Assembly: GCF_009649175.1 (NCBI RefSeq)
Contig: NZ_WJPO01000031.1
Location: 1-47,328 of the forward strand
Reading direction: 5' to 3'
DNA length: 47,328 nucleotides
Source: Rhodovulum strictum
GTDB taxonomy: Bacteria; Pseudomonadota; Alphaproteobacteria; Rhodobacterales; Rhodobacteraceae
Shown here: positions 1-47,328 of the stretch, one piece after another
How the letters are laid out: every line of letters begins with the position of its first letter
How positions within the stretch are numbered: position 1 is the stretch's first letter
Position numbers and translations under genes: made by a program
The notes under the pieces: generated by a model
Told to the model about the DNA's origin: nothing
What the model saw: the letters and a program-made list of their open reading frames with translations, nothing else
The model's database searches: none

Positions 1-77
1 TCTCGCGGTGACCGGATACTTCGGAACAGCTGACCGGATGTCGTCGGAATGCCCGACCGGATGCTCCGGAATGCGCA
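1..77. mobile_element. IS21-family terminal repeats (remnant or end of an off-window element)
   Basis: Three imperfect direct repeats of the form GACCGGAT-N4-5-CGGAA begin at 10, 32 and 55, a period of 22-23 bp. Arrays like this occur at the ends of IS21-family elements, where they are taken to be transposase-binding sites. The last repeat runs into TGCGCA at 72-77, a plausible terminus because IS21 ends begin with TG when read inward. No istA or istB sequence is in view, so either the element lies to the left of the window or only a scar remains. The family assignment is from memory of the repeat type. Confidence 0.5.
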
Positions 78-404
78 CGGTGTTCAAGAACGCCGAAACT
101 GCCCATGTAGCGACGACCGGTTGAGACCGCCAAGTCAGCGTTACCGAAGTCGACTGACATCGGCGCAGGTTGACGCATGTTAGCGCCGACCGGGGCGGAT
201 CGTGGAAGAGTGGAGAGATTCGCGCCTGCTTGATGTTGAGGACTCGGGCGGGCGCGCTCTGTACGGGTTCGCGGCGCGCCGTCCCTGCGGCGTTCGGGGA
301 TGGAACCGAATCCCGTTCCGGACGTTGGGTTCGCATTCACATGACGTCGGGGGCGGTCAGCATGCCGTCGAGCGCGCCCGGTCACAGTTCAAGGATACGG
401 AGTC
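78..404. other. Intergenic stretch, no gene recognised
   Basis: No reading frame here has convincing coding character, a ribosome-binding site or recognisable homology. Overlapping frames start around 170 and 202 on the plus strand, but their translations are Arg/Gly-rich and low in hydrophobic residues, as expected for GC-rich non-coding DNA. The promoter of the next gene should lie here, but I cannot pick a convincing -35/-10 pair. Confidence 0.4.
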
Positions 405-845
405 ATGATACCGGGAAACAAGGCAAGGATCATTCTGGGTTTGATCGTGGTGGTCGTCCTGGCAGCCGTCTGGATCCGCTGGGGACCCGATTCCTGGGAG
501 GTGCAGATCACCGGCACCACGGGCGACGGGCAGGAAATCCAGTATCACATCGAGACCATCCACGCCGGCACATCGGAGACATTAGTTTTCGTGAACGAGG
601 ATGCGGGGTTACTTCCACCCTACTTCAAGTTCGGTTCCGCGGACCTGCAGGCGGTGGCAAGCCGTGTCTCCGTCGCCTGCCCCGAGGAGGCCGTCACCGT
701 GAACGGCTATGGACTGCGCATTCCCTTCCTCGACATGTTTCCGAACGCGACCTCCATCGACGCGCCCGCGCGCTGCCTGTCGGTTTCGACGGAGAAGGAG
801 GAGGAGGACACCTCCGTAGAAAGTGAGGTGAACGGAGCCGATTGA
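405..845 (+). CDS. DUF1523-family membrane-anchored protein
   Basis: A 146-residue protein of unknown function. One membrane segment (about residues 8-24, IILGLIVVVVLAAVWI) is followed by an extracytoplasmic domain. The core PPYFKF.SADLQA near residue 71 and the later YG...FLDMFPNA.S pattern match the DUF1523 signature, in which a YFKFDSANLQA-like stretch precedes an FPNAVSI motif. Typical family members are longer (about 170-190 residues) and have a second, C-terminal membrane segment. This one instead ends in an acidic tail (EKEEEDTSVESEVNGAD), so it is a divergent short form. A GGAG Shine-Dalgarno at 399-402 supports the start, although the spacing is short. It is isolated, in an accessory neighbourhood. 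Confidence 0.65.
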   Translation: MIPGNKARIILGLIVVVVLAAVWIRWGPDSWEVQITGTTGDGQEIQYHIETIHAGTSETLVFVNEDAGLLPPYFKFGSADLQAVASRVSVACPEEAVTVNGYGLRIPFLDMFPNATSIDAPARCLSVSTEKEEEDTSVESEVNGAD

Positions 846-1006
846 CGTCCGCACGTCGCGCCCTGGGGTGTCCAGGGGCCAGGGCGATATCGGCGGGATC
901 CCGGGTGGTCGGTCTGTGTGCCCGCTTCCCGGGGACGCGGCCGGTGGTTCGGGCACCGACACTGGTCTCTGACACCGGGCTGCGCGATTTTTTCCGCAAG
1001 CAGCCG

Positions 1007-1031
1007 GGAACGTCGAACGGTGTCACGCGTT
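1007..1031 (+). promoter_or_regulatory. EcfG-like general-stress promoter (GGAAC-N16-CGTT)
   Basis: GGAAC at 1007-1011 and CGTT at 1028-1031 are separated by exactly 16 bp, matching the alphaproteobacterial EcfG (general stress sigma) consensus. It lies about 35 bp upstream of the csbD-like start, leaving room for a short leader with the Shine-Dalgarno AAGGAGA at 1054-1060. The same arrangement with the same spacing occurs before the DUF1328 gene. Caution: several Rhodobacterales are reported to lack EcfG, so its presence in this host is not assured. Confidence 0.65.
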
Positions 1032-1065
1032 GAACATCCAGTAGAACATCTGAAAGGAGAACGTG

Positions 1066-1263
1066 ATGAACATGGACGAGTTGAAAGGCAACTGGAAGCA
1101 GGTCAAGGGCCGCGTGCGCGAGGCGTGGGGGGTTCTGACCGATGACGAGGTCGACCAGGTCGAGGGAAATCGCGAACAACTAGTAGGGCTGATCCAGTCG
1201 CGCTACGGCAAGACTCGCGAGGTCGCCGAGAAAGAGGTGGACGAATTCCTGAAAGGCCAATGA
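1066..1263 (+). CDS. CsbD-family stress protein
   Basis: A small, highly charged protein of 65 residues with the CsbD signature: MDELKGNWKQVKGRVRE at the N-terminus, then DDEVDQVEGNREQLVGLIQ and a Lys/Glu-rich end. CsbD proteins are abundant general-stress proteins of unknown biochemical role, folding as a short helical bundle. The start at 1066 is preferred because the strong AAGGAGA site ends 5 bp before it. GTG at 1063 is too close and ATG at 1072 is possible. The EcfG-like promoter upstream fits stress control. A GC-rich hairpin follows the stop. Confidence 0.9.
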   Translation: MNMDELKGNWKQVKGRVREAWGVLTDDEVDQVEGNREQLVGLIQSRYGKTREVAEKEVDEFLKGQ

Positions 1264-1296
1264 TCTGACGGTCCTTCATGCACTGACACTAGCCTG

Positions 1297-1326
1297 CCGC
1301 CCTGCCTGCACATGCGGGCAGGGCGG
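1297..1326 (+). terminator. GC-rich hairpin downstream of csbD
   Basis: A perfect 10-bp stem (CCGCCCTGCC at 1297-1306 with GGCAGGGCGG at 1317-1326) and a 10-nt loop lie 33 bp after the csbD stop. There is no clear T-tract, so it is a weak intrinsic terminator or an mRNA-stabilising structure. Nothing recognisable occurs from here to the IS66 insertion at 1545. Confidence 0.5.
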
Positions 1327-1544
1327 TCTCCGTTCACCCCGGAACCGGCAGAGGCGACCGCGGGTGCGCCGCGTGGGACGAGTGCGGTTGTCGCGGCGGC
1401 CCGCCACGCGACCTGCAGCAAAGGCTGCCCTTTTTGCACGCCGCGACCACCAGCCCGGCCACAATGGTCTGAAAGCCCGGCTCCCGGTGCCGCGGGTCAA
1501 GCGGCGCGGCGGATCGACTGCCTCATGCTTCTGAACGCGCACGC

Positions 1545-1552
1545 ATTGGCCC
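1545..1552. repeat. Left 8-bp target-site duplication of the IS66 element
   Basis: ATTGGCCC here is repeated exactly at 4048-4055, immediately outside the two element termini. Eight-base duplications are characteristic of the IS66 family. An exact match argues for a relatively recent insertion with no later rearrangement across the element. Confidence 0.93.
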
Positions 1553-1637
1553 GTAAACGGTGTTTTGCCCCCACCTTCCTGTGATTTTTCCGTTCTGCGA
1601 GTCCGTCTCTGTTGGCTAACAGGGGTGGATTTTCTCC

Positions 1638-2042
1638 ATGGAGACTATGACGGAGTTTCTCAGTTCACTTGGCGTGGTGATCTACGAGGACGGGCGGCGG
1701 CGCTGGCCGGATGAGGTGAAGGCGCGGGTTGTGGCGGAGACGCTGCTGCCGGGGGCGACGGTGAATTCCGTGGCCGCGAAGTATGAGCTGCGGCCGAACC
1801 ACTTGTCGGAATGGCGGCGCCTGGCCCGCGACGGGAAGCTTGTGTTGCCAGCCCTTGATGACGAACCTTCGTTTGCGCCGCTGGTACTGTGCGCCTCAGA
1901 GAGGGTGCCGGCTGTCCCGGAGGACACAATGTCGGCGGAGCGGATCGAGATTGTTTCCGGCGCGGTGCTGCTTCGGCTTGACGCGGCCACATCGGCCACG
2001 CGGGTGGCCGAGATCGTGCGGGCGCTCGGGGCACCGGCATGA
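1638..2042 (+). CDS. tnpA: IS66 accessory protein TnpA (OrfA)
   Basis: A 134-residue protein with an N-terminal helix-turn-helix of the IS66 OrfA/transposase-8 type: RRRWPDEVKARVVAETLLPG, then TVNSVAAKYELRPNHLSEWRRLARDGKL. The C-terminal half contains IEIVSGAVLLRLD, also usual for the family. It probably binds the element ends, since IS66 elements are reported to need OrfA and OrfB as well as the DDE protein. ATG at 1638 is taken as the start, with an internal ATG three codons later as an alternative. The stop overlaps the next start (ATGATGATG around 2039), so translation is coupled. Confidence 0.88.
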   Translation: METMTEFLSSLGVVIYEDGRRRWPDEVKARVVAETLLPGATVNSVAAKYELRPNHLSEWRRLARDGKLVLPALDDEPSFAPLVLCASERVPAVPEDTMSAERIEIVSGAVLLRLDAATSATRVAEIVRALGAPA

Positions 2043-2392
2043 TGATGCCCTCGCACAAGGTGCGCATCCTGGTGGCGACGCGGCCGGTCGATTTCCGCAA
2101 GGGGCATGACGGGCTGGCGGCGCTGGTGCAGTCCGTGCTCAAGGAGGATCCGTTCACCGGCACGGTCTTCGTGTTCCGTCCCAAACGGGCGGACCGGCTG
2201 AAGATCCTGTTCTGGGACGGGACCGGGCTGGTGATGGCCTACAAGCGGCTGGAGGACACGACCTTCACCTGGCCGACCATCCAGGACGGCGCGATGACAT
2301 TGAACCACGCGCAGTTCGAGGCGCTGTTTTCCGGGCTGGACTGGCGCAAGGTCAAGGCGCTGGAGGCGCGGCGGCCGGCTGCGGCGGAGTGA
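2039..2392 (+). CDS. tnpB: IS66 accessory protein TnpB (OrfB)
   Basis: A 117-residue protein with the signature of IS66 Orf2: TRPVDFRKGHDGLAALVQ near the N-terminus, VFVFRPKRADRLKILFWDGTG in the middle and LPxTWP-like FTWPTIQDG later. The biochemical role is not known, but it is required for transposition in studied elements. Length is normal. Several ATG codons overlap at the start, and the 4-bp overlap with the upstream gene suggests coupling. Confidence 0.92.
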   Translation: MMMPSHKVRILVATRPVDFRKGHDGLAALVQSVLKEDPFTGTVFVFRPKRADRLKILFWDGTGLVMAYKRLEDTTFTWPTIQDGAMTLNHAQFEALFSGLDWRKVKALEARRPAAAE

Positions 2393-2446
2393 ATCAAGCG
2401 CCGGATCTGGGAGGCAGGTCCGGTCTGTGCAGGCTATGATCCGGGC

Positions 2447-4018
2447 ATGACCGCGACCTTCGACGATCTCGATCTGTCCGTTCTGCCACCGGCCTACAGG
2501 GCTGCGTTCGAGGCATTGCAGGCCAGTGCCGCCCGCGTGCCGGAACTCGAAGAGATCACCCGTCGGCAGGAACATCTGATCGCCGAACTGAACCAGGCGC
2601 TGCATGGCAAGAAATCGGAGAAGCTGAGCGAGGACGAACGTCAGCTGGCTTTCGAAGAGCTCGAGACCGCGCTGGCCGAGGTCGAGGAACAGAAGCAGGC
2701 AGAGGCTTCCGACGACGACAGCCCCCGGCAAAAACGGGCGAAGGCCAAACGCAAGAGCCGGGATCTGCCCGACAGCCTGCCGCGCATCGAAGAGGTGATC
2801 GAACCCGACAGCCTCGAATGCCCCTGCGGCTGCGGCCTGATGCATAAAATCGGCGAGGATCGCAGCACCCGCATCGACATCATCCCCGCCCAGCACCGGA
2901 TCATCGAGACCATCCGCCCGAAATACGCCTGCCGTGTCTGCACTGACGGCGTGACACAGGCGCCCGCGCCGGCGCGGCTGATCGAGGGCGGGCTGCCGAC
3001 CGAGGCGTTCATCGCTCATGTGCTGGTCAGCAAATACGCGGACCATCTGCCCTTGTATCGCCAGAGCCAGATCCTGGCGCGCGGTGGGATCGACATTCAT
3101 CGCTCGACCCTCGCGGACTGGGTGGGGGTCGCGAGCTTCCACCTGAAACCGGTCGTGGACCGGCTGGCCGAACATCTGAAACGGTCGACCAAACTCTTCA
3201 TGGACGAGACCACAGCGCCGGTGCTGGACCCGGGGAAGGGAAAGACGAAAACCGGCTATCTCTGGGCGCTGGCCCGCGACGATCGATCATGGGGCGGGGA
3301 CGATCCGCCTGGGGTGGTCTACTTCTACGCCCCCGGCCGCCACGGCCAGAACGCCGAGACCTTCCTGACCGGCTTCGACGGCATCCTGCAGATCGACGGA
3401 TATCCGGGCTATAACCGGCTGACCAGGCCGTCCCGGAAAGGCGGCGATCCGATCACCGTGGCGCATTGCTGGGCCCATGCGCGGCGCAAGCTGAAAGAGG
3501 TCTTCGACCGCGACGGGTCCGAGATCGCCGCCGAGGGCCTGCGTCGGATCGCCGAACTCTATGCCGTCGAGAAAGACATCCGCGGTTGCGCCCCCGGCCA
3601 GCGCCTGTCGGCCCGAAAGGCCCGCTCAGCACCTCTGGTCGCCGCCTTCGGGGAATGGCTGCAAGCGCAACGCCTGCGCGTCTCCGCCAAGTCCCGCCTC
3701 GGCGAAAAGCTCGCCTATATCCATAACCACTGGAACGGGTTGCAGACCTTCCTGACCGACGGCCGCGTCGAGATCGACTCCAACAATGTCGAAAATCTGG
3801 TTCGTCCGATTGCCCTGAATCGCAAGAATGCACTCTTCGCCGGTCATGACGAGGGCGGCAGAACCTGGGGCCGCATCGCCTCGCTGATCGAGACCTGCAA
3901 GATCAACGGCGTGGAGCCCTTCGCCTATCTGAAATCCACCCTCGAAGCCATCGCCGCCGGCCATCCGCAAGGCCGACTGGACGAGTTGCTCCCGTGGAAT
4001 TACCAGCCGTCAACCTGA
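2447..4018 (+). CDS. tnpC: IS66 DDE transposase TnpC
   Basis: A 523-residue transposase of full family length. An N-terminal coiled coil (LEEITRRQEHLIAELNQALHG, then KKSEKLSEDE) leads to a zinc-binding CPCGCG.MH motif near residue 125. The catalytic core follows, with FMDETTAPVLDPG (first Asp), ILQIDGYPGYNRL (second Asp) and the C-terminal EIDSNNVENLVRPIALNRKN with the essential Glu, ending in the DUF4372-like GRIASLIETCKINGVEPFAYL. It catalyses strand transfer of the element. The start lies 54 bp after tnpB. No internal stop or frameshift is seen. Confidence 0.95.
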   Translation: MTATFDDLDLSVLPPAYRAAFEALQASAARVPELEEITRRQEHLIAELNQALHGKKSEKLSEDERQLAFEELETALAEVEEQKQAEASDDDSPRQKRAKAKRKSRDLPDSLPRIEEVIEPDSLECPCGCGLMHKIGEDRSTRIDIIPAQHRIIETIRPKYACRVCTDGVTQAPAPARLIEGGLPTEAFIAHVLVSKYADHLPLYRQSQILARGGIDIHRSTLADWVGVASFHLKPVVDRLAEHLKRSTKLFMDETTAPVLDPGKGKTKTGYLWALARDDRSWGGDDPPGVVYFYAPGRHGQNAETFLTGFDGILQIDGYPGYNRLTRPSRKGGDPITVAHCWAHARRKLKEVFDRDGSEIAAEGLRRIAELYAVEKDIRGCAPGQRLSARKARSAPLVAAFGEWLQAQRLRVSAKSRLGEKLAYIHNHWNGLQTFLTDGRVEIDSNNVENLVRPIALNRKNALFAGHDEGGRTWGRIASLIETCKINGVEPFAYLKSTLEAIAAGHPQGRLDELLPWNYQPST

Positions 4019-4047
4019 AAACCGGGTGGCCGTCCAACGACGCTTAC

Positions 4048-4055
4048 ATTGGCCC
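4048..4055. repeat. Right 8-bp target-site duplication of the IS66 element
   Basis: ATTGGCCC immediately follows the terminal GCTTAC of the element and is identical to the copy at 1545-1552. Removing the element and one copy restores a continuous intergenic sequence between the csbD hairpin and the DUF1328 promoter. Confidence 0.93.
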
Positions 4056-4156
4056 AGTCATCAGTCCCACAGGGAAATCCCAACGCCGTCTTCTTTGCGC
4101 AGACAGGATTCCGGTGCACAGCATCGGCGGTTTCCTTGGCCAATTTGCAGAACCTT

Positions 4157-4181
4157 GGAACCAATGTCGCGCATCCGCGTT
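4157..4181 (+). promoter_or_regulatory. EcfG-like general-stress promoter (GGAAC-N16-CGTT)
   Basis: GGAAC at 4157-4161 and CGTT at 4178-4181 are separated by 16 bp, the same spacing as the element before the csbD-like gene. The start codon of the DUF1328 gene is 35 bp downstream of the CGTT, again as for csbD. Finding two matching promoters before two small stress-type genes that were neighbours before the IS66 insertion makes chance less likely. Confidence 0.65.
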
Positions 4182-4216
4182 TAACAAGGACAACCGGAAT
4201 GGAAAGGATCGACAAA

Positions 4217-4387
4217 ATGCTTCAATGGGCTCTCATATTCCTTCTCCTCGCCCTCGTGGCCGGTCTCTTCGGCTTCGGCGGCATCGCCATGGCCTCGGCG
4301 GGGATCGCACAGACCCTGTTCTTCATCTTCATCCTGCTGTTCGTGGGCGCGGTCGTGATGAGCGTGATGCGCGGCCGCAAGTCCTGA
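4217..4387 (+). CDS. DUF1328 small membrane protein
   Basis: A 56-residue protein made almost entirely of two membrane segments: LQWALIFLLLALVAGLFGF with GGIAMASAGIAQ as the turn, then TLFFIFILLFVGAVVMSVM, ending RGRKS. This is the compact DUF1328 (YtjA-like) pattern, a family of unknown function often found near other stress genes such as csbD. The start at 4217 has GGAAAGGA at 4201-4208, an 8-bp gap. ATG at 4199 (MERIDK) is upstream but lies on top of that site. A strong terminator follows directly. Confidence 0.88.
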   Translation: MLQWALIFLLLALVAGLFGFGGIAMASAGIAQTLFFIFILLFVGAVVMSVMRGRKS

Positions 4388-4417
4388 TCGATGCTGGGCA
4401 GGGACAGGAATGATCGT

Positions 4418-4444
4418 GCCCCGCCGGAAACGGCGGGGCCTTTC
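4418..4444 (+). terminator. Rho-independent terminator after the DUF1328 gene
   Basis: A perfect 9-bp stem GCCCCGCCG / CGGCGGGGC encloses a GAAA tetraloop and is followed by CTTTC. It sits 30 bp after the stop. The corA remnant on the opposite strand breaks off exactly next to it. Confidence 0.85.
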
Positions 4445-4675
4445 GCTTCCGGATCCCAGCCCGTCGACATTGATCCAGCGGACAGCCGGGGCATGCACAG
4501 ATGCGGCCAGGTCGGTGAGGACCGCGGACGCGGTTTCTTCAAAGCTGTCCGCACCGTAGGCAATCGTCTGGATCTGCGGATGCACGGCCTCCGGCGCCAC
4601 GGTCAATGTTCCGGGGGCGGCACCCGGCGGGGTCCGGCGGCGATGTCTGTTCCGATGCGGTTTCGGGTGGCTCAA
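4442..4675 (-). pseudogene. Truncated corA-like magnesium/cobalt transporter (N-terminal fragment)
   Basis: The reverse strand encodes PPGAAPGTLTVAPEA, then IQTIAYGADSFEE and AVRWINVDGLGS. This is the start of a CorA-type transporter, in which a GTL...V strand and a WINVDGL motif occur within the first 80 residues. Homology stops after about 78 residues at the DUF1328 terminator. The rest of the cytoplasmic domain and the GMN pore motif are absent. The frame continues beyond but only as low-complexity antisense sequence, so this is a deletion remnant. The start codon is uncertain. Confidence 0.6.
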
Positions 4676-4737
4676 GCCGTGTCTCGATTCAGTTGCAGGT
4701 CAGACCTTGGCAGAGATGTAGTGCCGGGGAGCATGCC

Positions 4738-5738
4738 TCACTTCCTCCACGACGAGACTAACCTGGCGGCGGGCGCCACCAGGTACTTGACGAGCGGGAT
4801 CGTTGTGAGACCGAGCGCAAGTCCGAAGAGGCCGTCCAGACCGGCGGTCACTGTCCACTGCACGACGGCGCCTGCAATGCCAACCAGTCGCGCTGCACCC
4901 GCCGCCAGATCATGGATTTGGTGACCGATCATGCCCCATCCCAGCACGTCCAGGCCATGGATCACGATCGATCCTCCGACCCACAGCATCGCGGCCGTGC
5001 CGATTGCGGATATCACTGCCAGCACGGAGGGCATCGCCTTCACGATCCCCACGCCAAGGGAGCGTGTGACCGGCCAGCGCCCGACCTGCGCCAACCGCAG
5101 ACCGAAATCATCTGCTTTAACCAGAATGGCGACGCTGCCGTAGACGAGAATGGTTATGCCGATGGCGACTACCGCGAGGGCCGATCCCGTAACCCAGAGG
5201 CTGTCGGATGTGATCTGCGCCAACGCGATGGTCATGATCTCGGCAGAGAGTATGAAGTCCGTCTTGATCGCCCCCGCGACACGGTCGGCCTCCAGGTGCG
5301 CGGCGTTGGCGTTTCGGGCGCGGGTCCGTGATCGGCCTCGGGGCGGATCAGATGCAGGATCTTCTCCGCCCCTTCGAAACACAGATAGGTACCACCCAGC
5401 ATCAGCAGGGGCGTCAGAAGCCAGGGCGCGAAGGCCGAGAGCAGCATTGCCGCCGGCAGCAGGATGACCAGCTTGTTGAAGATCGACCCGCGCGCGATCT
5501 TCCAGACCATCGGTAGCTCGCGCGCGGCGGGCAGGTTCTGAACGTACTTGGGCGTAACGGCGGCATCGTCGATCACGACGCCGAGCGATTTTGTGCCGGC
5601 CTTTGCGGCGTCATCGATCACCGAGCCGGCGATCTTCACACCTGCGCGCGAAGCCTGAGACGCGACATCGTCAATATGAACAGCCGCGAGCTTGGCAAGC
5701 GCGGCTATGTCGTCGAGCAGTGAAAGCAGGCCGCTCAT
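4738..5738 (-). pseudogene. DUF808 (YedI-like) membrane protein, frameshifted
   Basis: Two reverse-strand frames together make one DUF808 protein. The N-terminal part has MSGLLSLLDDIAALAKLAAV, DDVASQASRAGVKIAGSVIDDAAVTP and the membrane region LPMVWKIARGSIFNKLVILLPA, up to FEGAEKILHL. The C-terminal part resumes in another frame at HLEADRVAGAIKTDFILSAEIM and runs through several membrane segments to the end. The switch falls around 5300-5335 and is consistent with a net loss of one base. Function is unknown (inner-membrane protein). A real mutation and an assembly error cannot be separated here. No insertion sequence is visible at the break. Confidence 0.85.
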
Positions 5739-5805
5739 TCGCTATACTCCAACCTGCCCACTCTGGTAGCCGTTAGACCGTTCCGGGATTCTGCCGCCAA
5801 CCCTT

Positions 5806-8139
5806 TCACAGATCGATCCGCCGCAGCCGCAGCGCGTTCGTGATCACTGAAACGGAGGACAGACTCATGGCCGCCGCGGCGATCATCGGCGAGAGCAAAA
5901 GGCCGGTGACGGGATACAGCAGTCCGGCCGCGATGGGGACGCCAAGAGCGTTGTAGGCGAAGGCAAAGAACAGGTTCTGCTTGATGTTGCGCAGGGTGGC
6001 GCGGGCCAGCTTGCGCGCTCGCACGATTCCCATCAGGTCGCCGCCCAGCAGGGTGATGCCGGCGCTCTCCATCGCCACATCCGCACCGGTGCCCATGGCG
6101 ATGCCGACATCGGCTGCGGCCAGTGCCGGGGCGTCGTTCACCCCATCGCCCGCCATCGCGATCTTGTGGCCGTCGCGGCGCAGCTGGTCGATCAGGTCCT
6201 TCTTCGCCTCGGGCAGGATGCCCGCGCGCACCTCGTCGATGCCAAGCTTGCCCGCCACCGCCTGCGCCGTGCGCTCGTTGTCGCCGGTCGCCATGATCAC
6301 GCGCAGCCCTTGGGCATGAAGTTCCCTGATGGCCTGCGCGGTGGAGTCCTTGATCGGGTCGGCCACCGCCACGATGCCGGCAAGCGCACCATCGACCGCG
6401 ATGAACATCGCCGTCTTCCCTTCGGCGCGTAGAGTGTTGGCCTTTGCCTCTGCGGCGCCAGTGTCCAATCCCATCTCCCGCATCATCGCGGCATTTCCAA
6501 GCGCCACCGCGCGTCCCCCGACACTGCCACGCACGCCCTTGCCGGTGACGGCCTCGAAGTCGGTCGCTTCCAGACGCGCCGCACCCTGCGCCTCCGCCCC
6601 TTCGACGATCGCTTCGGCCAGCGGGTGCTCCGAACCGCGCTCGAGGGCAGCGGCCAGCGACAGCAGGTCGGTCTCGGTGACGTCCCCGAGCGCAACCGTA
6701 TCGGTCAGCTTCGGCTTGCCCATGGTCAGGGTGCCGGTCTTGTCGACGATCAGCGTATCGACACCCGCCATGCGCTCCAGCGCCTCGGCGTCCTTGATCA
6801 GCACGCCCGCCTGCGCGCCGCGCCCCGCGGCCGTGGTGATGGAGATCGGCGTCGCGAGTCCGAGCGCACAGGGACAGGCAATGATGAGGACCGAAACGGC
6901 GGATGCTATGGCGAAGACCAGCGCAGGTTCGGGGCCGACGGTCAGCCAGACGACGAAGGCTATTACGGCGATAGCGACCACCGTCGGCACGAACACCGCC
7001 GAAACACGGTCGGCCAGACCCTGGATCGGCGCGCGCGACCGGCGCGCGTTCGACACCATGGCCACGATCTGCGCCAGCACAGTGTCGGACCCGACCTTGC
7101 CCGCCTCGATCACCAGAGAGCCGTTCTTGTTGATCGTGGCCCCGGTCACCGCATCGCCCGGACCCTTTTCGACGGGCATCGACTCGCCGGTCAGCATGCT
7201 TTCATCGAGCGATGAGCGGCCCTCGATCACAGTCCCGTCCACCGGGACCGCATCACCGGGGCGCACCCGCAGCCTGTCCCCCTCCATGACGTTCTCGAGC
7301 GGCGCGTCGTACTCCGTGCCATCCGGCAGGATGCGCCGCGCGGTCTTGGGCGCGAGGTCCAGAAGTGCGCGGATCGCATCCCCGGTGCGTTCGCGTGCCC
7401 GCAGTTCCAGCACCTGGCCCACGAAGACCAAGGTGACGATCACCACGGCCGCCTCGAAATAGGTGCCGACGCCGTGGCCCATCCGGTATTGGTCCGGAAA
7501 GACACCCGGCAGGAACGTGGCTACGAGCGAGTAAAGGTAGGCCGCCGCCACGCCGATGCTGATCAGCGTCCACATGTTGGGGCTGCGGTTCACGATCGAG
7601 TCCCAGCCGCGCCGGAAGAAGGGCAAGGCGGCCCAGAGGATGATTGGCGTGGCAAGCACGAATTCAAGATAGCTGGCGGTCTGATGCCCGATCCAGTCGC
7701 GCACTGGCAGCGCGACCAGTTCACCCATCGTCAGGATGATGAGCGGCACCGCAGCCGCCGCCGAGATCCACATCCGCCGCGTGAAGTCGGTCAACTCCTC
7801 GCTCGGCTCGTCCGAGGGGACCATCGGCTCCAGCGCCATGCCGCAGATCGGGCAGGATCCCGGTGCATCGCGAACGATCTCCGGATGCATCGGGCAGGTG
7901 TACTGGACGTTGGCCGGAGCGGCCTTCTTCTGTCCCGCGGCCCGGCCGGAAGCGTAGAACCACGGATCCGCCTTGAACTTCGTCTGGCACTTCTCGGAGC
8001 AGAAATGAAAGGTCTCGCCCTGGAACGCGGCGTGACGCCCGTCCGTCTTGACCGCGACCGTCATCCCGCAGACCGGGTCCATCGCCGTCTCGGTCCCCGC
8101 CGGAATTTCAGGCGCCGCGTGATGATGATCATGCTCCAT
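5806..8139 (-). CDS. copA: Copper-exporting P1B-1 ATPase with N-terminal YHS domain
   Basis: This 777-residue heavy-metal ATPase probably pumps Cu(I) from the cytoplasm. After a His-rich start (MEHDHHH) come a YHS domain (DPVCGMTV ... FCSEKCQ, about residues 21-68) and a heavy-metal-binding motif YTCPMHPEI...[11 protein letters not shown] (about 79-105). The P-type core follows: TGES loop, CPC ion-binding motif in [13 protein letters not shown] (about 418-430), the phosphorylated Asp in DKTGTLT (about 465), and [10 protein letters not shown] in the hinge. The final helices have the copper-type [18 protein letters not shown] classical GMxCxxC domain is replaced by the YHS module. It is the last gene of a four-gene operon and overlaps the upstream stop by 11 bp. 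Confidence 0.95.
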
Positions 8140-8890
8140 GGTCTGCCAGCCTTTCAGTATCGCGTTTCAGTTTGCGGCTTCGACTCATTGGAAGCTCAAG
8201 CCCTTTTGAACGTCGGTCATGCGCGTCATCTTCGGGCCTTCCCTGCATCGCCACCCAGAGCAGCGGCAATCCGGCGACCAGGCCGAGGCCAAGCACAGCC
8301 CACGTCGCGCGTCCCAGGTCTCCGCTGACCGCTTCGCCACCGAATTGGGCGAGCAGGAAGCTTGCTGGGATGATGCCCGCCAGCGTCGCTAGTGCGAAAC
8401 GCCAGGCGTGCAGTCGCCTAAGCCAGGCCGCATAGCTGATCATGTCGAAGGACTCGAAGGGCTTCAGGCGGCTGGAAAAAACCGTCGCCGTCAACCCGGT
8501 CTGCGAGCCGAGAAGCCCGGCATCGACGTGGTCGCCGAACACCCGCCGCAAGACATCATGCCCCAGAACCCGTGCGAGACCGAAGGCGATCAGTGCCCCA
8601 AGCTCCGCGCAAATAACGACCTGCACGGTCCCCCAGAGATGTCCGTAGGCCGTTCCGGCCACCAGTGCGATCGGCGCGCTCGGGATGGGGCTGGCTACGA
8701 CTGCAAGGGTCATGAGAGTGACTATCAGGACCGGCCCCCAGAGACCGGCGCGCGCCACCAGCATTTCCAGACGCTCGACGTCCAGAAGACTGTGCGCCTC
8801 GGCGAATGCCGAAGGCGCGAACTGCCAGACAGCGAGCAGTCCGATGCCGAGGATCGCAAGGCCCGCGAGAATGGTGGCGCGCAGCCTCAT
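8129..8890 (-). CDS. TVP38/TMEM64-family membrane protein (VTT/DedA-like)
   Basis: A 253-residue integral membrane protein. The first segment (about 7-27) is followed by the family core: [32 protein letters not shown], then [21 protein letters not shown] and [20 protein letters not shown]. That gives the conserved re-entrant Gly/Pro motifs and the SR..P.F..D/N..SY pattern of the SNARE-associated (VTT) domain. DedA-type proteins are linked to lipid translocation and metal or membrane stress. The role beside CopA is not known, but the arrangement recurs in copper loci. Its start lies 1 bp after the DUF302 stop, indicating translational coupling. Confidence 0.85.
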
Positions 8891-8891
8891 C

Positions 8892-9278
8892 TCAGACCGC
8901 CGCGACGGCCTTCGCCAGGAGGTCGCGCACCTCGCCCGCCACGGCCGTCAGTTCGGCGTTCTCGATGGCCTGCATCGACGCCACAGGATCGATGGCGCTG
9001 ACTTCCACGCCGCCCCCCACCTCGCGCAGGATGACGTTGCAGGGGAGCATCGCACCCACGCGCGGTTCGATCCCGATGGCCTGATGCGCCATCTTCGGGT
9101 TGCAAGCGCCGAGTATGCGATAGGCGGGCATCTCGACATCGAGCTTCTTCTTCATCGTCGCCTTGACGTCGATCTCGGTCAGGACGCCGAAGCCATGGTC
9201 AGCCAACGCCTTGCGCGCGCGTGCGTCGACGTCGTCGATACTCGACGCGGAGATCATTCGATTGATCGTATAGGCCAT
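8892..9278 (-). CDS. DUF302 protein
   Basis: A 128-residue soluble protein with the DUF302 fold. The visible pattern is ARARKALADHGFGVLTEIDVKAT, followed by MPAYRILGACNPKMAHQAI, then PRVGAMLPCNVILREV and a closing segment with ASMQAIEN. The conserved GACNP and LPCNV motifs each supply a cysteine that could bind metal or be redox active, which is inference. DUF302 genes commonly accompany copper/silver ATPases. The Shine-Dalgarno AAAGGA precedes ATG by about 6 bases. It lies between a tiny membrane protein gene and the TVP38 gene. Confidence 0.9.
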   Translation of the reverse strand: MAYTINRMISASSIDDVDARARKALADHGFGVLTEIDVKATMKKKLDVEMPAYRILGACNPKMAHQAIGIEPRVGAMLPCNVILREVGGGVEVSAIDPVASMQAIENAELTAVAGEVRDLLAKAVAAV

Positions 9279-9294
9279 TGAGAAGTCCTTTCTC

Positions 9295-9423
9295 TCATTT
9301 CCGAAGATATTTGATGAGCGCCGCGATGGCCAAAACCACCAGCAAAAGGATCAGCAGGCCGAAGAGCCAGCCAAATTCCATTCCGAAACCCATTCCGGAG
9401 CCCATGTCGTTCCAGTTCATCAT
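9295..9423 (-). CDS. Small Met/Gly-rich single-span membrane protein
   Basis: This 42-residue protein starts MMNWNDMGSGMGFGMEFGW and continues as one membrane helix (LFGLLILLLVVLAIAALI) ending KYLRK. The methionines in the N-terminal segment could be copper ligands, an inference from the operon. ATG at 9423 follows an AGGGGGA site. Longer upstream frames lack coding character. It resembles the short helix-only proteins found at the head of copper-resistance operons. It is the first gene of the operon leading to copA, with a 16-bp gap to the DUF302 gene. Confidence 0.6.
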   Translation of the reverse strand: MMNWNDMGSGMGFGMEFGWLFGLLILLLVVLAIAALIKYLRK

Positions 9424-9606
9424 CCCATCCCCCTGATCCTCAGAATTCGGATGCGCCGTTTCATCGCAGCTCGCCACAACATGGGGCAGGACGCCACAGT
9501 GCTTCTTGGGGCCGGTGTGTTGGGCCCGAGCCACGACCGCGACCTCGGGCTTCACGTTGGTGGCGAAGTGTGGCATGTGGTGACGATGCCGCATCCAGCT
9601 CGGGGC

Positions 9607-9770
9607 CCGATCCCGAACGAGGCCTCCATCACGCACCTGATCGGCGCCGTTCTGGATGAGCGGAAGGACGAGTGGCAGACAAAGAGCCGCGACATGAGGG
9701 GCAAGCCATTCGCCCACATGGACAAGGAGGTGATCGACCCCATGCTCAGCATCACCCCGAACGCCGCAAG
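9607..9770 (+). pseudogene. IS256-family transposase fragment (C-terminal end)
   Basis: About 52 codons resemble the C-terminal end of IS256-type transposases: PNEASITHLIGAVLDERKDEW, followed by a decayed MxxEAFA-like stretch and DKEVIDPMLSI. The catalytic domain is absent on both sides, and the surrounding frame is not coding. Nothing is recognised at 9424-9606 or from 9771 to the histidine kinase stop at 9845. It marks an old insertion between the copper operon and the two-component system. Confidence 0.65.
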
Positions 9771-9844
9771 ATCATCCCCTTGGGTCGTCCGGAAAACAAC
9801 AACAGCGTGACGAGCCTGATCTGCCCTCGCCTGTTCGCAGGTGT

Positions 9845-11221
9845 TCAGCGTGTGGACAAGCTTGACCGCGACGAAGCACTGGAATTGTCTCCCGGCAATT
9901 TGATGGACGCCTGAAACCCCGAAGCAGCGCCGGGACGCGGGGATCTCAGAACCAGCGGGCTTTCGATGCGATCCGCAATGGCGGCAACAATCGCGAGACC
10001 CAGCCCGCTGCCATCTGCACTTGCGCCCGCGCGCTCAAAGCGGGCTGTGAGACGGTCCAGAGTTTCAGGTGGCAGGACGGGCCCGTCGTTCGCGACGATC
10101 AACTGGCCATCCCGCGTCAAGGTCACGTCGACCGGGGCGGCGTCCGAGCCATGTCGCAGAGCGTTCTCCACGAGGTTTCGACACAGGATCCCAAAGGCGT
10201 CGGGATCGAGGTCCGACATCACCGGTGCCTCCGGCAGCGTCAACGCTATGCGGCCAGGCGATCCAGTTCGGGCGACATCGTCGACCACCAGACGTGCAAC
10301 GATCCTGAGATCGGAGCATCGATCCAGGCGAAGCTGTCCGCCTTCGGCCCGCGCGAGTTGCATCAGGCGTTCGGACAGCCGGGTCAGTCGCTTGAGAGTC
10401 GCTTCTATTTCGACCGCCCGCGCCTTGGCGGCCGTGTCGCCAGTTTCCGACTGCAGGCGCTGGACTTGGGCGATGGCGCCGGCCAAGGGCGTGCGAAGCT
10501 CATGCGCGGCGTTCGCGGCAAAGCTTCGTTCGGCATCAAAGGCGGCCTTCAGCCGGTCGAGCAGCCTGTTGAGGGTGGCTGCCACAGGAGCGATTTCGGA
10601 CGGGATGTCACCGTCCGGAACGGGTGACAGATCGCGGGCATTGCGCGCATCCAACCGTTCGCCGAAGCGTCGAAGGGGTGCGAGGCTCGCCTTGACGGCG
10701 AAAACGATGGACAGCAACGCCAGGGGCACCACGATCAGCAGGGGCAGCCCCAGACCCATCTGTATCTCGCGTGCGACAGAGGCGCGGTGCGCCAGGGGTT
10801 CAGCGACCGTGATCCTGACCGTCCCCTGCAGCGCGTCTTCGTTGTAGAGCCGGTGGGTTGCGGTCTGGCGGAAGCCCGGGCCGTCGTAAGCCGGAAAAAC
10901 CGCCACGTCGGCCGCGTGCGACTGAAGCAGGATGCGACCGCCGGCGTCACGCACGATGTAGGTGAAGAGCTCGTCATGCTCGCGGATGGCGCCAAGCCGC
11001 TGCGTGACCCCATCCTCTTCATCCTCTTCGCGCCCGACGATGTCCACGACGGCCAGCGGCAACAGGCGTTGTGCAGTTTCCTGCAGCGCGGAGTCGAAGA
11101 CCTCGTCCATCTCGCCCCGCAGGATCAAGGCCGTCACGGAGGCGGCCGCGATCCAGAGCGCGGTCAACAGAATGCCAAGGACCAGCCCGAGCCGGGCCTG
11201 CAGGCTCGCCGGGCCTCTCAT
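9845..11221 (-). CDS. Sensor histidine kinase (OmpR-partner type)
   Basis: A 458-residue inner-membrane kinase. Membrane helices at about 10-32 and 165-188 enclose a periplasmic sensor region. This contains an unusual acidic run (REEDEEDGVTQ), so metal-cation sensing like that of PmrB or PhoQ is possible (inference). A HAMP-like linker leads to the HisKA helix with the phosphorylated His in FAANAAHELRTPLAGAIAQ, then the ATPase domain with the N box NLVENALRHGS and a G box GSGLGLAIV. Its ATG overlaps the regulator stop by 4 bp. The true start is taken here, because frames extending further upstream only run antisense through the regulator gene. Confidence 0.93.
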   Translation of the reverse strand: MRGPASLQARLGLVLGILLTALWIAAASVTALILRGEMDEVFDSALQETAQRLLPLAVVDIVGREEDEEDGVTQRLGAIREHDELFTYIVRDAGGRILLQSHAADVAVFPAYDGPGFRQTATHRLYNEDALQGTVRITVAEPLAHRASVAREIQMGLGLPLLIVVPLALLSIVFAVKASLAPLRRFGERLDARNARDLSPVPDGDIPSEIAPVAATLNRLLDRLKAAFDAERSFAANAAHELRTPLAGAIAQVQRLQSETGDTAAKARAVEIEATLKRLTRLSERLMQLARAEGGQLRLDRCSDLRIVARLVVDDVARTGSPGRIALTLPEAPVMSDLDPDAFGILCRNLVENALRHGSDAAPVDVTLTRDGQLIVANDGPVLPPETLDRLTARFERAGASADGSGLGLAIVAAIADRIESPLVLRSPRPGAASGFQASIKLPGDNSSASSRSSLSTR

Positions 11222-11877
11222 GGCTTGCCCAGGCGGTAACCCATGCCGCGCTCGGTCTCGATGACGTGTGGCCCGAGCTTCTTGCGCAGGCGGCTGACAT
11301 GGACCTCGATGGTGTTGCTTTCGACTTCGGCGTCGAAGGCGTAGAGCTTCTCTTCCAGCTGCGCCTTCGACAGAAGCTGCCCCGGGCGGGACAGGAGCGC
11401 CTCGAACAGCGCCCATTCGCGCGCCGTCAGCGTGACCGGTCTGCCGTCGCGCGATATGCTGCGCGCGGCAAGGTCGATGTCCAGCGTGCCGTGGCTGATG
11501 ATCGGGTTCGGATTGCCGCTGTAGCGCCGCGCGACCGAGCCGATGCGCGCCGAGAGTTCCGACAGGTCGAACGGCTTCACGAGATAGTCGTCGGCCCCGG
11601 CATTCAATCCGTCGATCCGGTCCGACACCTGGTCGAGCGCGGTCAGGATGATCACGGGTGTCACGTCGCCGCGCGCGCGCAGGGTCCTGAGAAAGGTGAT
11701 GCCGCGGCCATCGGGCAGCATCAGGTCGAGCAGCACGAGATCGTAAGCGGCACCGGCCATGGCATCTCCCGCCGCATCCAGCCGCGTGACCCAGTCCACC
11801 GACTGACCGTCGCCTGCGATCTGATCGCGCACGGCGGCGCCGAGAACCGTGTCGTCCTCGATCAGCAGGATGCGCAT
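11218..11877 (-). CDS. OmpR-family response regulator
   Basis: A 219-residue regulator starting MRILLIEDDTVLGAAVRDQI, with the phospho-acceptor Asp in DLVLLDLMLPDGRG, the conserved Thr in PVIILTALD and Lys in DYLVKPFDLSEL. The C-terminal winged helix has TAREWALFEALLSRPGQLLSKAQL and NTIEVHVSRLRKKLG. It resembles the PmrA/QseB group. The start at MRILLIEDD is the family norm, and an in-frame upstream ATG gives a non-conserved extension. It is transcribed away from the PepSY gene, and the shared intergenic region holds paired CTGA-N7-CTGA sites that I propose it binds. Confidence 0.95.
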   Translation of the reverse strand: MRILLIEDDTVLGAAVRDQIAGDGQSVDWVTRLDAAGDAMAGAAYDLVLLDLMLPDGRGITFLRTLRARGDVTPVIILTALDQVSDRIDGLNAGADDYLVKPFDLSELSARIGSVARRYSGNPNPIISHGTLDIDLAARSISRDGRPVTLTAREWALFEALLSRPGQLLSKAQLEEKLYAFDAEVESNTIEVHVSRLRKKLGPHVIETERGMGYRLGKP

Positions 11878-11921
11878 GTTGGTCCCGATCCTTTCCCGAT
11901 GACCCTCCATGACTTGTCTGG

Positions 11922-11970
11922 CTGACGCTAAGCTGACACCGCCGGGCTCCGAGTTTCAGGCTCCCGTCAG
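11922..11970. promoter_or_regulatory. Composite response-regulator operator between the regulator and PepSY genes
   Basis: A forward site CTGACGCTAAGCTGA (11922-11936) is a tandem CTGA repeat with an 11-bp period. After 19 bp comes the opposite orientation TCAGGCTCCCGTCAG (11956-11970). Tandem half-sites 11 bp apart are the usual target of OmpR-family dimers. The same composite, with the same 19-bp gap, stands before the Asp-rich gene at 13781-13829. A CATGTG stretch begins 11 bp after the operator and could be the -10 of the PepSY promoter. The operator lies about midway between the divergent starts at 11877 and 12022. Confidence 0.72.
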
Positions 11971-12021
11971 CTTCGCCGCGCATGTGTTGCATCAAGAGGC
12001 GTGCCACGAGGAGTTTGCCCC

Positions 12022-12345
12022 ATGAAGAAGACATTGACAATTCTCGGCTTTCTCGCGGCCTTCCCGGCGGGGGTAGCGCTTGCCGATGACGACTGCTTCG
12101 TGCCCATGGCGGACTGGCAGCCGAGGGATGCCGTTCAGCGCCTCGCCGAAGACAACGGCTGGACCGTGCGCCGCATCAAGATCGACGACGGCTGCTACGA
12201 GATCGACGGCCGGGATGCCGAGGGGCGCCAGATCGAGGTGACGGTTCATCCCGCCACGCTGGAAGTCATCGAGTTCGAATACGAAGACGATGAGGACGAA
12301 GACGATCGCTCTCGCAGGGATCGGGAGCAGCGAAGCGATGACTGA
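12022..12345 (+). CDS. Exported PepSY-domain protein with acidic tail
   Basis: A 107-residue secreted protein. The signal peptide MKKTLTILGFLAAFPAGVALA ends at an AxA cleavage site. One PepSY domain follows: DAVQRLAEDNGWTVRRIKIDDGCYEIDGRDAEGRQIEVTVHPATLEVIE. The C-terminus is strongly acidic, then Arg/Asp-rich (EYEDDEDEDD and SRRDREQRSDD). Two cysteines, one near the start of the mature protein and one in DGCYEI, could form a disulfide. GAGGAG precedes the start. Next to a sensor kinase and a flavocytochrome it may present or sense metal at the membrane (inference). It overlaps the next gene by 8 bp. Confidence 0.87.
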   Translation: MKKTLTILGFLAAFPAGVALADDDCFVPMADWQPRDAVQRLAEDNGWTVRRIKIDDGCYEIDGRDAEGRQIEVTVHPATLEVIEFEYEDDEDEDDRSRRDREQRSDD

Positions 12346-13693
12346 TCTGGCGCAGCCCGCAAAGAGCGTCAACGTGGGGCCAGTCCGGTCGTCAATTTCC
12401 TGGACGACAGCCGTTGGCGACGTTCTGAACCTGTCTGGCCCCTTGCTGGTCGCCCTGATGTGCGTTCTGGCGGGGCTGCTCGGCTTCACCACGTATGCGT
12501 CCTACGGTTCGGAGGCAGCCATCGGTATTGCCGTCGGGGCCGCGGCGGTGGTCGCCATGAGCCAGACCCTGATCCTTGCCTCACGACCGCGTCTGCTGGA
12601 GCCGATGTTCGGTGGGCTCGACCGCATGTACCGGGTCCACAAGTGGCTGGGCATCTCCGCGATGGTCCTGATGATCCTGCACCAGCAGATCGAGCCCGAT
12701 TTCGAGCGGGCGGTGCGCGAGACCGGGCTGGGGGAGCTGGCCGAGGAGGCAGGGGAGTTCGCCTTCAATGCGCTGCTCGTGCTGATCGCGATCAGCTGGT
12801 TCCGGCGATTACCCTTCACCCCACTGGAGATTCCCTATCAGTTATGGCGGTTCAGCCATCGGTTCATGGGCGTCCTTTTCGCTGTCATCGTGTTTCACCA
12901 GTTCTTCGTCGACATGCCGACCGGGGTCGATCCGTCGCTGTCGGTGATGCTGAACACGTTCGGGCTCGGTGGAGTGATCGCCTGGGTGCATACCGAATTC
13001 GTTGCACCGCGCCTGCGGCGCAGGGAGTATACGGTCAGCGACATCAGCCGACATGGCGACACCACCGCGTTGACGCTCAGCCCCAAAGGGCGGGCCATGC
13101 GCTGGCGGCCTGGGCAGTTCGCCTTCTTCCGCGCGCCGGAAGCGGGTTTTTCCGAACCGCACCCGTTCACGATCGCCAGCGCCCCACGCTCTGACGGCGC
13201 GCTGACCCTGTCAATCAAGGGGCTGGGTGGCTGGACCCGGCGCTTGCCTGACGCCCTTCGAACCGGGATGAGCATGCAGGTCGAGGGGCCCTATGGCCGG
13301 TTCGACTTCCACAAGGGTGGCGCGCGCCAGATCTGGCTTGCGGGCGGCATCGGCATCACGCCGTTCCTTGCGTGGGCGGAAAGCCTGACCGAGGCGGAGC
13401 GGCGAGACATTCACCTCGTTCATTGTGTCCGCGCTCCCGAAGAGGCGATCGGGTTGGAGATCCTTCAAGCGGCGGCGGCGCGCAACCCGCGGTTCAGCTT
13501 TCAGGTGGTCGCAACCGCGCGTGATGGACGCCTGACGGCCGAGCGTCTGATCGGTATGGCGCCCTTCGCGGTCCGGGATGCCGATCTGTGGTTTTGTGGC
13601 CCGACGGGCCTGAAAGATGGGATCCTGAAGGGTCTGAAGGCGCTGGACCAGACGCCGCGACGCGTCCGCTTCGAGCATTTCGAGTTCGCCTGA
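12338..13693 (+). CDS. Ferric reductase-like flavocytochrome (haem b membrane domain with FAD/NAD(P) module)
   Basis: A 451-residue oxidoreductase. The N-terminal half holds about six membrane helices with paired histidines that could bind haem b (YRVHKWLGI, MILHQQIE, FSHRFMGVLF, IVFHQFFVD). The cytoplasmic half is a ferredoxin-NADP reductase module: FAD motif HPFTIAS, glycine-rich LAGGIGITPFLAW and terminal WFCGPTGLKDGI. The family moves electrons from NAD(P)H through FAD and haem across the membrane, for example to ferric iron. The start has GGGAGCAG upstream. It is co-transcribed with the PepSY gene, and a strong terminator follows. The physiological acceptor is not shown by sequence. Confidence 0.88.
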   Translation: MTDLAQPAKSVNVGPVRSSISWTTAVGDVLNLSGPLLVALMCVLAGLLGFTTYASYGSEAAIGIAVGAAAVVAMSQTLILASRPRLLEPMFGGLDRMYRVHKWLGISAMVLMILHQQIEPDFERAVRETGLGELAEEAGEFAFNALLVLIAISWFRRLPFTPLEIPYQLWRFSHRFMGVLFAVIVFHQFFVDMPTGVDPSLSVMLNTFGLGGVIAWVHTEFVAPRLRRREYTVSDISRHGDTTALTLSPKGRAMRWRPGQFAFFRAPEAGFSEPHPFTIASAPRSDGALTLSIKGLGGWTRRLPDALRTGMSMQVEGPYGRFDFHKGGARQIWLAGGIGITPFLAWAESLTEAERRDIHLVHCVRAPEEAIGLEILQAAAARNPRFSFQVVATARDGRLTAERLIGMAPFAVRDADLWFCGPTGLKDGILKGLKALDQTPRRVRFEHFEFA

Positions 13694-13749
13694 CGAGCTG
13701 AACATCGGTTTGGCGCACTTACCAGGCTCCGCTCGCGCCCCAGCTTCCC

Positions 13750-13776
13750 GCCCCGCCAGACCGGCGGGGCATTTTT
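13750..13776 (+). terminator. Rho-independent terminator after the flavocytochrome gene
   Basis: A perfect 8-bp stem GCCCCGCC / GGCGGGGC with a 5-nt loop (AGACC) is followed by ATTTTT. It separates the PepSY/flavocytochrome operon from the next operon, whose own operator begins 5 bp further on. Confidence 0.88.
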
Positions 13777-13780
13777 CTTC

Positions 13781-13829
13781 CTGACGGCAAGCTGAAGCGA
13801 GAATCGCAGCGCCGTCAGGAAGGCCTCAG
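13781..13829 (+). promoter_or_regulatory. Composite response-regulator operator upstream of the Asp-rich gene
   Basis: CTGACGGCAAGCTGA (13781-13795) matches the 11922 site at 13 of 15 positions. After a 19-bp gap comes TCAGGAAGGCCTCAG (13815-13829), another TCAG-N7-TCAG. Half-site periods and the 34-bp distance between the two elements are identical to the operator at 11922-11970. A CATATC stretch starts 11 bp downstream, the same offset as CATGTG in the other promoter, and may be the -10. I infer that both promoters are controlled by the regulator encoded at 11218-11877. Confidence 0.72.
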
Positions 13830-13875
13830 GTCGGGTCTGCATATCGGTCTCATCAAACGAAAAGGAGACTCTCCG

Positions 13876-14238
13876 ATGCGAAAGATCCTCACCCTTCTTG
13901 TTGCCTCCACCGCGCTGACCGCCGTGATCGGCACCACGGCCTGGAGTGCGATGAACGCCGCCCCCGATGGGAGCCCTCGGCCCTTCGCGGCGATCTGGCA
14001 GGACGCGACGCAGTCCTTGCCCCTCATCCTCGCTAGTGACGACGATGACGACGATGATGAAAGCCACGGCTCGCGGCGTGATCACGACGACGATGATGAC
14101 GACGAAGACTGCGACGACGATGACGATGACGACGACTGCGGCAGCGGCGCTCCCAATCCCGCGCCCGCCGGCACCGTCGCCCCACCGCAGAACGGGCTTT
14201 TCGGGAACGGCGCCCCACCGCAGGTCCAGGTGAACTGA
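13876..14238 (+). CDS. Exported Asp-rich peptide
   Basis: A 120-residue secreted protein. A signal peptide (MRKILTLLVASTALTAVIGTTAWSA) leads to a short linker and then two nearly pure aspartate runs, around residues 55-61 and 70-90, with interspersed His, Cys and Glu. The tail is Pro/Gly/Asn-rich. No known domain. Such acidic runs bind divalent or trivalent cations, so a periplasmic metal sponge or scavenger is plausible, but this rests on composition alone. AAAAGGAGA precedes the start. It is first in a six-gene operon behind the composite operator. The GAC/GAT repeats could be prone to slippage. Confidence 0.8.
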   Translation: MRKILTLLVASTALTAVIGTTAWSAMNAAPDGSPRPFAAIWQDATQSLPLILASDDDDDDDESHGSRRDHDDDDDDEDCDDDDDDDDCGSGAPNPAPAGTVAPPQNGLFGNGAPPQVQVN

Positions 14239-14288
14239 GCCTCCCCGACGCACGCGAACCCCGCACCTCGTACACAAGGACCAACCCG

Positions 14289-14759
14289 ATGAAATCGCTT
14301 CTTGCGACACTCGCGCTGACCACGGCGCTGACCCTTCCCGGCCTCGCCATGGCGCGCCCGGTGACGCTGACCACGACTCTCAACAGCTACGGTGGCGATG
14401 GAGCCTATCTCGCGCTCTACGTCACCGATGCCTCCGGCGCCTACATGGGCAGCCTCTGGATGGCCGGGACCAAGTCGAAATACTACGAGCACCTGACCGA
14501 CTGGTACCGCGCGACCGGCGGCGACACCGCGCAGGTGAACGGCATCACCGGCGCCAGCGTGGGCGCGGGGCGGACGCTCGAGATAACGCTCGATCTGGCC
14601 GACGCGCTTTTCGATGCGGGCTACACGCTCCACATCGACGCGGCCGTCGAGGACATGCGCGACAGCCCGAACGAGGTGGCCGTCCCGCTGACGACCGCTG
14701 GTGCCGGCACTCCGGTGACCGGCCGACGCTACATCGCCAGCTTCGCCTACGACATGTGA
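14289..14759 (+). CDS. DUF2271 exported protein, probable ApbE flavinylation target
   Basis: A 156-residue protein with a signal peptide (MKSLLATLALTTALTLPGLAMA) and a DUF2271 domain: VTLTTTLNSYGGDGAYLALYVTDASGAYMGSLWM, then a KYYEHLTDWYRA region and an immunoglobulin-like end. Residues 84-90, NGITGAS, resemble the D-G-x-(S/T)-G-A-(T/S) motif at which ApbE attaches FMN in NqrC and RnfG, which would make Ser90 the flavin site. I recall DUF2271 genes being reported in flavinylation clusters with PepSY and ApbE genes. That fits the two genes that follow here. Its likely role is a periplasmic flavoprotein electron carrier. Confidence 0.82.
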   Translation: MKSLLATLALTTALTLPGLAMARPVTLTTTLNSYGGDGAYLALYVTDASGAYMGSLWMAGTKSKYYEHLTDWYRATGGDTAQVNGITGASVGAGRTLEITLDLADALFDAGYTLHIDAAVEDMRDSPNEVAVPLTTAGAGTPVTGRRYIASFAYDM

Positions 14760-14771
14760 GGGGTGATGGCC

Positions 14772-16976
14772 ATGATCCGTGCACTCCATCGCTGGCCGGG
14801 TCTTCTGGCTCTGGCTCTCGTCACCGTCCTATCCCTGAGCGGCGCGGCGCTGTCGGTCTTCCCTGCGGCCGAGCGCATTGCCGCGCCGCAGGCCGAGGCG
14901 GGCATGACGGTGGCCACCCTCGCGGATCGCATTCAGGGCGCCTATCCGGGCGTCGAGCAAATCCGCCGTGCGCCCTCTGGCCGGATCACGGCCTACTGGT
15001 TCGATCAGGGCACGCCCGGCGCCGCAGTGATCGACCCCGCCACTGGTCAGGGTGCGGCCTCCGCCGACCCTAACCAGACGCAACGCTGGCTTACCAATCT
15101 GCACCGCTCGCTGTTCCTCGGCGATGGCGGGCGCATCGCCATGGCCGTGGGTGCCGCGGCGATGTTGGGTCTGTCGTTCTCTGGTGTCCTGCTGATCACC
15201 CGGCGTGTGGGCGGTTGGCGGAACTGGTTCACGCGGCTGCGCGGACCCCTTGCTGGCCGACTGCATATCGAGATCGCCCGCATCGCGGTGGTCGGCCTTG
15301 TCCTGTCGTCTACCACCGCCCTGTGGATGACGGCGTCCACATTCGATCTGCTTCCCGGTGGCGGCGTGCCAGCCATGCCGGTTGAGGTGAGCGGTGAGGC
15401 GGCGTTCGCACCTGGTCAGATGCCCCTTCTAGTGGAGACGCCCGTCGACGAACTGCGGGAGTTGAGCTTTCCCTATCCCGGCGATGCGACGGACGTCTTC
15501 ACGCTGAAGACCGACCAGGGGACCGGGTATCTCGATCAGGGCACCGGTGCGCTGCTGGCCTGGACCGACCTTGCCGGGTGGGAACGCGTATCAGAGACCA
15601 TTTACATGCTGCACACCGGACAGGGAGCGGCGACGCTTGGCCTCGTTCTGGGCCTGATGGCGCTCGGCGTCCCGGCCATGGGCGTGACTGGCGTTGTCGT
15701 CTGGCTCGCAGGACGGAGGGAGCGGCCGCGCATCCGGGGCAATCAGCCCGCCGGTCGGGCCGAGACGATCCTGCTCGTCGGCAGCGAGGGCGGCAGCACT
15801 TGGGGTTTCGCCGCGACGCTTCATGCCGCGCTGAGCCGCGCCGGGCAGAGCGTGTACGCAGCACCCATGTCGGCCTTCTCGCCGGACCGCTACACCAGCG
15901 CGAGGCGGATCATTGTCCTCGCGGCGACCTATGGTGATGGCGATTCACCGGCCTCGGCCAAGGGTTTCCTGAGCCGCCTTGCGACCCTCGACCACGCCCC
16001 CGGGGCCCCCGTGGCTGTTCTCGGCTTCGGCGATCGAAGCTTCCCGGCCTATTGCGCCTTCGCGAAGGCCGTGTCCGAGGCTGCCCGTGCGAAAGGCTGG
16101 TCCGAACTTCTGCCGCTGGACACAATCGACCGCCAGTCACCGCAGGACTTCGCACGCTGGGGCCGCGGCCTCGGGAAAGTGCTGGGGATCGACCTTGAAC
16201 TCGCCCATCAGCCGGTTCTGCCTGCCACCGAGACGCTCACGCTGATCTCGCGCCGCGACTACGGAAACGAGGTTCAGGCCCCGACCGCGATCCTGCGCTT
16301 CGCTCTGCCGAAGGCGACTCTGTGGCAGCGTCTGACTGGAGCGGCCTTCGCACGCTTCACCGCAGGCGACCTGATCGGCATCCTGCCCGAGGGATCACCC
16401 GTACCGCGCCTCTACTCGCTCGCCTCCGCGCGCCGCGACGGGTTCGTCGAGATCGTGGTGAAGAAGCAGCCTGGCGGACTGTGTTCCGGCCAACTGACCG
16501 CGCTGGAACCCGGGCAAACCGTCACCGCATTCCTGCGCCGCAATCCGGGGTTCCAACCGGGCCGAGGCAAAGCGCCGCTGATCCTGATCGGCGCCGGAAC
16601 CGGCATCGGCCCGTTGGCGGGTTTCGTGCGCGGCAACACCAGGCGGCGGCCCATCCACCTTTTCTTCGGGATGCGTCACCCGGACAGCGACTTCCTCTAC
16701 GGTGAGGAGATGCCCGTCTGGCAGGACGAGGGCCATCTGGTCCAGCTTGTAACCGCCGTCTCGCGCGGGGCGCGGCCGCATTACGTCCAGGACGCGCTCC
16801 GCAATGAGGCTGCCGAGGTGGCCCGGCTGATCAGGGATGGTGCGCGGGTGTTGGTCTGCGGCGGGCGCGACATGGCCGCGGGCGTCGCCGACGCGCTCGC
16901 TGACATCCTTGCTCCCACCGGGCTCTCGCCCGCAGCACTGAAAGCCGAGGGACGCTATGTCGAAGATGTGTACTGA
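14772..16976 (+). CDS. PepSY-TM / flavodoxin / FNR fusion reductase
   Basis: A 734-residue membrane electron-transfer protein. Residues 1-315 form a PepSY-TM region with four membrane helices (near 8-28, 118-140, 165-190 and 288-312). About 330-475 is a flavodoxin-like FMN domain (ETILLVGSEGGSTWGFA, AATYGDGDSPASA, GFGDRSFPAYCAFAK). About 485-734 is a cytochrome P450 reductase-like FAD/NADP domain (RLYSLAS, CSGQL, GAGTGIGPLAGF, C-terminal YVEDVY). It should carry electrons from NADPH through FAD and FMN into the membrane. ATG 14772 is chosen because GAGGGG lies 9 bp upstream; ATG 14766 is an alternative. Its partner is probably the flavinylated DUF2271 protein. Confidence 0.88.
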   Translation: MIRALHRWPGLLALALVTVLSLSGAALSVFPAAERIAAPQAEAGMTVATLADRIQGAYPGVEQIRRAPSGRITAYWFDQGTPGAAVIDPATGQGAASADPNQTQRWLTNLHRSLFLGDGGRIAMAVGAAAMLGLSFSGVLLITRRVGGWRNWFTRLRGPLAGRLHIEIARIAVVGLVLSSTTALWMTASTFDLLPGGGVPAMPVEVSGEAAFAPGQMPLLVETPVDELRELSFPYPGDATDVFTLKTDQGTGYLDQGTGALLAWTDLAGWERVSETIYMLHTGQGAATLGLVLGLMALGVPAMGVTGVVVWLAGRRERPRIRGNQPAGRAETILLVGSEGGSTWGFAATLHAALSRAGQSVYAAPMSAFSPDRYTSARRIIVLAATYGDGDSPASAKGFLSRLATLDHAPGAPVAVLGFGDRSFPAYCAFAKAVSEAARAKGWSELLPLDTIDRQSPQDFARWGRGLGKVLGIDLELAHQPVLPATETLTLISRRDYGNEVQAPTAILRFALPKATLWQRLTGAAFARFTAGDLIGILPEGSPVPRLYSLASARRDGFVEIVVKKQPGGLCSGQLTALEPGQTVTAFLRRNPGFQPGRGKAPLILIGAGTGIGPLAGFVRGNTRRRPIHLFFGMRHPDSDFLYGEEMPVWQDEGHLVQLVTAVSRGARPHYVQDALRNEAAEVARLIRDGARVLVCGGRDMAAGVADALADILAPTGLSPAALKAEGRYVEDVY

Positions 16977-17952
16977 ACCGATGCGCCATGCGCTGAACGG
17001 TCCGACCATGGGCACGCGCTGGTCCGCGCTGTTCTTCGCGCAAGCGGGTTTCGACCCCGAGCCGGTCCGCGCAGCGCTGCAGGCCGCCGTCGATGAGGTG
17101 AATGCGCAGATGTCCACTTGGAAGCCCGACAGCGATCTCATGCGCCTGAACGCGGCGCCGGTGGGCGCGTGGGTGGCGGTGCCGGATCGGCTCGGGCAGG
17201 TTTTGCGGCTCGGACTCGAGATCGGGCGCGCCTCGGACGGAGCCTTCGATATCGGCATGGGCGATGTGGTGACCGCATGGGGTTTCGGGCCGCTTGCAGC
17301 GACACCCGACCGCATCCGCACCGCGATGAGGACCGACCGGGTGCCCGCGCATGAGGCGTTGGAGATCAACGCGGGCAACGGCCTTGTCCGAAAGACGTCC
17401 CCGGTTGCACTGGACCTGAACGGCATCGCGAAGGGGTATGGCGTCGACAGGCTGGCGGAGACGCTGGTGGCGCACGGCATCGACGATGCTCTTGTTGGCA
17501 TTGACGGCGAAATGCGTGCGCTCGGGCTTCGACCAGATGGGCAAGCATGGACAATCGCCGTCGAGGCCCCGGACGCGGATCGCCGTGCTCCCCATTCCAT
17601 CTTGGCGCTTCAGGGCGCCGCCGTGGCCACCTCAGGGGACTATCGCCACTGGGTCGAGGTTCAGGGCCGGCGCCTGTCGCACACCATGGACCCGAACCGC
17701 GGCGCACCCATACTCGCCTCGACCGCCTCGGTCACGGTCGTAGCAAGGACATGTGCCGAGGCTGACGCCTGGGCTACAGCGTGCATGGTGAAAGGGAGCT
17801 TGGAGGGCGGTCAATTGGCGCGTAGAAGCAATCTGAGCGTTCTCTTCATTGATCGTGAGGGCGCTCTGCTTCGCGAAACGCGAGTTGGACGGCTGTTCGA
17901 GACCCGTCCAGGCCCCGAGCGCGTGGTTGACGCCGGGATAAGCACCATATGA
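16957..17952 (+). CDS. apbE: FAD:protein FMN transferase (ApbE)
   Basis: A 331-residue ApbE-family enzyme that transfers FMN from FAD to Thr/Ser of exported targets. Conserved blocks are GPTMGTRWSA at the N-terminus, STWKPDSDLMRLN, FDIGMGDVVTAWGFGP, DLNGIAKGYGVDR (about 151-163) and the metal/FAD loop SGDYRHWVE followed by LSHTMDPN. There is no signal peptide or lipobox, so it may act in the cytoplasm or start elsewhere, which is unusual since many ApbE proteins are periplasmic lipoproteins. It overlaps the upstream gene by 20 bp and the downstream gene by 4 bp (ATGA). The most likely substrate is the TGAS motif of the DUF2271 protein. Confidence 0.93.
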   Translation: MSKMCTEPMRHALNGPTMGTRWSALFFAQAGFDPEPVRAALQAAVDEVNAQMSTWKPDSDLMRLNAAPVGAWVAVPDRLGQVLRLGLEIGRASDGAFDIGMGDVVTAWGFGPLAATPDRIRTAMRTDRVPAHEALEINAGNGLVRKTSPVALDLNGIAKGYGVDRLAETLVAHGIDDALVGIDGEMRALGLRPDGQAWTIAVEAPDADRRAPHSILALQGAAVATSGDYRHWVEVQGRRLSHTMDPNRGAPILASTASVTVVARTCAEADAWATACMVKGSLEGGQLARRSNLSVLFIDREGALLRETRVGRLFETRPGPERVVDAGISTI

Positions 17953-19853
17953 CAGCTTTGTTTCATGATCGCCTGAACGTCGTCCTTTTGGGCCTGGCAT
18001 TGCTTGGTCTGGTTTCCGGCCTTGCATTTTGGCTGGTGGGGCAGCCGGATTTTGCCACGATCGCGTGGACGGCAGGTGTCGTCCCGGTCCTTGCGGCCCT
18101 CTGCGTCGAGATCGTGCGCAGCCTCTGGAAGGGCGAGGTCGGGCTCGACATCGTGGCGGCGCTGTCGATGTCGGCAGCACTTCTGTTCGGCGAGACGCTG
18201 GCTGCGGCGGTGGTCGCGTTGATGTACTCCGGCGGCACCTTCCTCGAAAGCTTCGCGCAGGGTCGTGCCCGGCGCGAGATGAGTGACCTGTTGTCCCGCG
18301 TGCCCCGGACCGCCACCCGTCACCGCAACGGTGCCCTCGACGAGGTGCCGCTGGACGACATCGCCCCGGGCGACCTTCTGCTGATCCGCCAGGGTGACGT
18401 TGCCCCCGTGGACGGGACAGTCGAGAGCGCGGGCGCGATGTTGGACCAGTCCGCGCTGACGGGCGAGTCGATGCCCGCCCGGCTGGAGCACGGGCACGAC
18501 GTGATGAGCGGCTCAACCAATGCGGGCGAGGCTTTCGATCTCCGGGTCACGCGAAGAGCTGCCGACAGCACCTATGCCGGGATCGTCCGGTTGGTCGAGG
18601 AGGCGCAGAAGTCCAAGGCGCCGATGGCCCGGCTGGCCGACCGGTATTCCCTCCTGTTCCTGATCGTCACGGTGACACTGGCGACAGCGGCCTGGTGGTT
18701 CACCGGAGATCCGATCCGCGCAGTTGCGGTGCTGGTGGTCGCGACACCCTGTCCGCTGATCCTTGCCGTGCCGGTGGCGCTGGTGGCCGGGCTTTCGCGG
18801 GCGGCCCATTTCGGGGTGTTGATCAAGGGTGGCAGGCCGCTCGAGGCGCTGGCCCGGATCAAGACGTTGATCCTCGACAAGACCGGCACGCTGACGGATG
18901 GGCGACCACAGATCGTGTCCATCGACCGGCAGGGCGAGATGTCCGAGGACGAGGTTCTGTATTTCGCCGCTGCCCTCGATCAGGCCTCCAAGCACCCGAT
19001 CGCGCAGGCAATCGTCGCGGCGGCGCAGGCGCGCGGTGTCGCCTTGCCCGTGCCTCAAGACGTGGTCGAGACGGCGGGCGGCGGCGTCGTCGGAACCGTC
19101 GACGGGCGGCGCGTCGTGGTGGGAGGTGCGGGGTTCGTGGCCAGTCAGGCCGGCGTGCCCGACCCTGACGCGTCGGTCGTCGAGGCCGGATCGGTTGTCG
19201 TCTCGCTTGCTGTGGACGGGAGGCTCATGGGCCATCTCGTCATGGCGGACGCGCTGCGCGCCGGCACCGCCGACTTGCTTGCAGGTTTGCGCAAGCTGGG
19301 GATCAGCCGCATTCTGATGGCGACGGGCGACCGCCGTGCCGTGGCAGAGGCTGTGACGGAGGGTTTGGGGCTCGACGCCGTGCGGTCCGATCTCACTCCA
19401 GATCAGAAGGTGATGCTGGTTCTGGCAGAGCACAAGAATGGCCCGGTGATGATGGTCGGCGATGGCGTCAACGATGCGCCCGCGCTGGCCGCCGCTGACA
19501 TCGGCGTCGCCATGGGAGCGCGCGGGGCGGCAGCTTCGGCCGAGGCGGCCGATGTCGTGCTGCTGGTGGATCACCTGGATCGCCTTCTGCCAGGCATCGA
19601 GATCGCGCAACGGTCCCGCCGCATCGCCCTGGAAAGCGTCGCTGCCGGGATCGGTCTCTCGGTCCTTGGCATGATCGCCGCCGCCTTTGGGTATCTGACG
19701 CCCGTGCAAGGCGCGCTTCTGCAGGAAGTCATCGATGTTGCCGTCATCCTGAACGCATTGCGGGCGCTCAGGATCGTGCCTGGACAGACAGCGAGCCGCC
19801 CGTCCGATGCAACGGCGAGGCACCTGCCGCAGTCCAAATCTAGCGCCGCTTAG
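17949..19853 (+). CDS. P1B-type metal ATPase with TPC motif
   Basis: A 634-residue heavy-metal ATPase without an N-terminal metal-binding domain. The transport motif in the sixth helix is TPC (VVATPCPLILAVPVALVAG, about 263-280) instead of CPC, placing it outside the copper group and near the P1B-5-like ATPases reported to export Ni or Fe. It lacks their haemerythrin tail. Other core motifs are intact: TGESMPA, DKTGTLTDG (about 310), KHPIAQAI and [11 protein letters not shown] (about 503). The last helix has LLQEVIDVAVILNALRALR. Start and stop overlap apbE and nearly abut the VIT gene, so it belongs to the flavin operon. I infer iron or a similar divalent metal as cargo. Confidence 0.88.
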   Translation: MTALFHDRLNVVLLGLALLGLVSGLAFWLVGQPDFATIAWTAGVVPVLAALCVEIVRSLWKGEVGLDIVAALSMSAALLFGETLAAAVVALMYSGGTFLESFAQGRARREMSDLLSRVPRTATRHRNGALDEVPLDDIAPGDLLLIRQGDVAPVDGTVESAGAMLDQSALTGESMPARLEHGHDVMSGSTNAGEAFDLRVTRRAADSTYAGIVRLVEEAQKSKAPMARLADRYSLLFLIVTVTLATAAWWFTGDPIRAVAVLVVATPCPLILAVPVALVAGLSRAAHFGVLIKGGRPLEALARIKTLILDKTGTLTDGRPQIVSIDRQGEMSEDEVLYFAAALDQASKHPIAQAIVAAAQARGVALPVPQDVVETAGGGVVGTVDGRRVVVGGAGFVASQAGVPDPDASVVEAGSVVVSLAVDGRLMGHLVMADALRAGTADLLAGLRKLGISRILMATGDRRAVAEAVTEGLGLDAVRSDLTPDQKVMLVLAEHKNGPVMMVGDGVNDAPALAAADIGVAMGARGAAASAEAADVVLLVDHLDRLLPGIEIAQRSRRIALESVAAGIGLSVLGMIAAAFGYLTPVQGALLQEVIDVAVILNALRALRIVPGQTASRPSDATARHLPQSKSSAA

Positions 19854-19871
19854 TTCGAAAGGCTCCTTCAG

Positions 19872-20573
19872 ATGAGCAGGCTCTCACATTCCGAAGTCCA
19901 CATGGTGCATCGCATCGGCTGGTTGCGCGCTGCTGTTCTCGGGGCGAATGACGGCCTCGTTTCAACTGCGAGCTTGGTTGTCGGGGTCGCTGCGGCCGGA
20001 TCTGGTCGTCCCGAAATTCTGATCGCCGGACTTGCCGGCCTCGTCGCCGGAGCGATGTCGATGGCGGCCGGCGAATACGTCTCCGTCAGTTCGCAGACCG
20101 ACGCCGAACAGGCTGACATCGCGCGGGAGACGCGCGAGCTGAAGGAAACGCCCGAGGCGGAGCTGGAGGAGCTCACACGCATCTATGTGGGGCGAGGGCT
20201 CGACGAAGGTCTCGCGCGGCAGGTGGCGATTCAACTAACCGAGAAGGACGCGCTTGGCGCCCATGCGCGTGACGAGTTGGGCATCTCGGAAACCGTGACC
20301 GCGCATCCCATCCAGGCGGCTCTGGTCTCGGCGGCGACCTTCGCTGTCGGGGCGGTCATCCCGCTCATCATCGCGGCGCTTGTGCCTGCCGCACAGATCA
20401 CGCTCATCGTCGCGGCCACGACCCTCCTGGCGCTTTCTGTGCTCGGCGGGCTCGGGGCGTCGGTTGGCGGTGCGGGGATCATCAAGGGAGCCATTCGCGT
20501 CACCTTCTGGGGCGCCCTCGCCATGGCAGCGACAGCAGCCGTGGGTATGCTCTTCGGCGTGACAGTCGGCTAG
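19872..20573 (+). CDS. VIT1/CCC1-family iron/manganese transporter
   Basis: A 233-residue membrane protein with the VIT1/CCC1 pattern. Helix 1 is WLRAAVLGANDGLVSTASLVVGV, the second segment is GLVAGAMSMAAGEYVSVSSQTDAEQADIARE, a charged cytoplasmic helix carries Glu residues (ELKETPEAELEELTRIYV), and three further helices follow to the C-terminus. Eukaryotic members load Fe2+ or Mn2+ into vacuoles, and bacterial ones are thought to export them. A GAAAGG site precedes the start, 18 bp after the ATPase stop. It is the last gene of the operon, and together with the TPC ATPase points to metal efflux. Confidence 0.9.
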   Translation: MSRLSHSEVHMVHRIGWLRAAVLGANDGLVSTASLVVGVAAAGSGRPEILIAGLAGLVAGAMSMAAGEYVSVSSQTDAEQADIARETRELKETPEAELEELTRIYVGRGLDEGLARQVAIQLTEKDALGAHARDELGISETVTAHPIQAALVSAATFAVGAVIPLIIAALVPAAQITLIVAATTLLALSVLGGLGASVGGAGIIKGAIRVTFWGALAMAATAAVGMLFGVTVG

Positions 20574-20699
20574 GCAGGGTGATGCGTAGGCGTTGGCGGA
20601 GTGCCACCACCAAGGCATCGAAACATCGGTTGAATGACATGGCCGCTAATCGCGGTCAATAAAATCAATGGTTTAAGGTGGAGAAGGTTGGACGTCAGG

Positions 20700-20715
20700 C
20701 CCATCCCCTCCGCCA
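20700..20715 (+). other. tRNA-Ser-like 3' end (candidate att remnant)
   Basis: CCCATCCCCTCCGCCA resembles the T-arm end, acceptor strand and CCA of a bacterial tRNA-Ser, but no cloverleaf can be folded from the upstream sequence. Integrases commonly recombine at tRNA 3' ends and leave such partial copies. No integrase gene or second copy is visible in the window, so the interpretation is tentative. Confidence 0.3.
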
Positions 20716-20741
20716 CTTGCCCTCGCGAAAGCGTTCTCCCG

Positions 20742-20764
20742 ATCCGGCTGCGGCCGGATTTTTC
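20742..20764 (+). terminator. Rho-independent terminator
   Basis: Stem ATCCGGC / GCCGGAT with a TGCG loop is followed by TTTTCC. It could end the six-gene metal/flavin operon, 170 bp after the last stop, or be the original terminator of a tRNA-Ser gene whose 3' end lies just upstream. Confidence 0.75.
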
Positions 20765-20870
20765 CGTTGTTTTCGGGGGTTGTTCGAAGCGATCAGGATG
20801 CGGCGCGCAGAATAAGAGACCGCCACCCTAGTGTCGGGCGGCGGCCCAGAGATTGTTTCAGTGCGTGCCG

Positions 20871-21440
20871 TCAGTCGCGGATAGCGTAGACGCGGCCTCT
20901 TCCGTCAACCTTCTCGGAGATGATTGTCAGGCCGAGCTTCTTTTTCAGCGCGCCGGACATGGAACCCCTAGCGGTGTGAGCTTGCCAGTCGAGTGCTGCC
21001 ACAATCTCTTCGATGGTCGCGCCACTCTCGGCGCGGAGCATCGCGATCAGTTGCGCCTGCTTGGTGCCCTCGCGCGGCGTCCGCGCCTTGGGGGCGGCCT
21101 CCGGTTCGTTAGGAGCGTCCTGTGGGGGCGCCTCGGTCGGAGCGTCCGTCGCGCCCGCAGGCGCGGGGTCCGCGTCCTCGGGCTCGATCCCGATGGCGGC
21201 GAGGCCTGCGTCGGTGGCGACCAGCGTGACGCCGTGGCTGTCGCCGGTCTCGCGCCAGACGAGCTCGCCCTTGCGCATGTCCGCGTCGACCTCTTCGAGG
21301 AGGCCCTTGGCGAGCATCGCGCCGACCACCTTGGCGGCGGCACCACCCCGAAGGCTCTCGGGCAGCGGCAGGGCGATGTGCTCGGGCCGCTGGGCGGCGG
21401 CGCTCAGGATCAGGGCTTGGGTGTCGGAAAGCTTGGTCAT
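20871..21440 (-). CDS. DUF3489-domain protein
   Basis: A 189-residue protein. The N-terminal helical part (MTKLSDTQALILSAAAQRPE, then LRGGAAAKVVGAMLAKGLLEEV) is joined by a Pro/Ala/Glu-rich linker to the C-terminal DUF3489 domain (PREGTKQAQLIAMLRAESGATIEEIVAALDWQAHTARGSMSGALKKKLGL). The fold looks like a winged helix, so DNA binding is plausible. The family is common on prophages and integrative elements of alphaproteobacteria. It is divergent from the metal operon and forms part of a short accessory block. Confidence 0.88.
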   Translation of the reverse strand: MTKLSDTQALILSAAAQRPEHIALPLPESLRGGAAAKVVGAMLAKGLLEEVDADMRKGELVWRETGDSHGVTLVATDAGLAAIGIEPEDADPAPAGATDAPTEAPPQDAPNEPEAAPKARTPREGTKQAQLIAMLRAESGATIEEIVAALDWQAHTARGSMSGALKKKLGLTIISEKVDGRGRVYAIRD

Positions 21441-21530
21441 CGTCGTCTCCCGTATCGGGGCGCGCGGGATGCGGGCCCTTCTACGAGGTCGAGCCCGCCA
21501 CTCGGCGGGCGGAACCGGGAGCGGGTTGTC

Positions 21531-21755
21531 TCACTCGGCGTGTTCGCCTTCCTTGAAGGCGCTGTCGGTAATCTCGCGCAGCTTGGCGCGGTAGTGGTTC
21601 AGGGTGCCGACATGGCCCCAGTTGATCTCGTCGGGGTGGGTCTCGAAGTGGTCGGCGCTGAGGGCGGCGAGCCGCTCGAGCATCGCATCGATCTCGGTCT
21701 TCGCGGCGATGAAGGCGTCGAGGGCTTTCGTGTTGTCGGTCGCGCGGCGGGTCAT
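21531..21755 (-). CDS. Hypothetical small protein of integrative elements
   Basis: A 74-residue helical, acidic protein (MTRRATDNTKALDAFIAAKTE, ALSADHFETHPDEINWGHVG, HYRAKLREITDSAFKEG). I know of no function, but similar small proteins accompany DUF3489 genes in Rhodobacterales mobile regions. Start and composition support a real gene. It is transcribed with the DUF3489 gene (91 bp apart) and divergently from the three-gene block to its right. Confidence 0.65.
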   Translation of the reverse strand: MTRRATDNTKALDAFIAAKTEIDAMLERLAALSADHFETHPDEINWGHVGTLNHYRAKLREITDSAFKEGEHAE

Positions 21756-21915
21756 CTTGGTGGCTCCGTGGTGAGTTGCATCGTCCTTCTGACGACACGT
21801 TCGCTCTGTCCGCGATGCTTACCGGCATCGTCCTCGAGAACGCCGCCGACATGGCGGCCTGCTTTCCGGAGCTCTGGCCGACCCGCGAGGCCGCGAAGAA
21901 GGACGGCCAGAGGAA

Positions 21916-21963
21916 GGGGACAAATGGCTATTATAGAGACCTCTATAATAACAGAATGTCCCC
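21916..21963. promoter_or_regulatory. 48-bp interrupted palindrome with back-to-back TATAAT boxes
   Basis: An AT-rich inner palindrome, TATTATAGAG / CTCTATAATA (21929-21950, 2-bp centre), is nested in an outer one, GGGGACA / TGTCCCC (21916-21922 and 21957-21963), about the same centre. Each strand therefore carries a TATAAT -10 box (21944-21949 on plus, 21930-21935 on minus). The plus-strand start point would fall at or next to the ATG at 21956, suggesting a leaderless transcript. It looks like a divergent promoter with a symmetrical operator. Confidence 0.6.
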
Positions 21964-22312
21964 ATCCTCGGCGGAGGTGACCTATCGCCCGGAGGGCGCC
22001 GGCCATCGCGCCCGGACCGCGCGCGTCGATCTCTGCCGCATCCCCGATCCGGAGGCCTGGCTCACCAACCGCCTCGGGCCGCTCGCCAGCATCGAGATGC
22101 GGTCGATCGCGGGCTCCGGATCTGACGCACCCGATCCCGCCGCGGCGGCACGCCTCGACACCCTCGCATCCCGCCTGACCGCCAGCATGCAGGCCGTGCT
22201 CGCCGCGCGCCGCGCTGCGTTCGAAGCGCTGTCTGCGCGGCTAGACGCCGCGAAGCCCGCCGCCCTGCGCCGCACCCACCACCCCCAACCAGAAGAGGAG
22301 ACCGAGGCATGA
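21956..22312 (+). CDS. Hypothetical accessory protein 1
   Basis: A 118-residue protein of unknown function beginning MSPSSAEVTYRPEGAGHRAR, with RVDLCRIPDPEAWLTNRLGPLAS and a C-terminal Ala/Arg-rich helix. An in-frame ATG further left (21776) exists, but it would place the palindromic promoter inside the gene. ATG 21956 directly at the promoter is therefore preferred. Its stop overlaps the next start by ATGA, so the three genes form a tight operon. Confidence 0.55.
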   Translation: MSPSSAEVTYRPEGAGHRARTARVDLCRIPDPEAWLTNRLGPLASIEMRSIAGSGSDAPDPAAAARLDTLASRLTASMQAVLAARRAAFEALSARLDAAKPAALRRTHHPQPEEETEA

Positions 22313-22836
22313 GTTACGACAGGATCCGCCTCTACGACGCCGGCCGCTTCCACGACACGGAGTTGCCCGACTGGTATCATGCGGCCGTGCGCATTAGCGA
22401 GACCGAACGCGTGGACTGGCATCGCGCGCTCGAGCGTGTCCTCGACTGCGAATACACGCTGCTGACCGAGGAGGGCTTGCTGGGCGGTGCGCTCGAGATC
22501 CGGTTCTGGCCGAGCGAGATCCACGGCTTCTTCGTGCTGATCGAAACGCCGCTCTCCTTCGTCGAGCATGTCATCGTTCCAAACCCCGCGGACTGGCTGC
22601 CGTTCCTCTCGCGCCATCTCGCACCGCTCATCGGGGTCGCCAACCAGGGCTCCCTGATCGCGCTCCACGGCAGGATCGGCAATGCCTTCATCGCCTGGGC
22701 GCGCCACGGCAAGGGCAGCCATATCGGTCGCGAGACCGGCGAGAGCCGGATCGACCTCGACAACGACCGCGACCGTCGCCGGGCCCAGCAGGCCCGAGCT
22801 GCCATGGAACGAGAGCGGCGGGAGGGGAGCGCATGA
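22309..22836 (+). CDS. Hypothetical accessory protein 2
   Basis: A 175-residue protein with a conserved-looking globular core: RIRLYDAGRFHDTELPDWYHAAVRIS, LERVLDCEYTLLTEEGLLGGALEIRFW and HGFFVLIETPLSFVEHVIVPNP. The C-terminus is a charged helix (DNDRDRRRAQQARAAMERE). Function is not recognised. It overlaps its neighbours on both sides by 4 bp (ATGA), so it is translationally coupled within the accessory operon. Confidence 0.68.
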   Translation: MSYDRIRLYDAGRFHDTELPDWYHAAVRISETERVDWHRALERVLDCEYTLLTEEGLLGGALEIRFWPSEIHGFFVLIETPLSFVEHVIVPNPADWLPFLSRHLAPLIGVANQGSLIALHGRIGNAFIAWARHGKGSHIGRETGESRIDLDNDRDRRRAQQARAAMERERREGSA

Positions 22837-23042
22837 AGACCATGCGCTGGCATCCTCCAGGCTATGGTGGCGAGCGCCGCGACCCGGACCGCGTGAAAAG
22901 GGACGGTTGGCGCGATCAGGGCGTGCTCGCCATCTCAATTGACGATGAGCGCCTCAGCTGGCCAGAGCGGGAGCTGGTCCGACAGCTGGGCGAGAAACTG
23001 TATGGGCCGCGACACCGCGAAGCCGAGGCGCCGGACCCGTGA
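22833..23042 (+). CDS. Hypothetical accessory protein 3
   Basis: A 69-residue basic-then-acidic protein (MKTMRWHPPGYGGERRDPDR, RDQGVLAISIDDERLSWPERELVRQLGEKLYG). No family is recognised. Coding is supported by the ATGA overlap with the preceding gene and a plausible amphipathic C-terminal helix. Confidence 0.55.
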   Translation: MKTMRWHPPGYGGERRDPDRVKRDGWRDQGVLAISIDDERLSWPERELVRQLGEKLYGPRHREAEAPDP

Positions 23043-23415
23043 CCGGATTCTCTGTGGACCCCGGAGTCCGCGCCGGGGTCCATCTGGGGTCTAGGGCCTG
23101 CCCGGGGAGTTTCTGGTTCCTTTCCGGGCACTTACGTATACGGGCGGGCGAAGCGCGGGACTTCGCCAGCACCAGGGCCGGATTTTTGGGAAGCCACCCG
23201 AAGCCGGAGCTAGGCGCGCCCTGCGCAAACCCCAATGAACGCTGGCCTTCCGACCGGACACCGCTGGTAGCCGCTGGACCCCGCGTGGAGTCCGGCCCGG
23301 CATCCGGAGTCCGGAAGCCACCGGCATCCACCCAACCGAGGAACTTTGCCCATCATGACGCTGAGCTTCGCCCCGGACGCGATCGAGACGTGGCCGCTGT
23401 CGCGCCTCCAGCCCT
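23043..23415. other. Gene-free stretch with GGACCCC/GGAGTCCG repeats
   Basis: No gene is seen. It contains a perfect inverted repeat, TGGACCCCGG (23055-23064) / CCGGGGTCCA (23073-23082), which could end the accessory operon although it lacks a T-tract. Related words (TGGACCCCG, GGAGTCCGG) recur around 23276-23310. On the reverse strand the last part is fused to the truncated IS3 OrfB frame. Confidence 0.5.
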
Positions 23416-23682
23416 AACCGACAGGCCTTCCTCCCGATAAAGGCGATACAGCTTTTTGTGGTTCATCGTGATCCCCTCGCGCCCGAGCAGTATGCCAATC
23501 CGGCGATAGCCGAACCGCCGCCACTTCTCGGCGATCTCGCCCATTTCCTTGCGGATGTCCGGGTTGTCGGCCGAGCGTTCACGCCGCACCGTCTTCGGAT
23601 CGACACCGACCAGGGCGCAGCCCCGGCGTTGCGAGATGTCATGATCCCGCATCGCCCGGAGCGCCGCATCCCGCCGCGCCAT
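23416..23682 (-). pseudogene. IS3 OrfB fragment (N-terminal part)
   Basis: The frame encodes the orfB beginning: ARRDAALRAMRDHDISQRRGC, then EKWRRFGYRRIGILLGREGI and NHKKLYRLYREEGLSVR. It then runs into unrelated sequence and stops at 23353. The whole rve integrase domain with the DDE triad is absent, so it cannot be active. Confidence 0.85.
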
Positions 23683-23690
23683 CGGCGTCG

Positions 23691-23997
23691 TCAGGGTTTT
23701 CCCAAGAGATCCTTCAGCACGACGTTGTCGAGCATCGTATCCGCAAGCAGCCGCTTCAGCTTCGCGTTCTCGTCCTCGAGCTGCTTGAGCCGCTTCGCGT
23801 CAGAGAGGTCCATCCCGCCATATTTGGCTTTGAGCTTGTAGAACGTCGCAGGGCTCAACCCGTTGTGCGCTACGATTGATCCACTGGATCAATCGCTTAA
23901 CGCTTCAACTCCGGCAAAGCTCGGAGGTGGGCAAACCAGCCTCCTGTTCCTTGATCATCCCGATAATCCGCGCCTCGGTGAACCGGCTCTTCCTCAT
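23691..23997 (-). pseudogene. IS3 OrfA, interrupted by a palindromic insertion
   Basis: The frame starts [21 protein letters not shown] and breaks after ELCR. It resumes with [20 protein letters not shown] and KQLEDENAKLKRLLADTMLDN (leucine-zipper region), ending LLGKP. The break contains the 48-bp palindrome at 23862-23909, which introduces stops in frame. Without it this would be a normal 85-90-residue OrfA with its helix-turn-helix. Confidence 0.85.
23862..23909. repeat. 48-bp palindromic insertion inside IS3 orfA
   Basis: The core CGATTGATCCA-C-TGGATCAATCG (23873-23895) is a perfect 11-bp inverted repeat. The outer arms GTTGTGCGCTA and CTTAACGCTTCAAC continue the symmetry imperfectly, so the unit begins GTTG and ends CAAC. 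It separates codons that are adjacent in other IS3 orfA genes. It resembles a small non-autonomous palindromic element; the family is unknown to me. Confidence 0.55.
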
Positions 23998-24080
23998 GTC
24001 GTCTGCTCCTTCTCAGGTTGGGCAGACTCTACATCACGGCGAGGGAACTTCCGGGGGGCAGGTCACATGGGATCAAACAC

Positions 24081-24707
24081 CTAGCGCTTGCGGTCGCGAC
24101 GCGCGCTCATCGGCTGGAAGGCGACGGTGACATGGGCCTCGCAATAGGGTTTGCCCTGCTGCACCGGCAGTCCGCAGAACCAGAAATCCGGCGTCGCGGG
24201 ATCTCCGATCGGCCATTTGCAGGTGCGTTCGGTCAGTTCCATGAGCGTCAGCTTGCGGGCGGTCTTCTCGACCTCGCGCACCGATGCGAGCGTTTCGGGG
24301 CTGATCTCGTTGGCCGAGGGTTGCGGCGGCAGCGGCTGGCCGGCCGTCACCAGCACGGGCTTGCGCGGGGCGGGCACTGCCGGGGTGGGGGCGGGCGATG
24401 GCGGCACCGGCTGCGGCGCGGCGGCAGCGGCCGGGCGCGGCTCGACAGGTTTCTTCTCGGGTGTGGGGGCGGCTTCGACCCGGGGTTCGGGTGCGTCGGT
24501 GCGGGTCGGTTTCTCGCGCGTGGGGACGGGTTTGGCCGGGGCAGGCGTGGCGACCCCGCCCGCGCGGTTCGACAGGCCCAGCCGGTGGACCTTGCCGATC
24601 ACCGCATTGCGGGTGACGCCGCCCAGTTCCTTGGCGATCTGGCTGGCCGACTGGCCCTCGGCCCACATGCGTTTCAGCGTCTCGACACGTTCATCGGTCC
24701 AGGACAT
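24081..24707 (-). CDS. gcrA: GcrA cell-cycle regulator
   Basis: A 208-residue protein of the GcrA family, which works with sigma70 at CcrM-methylated promoters to control alphaproteobacterial cell-cycle genes. The N-terminal helix-turn-helix is [46 protein letters not shown] long Pro/Ala-rich linker leads to the C-terminal sigma-interacting domain ([19 protein letters not shown] ... [15 protein letters not shown]). The start MSWTDERV is the family norm, with AAGGAA upstream. An in-frame start 26 codons earlier is not used. The linker is longer than in Caulobacter. Confidence 0.95.
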
Positions 24708-24854
24708 GGCGTTTCCTTGGGCAGGTCCGGCAGCGGGCTGGGGTGCTGGATGCGCCCATGCTGCCCGCCGGAGGAGAGAATTCATTCAAGAGACTATTCT
24801 ACTCCGGGGCGGATCGGGGATACAAGCGCAAGCCTGAAACAGGAGACTGGCGAA

Positions 24855-25682
24855 ATGGACGCGACCGGCAGGGCCAAGGCGAGTGCGGCAGACGGAATGG
24901 GGGCCAGACGCTTCGGGCGGGTGAACTGGCTGGGGCTGTGGACGCTGAGCCAGCGCGAGATCATGCGCTTCGTCGTGGTCTGGTCGCAGACGCTGGCCGC
25001 GCCGCTGGCCACCGCGGCGCTGTTTCTGGGCGTCTTCGCGCTGGCCATCGGACCGGATCGCGAGACGGTGATGGGCGTGCCCTTCATCCAGTTCCTGGCG
25101 CCCGGCATCCTGATGATGACCGTGATCCAGAACGCCTTTGCCAACACCTCGTCCTCGATCCTGATCTCCAAGGTGCAGGGCAATATCGTCGACACGCTGA
25201 TGCCGCCGCTCTCGCCGCTGGAACTGCTGCTGGGTTACACCGCCGGGGGCGTGGTGCGGGGGCTGCTGGTGGCGCTGCTGGTCGCGGGGCCGATGCTGGC
25301 GGTGCTGGGGATGGGGGTGGCGCATCCAGTCTGGGCGCTGGTCTTCGTGATGCTCGGCTCGGCCTTCCTGTCGGCGCTGGGGATTGTCGCGGCGATCTTT
25401 GCCAACAAGTTCGACCAGATGGCCGCGATCACCAATTTCATCGTTACGCCGCTGAGTTTCCTGTCGGGCACCTTCTACTCCATCGAGCGGCTGCCGCCCG
25501 CGATGCAGACCGTGACCCATTTCAACCCGGTCTTCTACCTGATCGACGGGGTGCGCTACGGCATCATCGGGCAATCCGACAGCTCGCCCTGGCTGGGGCT
25601 CGCGGTCTGTTCGGCCAGCACCGCGGCCGTGATGGGGCTGTGCTGGTACTGGTTCCGCACCGGCTACCGGATGAAGCCATAA
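24855..25682 (+). CDS. ABC-2 type transporter permease
   Basis: A 275-residue membrane protein with about six helices. Typical ABC-2 signatures are IQFLAPGILMMTVIQNAFANTSSSI, SKVQGNIVDTLMPPLSPLELLLGY and ITNFIVTPLSFLSGTFYSIERLPP, followed by FNPVFYLIDGVRYGIIG. The family includes NodJ/DrrB-like and polysaccharide/drug exporters. No ATPase gene is adjacent in this window, so the substrate is unknown and the partner must be elsewhere. AGGAG lies 9 bp before ATG 24855. It is convergent with trpA, with only 4 bp between stops. Confidence 0.9.
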   Translation: MDATGRAKASAADGMGARRFGRVNWLGLWTLSQREIMRFVVVWSQTLAAPLATAALFLGVFALAIGPDRETVMGVPFIQFLAPGILMMTVIQNAFANTSSSILISKVQGNIVDTLMPPLSPLELLLGYTAGGVVRGLLVALLVAGPMLAVLGMGVAHPVWALVFVMLGSAFLSALGIVAAIFANKFDQMAAITNFIVTPLSFLSGTFYSIERLPPAMQTVTHFNPVFYLIDGVRYGIIGQSDSSPWLGLAVCSASTAAVMGLCWYWFRTGYRMKP

Positions 25683-25686
25683 GCCC

Positions 25687-26478
25687 TCAGGCCCGGTGGG
25701 CGCCCGCCGCCAGCCCCGCGACATAGGACAGGATCTCGGCCACCGGGCGGCCTGCCTCGATCTGCTTGACGATGGCCGAGCCGACCACCGCCCCATCCGC
25801 CACCGCGGCAATGGCCTCGGCCGTCTCGGGCGTGCGGATGCCGAAGCCCACGATCACCGGCAGGTCGGTCTGTGCCTTGATCCGCGCCACCTCGGGGCCG
25901 ACATCCGTCGCCTCGGCCGCCGCCGCGCCGGTGATCCCGGTGATCGAGACGTAATAGACAAAGCCGCTGGTGTTCTGCAGCACCTTGGGCAGGCGCTTGT
26001 CATCCGTGGTGGGCGTGGCCAGCCGGATGAAGTTCAGCCCCGCCGCCTGCGCGGGGATGCAGAGTTCCTCATCCTCCTCGGGCGGCAGGTCCACGACGAT
26101 CAGCCCGTCGATCCCGGCCTCGCGCGCATCCGCCAGGAACCGGTCCACGCCACGGTTATAGATCGGGTTGTAATAGCCCATCATCACGATCGGCGTGGTG
26201 TCATCGCCCGCGCGGAAGGCCCGCGCCATCTCCAGCGTCTTTTCCAGCGTCTGCCCGGCCTCCAGCGCGCGCTGACCGGCAAGCTGGATCGTCGGCCCGT
26301 CCGCCATCGGATCGGTAAATGGCATGCCCAGTTCGATGATATCGACCCCCGCGCCCGGCAGCCCCTTAACCAGTTCCAGCGAGGTTGCGTAATCGGGGTC
26401 GCCTGCCATCACATAGGCCACGAAAGCCTTGCGGTTCTCGGCGCGCAATGCGGCGAACTTGGCGTCGATGCGGGTCAT
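25687..26478 (-). CDS. trpA: Tryptophan synthase alpha chain
   Basis: A 263-residue TIM-barrel enzyme that cleaves indole-3-glycerol phosphate to indole and glyceraldehyde 3-phosphate. Indole is then channelled to TrpB. The catalytic Glu and Asp are in [19 protein letters not shown], and the phosphate-binding loops in [11 protein letters not shown] and VGFGIRTPE and GAVVGSAIV are intact. The start is [14 protein letters not shown] with GGGAGGAAAG upstream. trpB is not in the window, so trpA stands apart from it or follows it at a distance, as is common in Rhodobacterales. Confidence 0.97.
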
Positions 26479-26619
26479 GTCTTTCCTCCCCCGGTCCTGG
26501 CACACGCGGTTTGCGGCAGCGGGCGGGGAAAATCAATGGGCGCTTTGGCCGCCGCGTCGCTTGACGCCGCCCACCGCCGCCCCCTACATGCGCGCGGACC
26601 TCAGGCGGGAGAGACGCAG

Positions 26620-27717
26620 ATGGGCTTCAAGACCGGGATCGTGGGGCTGCCCAATGTGGGCAAGTCGACCCTGTTCAACGCGCTGACCCGCACCGCGGCA
26701 GCGCAGGCGGCGAATTTCCCCTTCTGCACGATCGAGCCCAATGTGGGCGAGGTGGCGGTTCCCGATGCGCGGCTCGACACGCTGGCCCGTATCGCCGGGT
26801 CGAAACAGATCATCCCGACGCGCATGACCTTTGTCGATATCGCCGGGCTGGTGAAGGGCGCGTCCAAGGGCGAGGGGCTGGGCAACCAGTTCCTGGCCAA
26901 TATCCGCGAATGCGACGCCATCGCCCATGTCCTGCGCTGTTTCGAGGATGACGACGTCACCCATGTCGAGGGCCGGGTGGACCCGGTGGCGGACGCCGAG
27001 GTGATCGAGACCGAACTGATGATCGCCGACATGGAATCGATCGAGCGGCGGCTCCAGAACCTCGTGCGCAAGATCAAGGGCGGCGACAAGGAGGCGATCC
27101 AGCAGGAACGCCTGCTGAAAACTGCACTCGCCGCGCTGGAACAGGGCCGCCCCGCCCGCACCGTCCAGGTCGCCGACGAGGATGCCCGCGCGTGGGAGTT
27201 GCTTCAGCTTCTGACCGCGAAACCCGTGCTTTACGTCTGCAACGTCTCCGAAGCCGAGGCCGCGACCGGCAACGCCCATTCCGCCGCCGTCGCGCGCATG
27301 GCCGAGGCGCAGGGCGCGGCCAGCGTGGTTATTTCGGCACGGATCGAGGAGGAGATCAGCCAGCTCGACGCCGAGGAGGCGCGCGAGTTCCTGGCCGAGC
27401 TGGGGCTTGAGGAGGCCGGTCTGGATCGGCTCATCAAGGCGGGCTACAGGCTTCTGGGATTGCAGACCTATTTCACCGTCGGCCCCAAGGAGGCCCGCGC
27501 CTGGACCATCGCGGCAGGCACCCCCGCGCCAAGGGCTGCCGGGGTGATCCATGGCGATTTCGAACGCGGCTTCATCCGGGCCGAGACCATCGCCTATGAC
27601 GATTACGTTACCCTCGGCGGCGAACAGGCGGCCAAGGATGCGGGCAGGATGCGGTCCGAGGGCAAGGGCTATGTCGTGCAGGACGGCGACGTGCTGCATT
27701 TCCTGTTCAACGCCTGA
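26620..27717 (+). CDS. ychF: Redox-regulated ATPase YchF
   Basis: A 365-residue Obg-like P-loop protein that preferentially hydrolyses ATP and binds ribosomes. G1 is GLPNVGKSTLFNALT, the NFPFCTIEPN switch follows, then G3 DIAGLVKGASKGEGLGN. The unusual G4 position (NVSEAE instead of NKxD) explains the ATP preference. A coiled-coil insertion (IERRLQNLVRKIKGGDKEAI) and the C-terminal TGS domain (LQTYFTVGPKEARAWTI ... FERGFIRAETIAYDDYV) are complete. ATG 26620 follows GGGAGAG by 7 bp. It is divergent from trpA. Confidence 0.97.
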   Translation: MGFKTGIVGLPNVGKSTLFNALTRTAAAQAANFPFCTIEPNVGEVAVPDARLDTLARIAGSKQIIPTRMTFVDIAGLVKGASKGEGLGNQFLANIRECDAIAHVLRCFEDDDVTHVEGRVDPVADAEVIETELMIADMESIERRLQNLVRKIKGGDKEAIQQERLLKTALAALEQGRPARTVQVADEDARAWELLQLLTAKPVLYVCNVSEAEAATGNAHSAAVARMAEAQGAASVVISARIEEEISQLDAEEAREFLAELGLEEAGLDRLIKAGYRLLGLQTYFTVGPKEARAWTIAAGTPAPRAAGVIHGDFERGFIRAETIAYDDYVTLGGEQAAKDAGRMRSEGKGYVVQDGDVLHFLFNA

Positions 27718-27739
27718 CCCCGGACCAGTTGCCTGACAC

Positions 27740-27762
27740 GCGCGGCCCTTGCCCGGCCGCGC
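27740..27762 (+). terminator. Possible terminator hairpin after ychF
   Basis: An 8-bp stem GCGCGGCC / GGCCGCGC with a 7-nt loop lies 22 bp after the stop. It lacks a T-tract, so it is weak as an intrinsic terminator. Confidence 0.45.
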
Positions 27763-27816
27763 GCCCCTGTCGCGTGAACGACCCGAAAGAGCCCCGTTTT
27801 GTCCCAAGTTTAAACA

Positions 27817-27839
27817 TTTCTTAGAAGTGTTCTAGGAAA
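27817..27839. promoter_or_regulatory. Near-perfect palindrome resembling an Irr (ICE) box
   Basis: TTTCTTAGAAGTGTTCTAGGAAA pairs at 9 of 11 positions around a central T. Its inner part CTTAGAA-GTG-TTCTAGG has the 7-3-7 layout of the alphaproteobacterial iron control element (TTTAGAA-N3-TTCTAAA) with three mismatches. It stands in the AT-rich stretch 38 bp before the chemoreceptor gene. It could also be a plain hairpin. Confidence 0.4.
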
Positions 27840-27876
27840 CATGGGGGAATTGGCTTGAAGGTCGGGAAATTCGGGA

Positions 27877-29256
27877 ATGTTCTTCAGATCGAAAAAGACG
27901 GCAGGCGCTGACGACGAGGCGCAAGTCGCCTCGACCTTCATGGCGGTCATCGACCGGACCCAGGCGACGATCCAGTTCCAGCCGGACGGGACGATCCTGA
28001 CCGCGAACGCGAATTTCCTCCAGGCGTTGGGCTATTCCGTGGAAGAGATCGTGGGCAGGAATCACGCGATGTTCGTCGACCGGGTCTTCGCCCAGGGCGA
28101 CGAATACCGCCGCTTCTGGCAGGAACTGGCCAGCGGCAGATCGTTTACCGACCAGTTTCCGCGCGTTCGCAAGGATGGCAGCGTGATCTGGATCCAGGCA
28201 ACCTACGCGCCCTATCTCGACGCCGAGGGCAAGGTGTGCAAGGTCATCAAGATCGCAACAGACATAACCGACCGCCAAAGAGGCATCGGGGGCATCGCCG
28301 AGGGGCTGCGCGAACTCAGCAACGGCAACCTGATGCACCGCGTCCCGACCTGCAATGCCGCCGACATCGACGCTTTGGGAACCGCGTTCAACGCCGCCGT
28401 CGAACAGCTCTCCGTGTCGATCTCGGCGGTCAAGGATGTCTCGACCGCGGTCGAACGCACGGCCGACGAACTGGGCCAGTCCTCGTCCGAGCTTTCGCAA
28501 CGGACCGAGTCGCAGGCCGCCACGCTTGAGCAGACGGCAGCCGCGATCGAGGAACTGACCTCGACCGTCCGGGCCGCGGCCGAGGGCGCACGCGGGGTCG
28601 AAGCCTCGGCCAACGCGGCCAAGAGCACCGCGGAAAACGGCGGCAAGGTCGTGGGCGATGCCATCGACGCCATGTCGCTGATCGAGAAATCCTCGACCAA
28701 GATCGCCCAGATCATCTCGGTCATCGACGATATCGCCTTCCAGACCAACCTTCTGGCGCTGAATGCCGGGGTCGAGGCGGCGCGGGCCGGCGATGCCGGG
28801 CGCGGCTTTGCCGTGGTGGCGTCAGAGGTGCGGGCGCTGGCCCAGCGCGCCTCGGAAGCCGCGCGCGAGATCAACGCGCTGATCGAGGAAAGCTCGCATC
28901 ATGTGAAGACCGGGGTCGGGCTGGTCGGGCTTGCCGGGGACGAACTGCACAAGATCATCGACGGCGTCGCAGGGATTTACGCCCATATCACCGAGATTTC
29001 GCGCGGCGCCGCCGAACAGGCGATCACGCTGAACGAGATCAACAGCGGCGTGAGCCATCTGGATTCGGTGACCCAGCAGAACGCGGCCATGGTCGAAGAA
29101 TCAACCGCGGCCAGCCAGGTCCTTGCGAACGATGCCCGCGAACTTGCCCGGCAGGTGGCGGTGTTCCGAACATCCGCCGACAGCCAGTCCCGCTTCGCCT
29201 ATGACCGGCCCTTCGCCTCGCAGCAGGCCGCCCCCCGCCGACGCGCTGCGTTCTGA
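27877..29256 (+). CDS. Soluble PAS-domain methyl-accepting chemotaxis protein
   Basis: A 459-residue chemoreceptor without membrane helices. One PAS domain occupies about 20-130 (IQFQPDGTILTANANFLQALGYSVEEIVGRNH ... RKDGSVIWIQATYAPYLDAEG, ending ATDITDRQ). A short HAMP-like segment (GNLMHRVPTCNAADIDALGTAFNAA) leads to a long signalling coiled coil with the conserved tip IDDIAFQTNLLALNAGVEAARAGDAGRGFAVVA. The usual NAAVEAARAGE of the tip reads NAGVEAARAGD here. PAS receptors often sense oxygen or redox state. The C-terminus is basic (PRRRAAF), with no receptor pentapeptide. Shine-Dalgarno is weak. The upstream palindrome may regulate it. Confidence 0.94.
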   Translation: MFFRSKKTAGADDEAQVASTFMAVIDRTQATIQFQPDGTILTANANFLQALGYSVEEIVGRNHAMFVDRVFAQGDEYRRFWQELASGRSFTDQFPRVRKDGSVIWIQATYAPYLDAEGKVCKVIKIATDITDRQRGIGGIAEGLRELSNGNLMHRVPTCNAADIDALGTAFNAAVEQLSVSISAVKDVSTAVERTADELGQSSSELSQRTESQAATLEQTAAAIEELTSTVRAAAEGARGVEASANAAKSTAENGGKVVGDAIDAMSLIEKSSTKIAQIISVIDDIAFQTNLLALNAGVEAARAGDAGRGFAVVASEVRALAQRASEAAREINALIEESSHHVKTGVGLVGLAGDELHKIIDGVAGIYAHITEISRGAAEQAITLNEINSGVSHLDSVTQQNAAMVEESTAASQVLANDARELARQVAVFRTSADSQSRFAYDRPFASQQAAPRRRAAF

Positions 29257-29321
29257 GCCTTCGCCGTCCTCACCGGGCGCAAAGGCGTTCGGCAAGGCCG
29301 CCGTGCCGCCCCGACAAGGCC

Positions 29322-30470
29322 TCAGGCGGCGTTGCGGCGGTCGGGTTTGACGTCGGCCTGGTTGTCCGCGTCGGTGTCCGGCAGACCCTCGCGCGAGAGC
29401 AGAACCGCGACCGGGCGCAGCCACGGGATATGCGAGCAGACGATCATCACCGAGACCATGATCGGCACTGCAAGGAACATCCCCGGCACGCCCCACACCG
29501 CCGCCCAGAACGCCAGCGACGCGATGATCCCGAAGGAGGACAGCCGAAGCGTCTTGCCCAGAAGAAGCGGGTCCAGCACCTGACCGACCACGAATTGCAG
29601 GAACCCCACGATGGCCAGTACCGCCAGTCCGGTCACGTTGTCGCCGGTCTGCACATAGGCGACCAGCGCCGTGGCCAGCGTGGCAACGATCGAGCCGATA
29701 TTCGGGATGAAGTTCAGCACGAAGGTCAGAACGCCCATGGCCAGCGCCAGTTCCAGCCCGAAGAGCCGCATCACGGCATAGACCAGCGCCCCGGTGACCA
29801 GGCTGACCAGCGTCTTGACCACCAGGTAGCGGTTCACCCGATGCATGATCGAGCCGATGATCCGCTGCACTCGCGCAGCGCTTTCGGCATCGCCCATCAG
29901 GCTGTTGAGCTTGGTCGAGAACCACAGCCGTTCCAGGAACAGGAAGCCCACGAAGAGGGTTACCAGAACCGCGCCCGAGGCGATGTTGCCCGCCTGTCCG
30001 GCCATCGCGGTCAGCCATGGCCCCAGCCGCACGCCGCGCAGCCAGTTCAGCACCGCCTGTTCGACATCCTCGCCCATCCAGCCGAACATCTCGGCCACCG
30101 CGCGCTGGCCCGGTTCGGCATATTGCATGATGGTCGTGACCACCGTGTTCGCCTGGGTCAGGATGATCGCCGAAAGCGAGATCAGCACCGTCGCGATCAG
30201 CAGCACCGCCAGCAGCGAGGCCAGCCATTCCGAGAACCGCGCCTCGCCGAAGCGCAGCCGCTGCATGTAGCCGATCGCATCCGAGGTCAGCGAGAACAGG
30301 ATGATGGCAATCGCCAGCGAGATCAGCAGGAACTTGGCCTGCACCAGCAGGAACAGCACCACCGCGAAGGCGATGATGCCCAGAAACCAGGCCTGAAGCC
30401 GGCGAAGATCCTGTTTGGGCAGCCCCGCTTGCGGGGGGGGCGGCAGGTCCGGGTCGAAAGGCGCTTTCAT
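29322..30470 (-). CDS. AI-2E family transporter (TqsA/PerM-like)
   Basis: A 382-residue membrane protein with about eight helices. The N-terminus (MKAPFDPDLPPPPQAGLPKQ) is cytoplasmic and Pro-rich. The family pattern is visible in RLQAWFLGIIAFAVVLFLL, ALAMGVLTFVLNFIPNIGSIVATL and GLAVLAIVGFLQFVVGQVLDPLLLGKTLRLSSFGI with LAFWAAVWGVPGMFLAVPIMV. Members export diverse small molecules (autoinducer 2, or act as antiporters), and the substrate here is unknown. ATG 30470 is chosen; an upstream TTG adds nine residues. No Shine-Dalgarno is obvious. Confidence 0.9.
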   Translation of the reverse strand: MKAPFDPDLPPPPQAGLPKQDLRRLQAWFLGIIAFAVVLFLLVQAKFLLISLAIAIILFSLTSDAIGYMQRLRFGEARFSEWLASLLAVLLIATVLISLSAIILTQANTVVTTIMQYAEPGQRAVAEMFGWMGEDVEQAVLNWLRGVRLGPWLTAMAGQAGNIASGAVLVTLFVGFLFLERLWFSTKLNSLMGDAESAARVQRIIGSIMHRVNRYLVVKTLVSLVTGALVYAVMRLFGLELALAMGVLTFVLNFIPNIGSIVATLATALVAYVQTGDNVTGLAVLAIVGFLQFVVGQVLDPLLLGKTLRLSSFGIIASLAFWAAVWGVPGMFLAVPIMVSVMIVCSHIPWLRPVAVLLSREGLPDTDADNQADVKPDRRNAA

Positions 30471-30614
30471 TGCAGGCGATCCGTTGTGCCGCGGCAAGCG
30501 GCCTTGAGCTATCCCCTGAAACTAGGGACAGGCACGCCCCGGAGCAAGCCGTGGCGCGCGCCGCGCGGCCCGGCCGGCGCAAGATGCGCCGACCGGTGAT
30601 CTTGCGGGCAGGGC

Positions 30615-32063
30615 TCAGCCCCGCGCGCGCAGGCGCAGCGCGCCCAGGCCCGCCAGCCCGGCCAGCAACAGCGGCAGCCCTGCGGGCAGCGGCACCGGGG
30701 CGGGCGCCAGGGCGGCGGCAAATTCGGCCGTGCTCAGGCGGCTGCCATCGGCAAACAGCCAGCTCTGCCAGTTGCGGAAGCCGCCTGCCAGCTCGCCAGC
30801 GGCGCCGGTCAACCGCAGCATGTAGCTGCCGTCCCCCGCCGCCTCGAAGCCCAGCACATCCGTCAACATATAGGCCACAAGGCTGACGGTATTCTCGCCC
30901 GCGCCGCCGTCGAACAGCCCGTCGATCAGCAGGTCGGACGTCAGCGTGTCGATGCTCAGCAGGTCGTCGCCCGCCCCGAACAGCACATCGCCAAGGATGC
31001 GGCTGTCACCAAGCAGCGTCAGGCTGCTGTCGCCCTGGGTCGGTGCCAGCCCGATGGCGATGCCGCTGCGGCCCAGCATGGTGCCGGAATTGACGATCTC
31101 GACCGATTGGCGCGCCTGGCTGACGTGATCATCGGGCAGGCTGGGGTCATAGGCGGCCGAGATTGCACGCGGCCCTTCCATGTAGCCTTCGTTCACGATC
31201 CGCACCGAACCGGCGGGGCGCAGCGGATCGCGGCTGTTGTCGAACTCGCCATCCATGTCGATGGCGGCCTTGTTGGGGTCGTCATCGGGCCCCAGCGACA
31301 GCAGGACAGCGCCGGGCGCGTTGTAGACCTCGCCCTCGTCCAGGTCGATGGCGTCGTCGGTGCCGACGATGCGGCCGTAATTCTCGGCCCGGCCCGAGGC
31401 GAACTGAACGCCATCCTGATCGGCCACGCTTTCGTCGAACTGGATCAAGCCGTTATTGATGATGGTGAAATCGTCGCGCGCCTCGACCACTTCCTCGCCG
31501 CCGTAAAGCGCGCCATTGTTGATCACGGTCGATCCCTGGCCGCGGATCTGAAGCGCCCGGCCCTCGGTCGAACGGATCACGCCATCGTTGATGACGGTCG
31601 TGCCGGGATAATCCTCGCCGCCGCGCACCGTCTGACGGCGCGATTCGATCAGCGCACTCTCGGCATTGATGACCGTCAGCCCGCCATCGCCGCCCCGGCT
31701 GTGGATGCCCCGGTCGCCGCCCGAGATGGTGCCATTGTTGATGTAGGTCTGGTTCGTGCCCCGCACCTCGATCGCGTTGTTGGCGTTGTTATCGGCGGTA
31801 TTCGGGTTCTGGATCAGCCCGTCATTGGTCAGCGTGATGTCGTTGCCTCCGAAGCGGAAGGCGGGCGTGGCCGCGCCGGTGGAGGAAACGGTCGCGCCGC
31901 TTTCGACAAGGATGGTCAGGCCATTCTGATCCCAGCGCTGGTTGGTGGAGGTGGTGCCGTCCGCGCAGGTCAGCGACAGGGCCGACAGCGTACAGGCCTG
32001 CGCCGCGGGCGTCAGCGCGACAAGTCCAAGCGCGGCGGTGCTCAGAAGCAGAATTCGGGTCAT
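30615..32063 (-). CDS. Beta-helix surface protein with VPLPA-CTERM sorting signal
   Basis: A 482-residue exported protein. Signal peptide MTRILLLSTAALGLVALTPAAQA is followed by repeated short motifs of a right-handed beta helix (YINNGTISGG, VINDGVIRS, VINNGALYGG, IINNGLIQF, IVNEGYMEG, IVNSGTMLG) and an acidic Ca-binding-like stretch (FGAGDDLLSIDTLTSD). The C-terminus, VPLPAGLPLLLAGLAGLGALRLRARG, is a classic VPLPA-CTERM signal: motif, membrane helix, basic end. It should be processed by an exosortase-like enzyme of Rhodobacterales, which is not in the window. The repeats resemble autotransporter passengers, but no beta-barrel follows. Probably a surface or matrix protein. Confidence 0.88.
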   Translation of the reverse strand: MTRILLLSTAALGLVALTPAAQACTLSALSLTCADGTTSTNQRWDQNGLTILVESGATVSSTGAATPAFRFGGNDITLTNDGLIQNPNTADNNANNAIEVRGTNQTYINNGTISGGDRGIHSRGGDGGLTVINAESALIESRRQTVRGGEDYPGTTVINDGVIRSTEGRALQIRGQGSTVINNGALYGGEEVVEARDDFTIINNGLIQFDESVADQDGVQFASGRAENYGRIVGTDDAIDLDEGEVYNAPGAVLLSLGPDDDPNKAAIDMDGEFDNSRDPLRPAGSVRIVNEGYMEGPRAISAAYDPSLPDDHVSQARQSVEIVNSGTMLGRSGIAIGLAPTQGDSSLTLLGDSRILGDVLFGAGDDLLSIDTLTSDLLIDGLFDGGAGENTVSLVAYMLTDVLGFEAAGDGSYMLRLTGAAGELAGGFRNWQSWLFADGSRLSTAEFAAALAPAPVPLPAGLPLLLAGLAGLGALRLRARG

Positions 32064-32157
32064 GTCATGTCCTTCGAATTGTAAATGCCTGCGGGCTAGC
32101 GCCCGCGCGTAACAGCAATTTGAAGGACTTGTGACAAACCGGGCCGGGAACGGGATG

Positions 32158-33240
32158 TCAGAACAGGATCACGTTGCGCCGGGCCGCGCCGGTTTTCGTG
32201 TCGGCTATGGCCTCGTTGATCTGGTCCAGCCGCCAGCGCCCCGAGATCAGCTCGTCCAGCCGGATCCGGCCCTGGCGGTAGAGATCCACGATCCAGGGGA
32301 TGTCGCGGGCCAGCACCGTGTCGCCCATCATCGAGCCGCGCAATTCCTGCCCCAGAAGGGCAATCGACATCGGTTCATAGCGCGCCGTCTGGCCGGAATG
32401 GGGCATGCCCACCATCACCAGCCGCCCGCCCGGCGCCAGATAGCGCGGCGCGCTGTCATAGGCTGCCGGGTTGCCGACCGCGACCAGCACCGCGTCGGCG
32501 GCGCGGCCCGCGATCTGGCGGGCACGGCGCCAGGGCTTGTCCTCGCTCGCCAGCACGCCGTCGGTGGCGCCGAATTCCAGCGCCGCCTCCAGCTTGTCGG
32601 GGCGCATGTCGATGGCGATGATCCGGGCGGCCCCGGCCAGCCGCGCGCCCTGGATCGCGTTCAGCCCCACGCCGCCCGCGCCGATCACCACCACGGTTTC
32701 ACCGGGCCGGATCCGCGCGGTGTTGACCGCGGCGCCCAGCCCCGTGATCACCCCGCAGGAAATCAGCGACGCGGCGTCCATGGCCATGTCGGCCGGGATC
32801 GGGGCAAGCTGGCTTTCATGCACCACCACCGCCTCGGCAAAGGCGCCGGTGTCCAGCCCCTGATGCACGGGTTCGCCCGCCTCGGTGAAGAGCGGCGTGT
32901 TGCCGTCACCCGGTTTCGTGCGGCAGATCGTCGGGTGCCCCCCGGCGCAGGTGGGGCAGCGGCCGCAGGCGCGGATCAGCGTCACCAGCACCCTGTCGCC
33001 CGGCGCATAGCCCGTGACCCCCGGCCCGATCGCGGCGACATGGCCCGCGGCCTCGTGCCCGTAGACGGCGGGCAGGCTCTGGTTCCATGCGCCTTCGGCC
33101 ATCGAGATGTCGGAATGGCAGATCGCCACCGCGCCCAGCGTGACCTCGACCTCGCCGGGTCCGGGCGGGCGTAGGTGCAGGGTCTCGATGTTCAGCGGTG
33201 CGCCGAATGCGCGGCAGAGGGCGGCCTTGATCGGGCGCAT
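32158..33240 (-). CDS. Zinc-dependent alcohol dehydrogenase (MDR family)
   Basis: A 360-residue medium-chain dehydrogenase. Catalytic zinc ligands lie in VAICHSDIS and VYGHEAAGHVAAIG. The structural-zinc loop carries the Cys set CGRCPTCAGGHPTIC. The Rossmann motif is VVIGAGGVGLNAIQGARLAGA, followed by an acidic residue at the end of the second strand (IAIDMRPDK), favouring NAD. It resembles class III-like and mycothiol-type ADH proteins. The substrate is not predictable. It is 18 bp downstream of an MFS exporter gene on the same strand, possibly co-transcribed. Confidence 0.93.
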   Translation of the reverse strand: MRPIKAALCRAFGAPLNIETLHLRPPGPGEVEVTLGAVAICHSDISMAEGAWNQSLPAVYGHEAAGHVAAIGPGVTGYAPGDRVLVTLIRACGRCPTCAGGHPTICRTKPGDGNTPLFTEAGEPVHQGLDTGAFAEAVVVHESQLAPIPADMAMDAASLISCGVITGLGAAVNTARIRPGETVVVIGAGGVGLNAIQGARLAGAARIIAIDMRPDKLEAALEFGATDGVLASEDKPWRRARQIAGRAADAVLVAVGNPAAYDSAPRYLAPGGRLVMVGMPHSGQTARYEPMSIALLGQELRGSMMGDTVLARDIPWIVDLYRQGRIRLDELISGRWRLDQINEAIADTKTGAARRNVILF

Positions 33241-33258
33241 GGGTGGTCTCCTTCCGGG

Positions 33259-34479
33259 TCAGGCGGGGGCGCGGCTCTCGCTTCGCGCAACGAAGACAAG
33301 GGCGCAGACGATCATCAGGCTGGCTGCCAGCAGGAACGGCGCCCCGGGCAGGATCATGGGCGCGCCCTCGCGGGTGAAGGCGGCGAAGATCTGCGTCATC
33401 GCGATGGGCGACAGGATCATAGCGACCGAGCGGGTGGAACTGATCGCGCCCTGCAATTCGCCCTGCTGGTTGTCATGCGCGGCCTTCGACATCAGCCCCA
33501 GGATCGCGGGCGTGACCACCGCCCCCAGCGCCAGAAGCGGCGTCATCAGCAGGATCGCGGTCGAGTTGTCGACAAGGCCGATGATCAGGAAGGCGACAAA
33601 ATTGTAGGACAGACCGTACCAGACGGTGCCGCGTTCGCCCAGCACGCGCAGGATCACCCGGATCAGCCCGCCCTGCACCGCGGCGATACCGATGCCGAAC
33701 ATCGCCAGCGAAATGCCGATGGTGCCGGTCGACCAGCCAAAGCGGTACTGGGTGAAATAGGCCCAGATCGCGGGATAGATGAACATCGCGCATTCATAAA
33801 GGAAGAACAGCGCCAGCAGCGGCCGCACCCCGGGCAGCCGCCCCATTTCGCGAAAGGCACCCAGCGGGTTCGCCCGGCGCCATTCGAACGGGCGACGGAT
33901 GCGGTCGGTCACCGTCTCGGGCAGCACGAACCAGCCGAAGATCAGGTTGGCGGTGGCCAGCGCGGCGGCGGCCCAGAACGGCGCGCGCGGGCCAAGCTCG
34001 CCCAGGAAACCGCCGATCAGGGGGCCAAGCACGAAGCCGATGCCGAAGGTTGCGCCGATCAGCCCGAACCGCGCGGCCTTGCGTTCGGGGGGCGAGATAT
34101 CGGCGATGAAGGCGCCCGCGGTCGCCTGTGTCGCGGCGGTGATCCCGCCGACGATGCGGGCCGCGAACAACAGCCAGATCGAGCCCGCCAGCGCCATCAC
34201 CACATAATCCAGCGCCATCGTGGCAAGCGAGATCAGCAGAACCGGCCGCCGCCCGTAGCGGTCCGACAGGTTGCCGACCAGCGGACCGCACAGGAACTGC
34301 ATCACCGCAAACGAGGTGGCGAGGATCCCGCCCCAGATCGCGGCATCCGACAGCCCCACGCCCTCGATGTCGCGGATCAGGTCGGGCATCACCGGCAGGA
34401 TCAGCCCGATCCCGATGGCATCGAGGATCAGCGTGATCAGGATGAAGATGATCGGTAGGCGGGTCTTGGGCTGGCTCAT
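33259..34479 (-). CDS. MFS drug exporter, TetA(TCR)-like
   Basis: A 406-residue transporter with twelve predicted helices. Hallmarks of the DHA1 tetracycline group are LILDAIGIGLILPVMPDLIRD in helix 1, the motif A loop GPLVGNLSDRYGRRPVLLISL and motif C GATFGIGFVLGPLIGG. It should exchange protons for a hydrophobic drug or metabolite, but the sequence does not identify tetracycline. The start is MSQPKTRLPIIFILI; longer frames upstream are not conserved-looking. No regulator is adjacent. It lies in line with the alcohol dehydrogenase gene. Confidence 0.92.
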   Translation of the reverse strand: MSQPKTRLPIIFILITLILDAIGIGLILPVMPDLIRDIEGVGLSDAAIWGGILATSFAVMQFLCGPLVGNLSDRYGRRPVLLISLATMALDYVVMALAGSIWLLFAARIVGGITAATQATAGAFIADISPPERKAARFGLIGATFGIGFVLGPLIGGFLGELGPRAPFWAAAALATANLIFGWFVLPETVTDRIRRPFEWRRANPLGAFREMGRLPGVRPLLALFFLYECAMFIYPAIWAYFTQYRFGWSTGTIGISLAMFGIGIAAVQGGLIRVILRVLGERGTVWYGLSYNFVAFLIIGLVDNSTAILLMTPLLALGAVVTPAILGLMSKAAHDNQQGELQGAISSTRSVAMILSPIAMTQIFAAFTREGAPMILPGAPFLLAASLMIVCALVFVARSESRAPA

Positions 34480-34552
34480 GGGTGCGCGTCCGGGCGTTGG
34501 ATGACAAGGGCTTAGCCGGCGGGGGCGCACGGCAAAGCGTTTCGCGCGCGCC

Positions 34553-35383
34553 TCAGCCCGGCCGCAGACCCAGCATCGCCCGCGCCTCGGCCCAGGTGGC
34601 GACGGGGCGGTCGTGGCGGTCGCAGAGCTCGACCGCCCGGCGCACCAGCGCGGCGTTCGAGGGGGCAAGCCGGTCGCGGTCCAGCCGCACATTGTCCTCA
34701 AGCCCCGTCCGTGTATGGCCACCGGCGGCGATGGACCATTCGTTCACCTCGATCTGGTGCCGCCCGATCCCCGCGCCGCACCATTCCGCGTCGGGCGCCA
34801 GCCGGTTCAGCGTCTGAATGTAGAAGTCGAAACTGGCCCGGTCCGCGGGCATCGCGTTCTTCACGCCCATCACGAACTGGACGTAAAGCGGCCTGGCCAG
34901 CCGCCCGTCCTCGCTCATCCTCACGGCCTGAAAGATGTGCGACAGGTCGAATGCCTCGATTTCCGGCTTCACATCGTATTTGTGCATCTCAGAGGCAAGG
35001 AAATCGACCAGATCGGGCGGATTCTCGTAGACCCGTGTTGGAAAATTGTTGGAACCGACCGCCAGCGAGGCCATGTCCGGGCGCAGCGGCAGCATCCCCG
35101 CCCGCGCCGCCCCCGCGCCGGAGCGGCCGCCCGTCGAGAGTTGCACGATCATGCCGGGGCAATGCTTGTGGATGCCCTCCATCAGCCGTGCGAAACGCTC
35201 GGGGTCCGAGGTCGGCGTCTGGTCGTCATTGCGGACATGGCAATGGGCGATGCTTGCCCCCGCCTCGAAGCTTTCGTGGATGCTCTCGACCTGTTCGGCG
35301 ATGGTGATGGGAACGGCCGGGTTGTCCTCCTTGCGGGGGACCGATCCGGTGATGGCGACGCAGATGATGCAGGGTTTGGTCAT
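34553..35383 (-). CDS. Beta-keto acid cleavage enzyme (BKACE, DUF849)
   Basis: A 276-residue TIM-barrel enzyme of the family named for 3-keto-5-aminohexanoate cleavage, condensing a beta-keto acid with acetyl-CoA to give acetoacetate and a new CoA ester. Zinc ligands are the HxH in SIAHCHVRND, a later His and a Glu. Other family blocks are CIICVAITGSVPRKEDNPAVPIT, STGGRSGAGAARAG, and C-terminal HTRTGLEDNVRLDRDRLAPSNAALV. Substrate specificity cannot be read from sequence. Its ATG overlaps the stop of the alpha/beta hydrolase by 4 bp, so the two may act in one catabolic route. Confidence 0.94.
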   Translation of the reverse strand: MTKPCIICVAITGSVPRKEDNPAVPITIAEQVESIHESFEAGASIAHCHVRNDDQTPTSDPERFARLMEGIHKHCPGMIVQLSTGGRSGAGAARAGMLPLRPDMASLAVGSNNFPTRVYENPPDLVDFLASEMHKYDVKPEIEAFDLSHIFQAVRMSEDGRLARPLYVQFVMGVKNAMPADRASFDFYIQTLNRLAPDAEWCGAGIGRHQIEVNEWSIAAGGHTRTGLEDNVRLDRDRLAPSNAALVRRAVELCDRHDRPVATWAEARAMLGLRPG

Positions 35384-36087
35384 TTCGTCTCGGCTATGGC
35401 GATCAGGATTTGCGCCAGTCTATCGGGGGCGGCGAAGAAGGGCGAGTGGCCGGTTTCCAGGCGATGGACCTGCGCGGGCGGCCAGTCGCGCGTCATGTCC
35501 TCTTGCGCCGCGGGCGGGATGGCGCGGTCAGCGGTGCAGATGACGTAGTGGCGCGGCAGCCTCGCGGGCAGGGCGGCGGCGGGTTCGGTGCCGGGGGCGG
35601 TCGGCTGCGGCGTCAGGCGGGGACGGGCGAAATCGGCGGTGCCGGACGGGCAGTCGTGATAAAATACGGGTTCAAGGCTTTCCTCCGCGAAGGTCGATGT
35701 CTTGCGGTCCGCGCTCATCCGGAAGGCGGCCAGCAGGCTCTCGCAGCGATAATGCGCGCGCAGATCGCGGGCCGATTGCCCCGGCCGCGGGGCCCAGGCG
35801 GCGACGAAGACCAGCGCCTCGATCCGATCCGGTGCTGCGGCACCTGCGGCGGTTATGGTGATGCCGCCCAGCGAATGGCCGACGAGGATCGCGGGCCTGG
35901 TCAGCGCCGCCAGCACCGCATCGCGGTAATCGCTCAGCGTCACCGTTTCGGGCGGCGTCGGGTCCGCGCCTGCCCCGGGCAGGTCGATCGCGCGGGCATC
36001 ATGGCCCGCCGCCCTCAGAAGCGGCAGCACATCGCGCCAGCACCAGGCGCCATGGTTCGATCCGTGGACAAGCAGGAATTCTGTCAT
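35380..36087 (-). CDS. Alpha/beta hydrolase (salicylate-esterase/MES-like)
   Basis: A 235-residue hydrolase beginning MTEFLLVHGSNHGAWCWRDVLPLL. The nucleophile elbow is ILVGHSLGGITITAAGA (Ser in GHSLGG), and the catalytic His is probably in HRLETGHSPFFAAP near the C-terminus. The oxyanion hole is LVHGSNHGAWCW. The layout resembles plant methylesterase/EstC-type proteins. ATG 36087 is taken; ATG 36099 would add MGLK. It is coupled to the BKACE gene by ATGA and preceded by a small open frame with a good ribosome-binding site. Confidence 0.88.
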   Translation of the reverse strand: MTEFLLVHGSNHGAWCWRDVLPLLRAAGHDARAIDLPGAGADPTPPETVTLSDYRDAVLAALTRPAILVGHSLGGITITAAGAAAPDRIEALVFVAAWAPRPGQSARDLRAHYRCESLLAAFRMSADRKTSTFAEESLEPVFYHDCPSGTADFARPRLTPQPTAPGTEPAAALPARLPRHYVICTADRAIPPAAQEDMTRDWPPAQVHRLETGHSPFFAAPDRLAQILIAIAETK

Positions 36088-36089
36088 TT

Positions 36090-36311
36090 TCAGGCCCATT
36101 TCCAGCTTCGGCTTTTCCGAGATGTTCGGAAAGCGCAATTCTTGTGCAGTCCGAAAAGATGCCGCAGCGCCCGCAAAGGGCGCCTCGCCATCTGCTGGAA
36201 GAGCAGGGTTCCCGCTTGGTCGATGCAGGGCAGATGGCCAGCCCCGCGGATCGGGGCACATTGTGCGCCCGGCTGCCAAAGCGCCACATCGCCCAGATCT
36301 GCAATCCGCAT
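36090..36311 (-). CDS. Hypothetical small protein upstream of the hydrolase
   Basis: A 73-residue frame starting MRIADLGDVALWQPGAQCAP with a consensus AGGAGG seven bases before ATG, the best Shine-Dalgarno in this neighbourhood. It ends three bases before the hydrolase ATG, so it could serve as a coupling leader gene. The C-terminal half is Arg/Ser/Lys-rich and does not look like a conserved domain. It may be a truncated gene. I recognise no family. Confidence 0.35.
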   Translation of the reverse strand: MRIADLGDVALWQPGAQCAPIRGAGHLPCIDQAGTLLFQQMARRPLRALRHLFGLHKNCAFRTSRKSRSWKWA

Positions 36312-36371
36312 CGACACCTCCTGTCCTGTCCGACCGCCGCGCAGCATGGCCCGCGGGGCAGGGGGCGTCAA

Positions 36372-37490
36372 TCAGACCAGCCTTATATGCGCCATGATCT
36401 GCCCGTGATCCGAGGCGCGCACATTGCCGGGCGCTTCGGGAAGGGTGCCGTCGGTGATGTGGTCGTTGAAGATTCCGAAATGGGTCATCTCGCCGATCCG
36501 GCCGGGCCAGTCGGGGTGGAAATGGCGCGACAGCAGGATCGCGTCAAAGGACTCGAAGACGCCGCCGAAGGCATTGGTATAGGCCATGTCGCGCAGCGCC
36601 TTGCGGATGAACAGCCGCTCGGCGGAATGCAGTTGCACCCGTTCGACAGCCTCGCGGATCGCGGCGGCCTCGGCCTCGGTATAGCGGTCATCCGCATTGC
36701 GCGCGTCGTGGCGGCGCAGCCAAGTGTAATCGGTGAAGGGTCGTTCGCCCGCGATGATCTGCTGCGTTGCGGATTGCAGGGTGGCGTTCAGATCGCCCAG
36801 TACGGCAACGGGGTTGCCTGCCTCCAGTTCGTCGACCACCAGCTTGCGTAGCACCCAGGCCTCGGCCATCCGGCGCAGCGAGGCGCGCAGTATGCCCAGC
36901 GCCCGGCCCGGTGCGTCGTAGTTCAGAAGGTCAACTTCGGGCGAAAAGCGCGCGCCCTTGGGCCGGACGAATTCGCCCATGCGCGATCTGAGATGCAGGT
37001 TGAAGACGGTCAGCACATGGTTGCCCAGGGGCACGCGCACCTTCAGGATCGGGCGCGTCAGCCGGTTCAGGACATAATGCCCGGCATCGCCGCCGCCCAG
37101 ATGATTGAACGTGATCTCCAGCGGCGGGTCGAGCCGCTGGATCGACATCGGTTGCCCCGCAAAGCCGAAGCGCGACAGGATCGCCAGCCCCGGCCGCCGC
37201 TCGCCCGGGCCGGAATCGGCCAGGTTGGGGGCAAAGGCCAGATCGGCCTCGGCATAGGGGCGGCGGTCGGGTGCGGTTTCATCGGCGCGCGCGATCACCT
37301 CGCGCAGGGCTTCGGGGTCGATGATTTCCTGAAAGGCCAGAATGTCGGAATCCATGCGGTTCAGTTGCGCCGCCATCCAGTCGCGCTTGGCGGCATAATC
37401 CTCTGTCGAATAAATCTCGAACCGCTGATATTCCTGATCCGGGCCGATCAGGTTCTGGGTGTTGAATGTTGCAATCCTGAAAGTCTTCAT
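36372..37490 (-). CDS. Endonuclease/exonuclease/phosphatase family protein
   Basis: A 372-residue Mg-dependent phosphodiesterase-fold protein. Catalytic signatures are RIATFNTQNLIGPD (Asn), DILAFQEIID (Glu), TVFNLHLRS (His), VAVLGDLNATLQS (Asp/Asn) and the C-terminal VRASDHGQIMAHI (Asp-His). The family ranges from DNA repair nucleases to lipid phosphatases, and the substrate is unknown. It has no signal peptide. Its ATG overlaps the stop of the dehydratase gene by 4 bp, making it the last gene of the four-gene cluster that starts at the dehalogenase. Confidence 0.9.
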   Translation of the reverse strand: MKTFRIATFNTQNLIGPDQEYQRFEIYSTEDYAAKRDWMAAQLNRMDSDILAFQEIIDPEALREVIARADETAPDRRPYAEADLAFAPNLADSGPGERRPGLAILSRFGFAGQPMSIQRLDPPLEITFNHLGGGDAGHYVLNRLTRPILKVRVPLGNHVLTVFNLHLRSRMGEFVRPKGARFSPEVDLLNYDAPGRALGILRASLRRMAEAWVLRKLVVDELEAGNPVAVLGDLNATLQSATQQIIAGERPFTDYTWLRRHDARNADDRYTEAEAAAIREAVERVQLHSAERLFIRKALRDMAYTNAFGGVFESFDAILLSRHFHPDWPGRIGEMTHFGIFNDHITDGTLPEAPGNVRASDHGQIMAHIRLV

Positions 37491-38461
37491 CGCGCTTCTC
37501 CGTCCTGTCCGAGCGCCATCCGGAAGGTTTCAGCCGCCACATTGCCGCCCGATCCGATCACGATCACCGCATCGCCTGTCACCGCTTCGGCCCGGAACAG
37601 GGCCGCGGCCAGCGCCACCGCGCCGCCGGGTTCGAGCACGATCCTTAGCTGGGTGAAAGCGGCGGCCATGGCACGCAGCGCCTCGCCCTCGGTGACCACG
37701 AGGCCGGGGCCGCAGAGCCGCGCCATGACTGGAAAGGTGATCCGGCCCGGGCTGGGCGTCAGGATCGCATCGCAAAGCGATCCCGCGCGGGCATCGTTCG
37801 CGACGATCCGGCCTGCGGCCAGTGATCGGGCGGTGTCGTCGAAGCCTTCGGGTTCCACGGGACGCACCCGCAGCCCCGGGGCGCGCGCCTCAAGCGCCAG
37901 CGCGACGCCCGCGGTCAGCCCGCCGCCGCCGCAGGGGATCAGCACATCGGCATCCGTGACGCCCGCCGCGGCGGCCTGTGCGGCCAGTTCCAGCCCGACC
38001 GTGCCCTGCCCGGCAATCACCTGCGGATCGTCGAAGGGCCGGATCAGCGTCAGCCCGCGTGCCGCCGCGATACCGGCTGCCAGCGCCTCGCGGTCTTCGG
38101 TGGCGCGGTCGTACAGCACCAGTTCGGCCCCCAGCGCGCGGGTGCCATCGATCTTGGGTCCGGGCGCGTCGGTCGGCATCACGATCACCGCGGGCAGGCC
38201 GAACGCGGCTGCGGCCCGGGCCACGCCCTGCGCATGGTTGCCCGAGGACAGGGCGATCACGCCCCGCGCCCCCGCGCCCCGCGCCGAGACTGCCGCCCAG
38301 CCGCCGCGCGCCTTGAAACTGCCGGTATGTTGCAGGCATTCGGCCTTGACCAGCACGCGCCGCCCCGCGATCCGGTCCAGCCCCGGCGCGGACAGCAGCG
38401 GGGTTTCACGCACATGGCCCGCAAGCCGCGACGCCGCGGCCTCAATCATCGCGATGTTCAC
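37487..38461 (-). CDS. Threonine/serine dehydratase-like PLP enzyme
   Basis: A 324-residue fold-type II PLP enzyme. The cofactor Lys is in HTGSFKARGGWAAV. Other motifs are ALSSGNHAQGVARAAAAFGLPAVIVMP, the phosphate loop PCGGGGLTAGVALAL and C-terminal IGSGGNVAAE. It lacks the regulatory ACT domain, as in catabolic threonine dehydratase, serine racemase and hydroxyaspartate dehydratase, so the substrate could be any of these. The GTG start at 38461 is chosen because GTGA overlaps the upstream stop. ATG 38449 is an alternative. Confidence 0.88.
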   Translation of the reverse strand: MNIAMIEAAASRLAGHVRETPLLSAPGLDRIAGRRVLVKAECLQHTGSFKARGGWAAVSARGAGARGVIALSSGNHAQGVARAAAAFGLPAVIVMPTDAPGPKIDGTRALGAELVLYDRATEDREALAAGIAAARGLTLIRPFDDPQVIAGQGTVGLELAAQAAAAGVTDADVLIPCGGGGLTAGVALALEARAPGLRVRPVEPEGFDDTARSLAAGRIVANDARAGSLCDAILTPSPGRITFPVMARLCGPGLVVTEGEALRAMAAAFTQLRIVLEPGGAVALAAALFRAEAVTGDAVIVIGSGGNVAAETFRMALGQDGEAR

Positions 38462-39282
38462 GCGACGGCCTTCAGGAAGGCGCGGATCGCGGCCAGACTT
38501 TCGGGCTCGTCGAGAAAGGGGACATGCGCGCGGTCCGGCACCTCGGCAAAGATCATGTCGGGGCGGCGGCGGCGCATCTCGGTCGTCGCCTCGGGCGAGA
38601 GCAGGTCGGAATTCGCCCCCCGGATCAATGCCACGGGCTTGCCCGCCAGCGCATCGAAGAGCGGCCACAGATCGGGGGCCTCGCCCTCGAAGGCGGCCAG
38701 GAACGCCTCGCGCAGCGCCGGGTCATAGGTGATCCGCAGCCCCTCGGTCGTCTCGATGAAATGGTGCCGCGCCTCCTGCAACCAACGCTCGTGCGGGACA
38801 TTCTCGAAGCCCGTCATCGAGCGCGCCAGCCCCATCGCGGCCTGTTCATGGGTTCTTGCCGCCGGGTTTCGGCCGACATAGTCGAAGATGCGCTCAAGCC
38901 CCGGCCGGGCGATCTCGGGGCCGACATCGTTCAGGCACAGCCCCGCCACGCGGTTGGGCACCGTCGCGGCCAGCAGCATCCCGATCAGCCCCCCGCGCGA
39001 GGTGCCCAGGATCGGCACCGCGCCCAGCCCCAGATGGTCGAGCAGCGCCACCGCATCCTGCGCCTCCTGCGGCAGGGTATAGCTGGCCGCGCCGGTCCAC
39101 TCGGACGCCCCGCGCCCGCGATAATCCATGCGGATCAGGCGGATATCCGGCAGATGCGGCGCCAGATAGCCGAAATCCGTCGAACTGCGCGTCAGCCCGG
39201 CAAGGCACAGCAGGGGCGGGCCGCTGCCCTCGTCGCGATAGGCGATCCGCGCGCCGTCATGGGCGGTAAAATGGTCCATCAT
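38458..39282 (-). CDS. Alpha/beta hydrolase
   Basis: A 274-residue hydrolase starting MMDHFTAHDGARIAYRDEGSGPPLLCLAGLTRSS (lid-less N-terminal hydrolase pattern). The nucleophile Ser is in ILGTSRGGLIGMLLA, the acid probably in LIRGANSDLLSPEA and the His in VPDRAHVPFLDEPE. GTSRGG is a common variant in this group. It is sandwiched in the tight cluster with 4-bp overlaps on both sides. The reaction is unknown; ester or lactone hydrolysis is likely. Confidence 0.9.
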   Translation of the reverse strand: MMDHFTAHDGARIAYRDEGSGPPLLCLAGLTRSSTDFGYLAPHLPDIRLIRMDYRGRGASEWTGAASYTLPQEAQDAVALLDHLGLGAVPILGTSRGGLIGMLLAATVPNRVAGLCLNDVGPEIARPGLERIFDYVGRNPAARTHEQAAMGLARSMTGFENVPHERWLQEARHHFIETTEGLRITYDPALREAFLAAFEGEAPDLWPLFDALAGKPVALIRGANSDLLSPEATTEMRRRRPDMIFAEVPDRAHVPFLDEPESLAAIRAFLKAVA

Positions 39283-39968
39283 GCTGCCTCTGCAAGGGCC
39301 GGTATGCCGGTCAGGTCGGCCAGGACATGGGCCGGGCGCCAGGGCATGCGGTCGACCGGGGCGCCCGCGCGATTGACCCAGGCGGTCACGAAACCGTATC
39401 CCGCACCCGCCGCCGCGTCCCAGCCATTGGCCGAGACGAACAGCACCTGCCCCGGCGCGGTGCCGAAGCGCTGGCCGACAAGGTCATAGACCGAACGGTG
39501 CGGCTTGAAGACGCCCGCGCTTTCGACCGAGAGCACATCGTCCAGCAAGCCGCCGATCCCTGCCGAGGCTACCGCGCTGGCCAGCATGCCCGGCGCGCCG
39601 TTCGACAGGATCGCGGTGGCCTTGCCCGCCTGTTTCAGCGCCGCCAGCATGGCGGGCACCTCGGGATAGGCCGACAGCGCGCGGTAAAGGTCCAGCAGGC
39701 GGGCGCGCAGCCGGGCATCGCCCTGCAAGCCATGCGCCTCCAGCGCCCAGTCAAGCCCGTCCTGCGTGACCTGCCAGAAATCGGCATGCGCGCCGGTGAT
39801 GGCCCTGAGCCAGCTGTATTCCAGTTGCTTGCGCCGCCAATCCTCGGCCAGCCGTACCCAGAGACCGGCCAGCCGCTCGCAACCCGGCGCGCTGGCTGCC
39901 TCGCGCGCGGCGGCGGTCACGTCGAACAGCGTGCCATAGGCATCGAAGATGCAGGTGGTGATGGCCAT
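39279..39968 (-). CDS. Haloacid dehalogenase, type II
   Basis: A 229-residue HAD-superfamily enzyme of the L-2-haloacid dehalogenase type. The nucleophile Asp is in TCIFDAYGTLFDVTAA, the Ser/Asn motif in AILSNGAPGML, and Lys in GVFKPHRSVYDL; FVSANGWDAAAGAGYGF carries the conserved acidic residues. It hydrolyses 2-haloalkanoic acids or related substrates. GAGGAGGAGGAC precedes the ATG. It is the first gene of a four-gene cluster with successive 4-bp overlaps: dehalogenase, hydrolase, dehydratase, EEP protein. Confidence 0.93.
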   Translation of the reverse strand: MAITTCIFDAYGTLFDVTAAAREAASAPGCERLAGLWVRLAEDWRRKQLEYSWLRAITGAHADFWQVTQDGLDWALEAHGLQGDARLRARLLDLYRALSAYPEVPAMLAALKQAGKATAILSNGAPGMLASAVASAGIGGLLDDVLSVESAGVFKPHRSVYDLVGQRFGTAPGQVLFVSANGWDAAAGAGYGFVTAWVNRAGAPVDRMPWRPAHVLADLTGIPALAEAA

Positions 39969-40085
39969 GTCCTCCTCCTCGGGGGCGAGACTGGCACAGA
40001 GCCGGGCGCGGGAAAAGGGTGCGGACGCGCCGCAGCAGGATGTCACGGGAATCAGGTAGGATGACGCCATAGGAAGGAGACCGCG

Positions 40086-40472
40086 ATGTCACAAGATCAC
40101 GGCAAGGTCTGGTGGACCGAGTTGATGACCCGGGATGTGCCCGGCGCATTGGCCTATTACAAGGCCGTCTGCGGCTGGTATTTCGAGCCGATGTCGGTGG
40201 AGGGAGGGGTCTATCAGGTGGGGATGCGCGCCGGCCAGCCCGTGGTCGGGGTGATGGATCTGGCCAGCATGCCCGGCATGGAGAACCTGCCCGCGCATTG
40301 GTTCAGCTATTTCGCCGTGGACGATCTGGAACGCGCGGTCGAGCAGACCCTCAGCCTTGGCGGCAAGGTGATCCGCGCGCCGTTCCGGATCGAAGGCGTG
40401 GGCCTGATCGCGATCATCGAGGATCCGACCGGTGCCGCAATGGGGCTCATGACACCCGCACCCATGGGCTGA
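40086..40472 (+). CDS. VOC-family (glyoxalase-like) protein
   Basis: A 128-residue protein of the vicinal oxygen chelate fold. Visible motifs are KVWWTELMTRDVPGALAYYKAVCGWYFE, HWFSYFAVDDLERAVEQTLSLGGKV and IAIIEDPTGAAMGLM, the usual strand order with a metal-ligand Glu position. Single-domain members range from antibiotic-resistance proteins to unknown enzymes, and the substrate is not assignable. GAAGGAGA precedes the ATG. It is divergent from the dehalogenase cluster. Confidence 0.9.
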   Translation: MSQDHGKVWWTELMTRDVPGALAYYKAVCGWYFEPMSVEGGVYQVGMRAGQPVVGVMDLASMPGMENLPAHWFSYFAVDDLERAVEQTLSLGGKVIRAPFRIEGVGLIAIIEDPTGAAMGLMTPAPMG

Positions 40473-40561
40473 GGCATCGCGGCGCTTTACATCGCGCGCC
40501 TGTCCCCCGAGGCTGAGGGCATGAGCGGTGCATCCGCCGGGGACAGCCCAAGGAGACAGCC

Positions 40562-40990
40562 ATGACCGAGGTCAAGCCGGGCGATACCGTCCGCATCCAT
40601 TACACCGGCACGCTGCCCGATGGCAGCACCTTCGACAGTTCCGAAGGCCGCGAGCCGCTGGAATTCACCGTGGGCTCGGGCCAGATCATCGCGGGGCTCG
40701 ACGCGGCGCTGCCGGGAATGCGCGCGGGCGACAGGAAGACCATCGAGGTGCCCTGTGCCGACGCCTATGGCGCGCGCAATCCCGATGCCTGCCACGCGAT
40801 CCCGCGCGCCTATGTGCCCGACGACATGCCGATGGAGATCGGCACACGGCTTGAGGTGACGACGCCGCAGGGCCAGGCGATGGCGGTCACCGTGGCCGAG
40901 GTGACCGAGACCGAAGTGGTGCTGGATGCCAATCATCCGCTGGCGGGCGAGGATCTGATCTTTGCCATCGAGCTGGTCTCGATCGGCTGA
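40562..40990 (+). CDS. FKBP-type peptidyl-prolyl isomerase, SlyD-like
   Basis: A 142-residue protein with the FKBP core (KPGDTVRIHYTGTLPDGSTFDSS, PLEFTVGSGQIIAGLDAALPGMRAGDRKTIEV) and an inserted flap as in SlyD (YGARNPDACHAIPRAYVPDDMP). It finishes with VVLDANHPLAGEDLIFAIELVSIG. The metal-binding His/Cys tail of E. coli SlyD is missing. It should be a cytoplasmic chaperone-isomerase. AAGGAGA precedes ATG, 89 bp after the VOC gene. Confidence 0.93.
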   Translation: MTEVKPGDTVRIHYTGTLPDGSTFDSSEGREPLEFTVGSGQIIAGLDAALPGMRAGDRKTIEVPCADAYGARNPDACHAIPRAYVPDDMPMEIGTRLEVTTPQGQAMAVTVAEVTETEVVLDANHPLAGEDLIFAIELVSIG

Positions 40991-41055
40991 TCCTGCCGCG
41001 GGGCTTGGCGCGCCGGATCCTTCGTGCTCAACTGCACCCGGAGGAGGAGCGCGCC

Positions 41056-41676
41056 ATGTCCCAGACCGTCGACGCCCTGCTGGCGCGGATTCGCGAGTTG
41101 CAGCAGAGCCTTCAGGACGAGCTTGAGGAAAAGCGAGCGGAATTCCGCTATCGCCTCGTGGCCGGGCGCGCACGTTTCGAGGACGAGGTGCTCGCCCGCC
41201 ACCGTGCCCTTCGCGTCAGCCTGCTCAGCTTTCTCGCCCGGCCTCGGCCGCTGGTCATCCTGACCGCGCCGGTGATCTATGCGCTGATCCTGCCGCTGGT
41301 GCTGCTCGATCTGTTCGTCGCGCTCTTTCAGGCGGTCTGTTTCCCGGTCTATGGCATAGAAAAGGTGCGCCGGAGCGATCACATCGTCATCGACCGCCAT
41401 CAGCTTGCCTATCTGAACGGGTTGCAGAAGCTCAACTGCGTCTATTGCGGCTATGCCAACGGGGTGCTGGCGCTGGCCCGCGAGGTCGCGGCGCGGACCG
41501 AGCAATACTGGTGCCCGATCAAGCATGCCCGCCGGGTGGCCGATCCGCACGGGCTTTATGGCAATTCCACCGATTTCGGCGATGCCGAGGGGTTTCGGGC
41601 CCGGCAGGCCGCGCTGCGGGCGGACCTGCGTCGGATCAGGGGGCGGTCGGGCGCAGCCGGGGCCAAGAAAACTTGA
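41056..41676 (+). CDS. Conserved membrane protein with CxxC motif
   Basis: A 206-residue protein beginning MSQTVDALLARIRELQQ with a charged coiled-coil N-terminus. A central hydrophobic region follows (VILTAPVIYALILPLVLLDLFVALFQAVCF, about 70-100), then VYGIEKVRRSDHIVIDRHQLAYLNGLQKLNCVYCGYANGV with a CxxC, and later EQYWCPIKHARRVAD with a third Cys. The Cys/His set could bind zinc or be redox active. Similar proteins are conserved in proteobacteria but uncharacterised. GGAGGAG precedes ATG 41056. The upstream in-frame extension lacks a ribosome-binding site. Confidence 0.8.
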   Translation: MSQTVDALLARIRELQQSLQDELEEKRAEFRYRLVAGRARFEDEVLARHRALRVSLLSFLARPRPLVILTAPVIYALILPLVLLDLFVALFQAVCFPVYGIEKVRRSDHIVIDRHQLAYLNGLQKLNCVYCGYANGVLALAREVAARTEQYWCPIKHARRVADPHGLYGNSTDFGDAEGFRARQAALRADLRRIRGRSGAAGAKKT

Positions 41677-41685
41677 ATTTTCCTG

Positions 41686-41771
41686 GCAAAATCCTTGTTG
41701 AAGGATTTTGCGCCACGTCGCCGCAGGCGAACGTGGCTTGGCGCCCGTGGCGGCGGCAGGCTCTTGCCTGC
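41686..41771. repeat. Three consecutive hairpins before the glycine riboswitch
   Basis: Three stems follow one another: GCAAAATCCTT / AAGGATTTTGC (41686-41711, GTTG loop), GCCACGT / ACGTGGC (41712-41737, with an inner CGCC/GGCG stem) and GCAGGC / GCCTGC (41756-41771). The first has A- and T-rich flanks and could terminate the membrane protein transcript in both directions. The others may be a repeated intergenic element. The gcv promoter must lie in or just after this array, but I cannot identify it with confidence. Confidence 0.6.
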
Positions 41772-41804
41772 AAACGACGCTTGATCTAGCGTCCGCGGCA
41801 TCCA

Positions 41805-41975
41805 TCCCGGGAGAATCCGGCCCCAGAGGCCGGTGCCGAAGGAGCAACCGCCCCGGTAAACTCTCAGGCGTCAGGACCGCGGATGGGCACGGAAACTCTG
41901 GAGAGAGGCGCGGGGGCAGCCCCCCGTGTCCGCCGAAGGGATAGCGATCTCAGGCGAAGGGACAGAGGGGGCATC
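41805..41975 (+). promoter_or_regulatory. Tandem glycine riboswitch
   Basis: Two consecutive aptamer-like units precede gcvT. The first has GGGAGAAT, GCCGAAGGAGCAA and ACTCTCAGGCG, then AGGAC. The second has GGAGAGAGG, CGCCGAAGGGATAG and ATCTCAGGCGAAGGGACAG. These conserved words and their order match the gcvT-type glycine riboswitch (cooperative tandem form). Glycine binding usually turns on the cleavage genes. About 70 bp separate it from the gcvT start, enough for an expression platform, though no clear terminator is seen, so control may be translational. Confidence 0.92.
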
Positions 41976-42047
41976 GCAACGGGCATCCATCGGGGGTGAA
42001 CGCAAACGGTGCCGGGATGCGCGCTGCATCCGGCGGAAAGGGGCGAC

Positions 42048-43178
42048 ATGCCGGAATTGAAGCGCACTGCGCTTTACGATCTTCATCTGGACCTGGGCGC
42101 CAGGATGGTGCCCTTCGCGGGCTACGAGATGCCCGTGCAATATGCCCCGGGCGTGCTCAGGGAGCATCTGCATTGCCGCGCAGCGGCGGGGCTGTTCGAT
42201 GTCGGCCATATGGGCCAGGTGATCCTGCGCGCGCCCTCGGGTCAGGCGGCGGATGCCGCGGCTGCGCTGGAACGGCTGGTGCCGGTCGATCTGCTGGGGC
42301 TGGCGCCGGGGCGGCAGCGCTATGCGATGTTCACCGACGATGCGGGCGGGATTCTGGACGATCTGATGGTTGCCAATCGGGGCGATCATCTGTTCCTCGT
42401 GGTCAATGCCGCCTGCAAGGGCGCCGATATCGCCCATCTGCGGGCGCATCTGTCCGGGGATTGTGCGGTCGAGGAGCTTGCCGACCGCGGGCTGCTGGCG
42501 CTTCAGGGGCCTGCGGCCGCGTCGGTGATGGACAGGATTGCCCCGGGTGCCGCGGCGATGCGCTTCATGGATGTGGCTGTGATCAACAGCGCGTTCGGCC
42601 CGCTCTGGCTGTCGCGGTCGGGCTATACCGGCGAGGACGGGTTCGAGATTTCGGTCGAGGGCACGCAGACCGTTGCGCTGGCGCGCGCGCTGCTGGCCGA
42701 ACCCTCGGTCCAGCCCATCGGGCTTGGCGCGCGCGACAGTCTGCGGCTGGAGGCGGGGCTCTGCCTTTATGGCCATGACATCGACACCACCACCTCGCCC
42801 ATCGAGGCGGGGCTGTCCTGGGCGATCCAGAAGGTTCGGCGGGCAGGCGGTGCGCGTGAGGGGGGCTTTCCCGGTGCCGGGCGCATCCTGCGGGAACTGG
42901 CCGACGGCCCCGCGCGGCTGCGCGTCGGCCTGCGCCCGCAGACCCGCGCGCCGATGCGCGAGGGCACGCCGCTATTCGCGGCCGAGGATGCCGCCGATCC
43001 GGTCGGTATCGTCACCTCGGGCGGCTTCGGCCCGTCCATCGAGGCGCCCCTGGCGATGGGCTATCTGCCCGTTGATCTTGGCCAGAAAGGGCGCACAGTC
43101 TGGGGCGAGGTGCGCGGCAGGCGGATGGCTGCCGATGTCGTCGCCCTGCCGTTCAGAGACCCGAACTACAAGCGTTGA
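42048..43178 (+). CDS. gcvT: Glycine cleavage system T protein (aminomethyltransferase)
   Basis: A 376-residue T protein that moves the aminomethyl carbon from lipoyl-H protein to tetrahydrofolate. Motifs: [38 protein letters not shown], then [10 protein letters not shown] and [19 protein letters not shown] with the catalytic Asp, and the C-terminal beta barrel ([22 protein letters not shown]). The start at [11 protein letters not shown] follows GGAAAGGGG. It is directly behind the glycine riboswitch and first in gcvTHP. Confidence 0.96.
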
Positions 43179-43186
43179 GGACACCC

Positions 43187-43546
43187 ATGTATTACACCGA
43201 AGAACATGAATGGCTGCGCGTCGAGGACGATCTGGTCGTCGTCGGCATCACCGAGCACGCTGCCGAACAGCTGGGCGACATCGTCTTTGTCGACCTGCCC
43301 GACGAGGGCAAGACCGTCTCGAAGGATGACGAGGTCGTGGTGATCGAAAGCGTCAAGGCTGCCTCGGACATCCTGGCGCCGCTGGATGGCGAGATCGTCG
43401 AGGTGAACGGCGCGCTCACCGACAATCCGGGCCTTGTGAACGAGGATCCGCTGGGCGAGGCGTGGTTCTTCAAGATGAAGGTCGAGGATCTGTCCGCGCT
43501 GGACGATCTGATGGACGAAGCCGCTTACAAGAAATTCATCGGCTGA
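43187..43546 (+). CDS. gcvH: Glycine cleavage system H protein
   Basis: A 119-residue lipoyl carrier that shuttles the aminomethyl group between P, T and L proteins. The lipoylated Lys57 is in [10 protein letters not shown]. The flanking [21 protein letters not shown] and [21 protein letters not shown] are typical. ATG 43187 with GAGG upstream gives [10 protein letters not shown], the family start. A TTG four codons earlier is less likely. It begins 8 bp after gcvT. Confidence 0.97.
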
Positions 43547-43557
43547 CGGAACGCCCC

Positions 43558-46407
43558 ATGCCCTATTCCCCCAGCACCTATCTGCCCTACGACTTTGCCA
43601 ACCGCCGCCATATCGGCCCCTCGCCCGAGGAAATGGTCGAAATGCTGAAGGTGCTGGGGCTGTCCACGCTCGAGGATCTGATCGACGAGACCGTGCCCGC
43701 CAGCATCCGCCAAGCCGAGCCGCTGGATTTCGGCAAGCCGAAATCCGAACGCGAGATGCTGTGGTTCATGCGCCAGATCGCCAAGAAGAACCGCCCCTTC
43801 ACCACACTGATCGGGCAGGGCTATTACGGCACGGTCACGCCGCCCGCGATCCAGCGCAACATCCTGGAAAACCCCGCCTGGTATACCGCCTATACGCCCT
43901 ACCAGCCGGAAATCAGCCAGGGCCGATTGGAGGCGCTGTTGAACTTCCAGACCATGGTCTGCGACCTGACCGGGCTGGAGGTCGCCAACGCCTCGCTGCT
44001 GGACGAGGCGACGGCCTGTGCGGAAGCCATGACCATGGCGCAGCGCGTGGCGAAGTCGAAGGCTGGCGCGGTCTTCGTGGATGCGAATTGCCACCCGCAG
44101 AACATCGCCGTGATCCGCACCCGTGCGGAACCGCTGGGGATCGAGGTGATCCTGGGCGATCCCTTTGCCGATCTGGACGCGACCCGCGTCTTTGCCGGCA
44201 TCTTCCAGTATCCCGGCACCCATGGCCATCTGAACGATTTCACCGGTCCCATTGCCGCGCTGCACGAGGCCGGCGCGCTGGGCATCGTGGTGGCCGACCC
44301 GATGGCGCTGGTCGTGCTCAGGGAACCGGGCGCGATGGGGGCCGATATAGCCGTCGGCTCGACCCAGCGTTTCGGCGTGCCGATGGGGTTCGGCGGCCCG
44401 CATGCCGCCTATATGGCCTGTCGCGATGCCTACAAGCGGGCGATGCCGGGCCGCATCGTCGGCGTGTCGGTCGACAGCCACGGGCACAAGGCGTATCGGC
44501 TGGCGCTGCAAACGCGCGAACAGCATATCCGCCGCGAAAAGGCGACATCCAATGTCTGCACCGCGCAGGCGCTGCTGGCGGTGATCGCGGGTTTCTATGC
44601 CGTGTTCCACGGCCCCAAGGGGCTGCGCGCCATCGCCCAGCGCATCCACCGCAAGGCGGTGCGCACCGCGCGCGGGCTGGAAGAGGCCGGGTTCACGGTC
44701 GAACCGGCCGAGTTCTTCGATACCTTCACCGTCGAGGTCGGCCCGATGCAGGGCGTGATCTTCAAGGCCGCCCAAGCCGAGCGGATCAACCTGCGCAAGG
44801 TGGGCGCGACGAAACTGGGCATTTCGCTGGATGAAACCACCCGTCCGGCCAGCATCGAGGCGCTCTGGCGGGCCTTCGGCATCACCCGCAAGGACGAGGG
44901 CGGCGACGGGCAATACCGGCTTCCCGACAGCATGTTGCGGCAGTCCGACTACCTGACCCACCCGGTGTTCCAGATGAACCGCGCGGAAACCGAGATGATG
45001 CGCTACATGCGCCGTCTGGCCGATCGCGACCTTGCGCTGGACCGGGCGATGATCCCGCTGGGCTCCTGCACGATGAAGCTGAACGCCGCGGTCGAGATGA
45101 TGCCGATCACCTGGCCGGAATTTTCCAATATCCACCCGCTGGCCCCGGCCGAACAGGTCAAGGGCTATGCCGAGATGCTGGCCGAGCTTTCGGACAAGCT
45201 GTGCCGGATCACCGGCTATGACGCGATGTCGATGCAGCCCAATTCGGGCGCGCAGGGCGAATATGCGGGGCTTCTGACCATTGCCGCGTATCACCGGGCA
45301 AACGGACAGGGGCATCGCAACATCTGCCTTATCCCGACCTCGGCGCATGGCACCAACCCTGCCTCGGCGCAGATGGCCGGGATGAAGGTCGTCGCGGTCA
45401 AGGCGACCGAGACCGGCGATATCGACCTCGCCGATTTCCGCGCCAAGGCCGAGGCCGCGGGCGACAATCTGGCGGCCTGCATGATCACCTATCCTTCGAC
45501 CCATGGCGTCTTCGAGGAAACCGTGCGCGAGGTTTGCGAGATCACGCATCGCTTCGGCGGGCAGGTCTATCTGGACGGCGCCAACCTGAACGCGCTGGTG
45601 GGGCTGGTCAAACCCGGCGAGATCGGCGCCGATGTCAGCCACCTGAACCTGCACAAGACCTTCTGCATCCCGCATGGCGGCGGCGGTCCCGGGATGGGGC
45701 CGATCGGGGTCAGGGCGCATCTGGCGCCCTTCCTGCCGGGCGATCCCTTGCGGGGTGGGCAGGGCGCGGTCAGCGGCGCTATGCACGGCTCGGCCTCGAT
45801 CCTGCCGATCAGCTATGCCTATATCCTGCTGATGGGCGGCGCGGGGCTGACACAGGCCACCAAGGTCGCGATCCTGAACGCCAATTACATCGCGAAGCGC
45901 CTCGAAGGCGCCTATGACGTGCTGTTCAAGGGCGCGCAGGGCCGGGTCGCGCATGAATGCATCATCGACACCCGCCCCTTTGCCGACAGCGCCGGGATCA
46001 CCGTGGACGACATCGCCAAGCGGCTGGTCGATTGCGGCTTCCACGCCCCCACGATGAGCTGGCCGGTCGCCGGAACCCTGATGATCGAGCCCACCGAAAG
46101 CGAGACCAAGGCCGAGCTTGACCGCTTCATCACCGCGATGCTGGCCATCCGCGAGGAGATCCGCGCCATCGAGGAGGGCCGCGCCGACCGCGAGAACAAC
46201 CCGCTGAAACGCGCCCCCCACACGGTCGAGGATCTGGTGGCCGAATGGGACCGCCCCTACACGCGCGAACAGGCCTGCTTCCCGCCCGGTGCCTTTCGGG
46301 TCGACAAGTACTGGCCGCCCGTGGGCCGGGTCGACAACGCCTATGGCGACCGCAACCTGGTCTGCACCTGCCCGCCGGTCGAGGATCTGGCCGAAGCCGC
46401 CGAGTGA
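43558..46407 (+). CDS. gcvP: Glycine dehydrogenase (decarboxylating), P protein
   Basis: A 949-residue single-chain P protein that decarboxylates glycine with PLP and passes the methylamine to GcvH. The N-terminal half ([14 protein letters not shown] ... [13 protein letters not shown]) and the C-terminal half are duplicated folds. The PLP lysine is in [22 protein letters not shown], with [15 protein letters not shown] upstream of it. Length is normal for the fused form. ATG 43558 lies 11 bp after gcvH. A long frame on the opposite strand is only antisense. Confidence 0.97.
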
Positions 46408-46429
46408 TTCATCGGGCATTGACCTGCCG

Positions 46430-46454
46430 GGCTGGCGCAGTGCGCCAGCCTTTT
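46430..46454 (+). terminator. Rho-independent terminator of the gcv operon
   Basis: GGCTGGCGCA / TGCGCCAGCC is a perfect 10-bp inverted repeat around a single G, followed by TTTTCTTT. It lies 22 bp after the gcvP stop. Confidence 0.88.
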
Positions 46455-46462
46455 CTTTCGCC

Positions 46463-46505
46463 TTGAAACATGCGGCCCTCCGAATATATTCACTAAATCG
46501 AATAT
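46463..46505 (+). promoter_or_regulatory. trxC promoter overlapped by an ATTC-N8-GAAT operator
   Basis: A -35 TTGAAA (46463-46468), a 16-bp spacer and a -10 TATATT (46485-46490) make a good sigma70 promoter. Over the -10 lies the palindrome ATATTC-ACTAAATC-GAATAT (46486-46505), whose core ATTC-N8-GAAT matches what I recall as the operator of the persulfide-responsive ArsR-family repressors SqrR/BigR. A bound repressor would block the -10. No such repressor is encoded in the window. Confidence 0.6.
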
Positions 46506-46521
46506 AAATGGAGGGCGACTC

Positions 46522-46968
46522 ATGGGCGCCGGTCTGAAACTCGTCTGCACCGATTGCGGCACCACCAACCGCGTGCCCGCCGACCGGCTTGGGGCCGGTG
46601 CGAAATGCGGCACCTGCGGCACGAAGCTTGTGCCGGGCAAGCCGGTCGATCTGGATTTCGCGACCTTGCAGAAATGCATCCGGGGCGACGACCTGCCGCT
46701 GCTCGTCGATTTCTGGGCGGCCTGGTGCGGTCCCTGCCGGATGATGGGGCCGCAATTCGCCCAGGCCGCGCAGATCCTCGCGCCGAATGTGCGTCTGGCC
46801 AAGGTCGACACCCAGTCCAACCCCGATGCGACAGTGCGCTATGACATCCGCGGCATCCCGCTTCTGATCCTGTTTTCCAGGGGTCGCGAGCTTGCCCGGC
46901 TGTCCGGTGCGCGCCCCGCGGCGGATATCGTCACCTTTGTGCGCCAGCATGTTGGCCAGACCGCTTGA
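46522..46968 (+). CDS. trxC: Thioredoxin 2 (TrxC)
   Basis: A 148-residue thioredoxin with an N-terminal zinc ribbon (CTDCGTTNRVP, then CGTCGTKLV) that marks the TrxC type, and the active site FWAAWCGPCRMM at about residue 70. The cis-Pro is in IRGIPLLILF. It reduces protein disulfides and is usually induced by oxidative or sulfur stress. GGAGGG lies 6 bp before ATG 46522. It has its own regulated promoter. Confidence 0.96.
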   Translation: MGAGLKLVCTDCGTTNRVPADRLGAGAKCGTCGTKLVPGKPVDLDFATLQKCIRGDDLPLLVDFWAAWCGPCRMMGPQFAQAAQILAPNVRLAKVDTQSNPDATVRYDIRGIPLLILFSRGRELARLSGARPAADIVTFVRQHVGQTA

Positions 46969-47003
46969 CATCCCCCGCGCCATCGGTCACATCAGCGCCC
47001 ATC

Positions 47004-47079
<76 letters not shown>

Positions 47080-47266
47080 AATCCAGAAATACTCATCGTA
47101 TCAATGGGTTGCCGCAAAGGCGGGCCCTTAAGTCCTTGCCATGACGACCGCGCCCCCGATGGGGCGTCCGCCTGCTGATCCCGAAGCCCGAAACCGGCCG
47201 ACTCGGCCAGCGACCTGTGTCGGCCCCGCGACGGGCTTTTCCGTTTTTCCCTGGGGGGCAGAGTCA
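47080..47266. other. Gene-free sequence after the tRNA
   Basis: No coding frame or RNA is recognised. A weak hairpin (GCCC...GGGC followed by TTTTCC, around 47223-47240) could terminate the tRNA transcript. Confidence 0.4.
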
Positions 47267-47320
47267 GGCGCGGCAGGTTTGCAATATCCCCTGCCGCGCC
47301 TTGCGAAGCGTTTGCTTCGC
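47267..47320. repeat. Two adjacent strong hairpins at the window edge
   Basis: GGCGCGGCAGG (47267-47277) pairs perfectly with CCTGCCGCGCC (47290-47300). It is followed by GCGAAGC / GCTTCGC (47303-47320, GTTT loop). They may form a terminator of a gene beyond the edge, or an intergenic repeat. Confidence 0.5.
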
Positions 47321-47328
47321 GGGGGTCC

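Follow-up and report, generated by a model that had tools for sequence, protein, structure and literature searches.

A conserved four-part operator beside an OmpR-type regulator and putative flavin electron-transfer genes of Rhodovulum strictum

Genes around the two operators

The window, meaning the whole stretch of DNA that was analysed, comprises 47,328 nt of Rhodovulum strictum contig NZ_WJPO01000031.1 (GCF_009649175.1). A PmrA/QseB-like response regulator is encoded at 11218-11877 on the minus strand. Its receiver domain (Pfam Response_reg, 87.6 bits, cut-off 30.2) and winged-helix domain (Trans_reg_C, 79.1 bits, cut-off 26.2) together place it in the OmpR/PhoB family, and tandem direct half-sites with a period of about 11 bp adjoin its gene. 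The protein scored 206.1 bits against the NCBIfam model of PmrA (cut-off 330) and 200.1 bits against that of QseB (cut-off 345). Because both scores were well under the cut-offs, it was rejected as an equivalog of either and was filed as neither.

The end of the regulator gene overlaps that of a sensor histidine kinase gene (9845-11221, minus strand), and both lie to the left of operator 1 (11922-11970). The kinase has a 2CSK_N sensor, and its nearest models were QseC and PmrB, below their cut-offs. The sensor carries a three-residue acidic insertion (REEDEEDG) that was missing in nearly all relatives compared, while the kinase of locus L261 also has residues in these columns; the acidic stretch after R-E was kept in the relatives compared. 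The metal motif RExxE is not claimed for this sensor, since the REEDE form is the product of the insertion.

Operator 1 lies between divergent genes. To its right, on the plus strand, follow a gene for a small PepSY_2 protein (12022-12345, Pfam PF13670) with an acidic tail and, as judged by eye, a signal peptide, and a gene for a ferric-reductase-like membrane protein with FAD/NAD domains (12338-13693, Pfam). A terminator-like hairpin with a T tract (13750-13780, plus strand, folding energy -19.7) abuts operator 2 (13781-13829); the hairpin proper spans 13750-13770 and the T tract runs up to 13780. Two terminator-like sites were found within 11800-14000, against a shuffle mean of 1.5.

Past operator 2, six plus-strand genes form an apparent operon. 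The first encodes a small Asp-rich protein (13876-14238) that matched no Pfam or NCBIfam family. In some relatives, such as locus L012, a PepSY_2 paralogue adjoins the site of the operator 2 type. Next come a DUF2271 protein (14289-14759, PF10029), in whose translation the flavinylation-type motif GITGAS was read, a PepSY_TM-flavodoxin-FNR transmembrane reductase (14763-16976, Pfam) and an ApbE FAD:protein FMN transferase (16957-17952, PF02424). A heavy-metal P-type ATPase (17949-19853, NCBIfam TIGR01525 above the cut-off), whose gene overlaps apbE, and a VIT-family transporter (19872-20573, PF01988) are probably encoded in the same operon as the DUF2271 and ApbE proteins.

The joint occurrence of PepSY_TM, DUF2271 and ApbE genes is that of a PepSY-like flavinylation cluster, and TGAS in the DUF2271 translation has the form [S/T]GA[S/T], which PMC8238504 describes as the site flavinylated by ApbE. 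In the same account, PepSY-like clusters with DUF2271 and ApbE are tied to iron reduction, and 167 of them contain VIT1 (PMC8238504). The fit of GITGAS together with these clusters indicates that a flavin electron carrier of the periplasm, along with the transmembrane reductase that belongs to it, is the most likely product of the second operon. The predicted ferric reductase, VIT transporter and P-type ATPase suggest a link with metals, chiefly iron.

Occurrence and conservation of the composite site

The earlier note had described the pattern CTGA-N7-CTGA-N19-TCAG-N7-TCAG at 11922-11970 and 13781-13829, and both sites matched it without a mismatch. When up to three mismatches were allowed, the window still contained only these two matches, while 100 shuffles of the window gave a mean of 0.08 matches and no shuffle had two. 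By base composition, the expected number of perfect matches was 4.4e-6 for the window and 3.6e-4 for the whole genome of 3.8 Mb. A post-hoc control covered all four-letter words with half-site gaps of 3-12 and centres of 5-30. The CTGA pattern was the sole word and geometry that occurred twice in the window, and in 40 windows simulated by a first-order Markov model the number of repeated words and geometries averaged 0.025, with 1 as the largest number. Single composite sites of any word numbered 23 in the real window, against a simulation mean of 9.05. Beyond their common half-sites the two operators had little else alike, as had been claimed.

The genome-wide search that had been proposed as a check found exactly four perfect matches in the host genome, and the reversed control pattern had none there. 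The form with a 20-bp centre added no further member. One match with two mismatches in the 19-bp form (contig C12) and one in the 20-bp form (contig C7) were rejected as chance. The other two perfect sites lie 1833 bp apart on contig C5, within a second copy of the locus (L005; C5:17000-35000) that has 78% DNA identity to the window locus over 7.9 kb. The gene order on C5 is as in the window: kinase, regulator, operator, PepSY_2, ferric reductase, operator, Asp-rich protein, DUF2271 and PepSY_TM. Past apbE in this copy, the DNA of the window's P-type ATPase gene was matched by 187 bp alone, with 78.6% identity. The two host regulators are 90% identical and the second has its own operator pair, so they may cross-talk.

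Across the family, the exact site was present in 75 of the 394 genomes, with 123 sites in all, and none of the 394 contained the reversed control. Among the family loci chosen by pattern and inspected, 28 of 30 adjoined genes of the system. Two loci, L016 (G177, contig C1) and L028 (G131), had an exact site and no system-gene match, and both were taken as chance; by our own reading, the neighbours of L028 are ABC-F-type and pseudouridine-synthase-like reading frames. In the class sample the site occurred in 8 of 385 genomes, host included, and in all of the other seven it lay next to a homologue of the regulator, with identities of 42 to 78%. The phylum sample had it in 12 of 398 genomes, seven of the same family and five of the same class, and no site was found in the 263 rows outside the class. 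In the eleven genomes besides the host, all sites lay near a regulator homologue.

The species-wide scan, with one genome per species and the pattern extended by CA at +11, gave at least 119 loci. Among the matches listed, 113 of 119 lay within 1.5 kb of a system-gene homologue, and 107 of 119 adjoined a strong regulator match (at least 240 bits) or a strong DUF2271 match (at least 100 bits). Six of the 113, again among the matches listed, were counted there by weaker matches only (L074, L089, L123, L127, L157 and L181), and six had no system gene within 1.5 kb (L082, L083, L096, L119, L150 and L153). By record title, many of the listed loci belong to Rhodobacterales. Others come from the Hyphomicrobiales genera Mesorhizobium, Hoeflea, Shinella and Bosea, and from Thalassospira, Reyranella and Ferrovibrio. 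Rhodobacter capsulatus, a laboratory alphaproteobacterium, has a related locus (L159). In the gammaproteobacterium Marinobacter vulgaris (L074) the exact site stands by a regulator 41% identical to that of the window. At L074 and at L290 (G602) the exact operator adjoins regulators 41-42% identical to the window's, and it may therefore belong to a wider regulator clade. At L069 and L112, metagenome bins labelled Burkholderiales, the site adjoins regulators 83 and 73% identical, respectively; horizontal transfer or misbinning may explain this.

The adjacent OmpR-type protein had been named as the simplest candidate for the binding factor, and loci selected by protein agreed with this. A regulator search of the 394 family genomes returned 94 with a match at E <= 1e-60. 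Site and regulator occurred together in 74 genomes, the regulator only in 20, the site only in one (G131, mentioned above) and neither in 299. Of the 75 genomes with the site, 74 thus had a regulator homologue, compared with 20 of 319 without it; as the species are related, the Fisher value of this association is not to be taken literally. Some of the 20 genomes with the regulator only had the site with one mismatch or with a 20-bp centre, whereas the weakest regulator matches among genomes without the site are probably other paralogues.

The promoter alignment of homologous loci, which the earlier note had named both as a check and as a possible refutation, found the half-sites conserved. Together with the two host copies, 100 regulator places gave 102, with the nine lowest-ranked places left out; 93 of the 102 matches scored 240 bits or more, and among the 93 there were 88 with distinct upstream DNA. 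A grid scan of the 88 regions over equal arm gaps of 4-10 and centres of 14-26 found sites with at most one mismatch at gap 7 with a centre of 19 bp (48 exact, 61 in all) or 20 bp (12 exact, 18 in all), and none at any other geometry in the grid. By best fit over arm gaps of 6-8 and centres of 15-23, 79 regions had at most one mismatch, two had two, and seven had three or more. All 79 fitting regions kept the 11-bp half-site period and an arm distance of 34 or 35 bp. Operator 1 started mostly 40 to 60 bp upstream of the regulator start codon.

Regions with three or more mismatches included those of regulators 86-88% identical (L210, L219 and L228), and the half-sites persisted in relatives whose regulator was only 56-60% identical. 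The recognition-helix region was much alike in weaker regulator homologues with no clear operator, so the recognition helix alone does not predict the site. Selection by DUF2271 gave a similar picture for operator 2: among 74 loci with enough upstream DNA, 66 had an exact site, three had one mismatch and five were unrecognisable, and the best reversed-control match in these regions had 5-7 mismatches. In nine DUF2271 loci the site found was operator 1 itself.

Operator anatomy and promoter elements

Probable -10 elements flank both operators on the plus strand. CATGTG (11981-11986), assigned to the PepSY/ferric-reductase operon, and CATATC (13840-13845), assigned to the DUF2271 operon, both start 11 bp past the last base of the operator, in line with the offset first proposed. 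A third element, absent from the earlier note, is CATGGA on the minus strand (11911-11906), at the same +11 offset on the other flank of operator 1; it is the probable -10 of the regulator/kinase operon. Since a -10-like element stands on both flanks, operator 1 very probably drives the regulator/kinase operon as well. No promoter of the sigma-70 type turned up in a consensus scan around the operators, and the promoters were therefore deduced from the fixed offset and its conservation.

For this comparison, 85 operator 1 sites with at most three mismatches were reduced to 68 by dropping near-copies, and 60 operator 2 sites not common with operator 1 were reduced to 43. Around operator 1 the A at +12 was near-invariant (66/68 rightward, 64/68 leftward). 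At operator 2 it was present in 43/43 on the downstream flank, compared with 5/43 on the upstream flank. CA at +11/+12 occurred in 48/68 rightward and 30/68 leftward first sites and in 33/43 second sites, and the commonest -10 hexamer of the second site was CAGATT (15/43). Hence the CATRT-type -10 proposed earlier fits both sites of the window and is not the rule in the relatives. The element distance of 34 bp likewise held at both window sites, while in the relatives the first kind of site has 34 or 35 bp.

The centre of operator 1 was 19 bp in 56/68 and 20 bp in 12/68, and that of operator 2 was 19 bp in 43/43. Among 272 half-sites of operator 1, 252 were CTGA, 19 CTTA and one CTGT; the 172 half-sites of operator 2 comprised 170 CTGA, one CTTA and one CTGT, so that CTTA made up 20 of the 22 non-CTGA half-sites. 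The outer (upstream) arm of operator 2 read CTGA/CTGA in all 43 relatives. A rough test of energy and T tract placed a terminator-like hairpin ahead of operator 2 in 38 of 60 loci.

In its paired half-sites and 11-bp period the operator resembles that of BqsRS, also called CarRS. BqsR of Pseudomonas aeruginosa is described as Fe(II)-responsive and as binding TTAAG-N6-TTAAG with an 11-bp period; its operators also occur in clusters, and the downstream pentamer of the bqs promoter overlaps its -35 (PMC4682146). Unlike those of BqsRS, the half-sites here are CTGA and not TTAAG, the two arms are inverted at a fixed distance, and the targets are flavin and ferric-reductase operons. By the half-site counts given above, neither operator is a box of the BqsR/PmrA type, with TTAAG or CTTAAG half-sites.

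By sequence, the closest solved relative of the regulator is BasR/PmrA, and PmrA/BasR and QseB of enterobacteria provided its best two NCBIfam models. The PmrA box is CTTAAG-N5-CTTAAG, with an 11-bp period, and CTTA, the main variant tolerated here (19/272 operator 1 half-sites), can be compared with it. Unlike PmrA/BasR and QseB, the present regulator would have other targets and a composite inverted operator.

Proposed regulon and alternative readings

The comparative evidence strongly supports the claim that both operons belong to one regulon under the adjacent regulator, and the two gene groups are very probably switched together. We consider it likely that each site is an operator of the 11218-11877 regulator, acting by class II activation through two face-to-face dimers, and that the targets form a periplasmic electron route. 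On each arm, a dimer of the phosphorylated regulator would sit head to tail over two CTGA half-sites spaced by 11 bp, and two such dimers would face each other at a distance of 34 bp. The -10-proximal arm would lie 10 bp ahead of the -10, in the position of a -35. Because this arm lies at the -35 position, a class II activator that recruits RNA polymerase is the most likely form of action, as judged from geometry alone. Operator 1 would work in two directions, rightward on the PepSY_2/ferric-reductase operon and, probably, leftward on the regulator/kinase operon as autoregulation. Operator 2 would work in one direction, on the Asp-rich/DUF2271/PepSY_TM/ApbE operon, and would need both arms. 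The regulon as proposed would provide a flavin- and haem-based route by which electrons of NAD(P)H in the cytosol reach the periplasm; its purpose is probably the reduction of metal (iron), as gene content and literature suggest.

The two arms could instead be independent, each a regulator box that serves the promoter on its own side, with the fixed distance a result of divergent-promoter packing. Both arms of operator 1 do face a -10-like element and its centre varies between 19 and 20 bp, as this reading would have it. In the dissected BqsR promoter, moreover, extra upstream pentamers raised the output and were not essential (PMC4682146), which by analogy cautions against a need for the outer arm. 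Operator 2 argues against independence: its outer arm faces no -10, a hairpin stands on this side in the window and in the 38 of 60 loci given by the rough test, and the outer half-sites and the 19-bp centre are nevertheless intact in 43/43. Independent arms are thus fairly unlikely, and the intact outer arm, on a side with apparently no promoter, suggests that the four half-sites form a single cooperative operator.

The same regulator might also be a repressor, sitting over the -35 region until a signal lifts the repression. The proximal arm does overlap the place of the -35, so that occlusion is conceivable. The promoters look too weak to need repression, since the scan, confined to the sigma-70 type, found no promoter-like site, and the BqsR promoter is an example of an activator that overlaps the -35 (PMC4682146). 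We regard repression as quite unlikely.

Binding by another factor, such as a Fur-, Irr- or RirA-type iron regulator, would make the regulator gene merely a target. Tandem half-sites with an 11-bp period are the form of OmpR-family sites and are not known as that of iron boxes, and the site travels with this regulator (74/75 vs 20/319). Related PepSY-like flavin clusters are reported as Fur-repressed in Caulobacter and Shewanella (PMC8238504, PMC3751524), and still an iron regulator as the binding factor appears very improbable. Chance, or a trivial copy from duplicated promoter DNA, is suggested by the duplication of the locus in the host (78% DNA identity, 7.9 kb) and can be dismissed almost outright, given the 3.6e-4 sites expected per genome, the unlike remainder of the two operators of one locus, half-sites kept where the regulator is only 56-60% identical, and the family-wide pattern with its regulator-selected and DUF2271-selected counts.

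Returning to activation by paired dimers, the product of the gene next to operator 1 recalls a further system. In Vibrio cholerae, the small periplasmic PepSY protein DbfQ, whose gene adjoins those of a two-component system, is reported to bind the sensor DbfS and to bias it to the phosphatase state, and the dbfQRS operon seems positively autoregulated (PMC12714742). The PepSY_2 gene at 12022-12345 adjoins the regulator gene, as in the DbfQRS-like modules that the same source defines by a small PepSY-domain protein encoded within four genes of a kinase or regulator and that exist elsewhere in opposite-strand arrangements (PMC12714742). Unlike in DbfQRS, the PepSY gene here heads an operon with a ferric reductase. 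By analogy, the PepSY_2 protein may act on the kinase as DbfQ does, which would close a feedback loop.

The second operon shares with the PepSY-like flavinylation clusters of PMC8238504 the joint presence of PepSY_TM with an NAD-binding domain, a TGAS-bearing DUF2271, ApbE and VIT1. The sole regulation named for these clusters in the parts of that source drawn on here is Fur repression in two species (PMC8238504). We found little in the literature on the control of flavin-based electron transfer to the periplasm. A description of the operator was not found among the titles and abstract beginnings listed, which is weak evidence of novelty as most subscription papers lie outside this search. As far as it shows, the operator, its four-part geometry, its double use at a divergent promoter and its tie to flavin genes are new.

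Whether the four half-sites represent a new operator class, placing two dimers as one cooperative unit that is required even at a one-way promoter, and an Alphaproteobacteria-wide signature of a dedicated covalent-flavin electron-transfer regulon, we regard as evenly balanced. The 16-letter signature marks genes of the putative two-component flavin electron-transfer regulon in several groups of Alphaproteobacteria and provides a bioinformatic handle for finding its members. With this system it can also be tested cleanly whether tandem regulator dimers in inverted pairs work as a single unit.

Plasmids carry the locus as well. The best plasmid match to window positions 11100-14800 was a 425-kb plasmid of Roseicitreum antarcticum (NZ_CP061502.1, 91.7%). 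Since 23 plasmid records contain at least 80% of this stretch in one place, the locus is often plasmid-borne.
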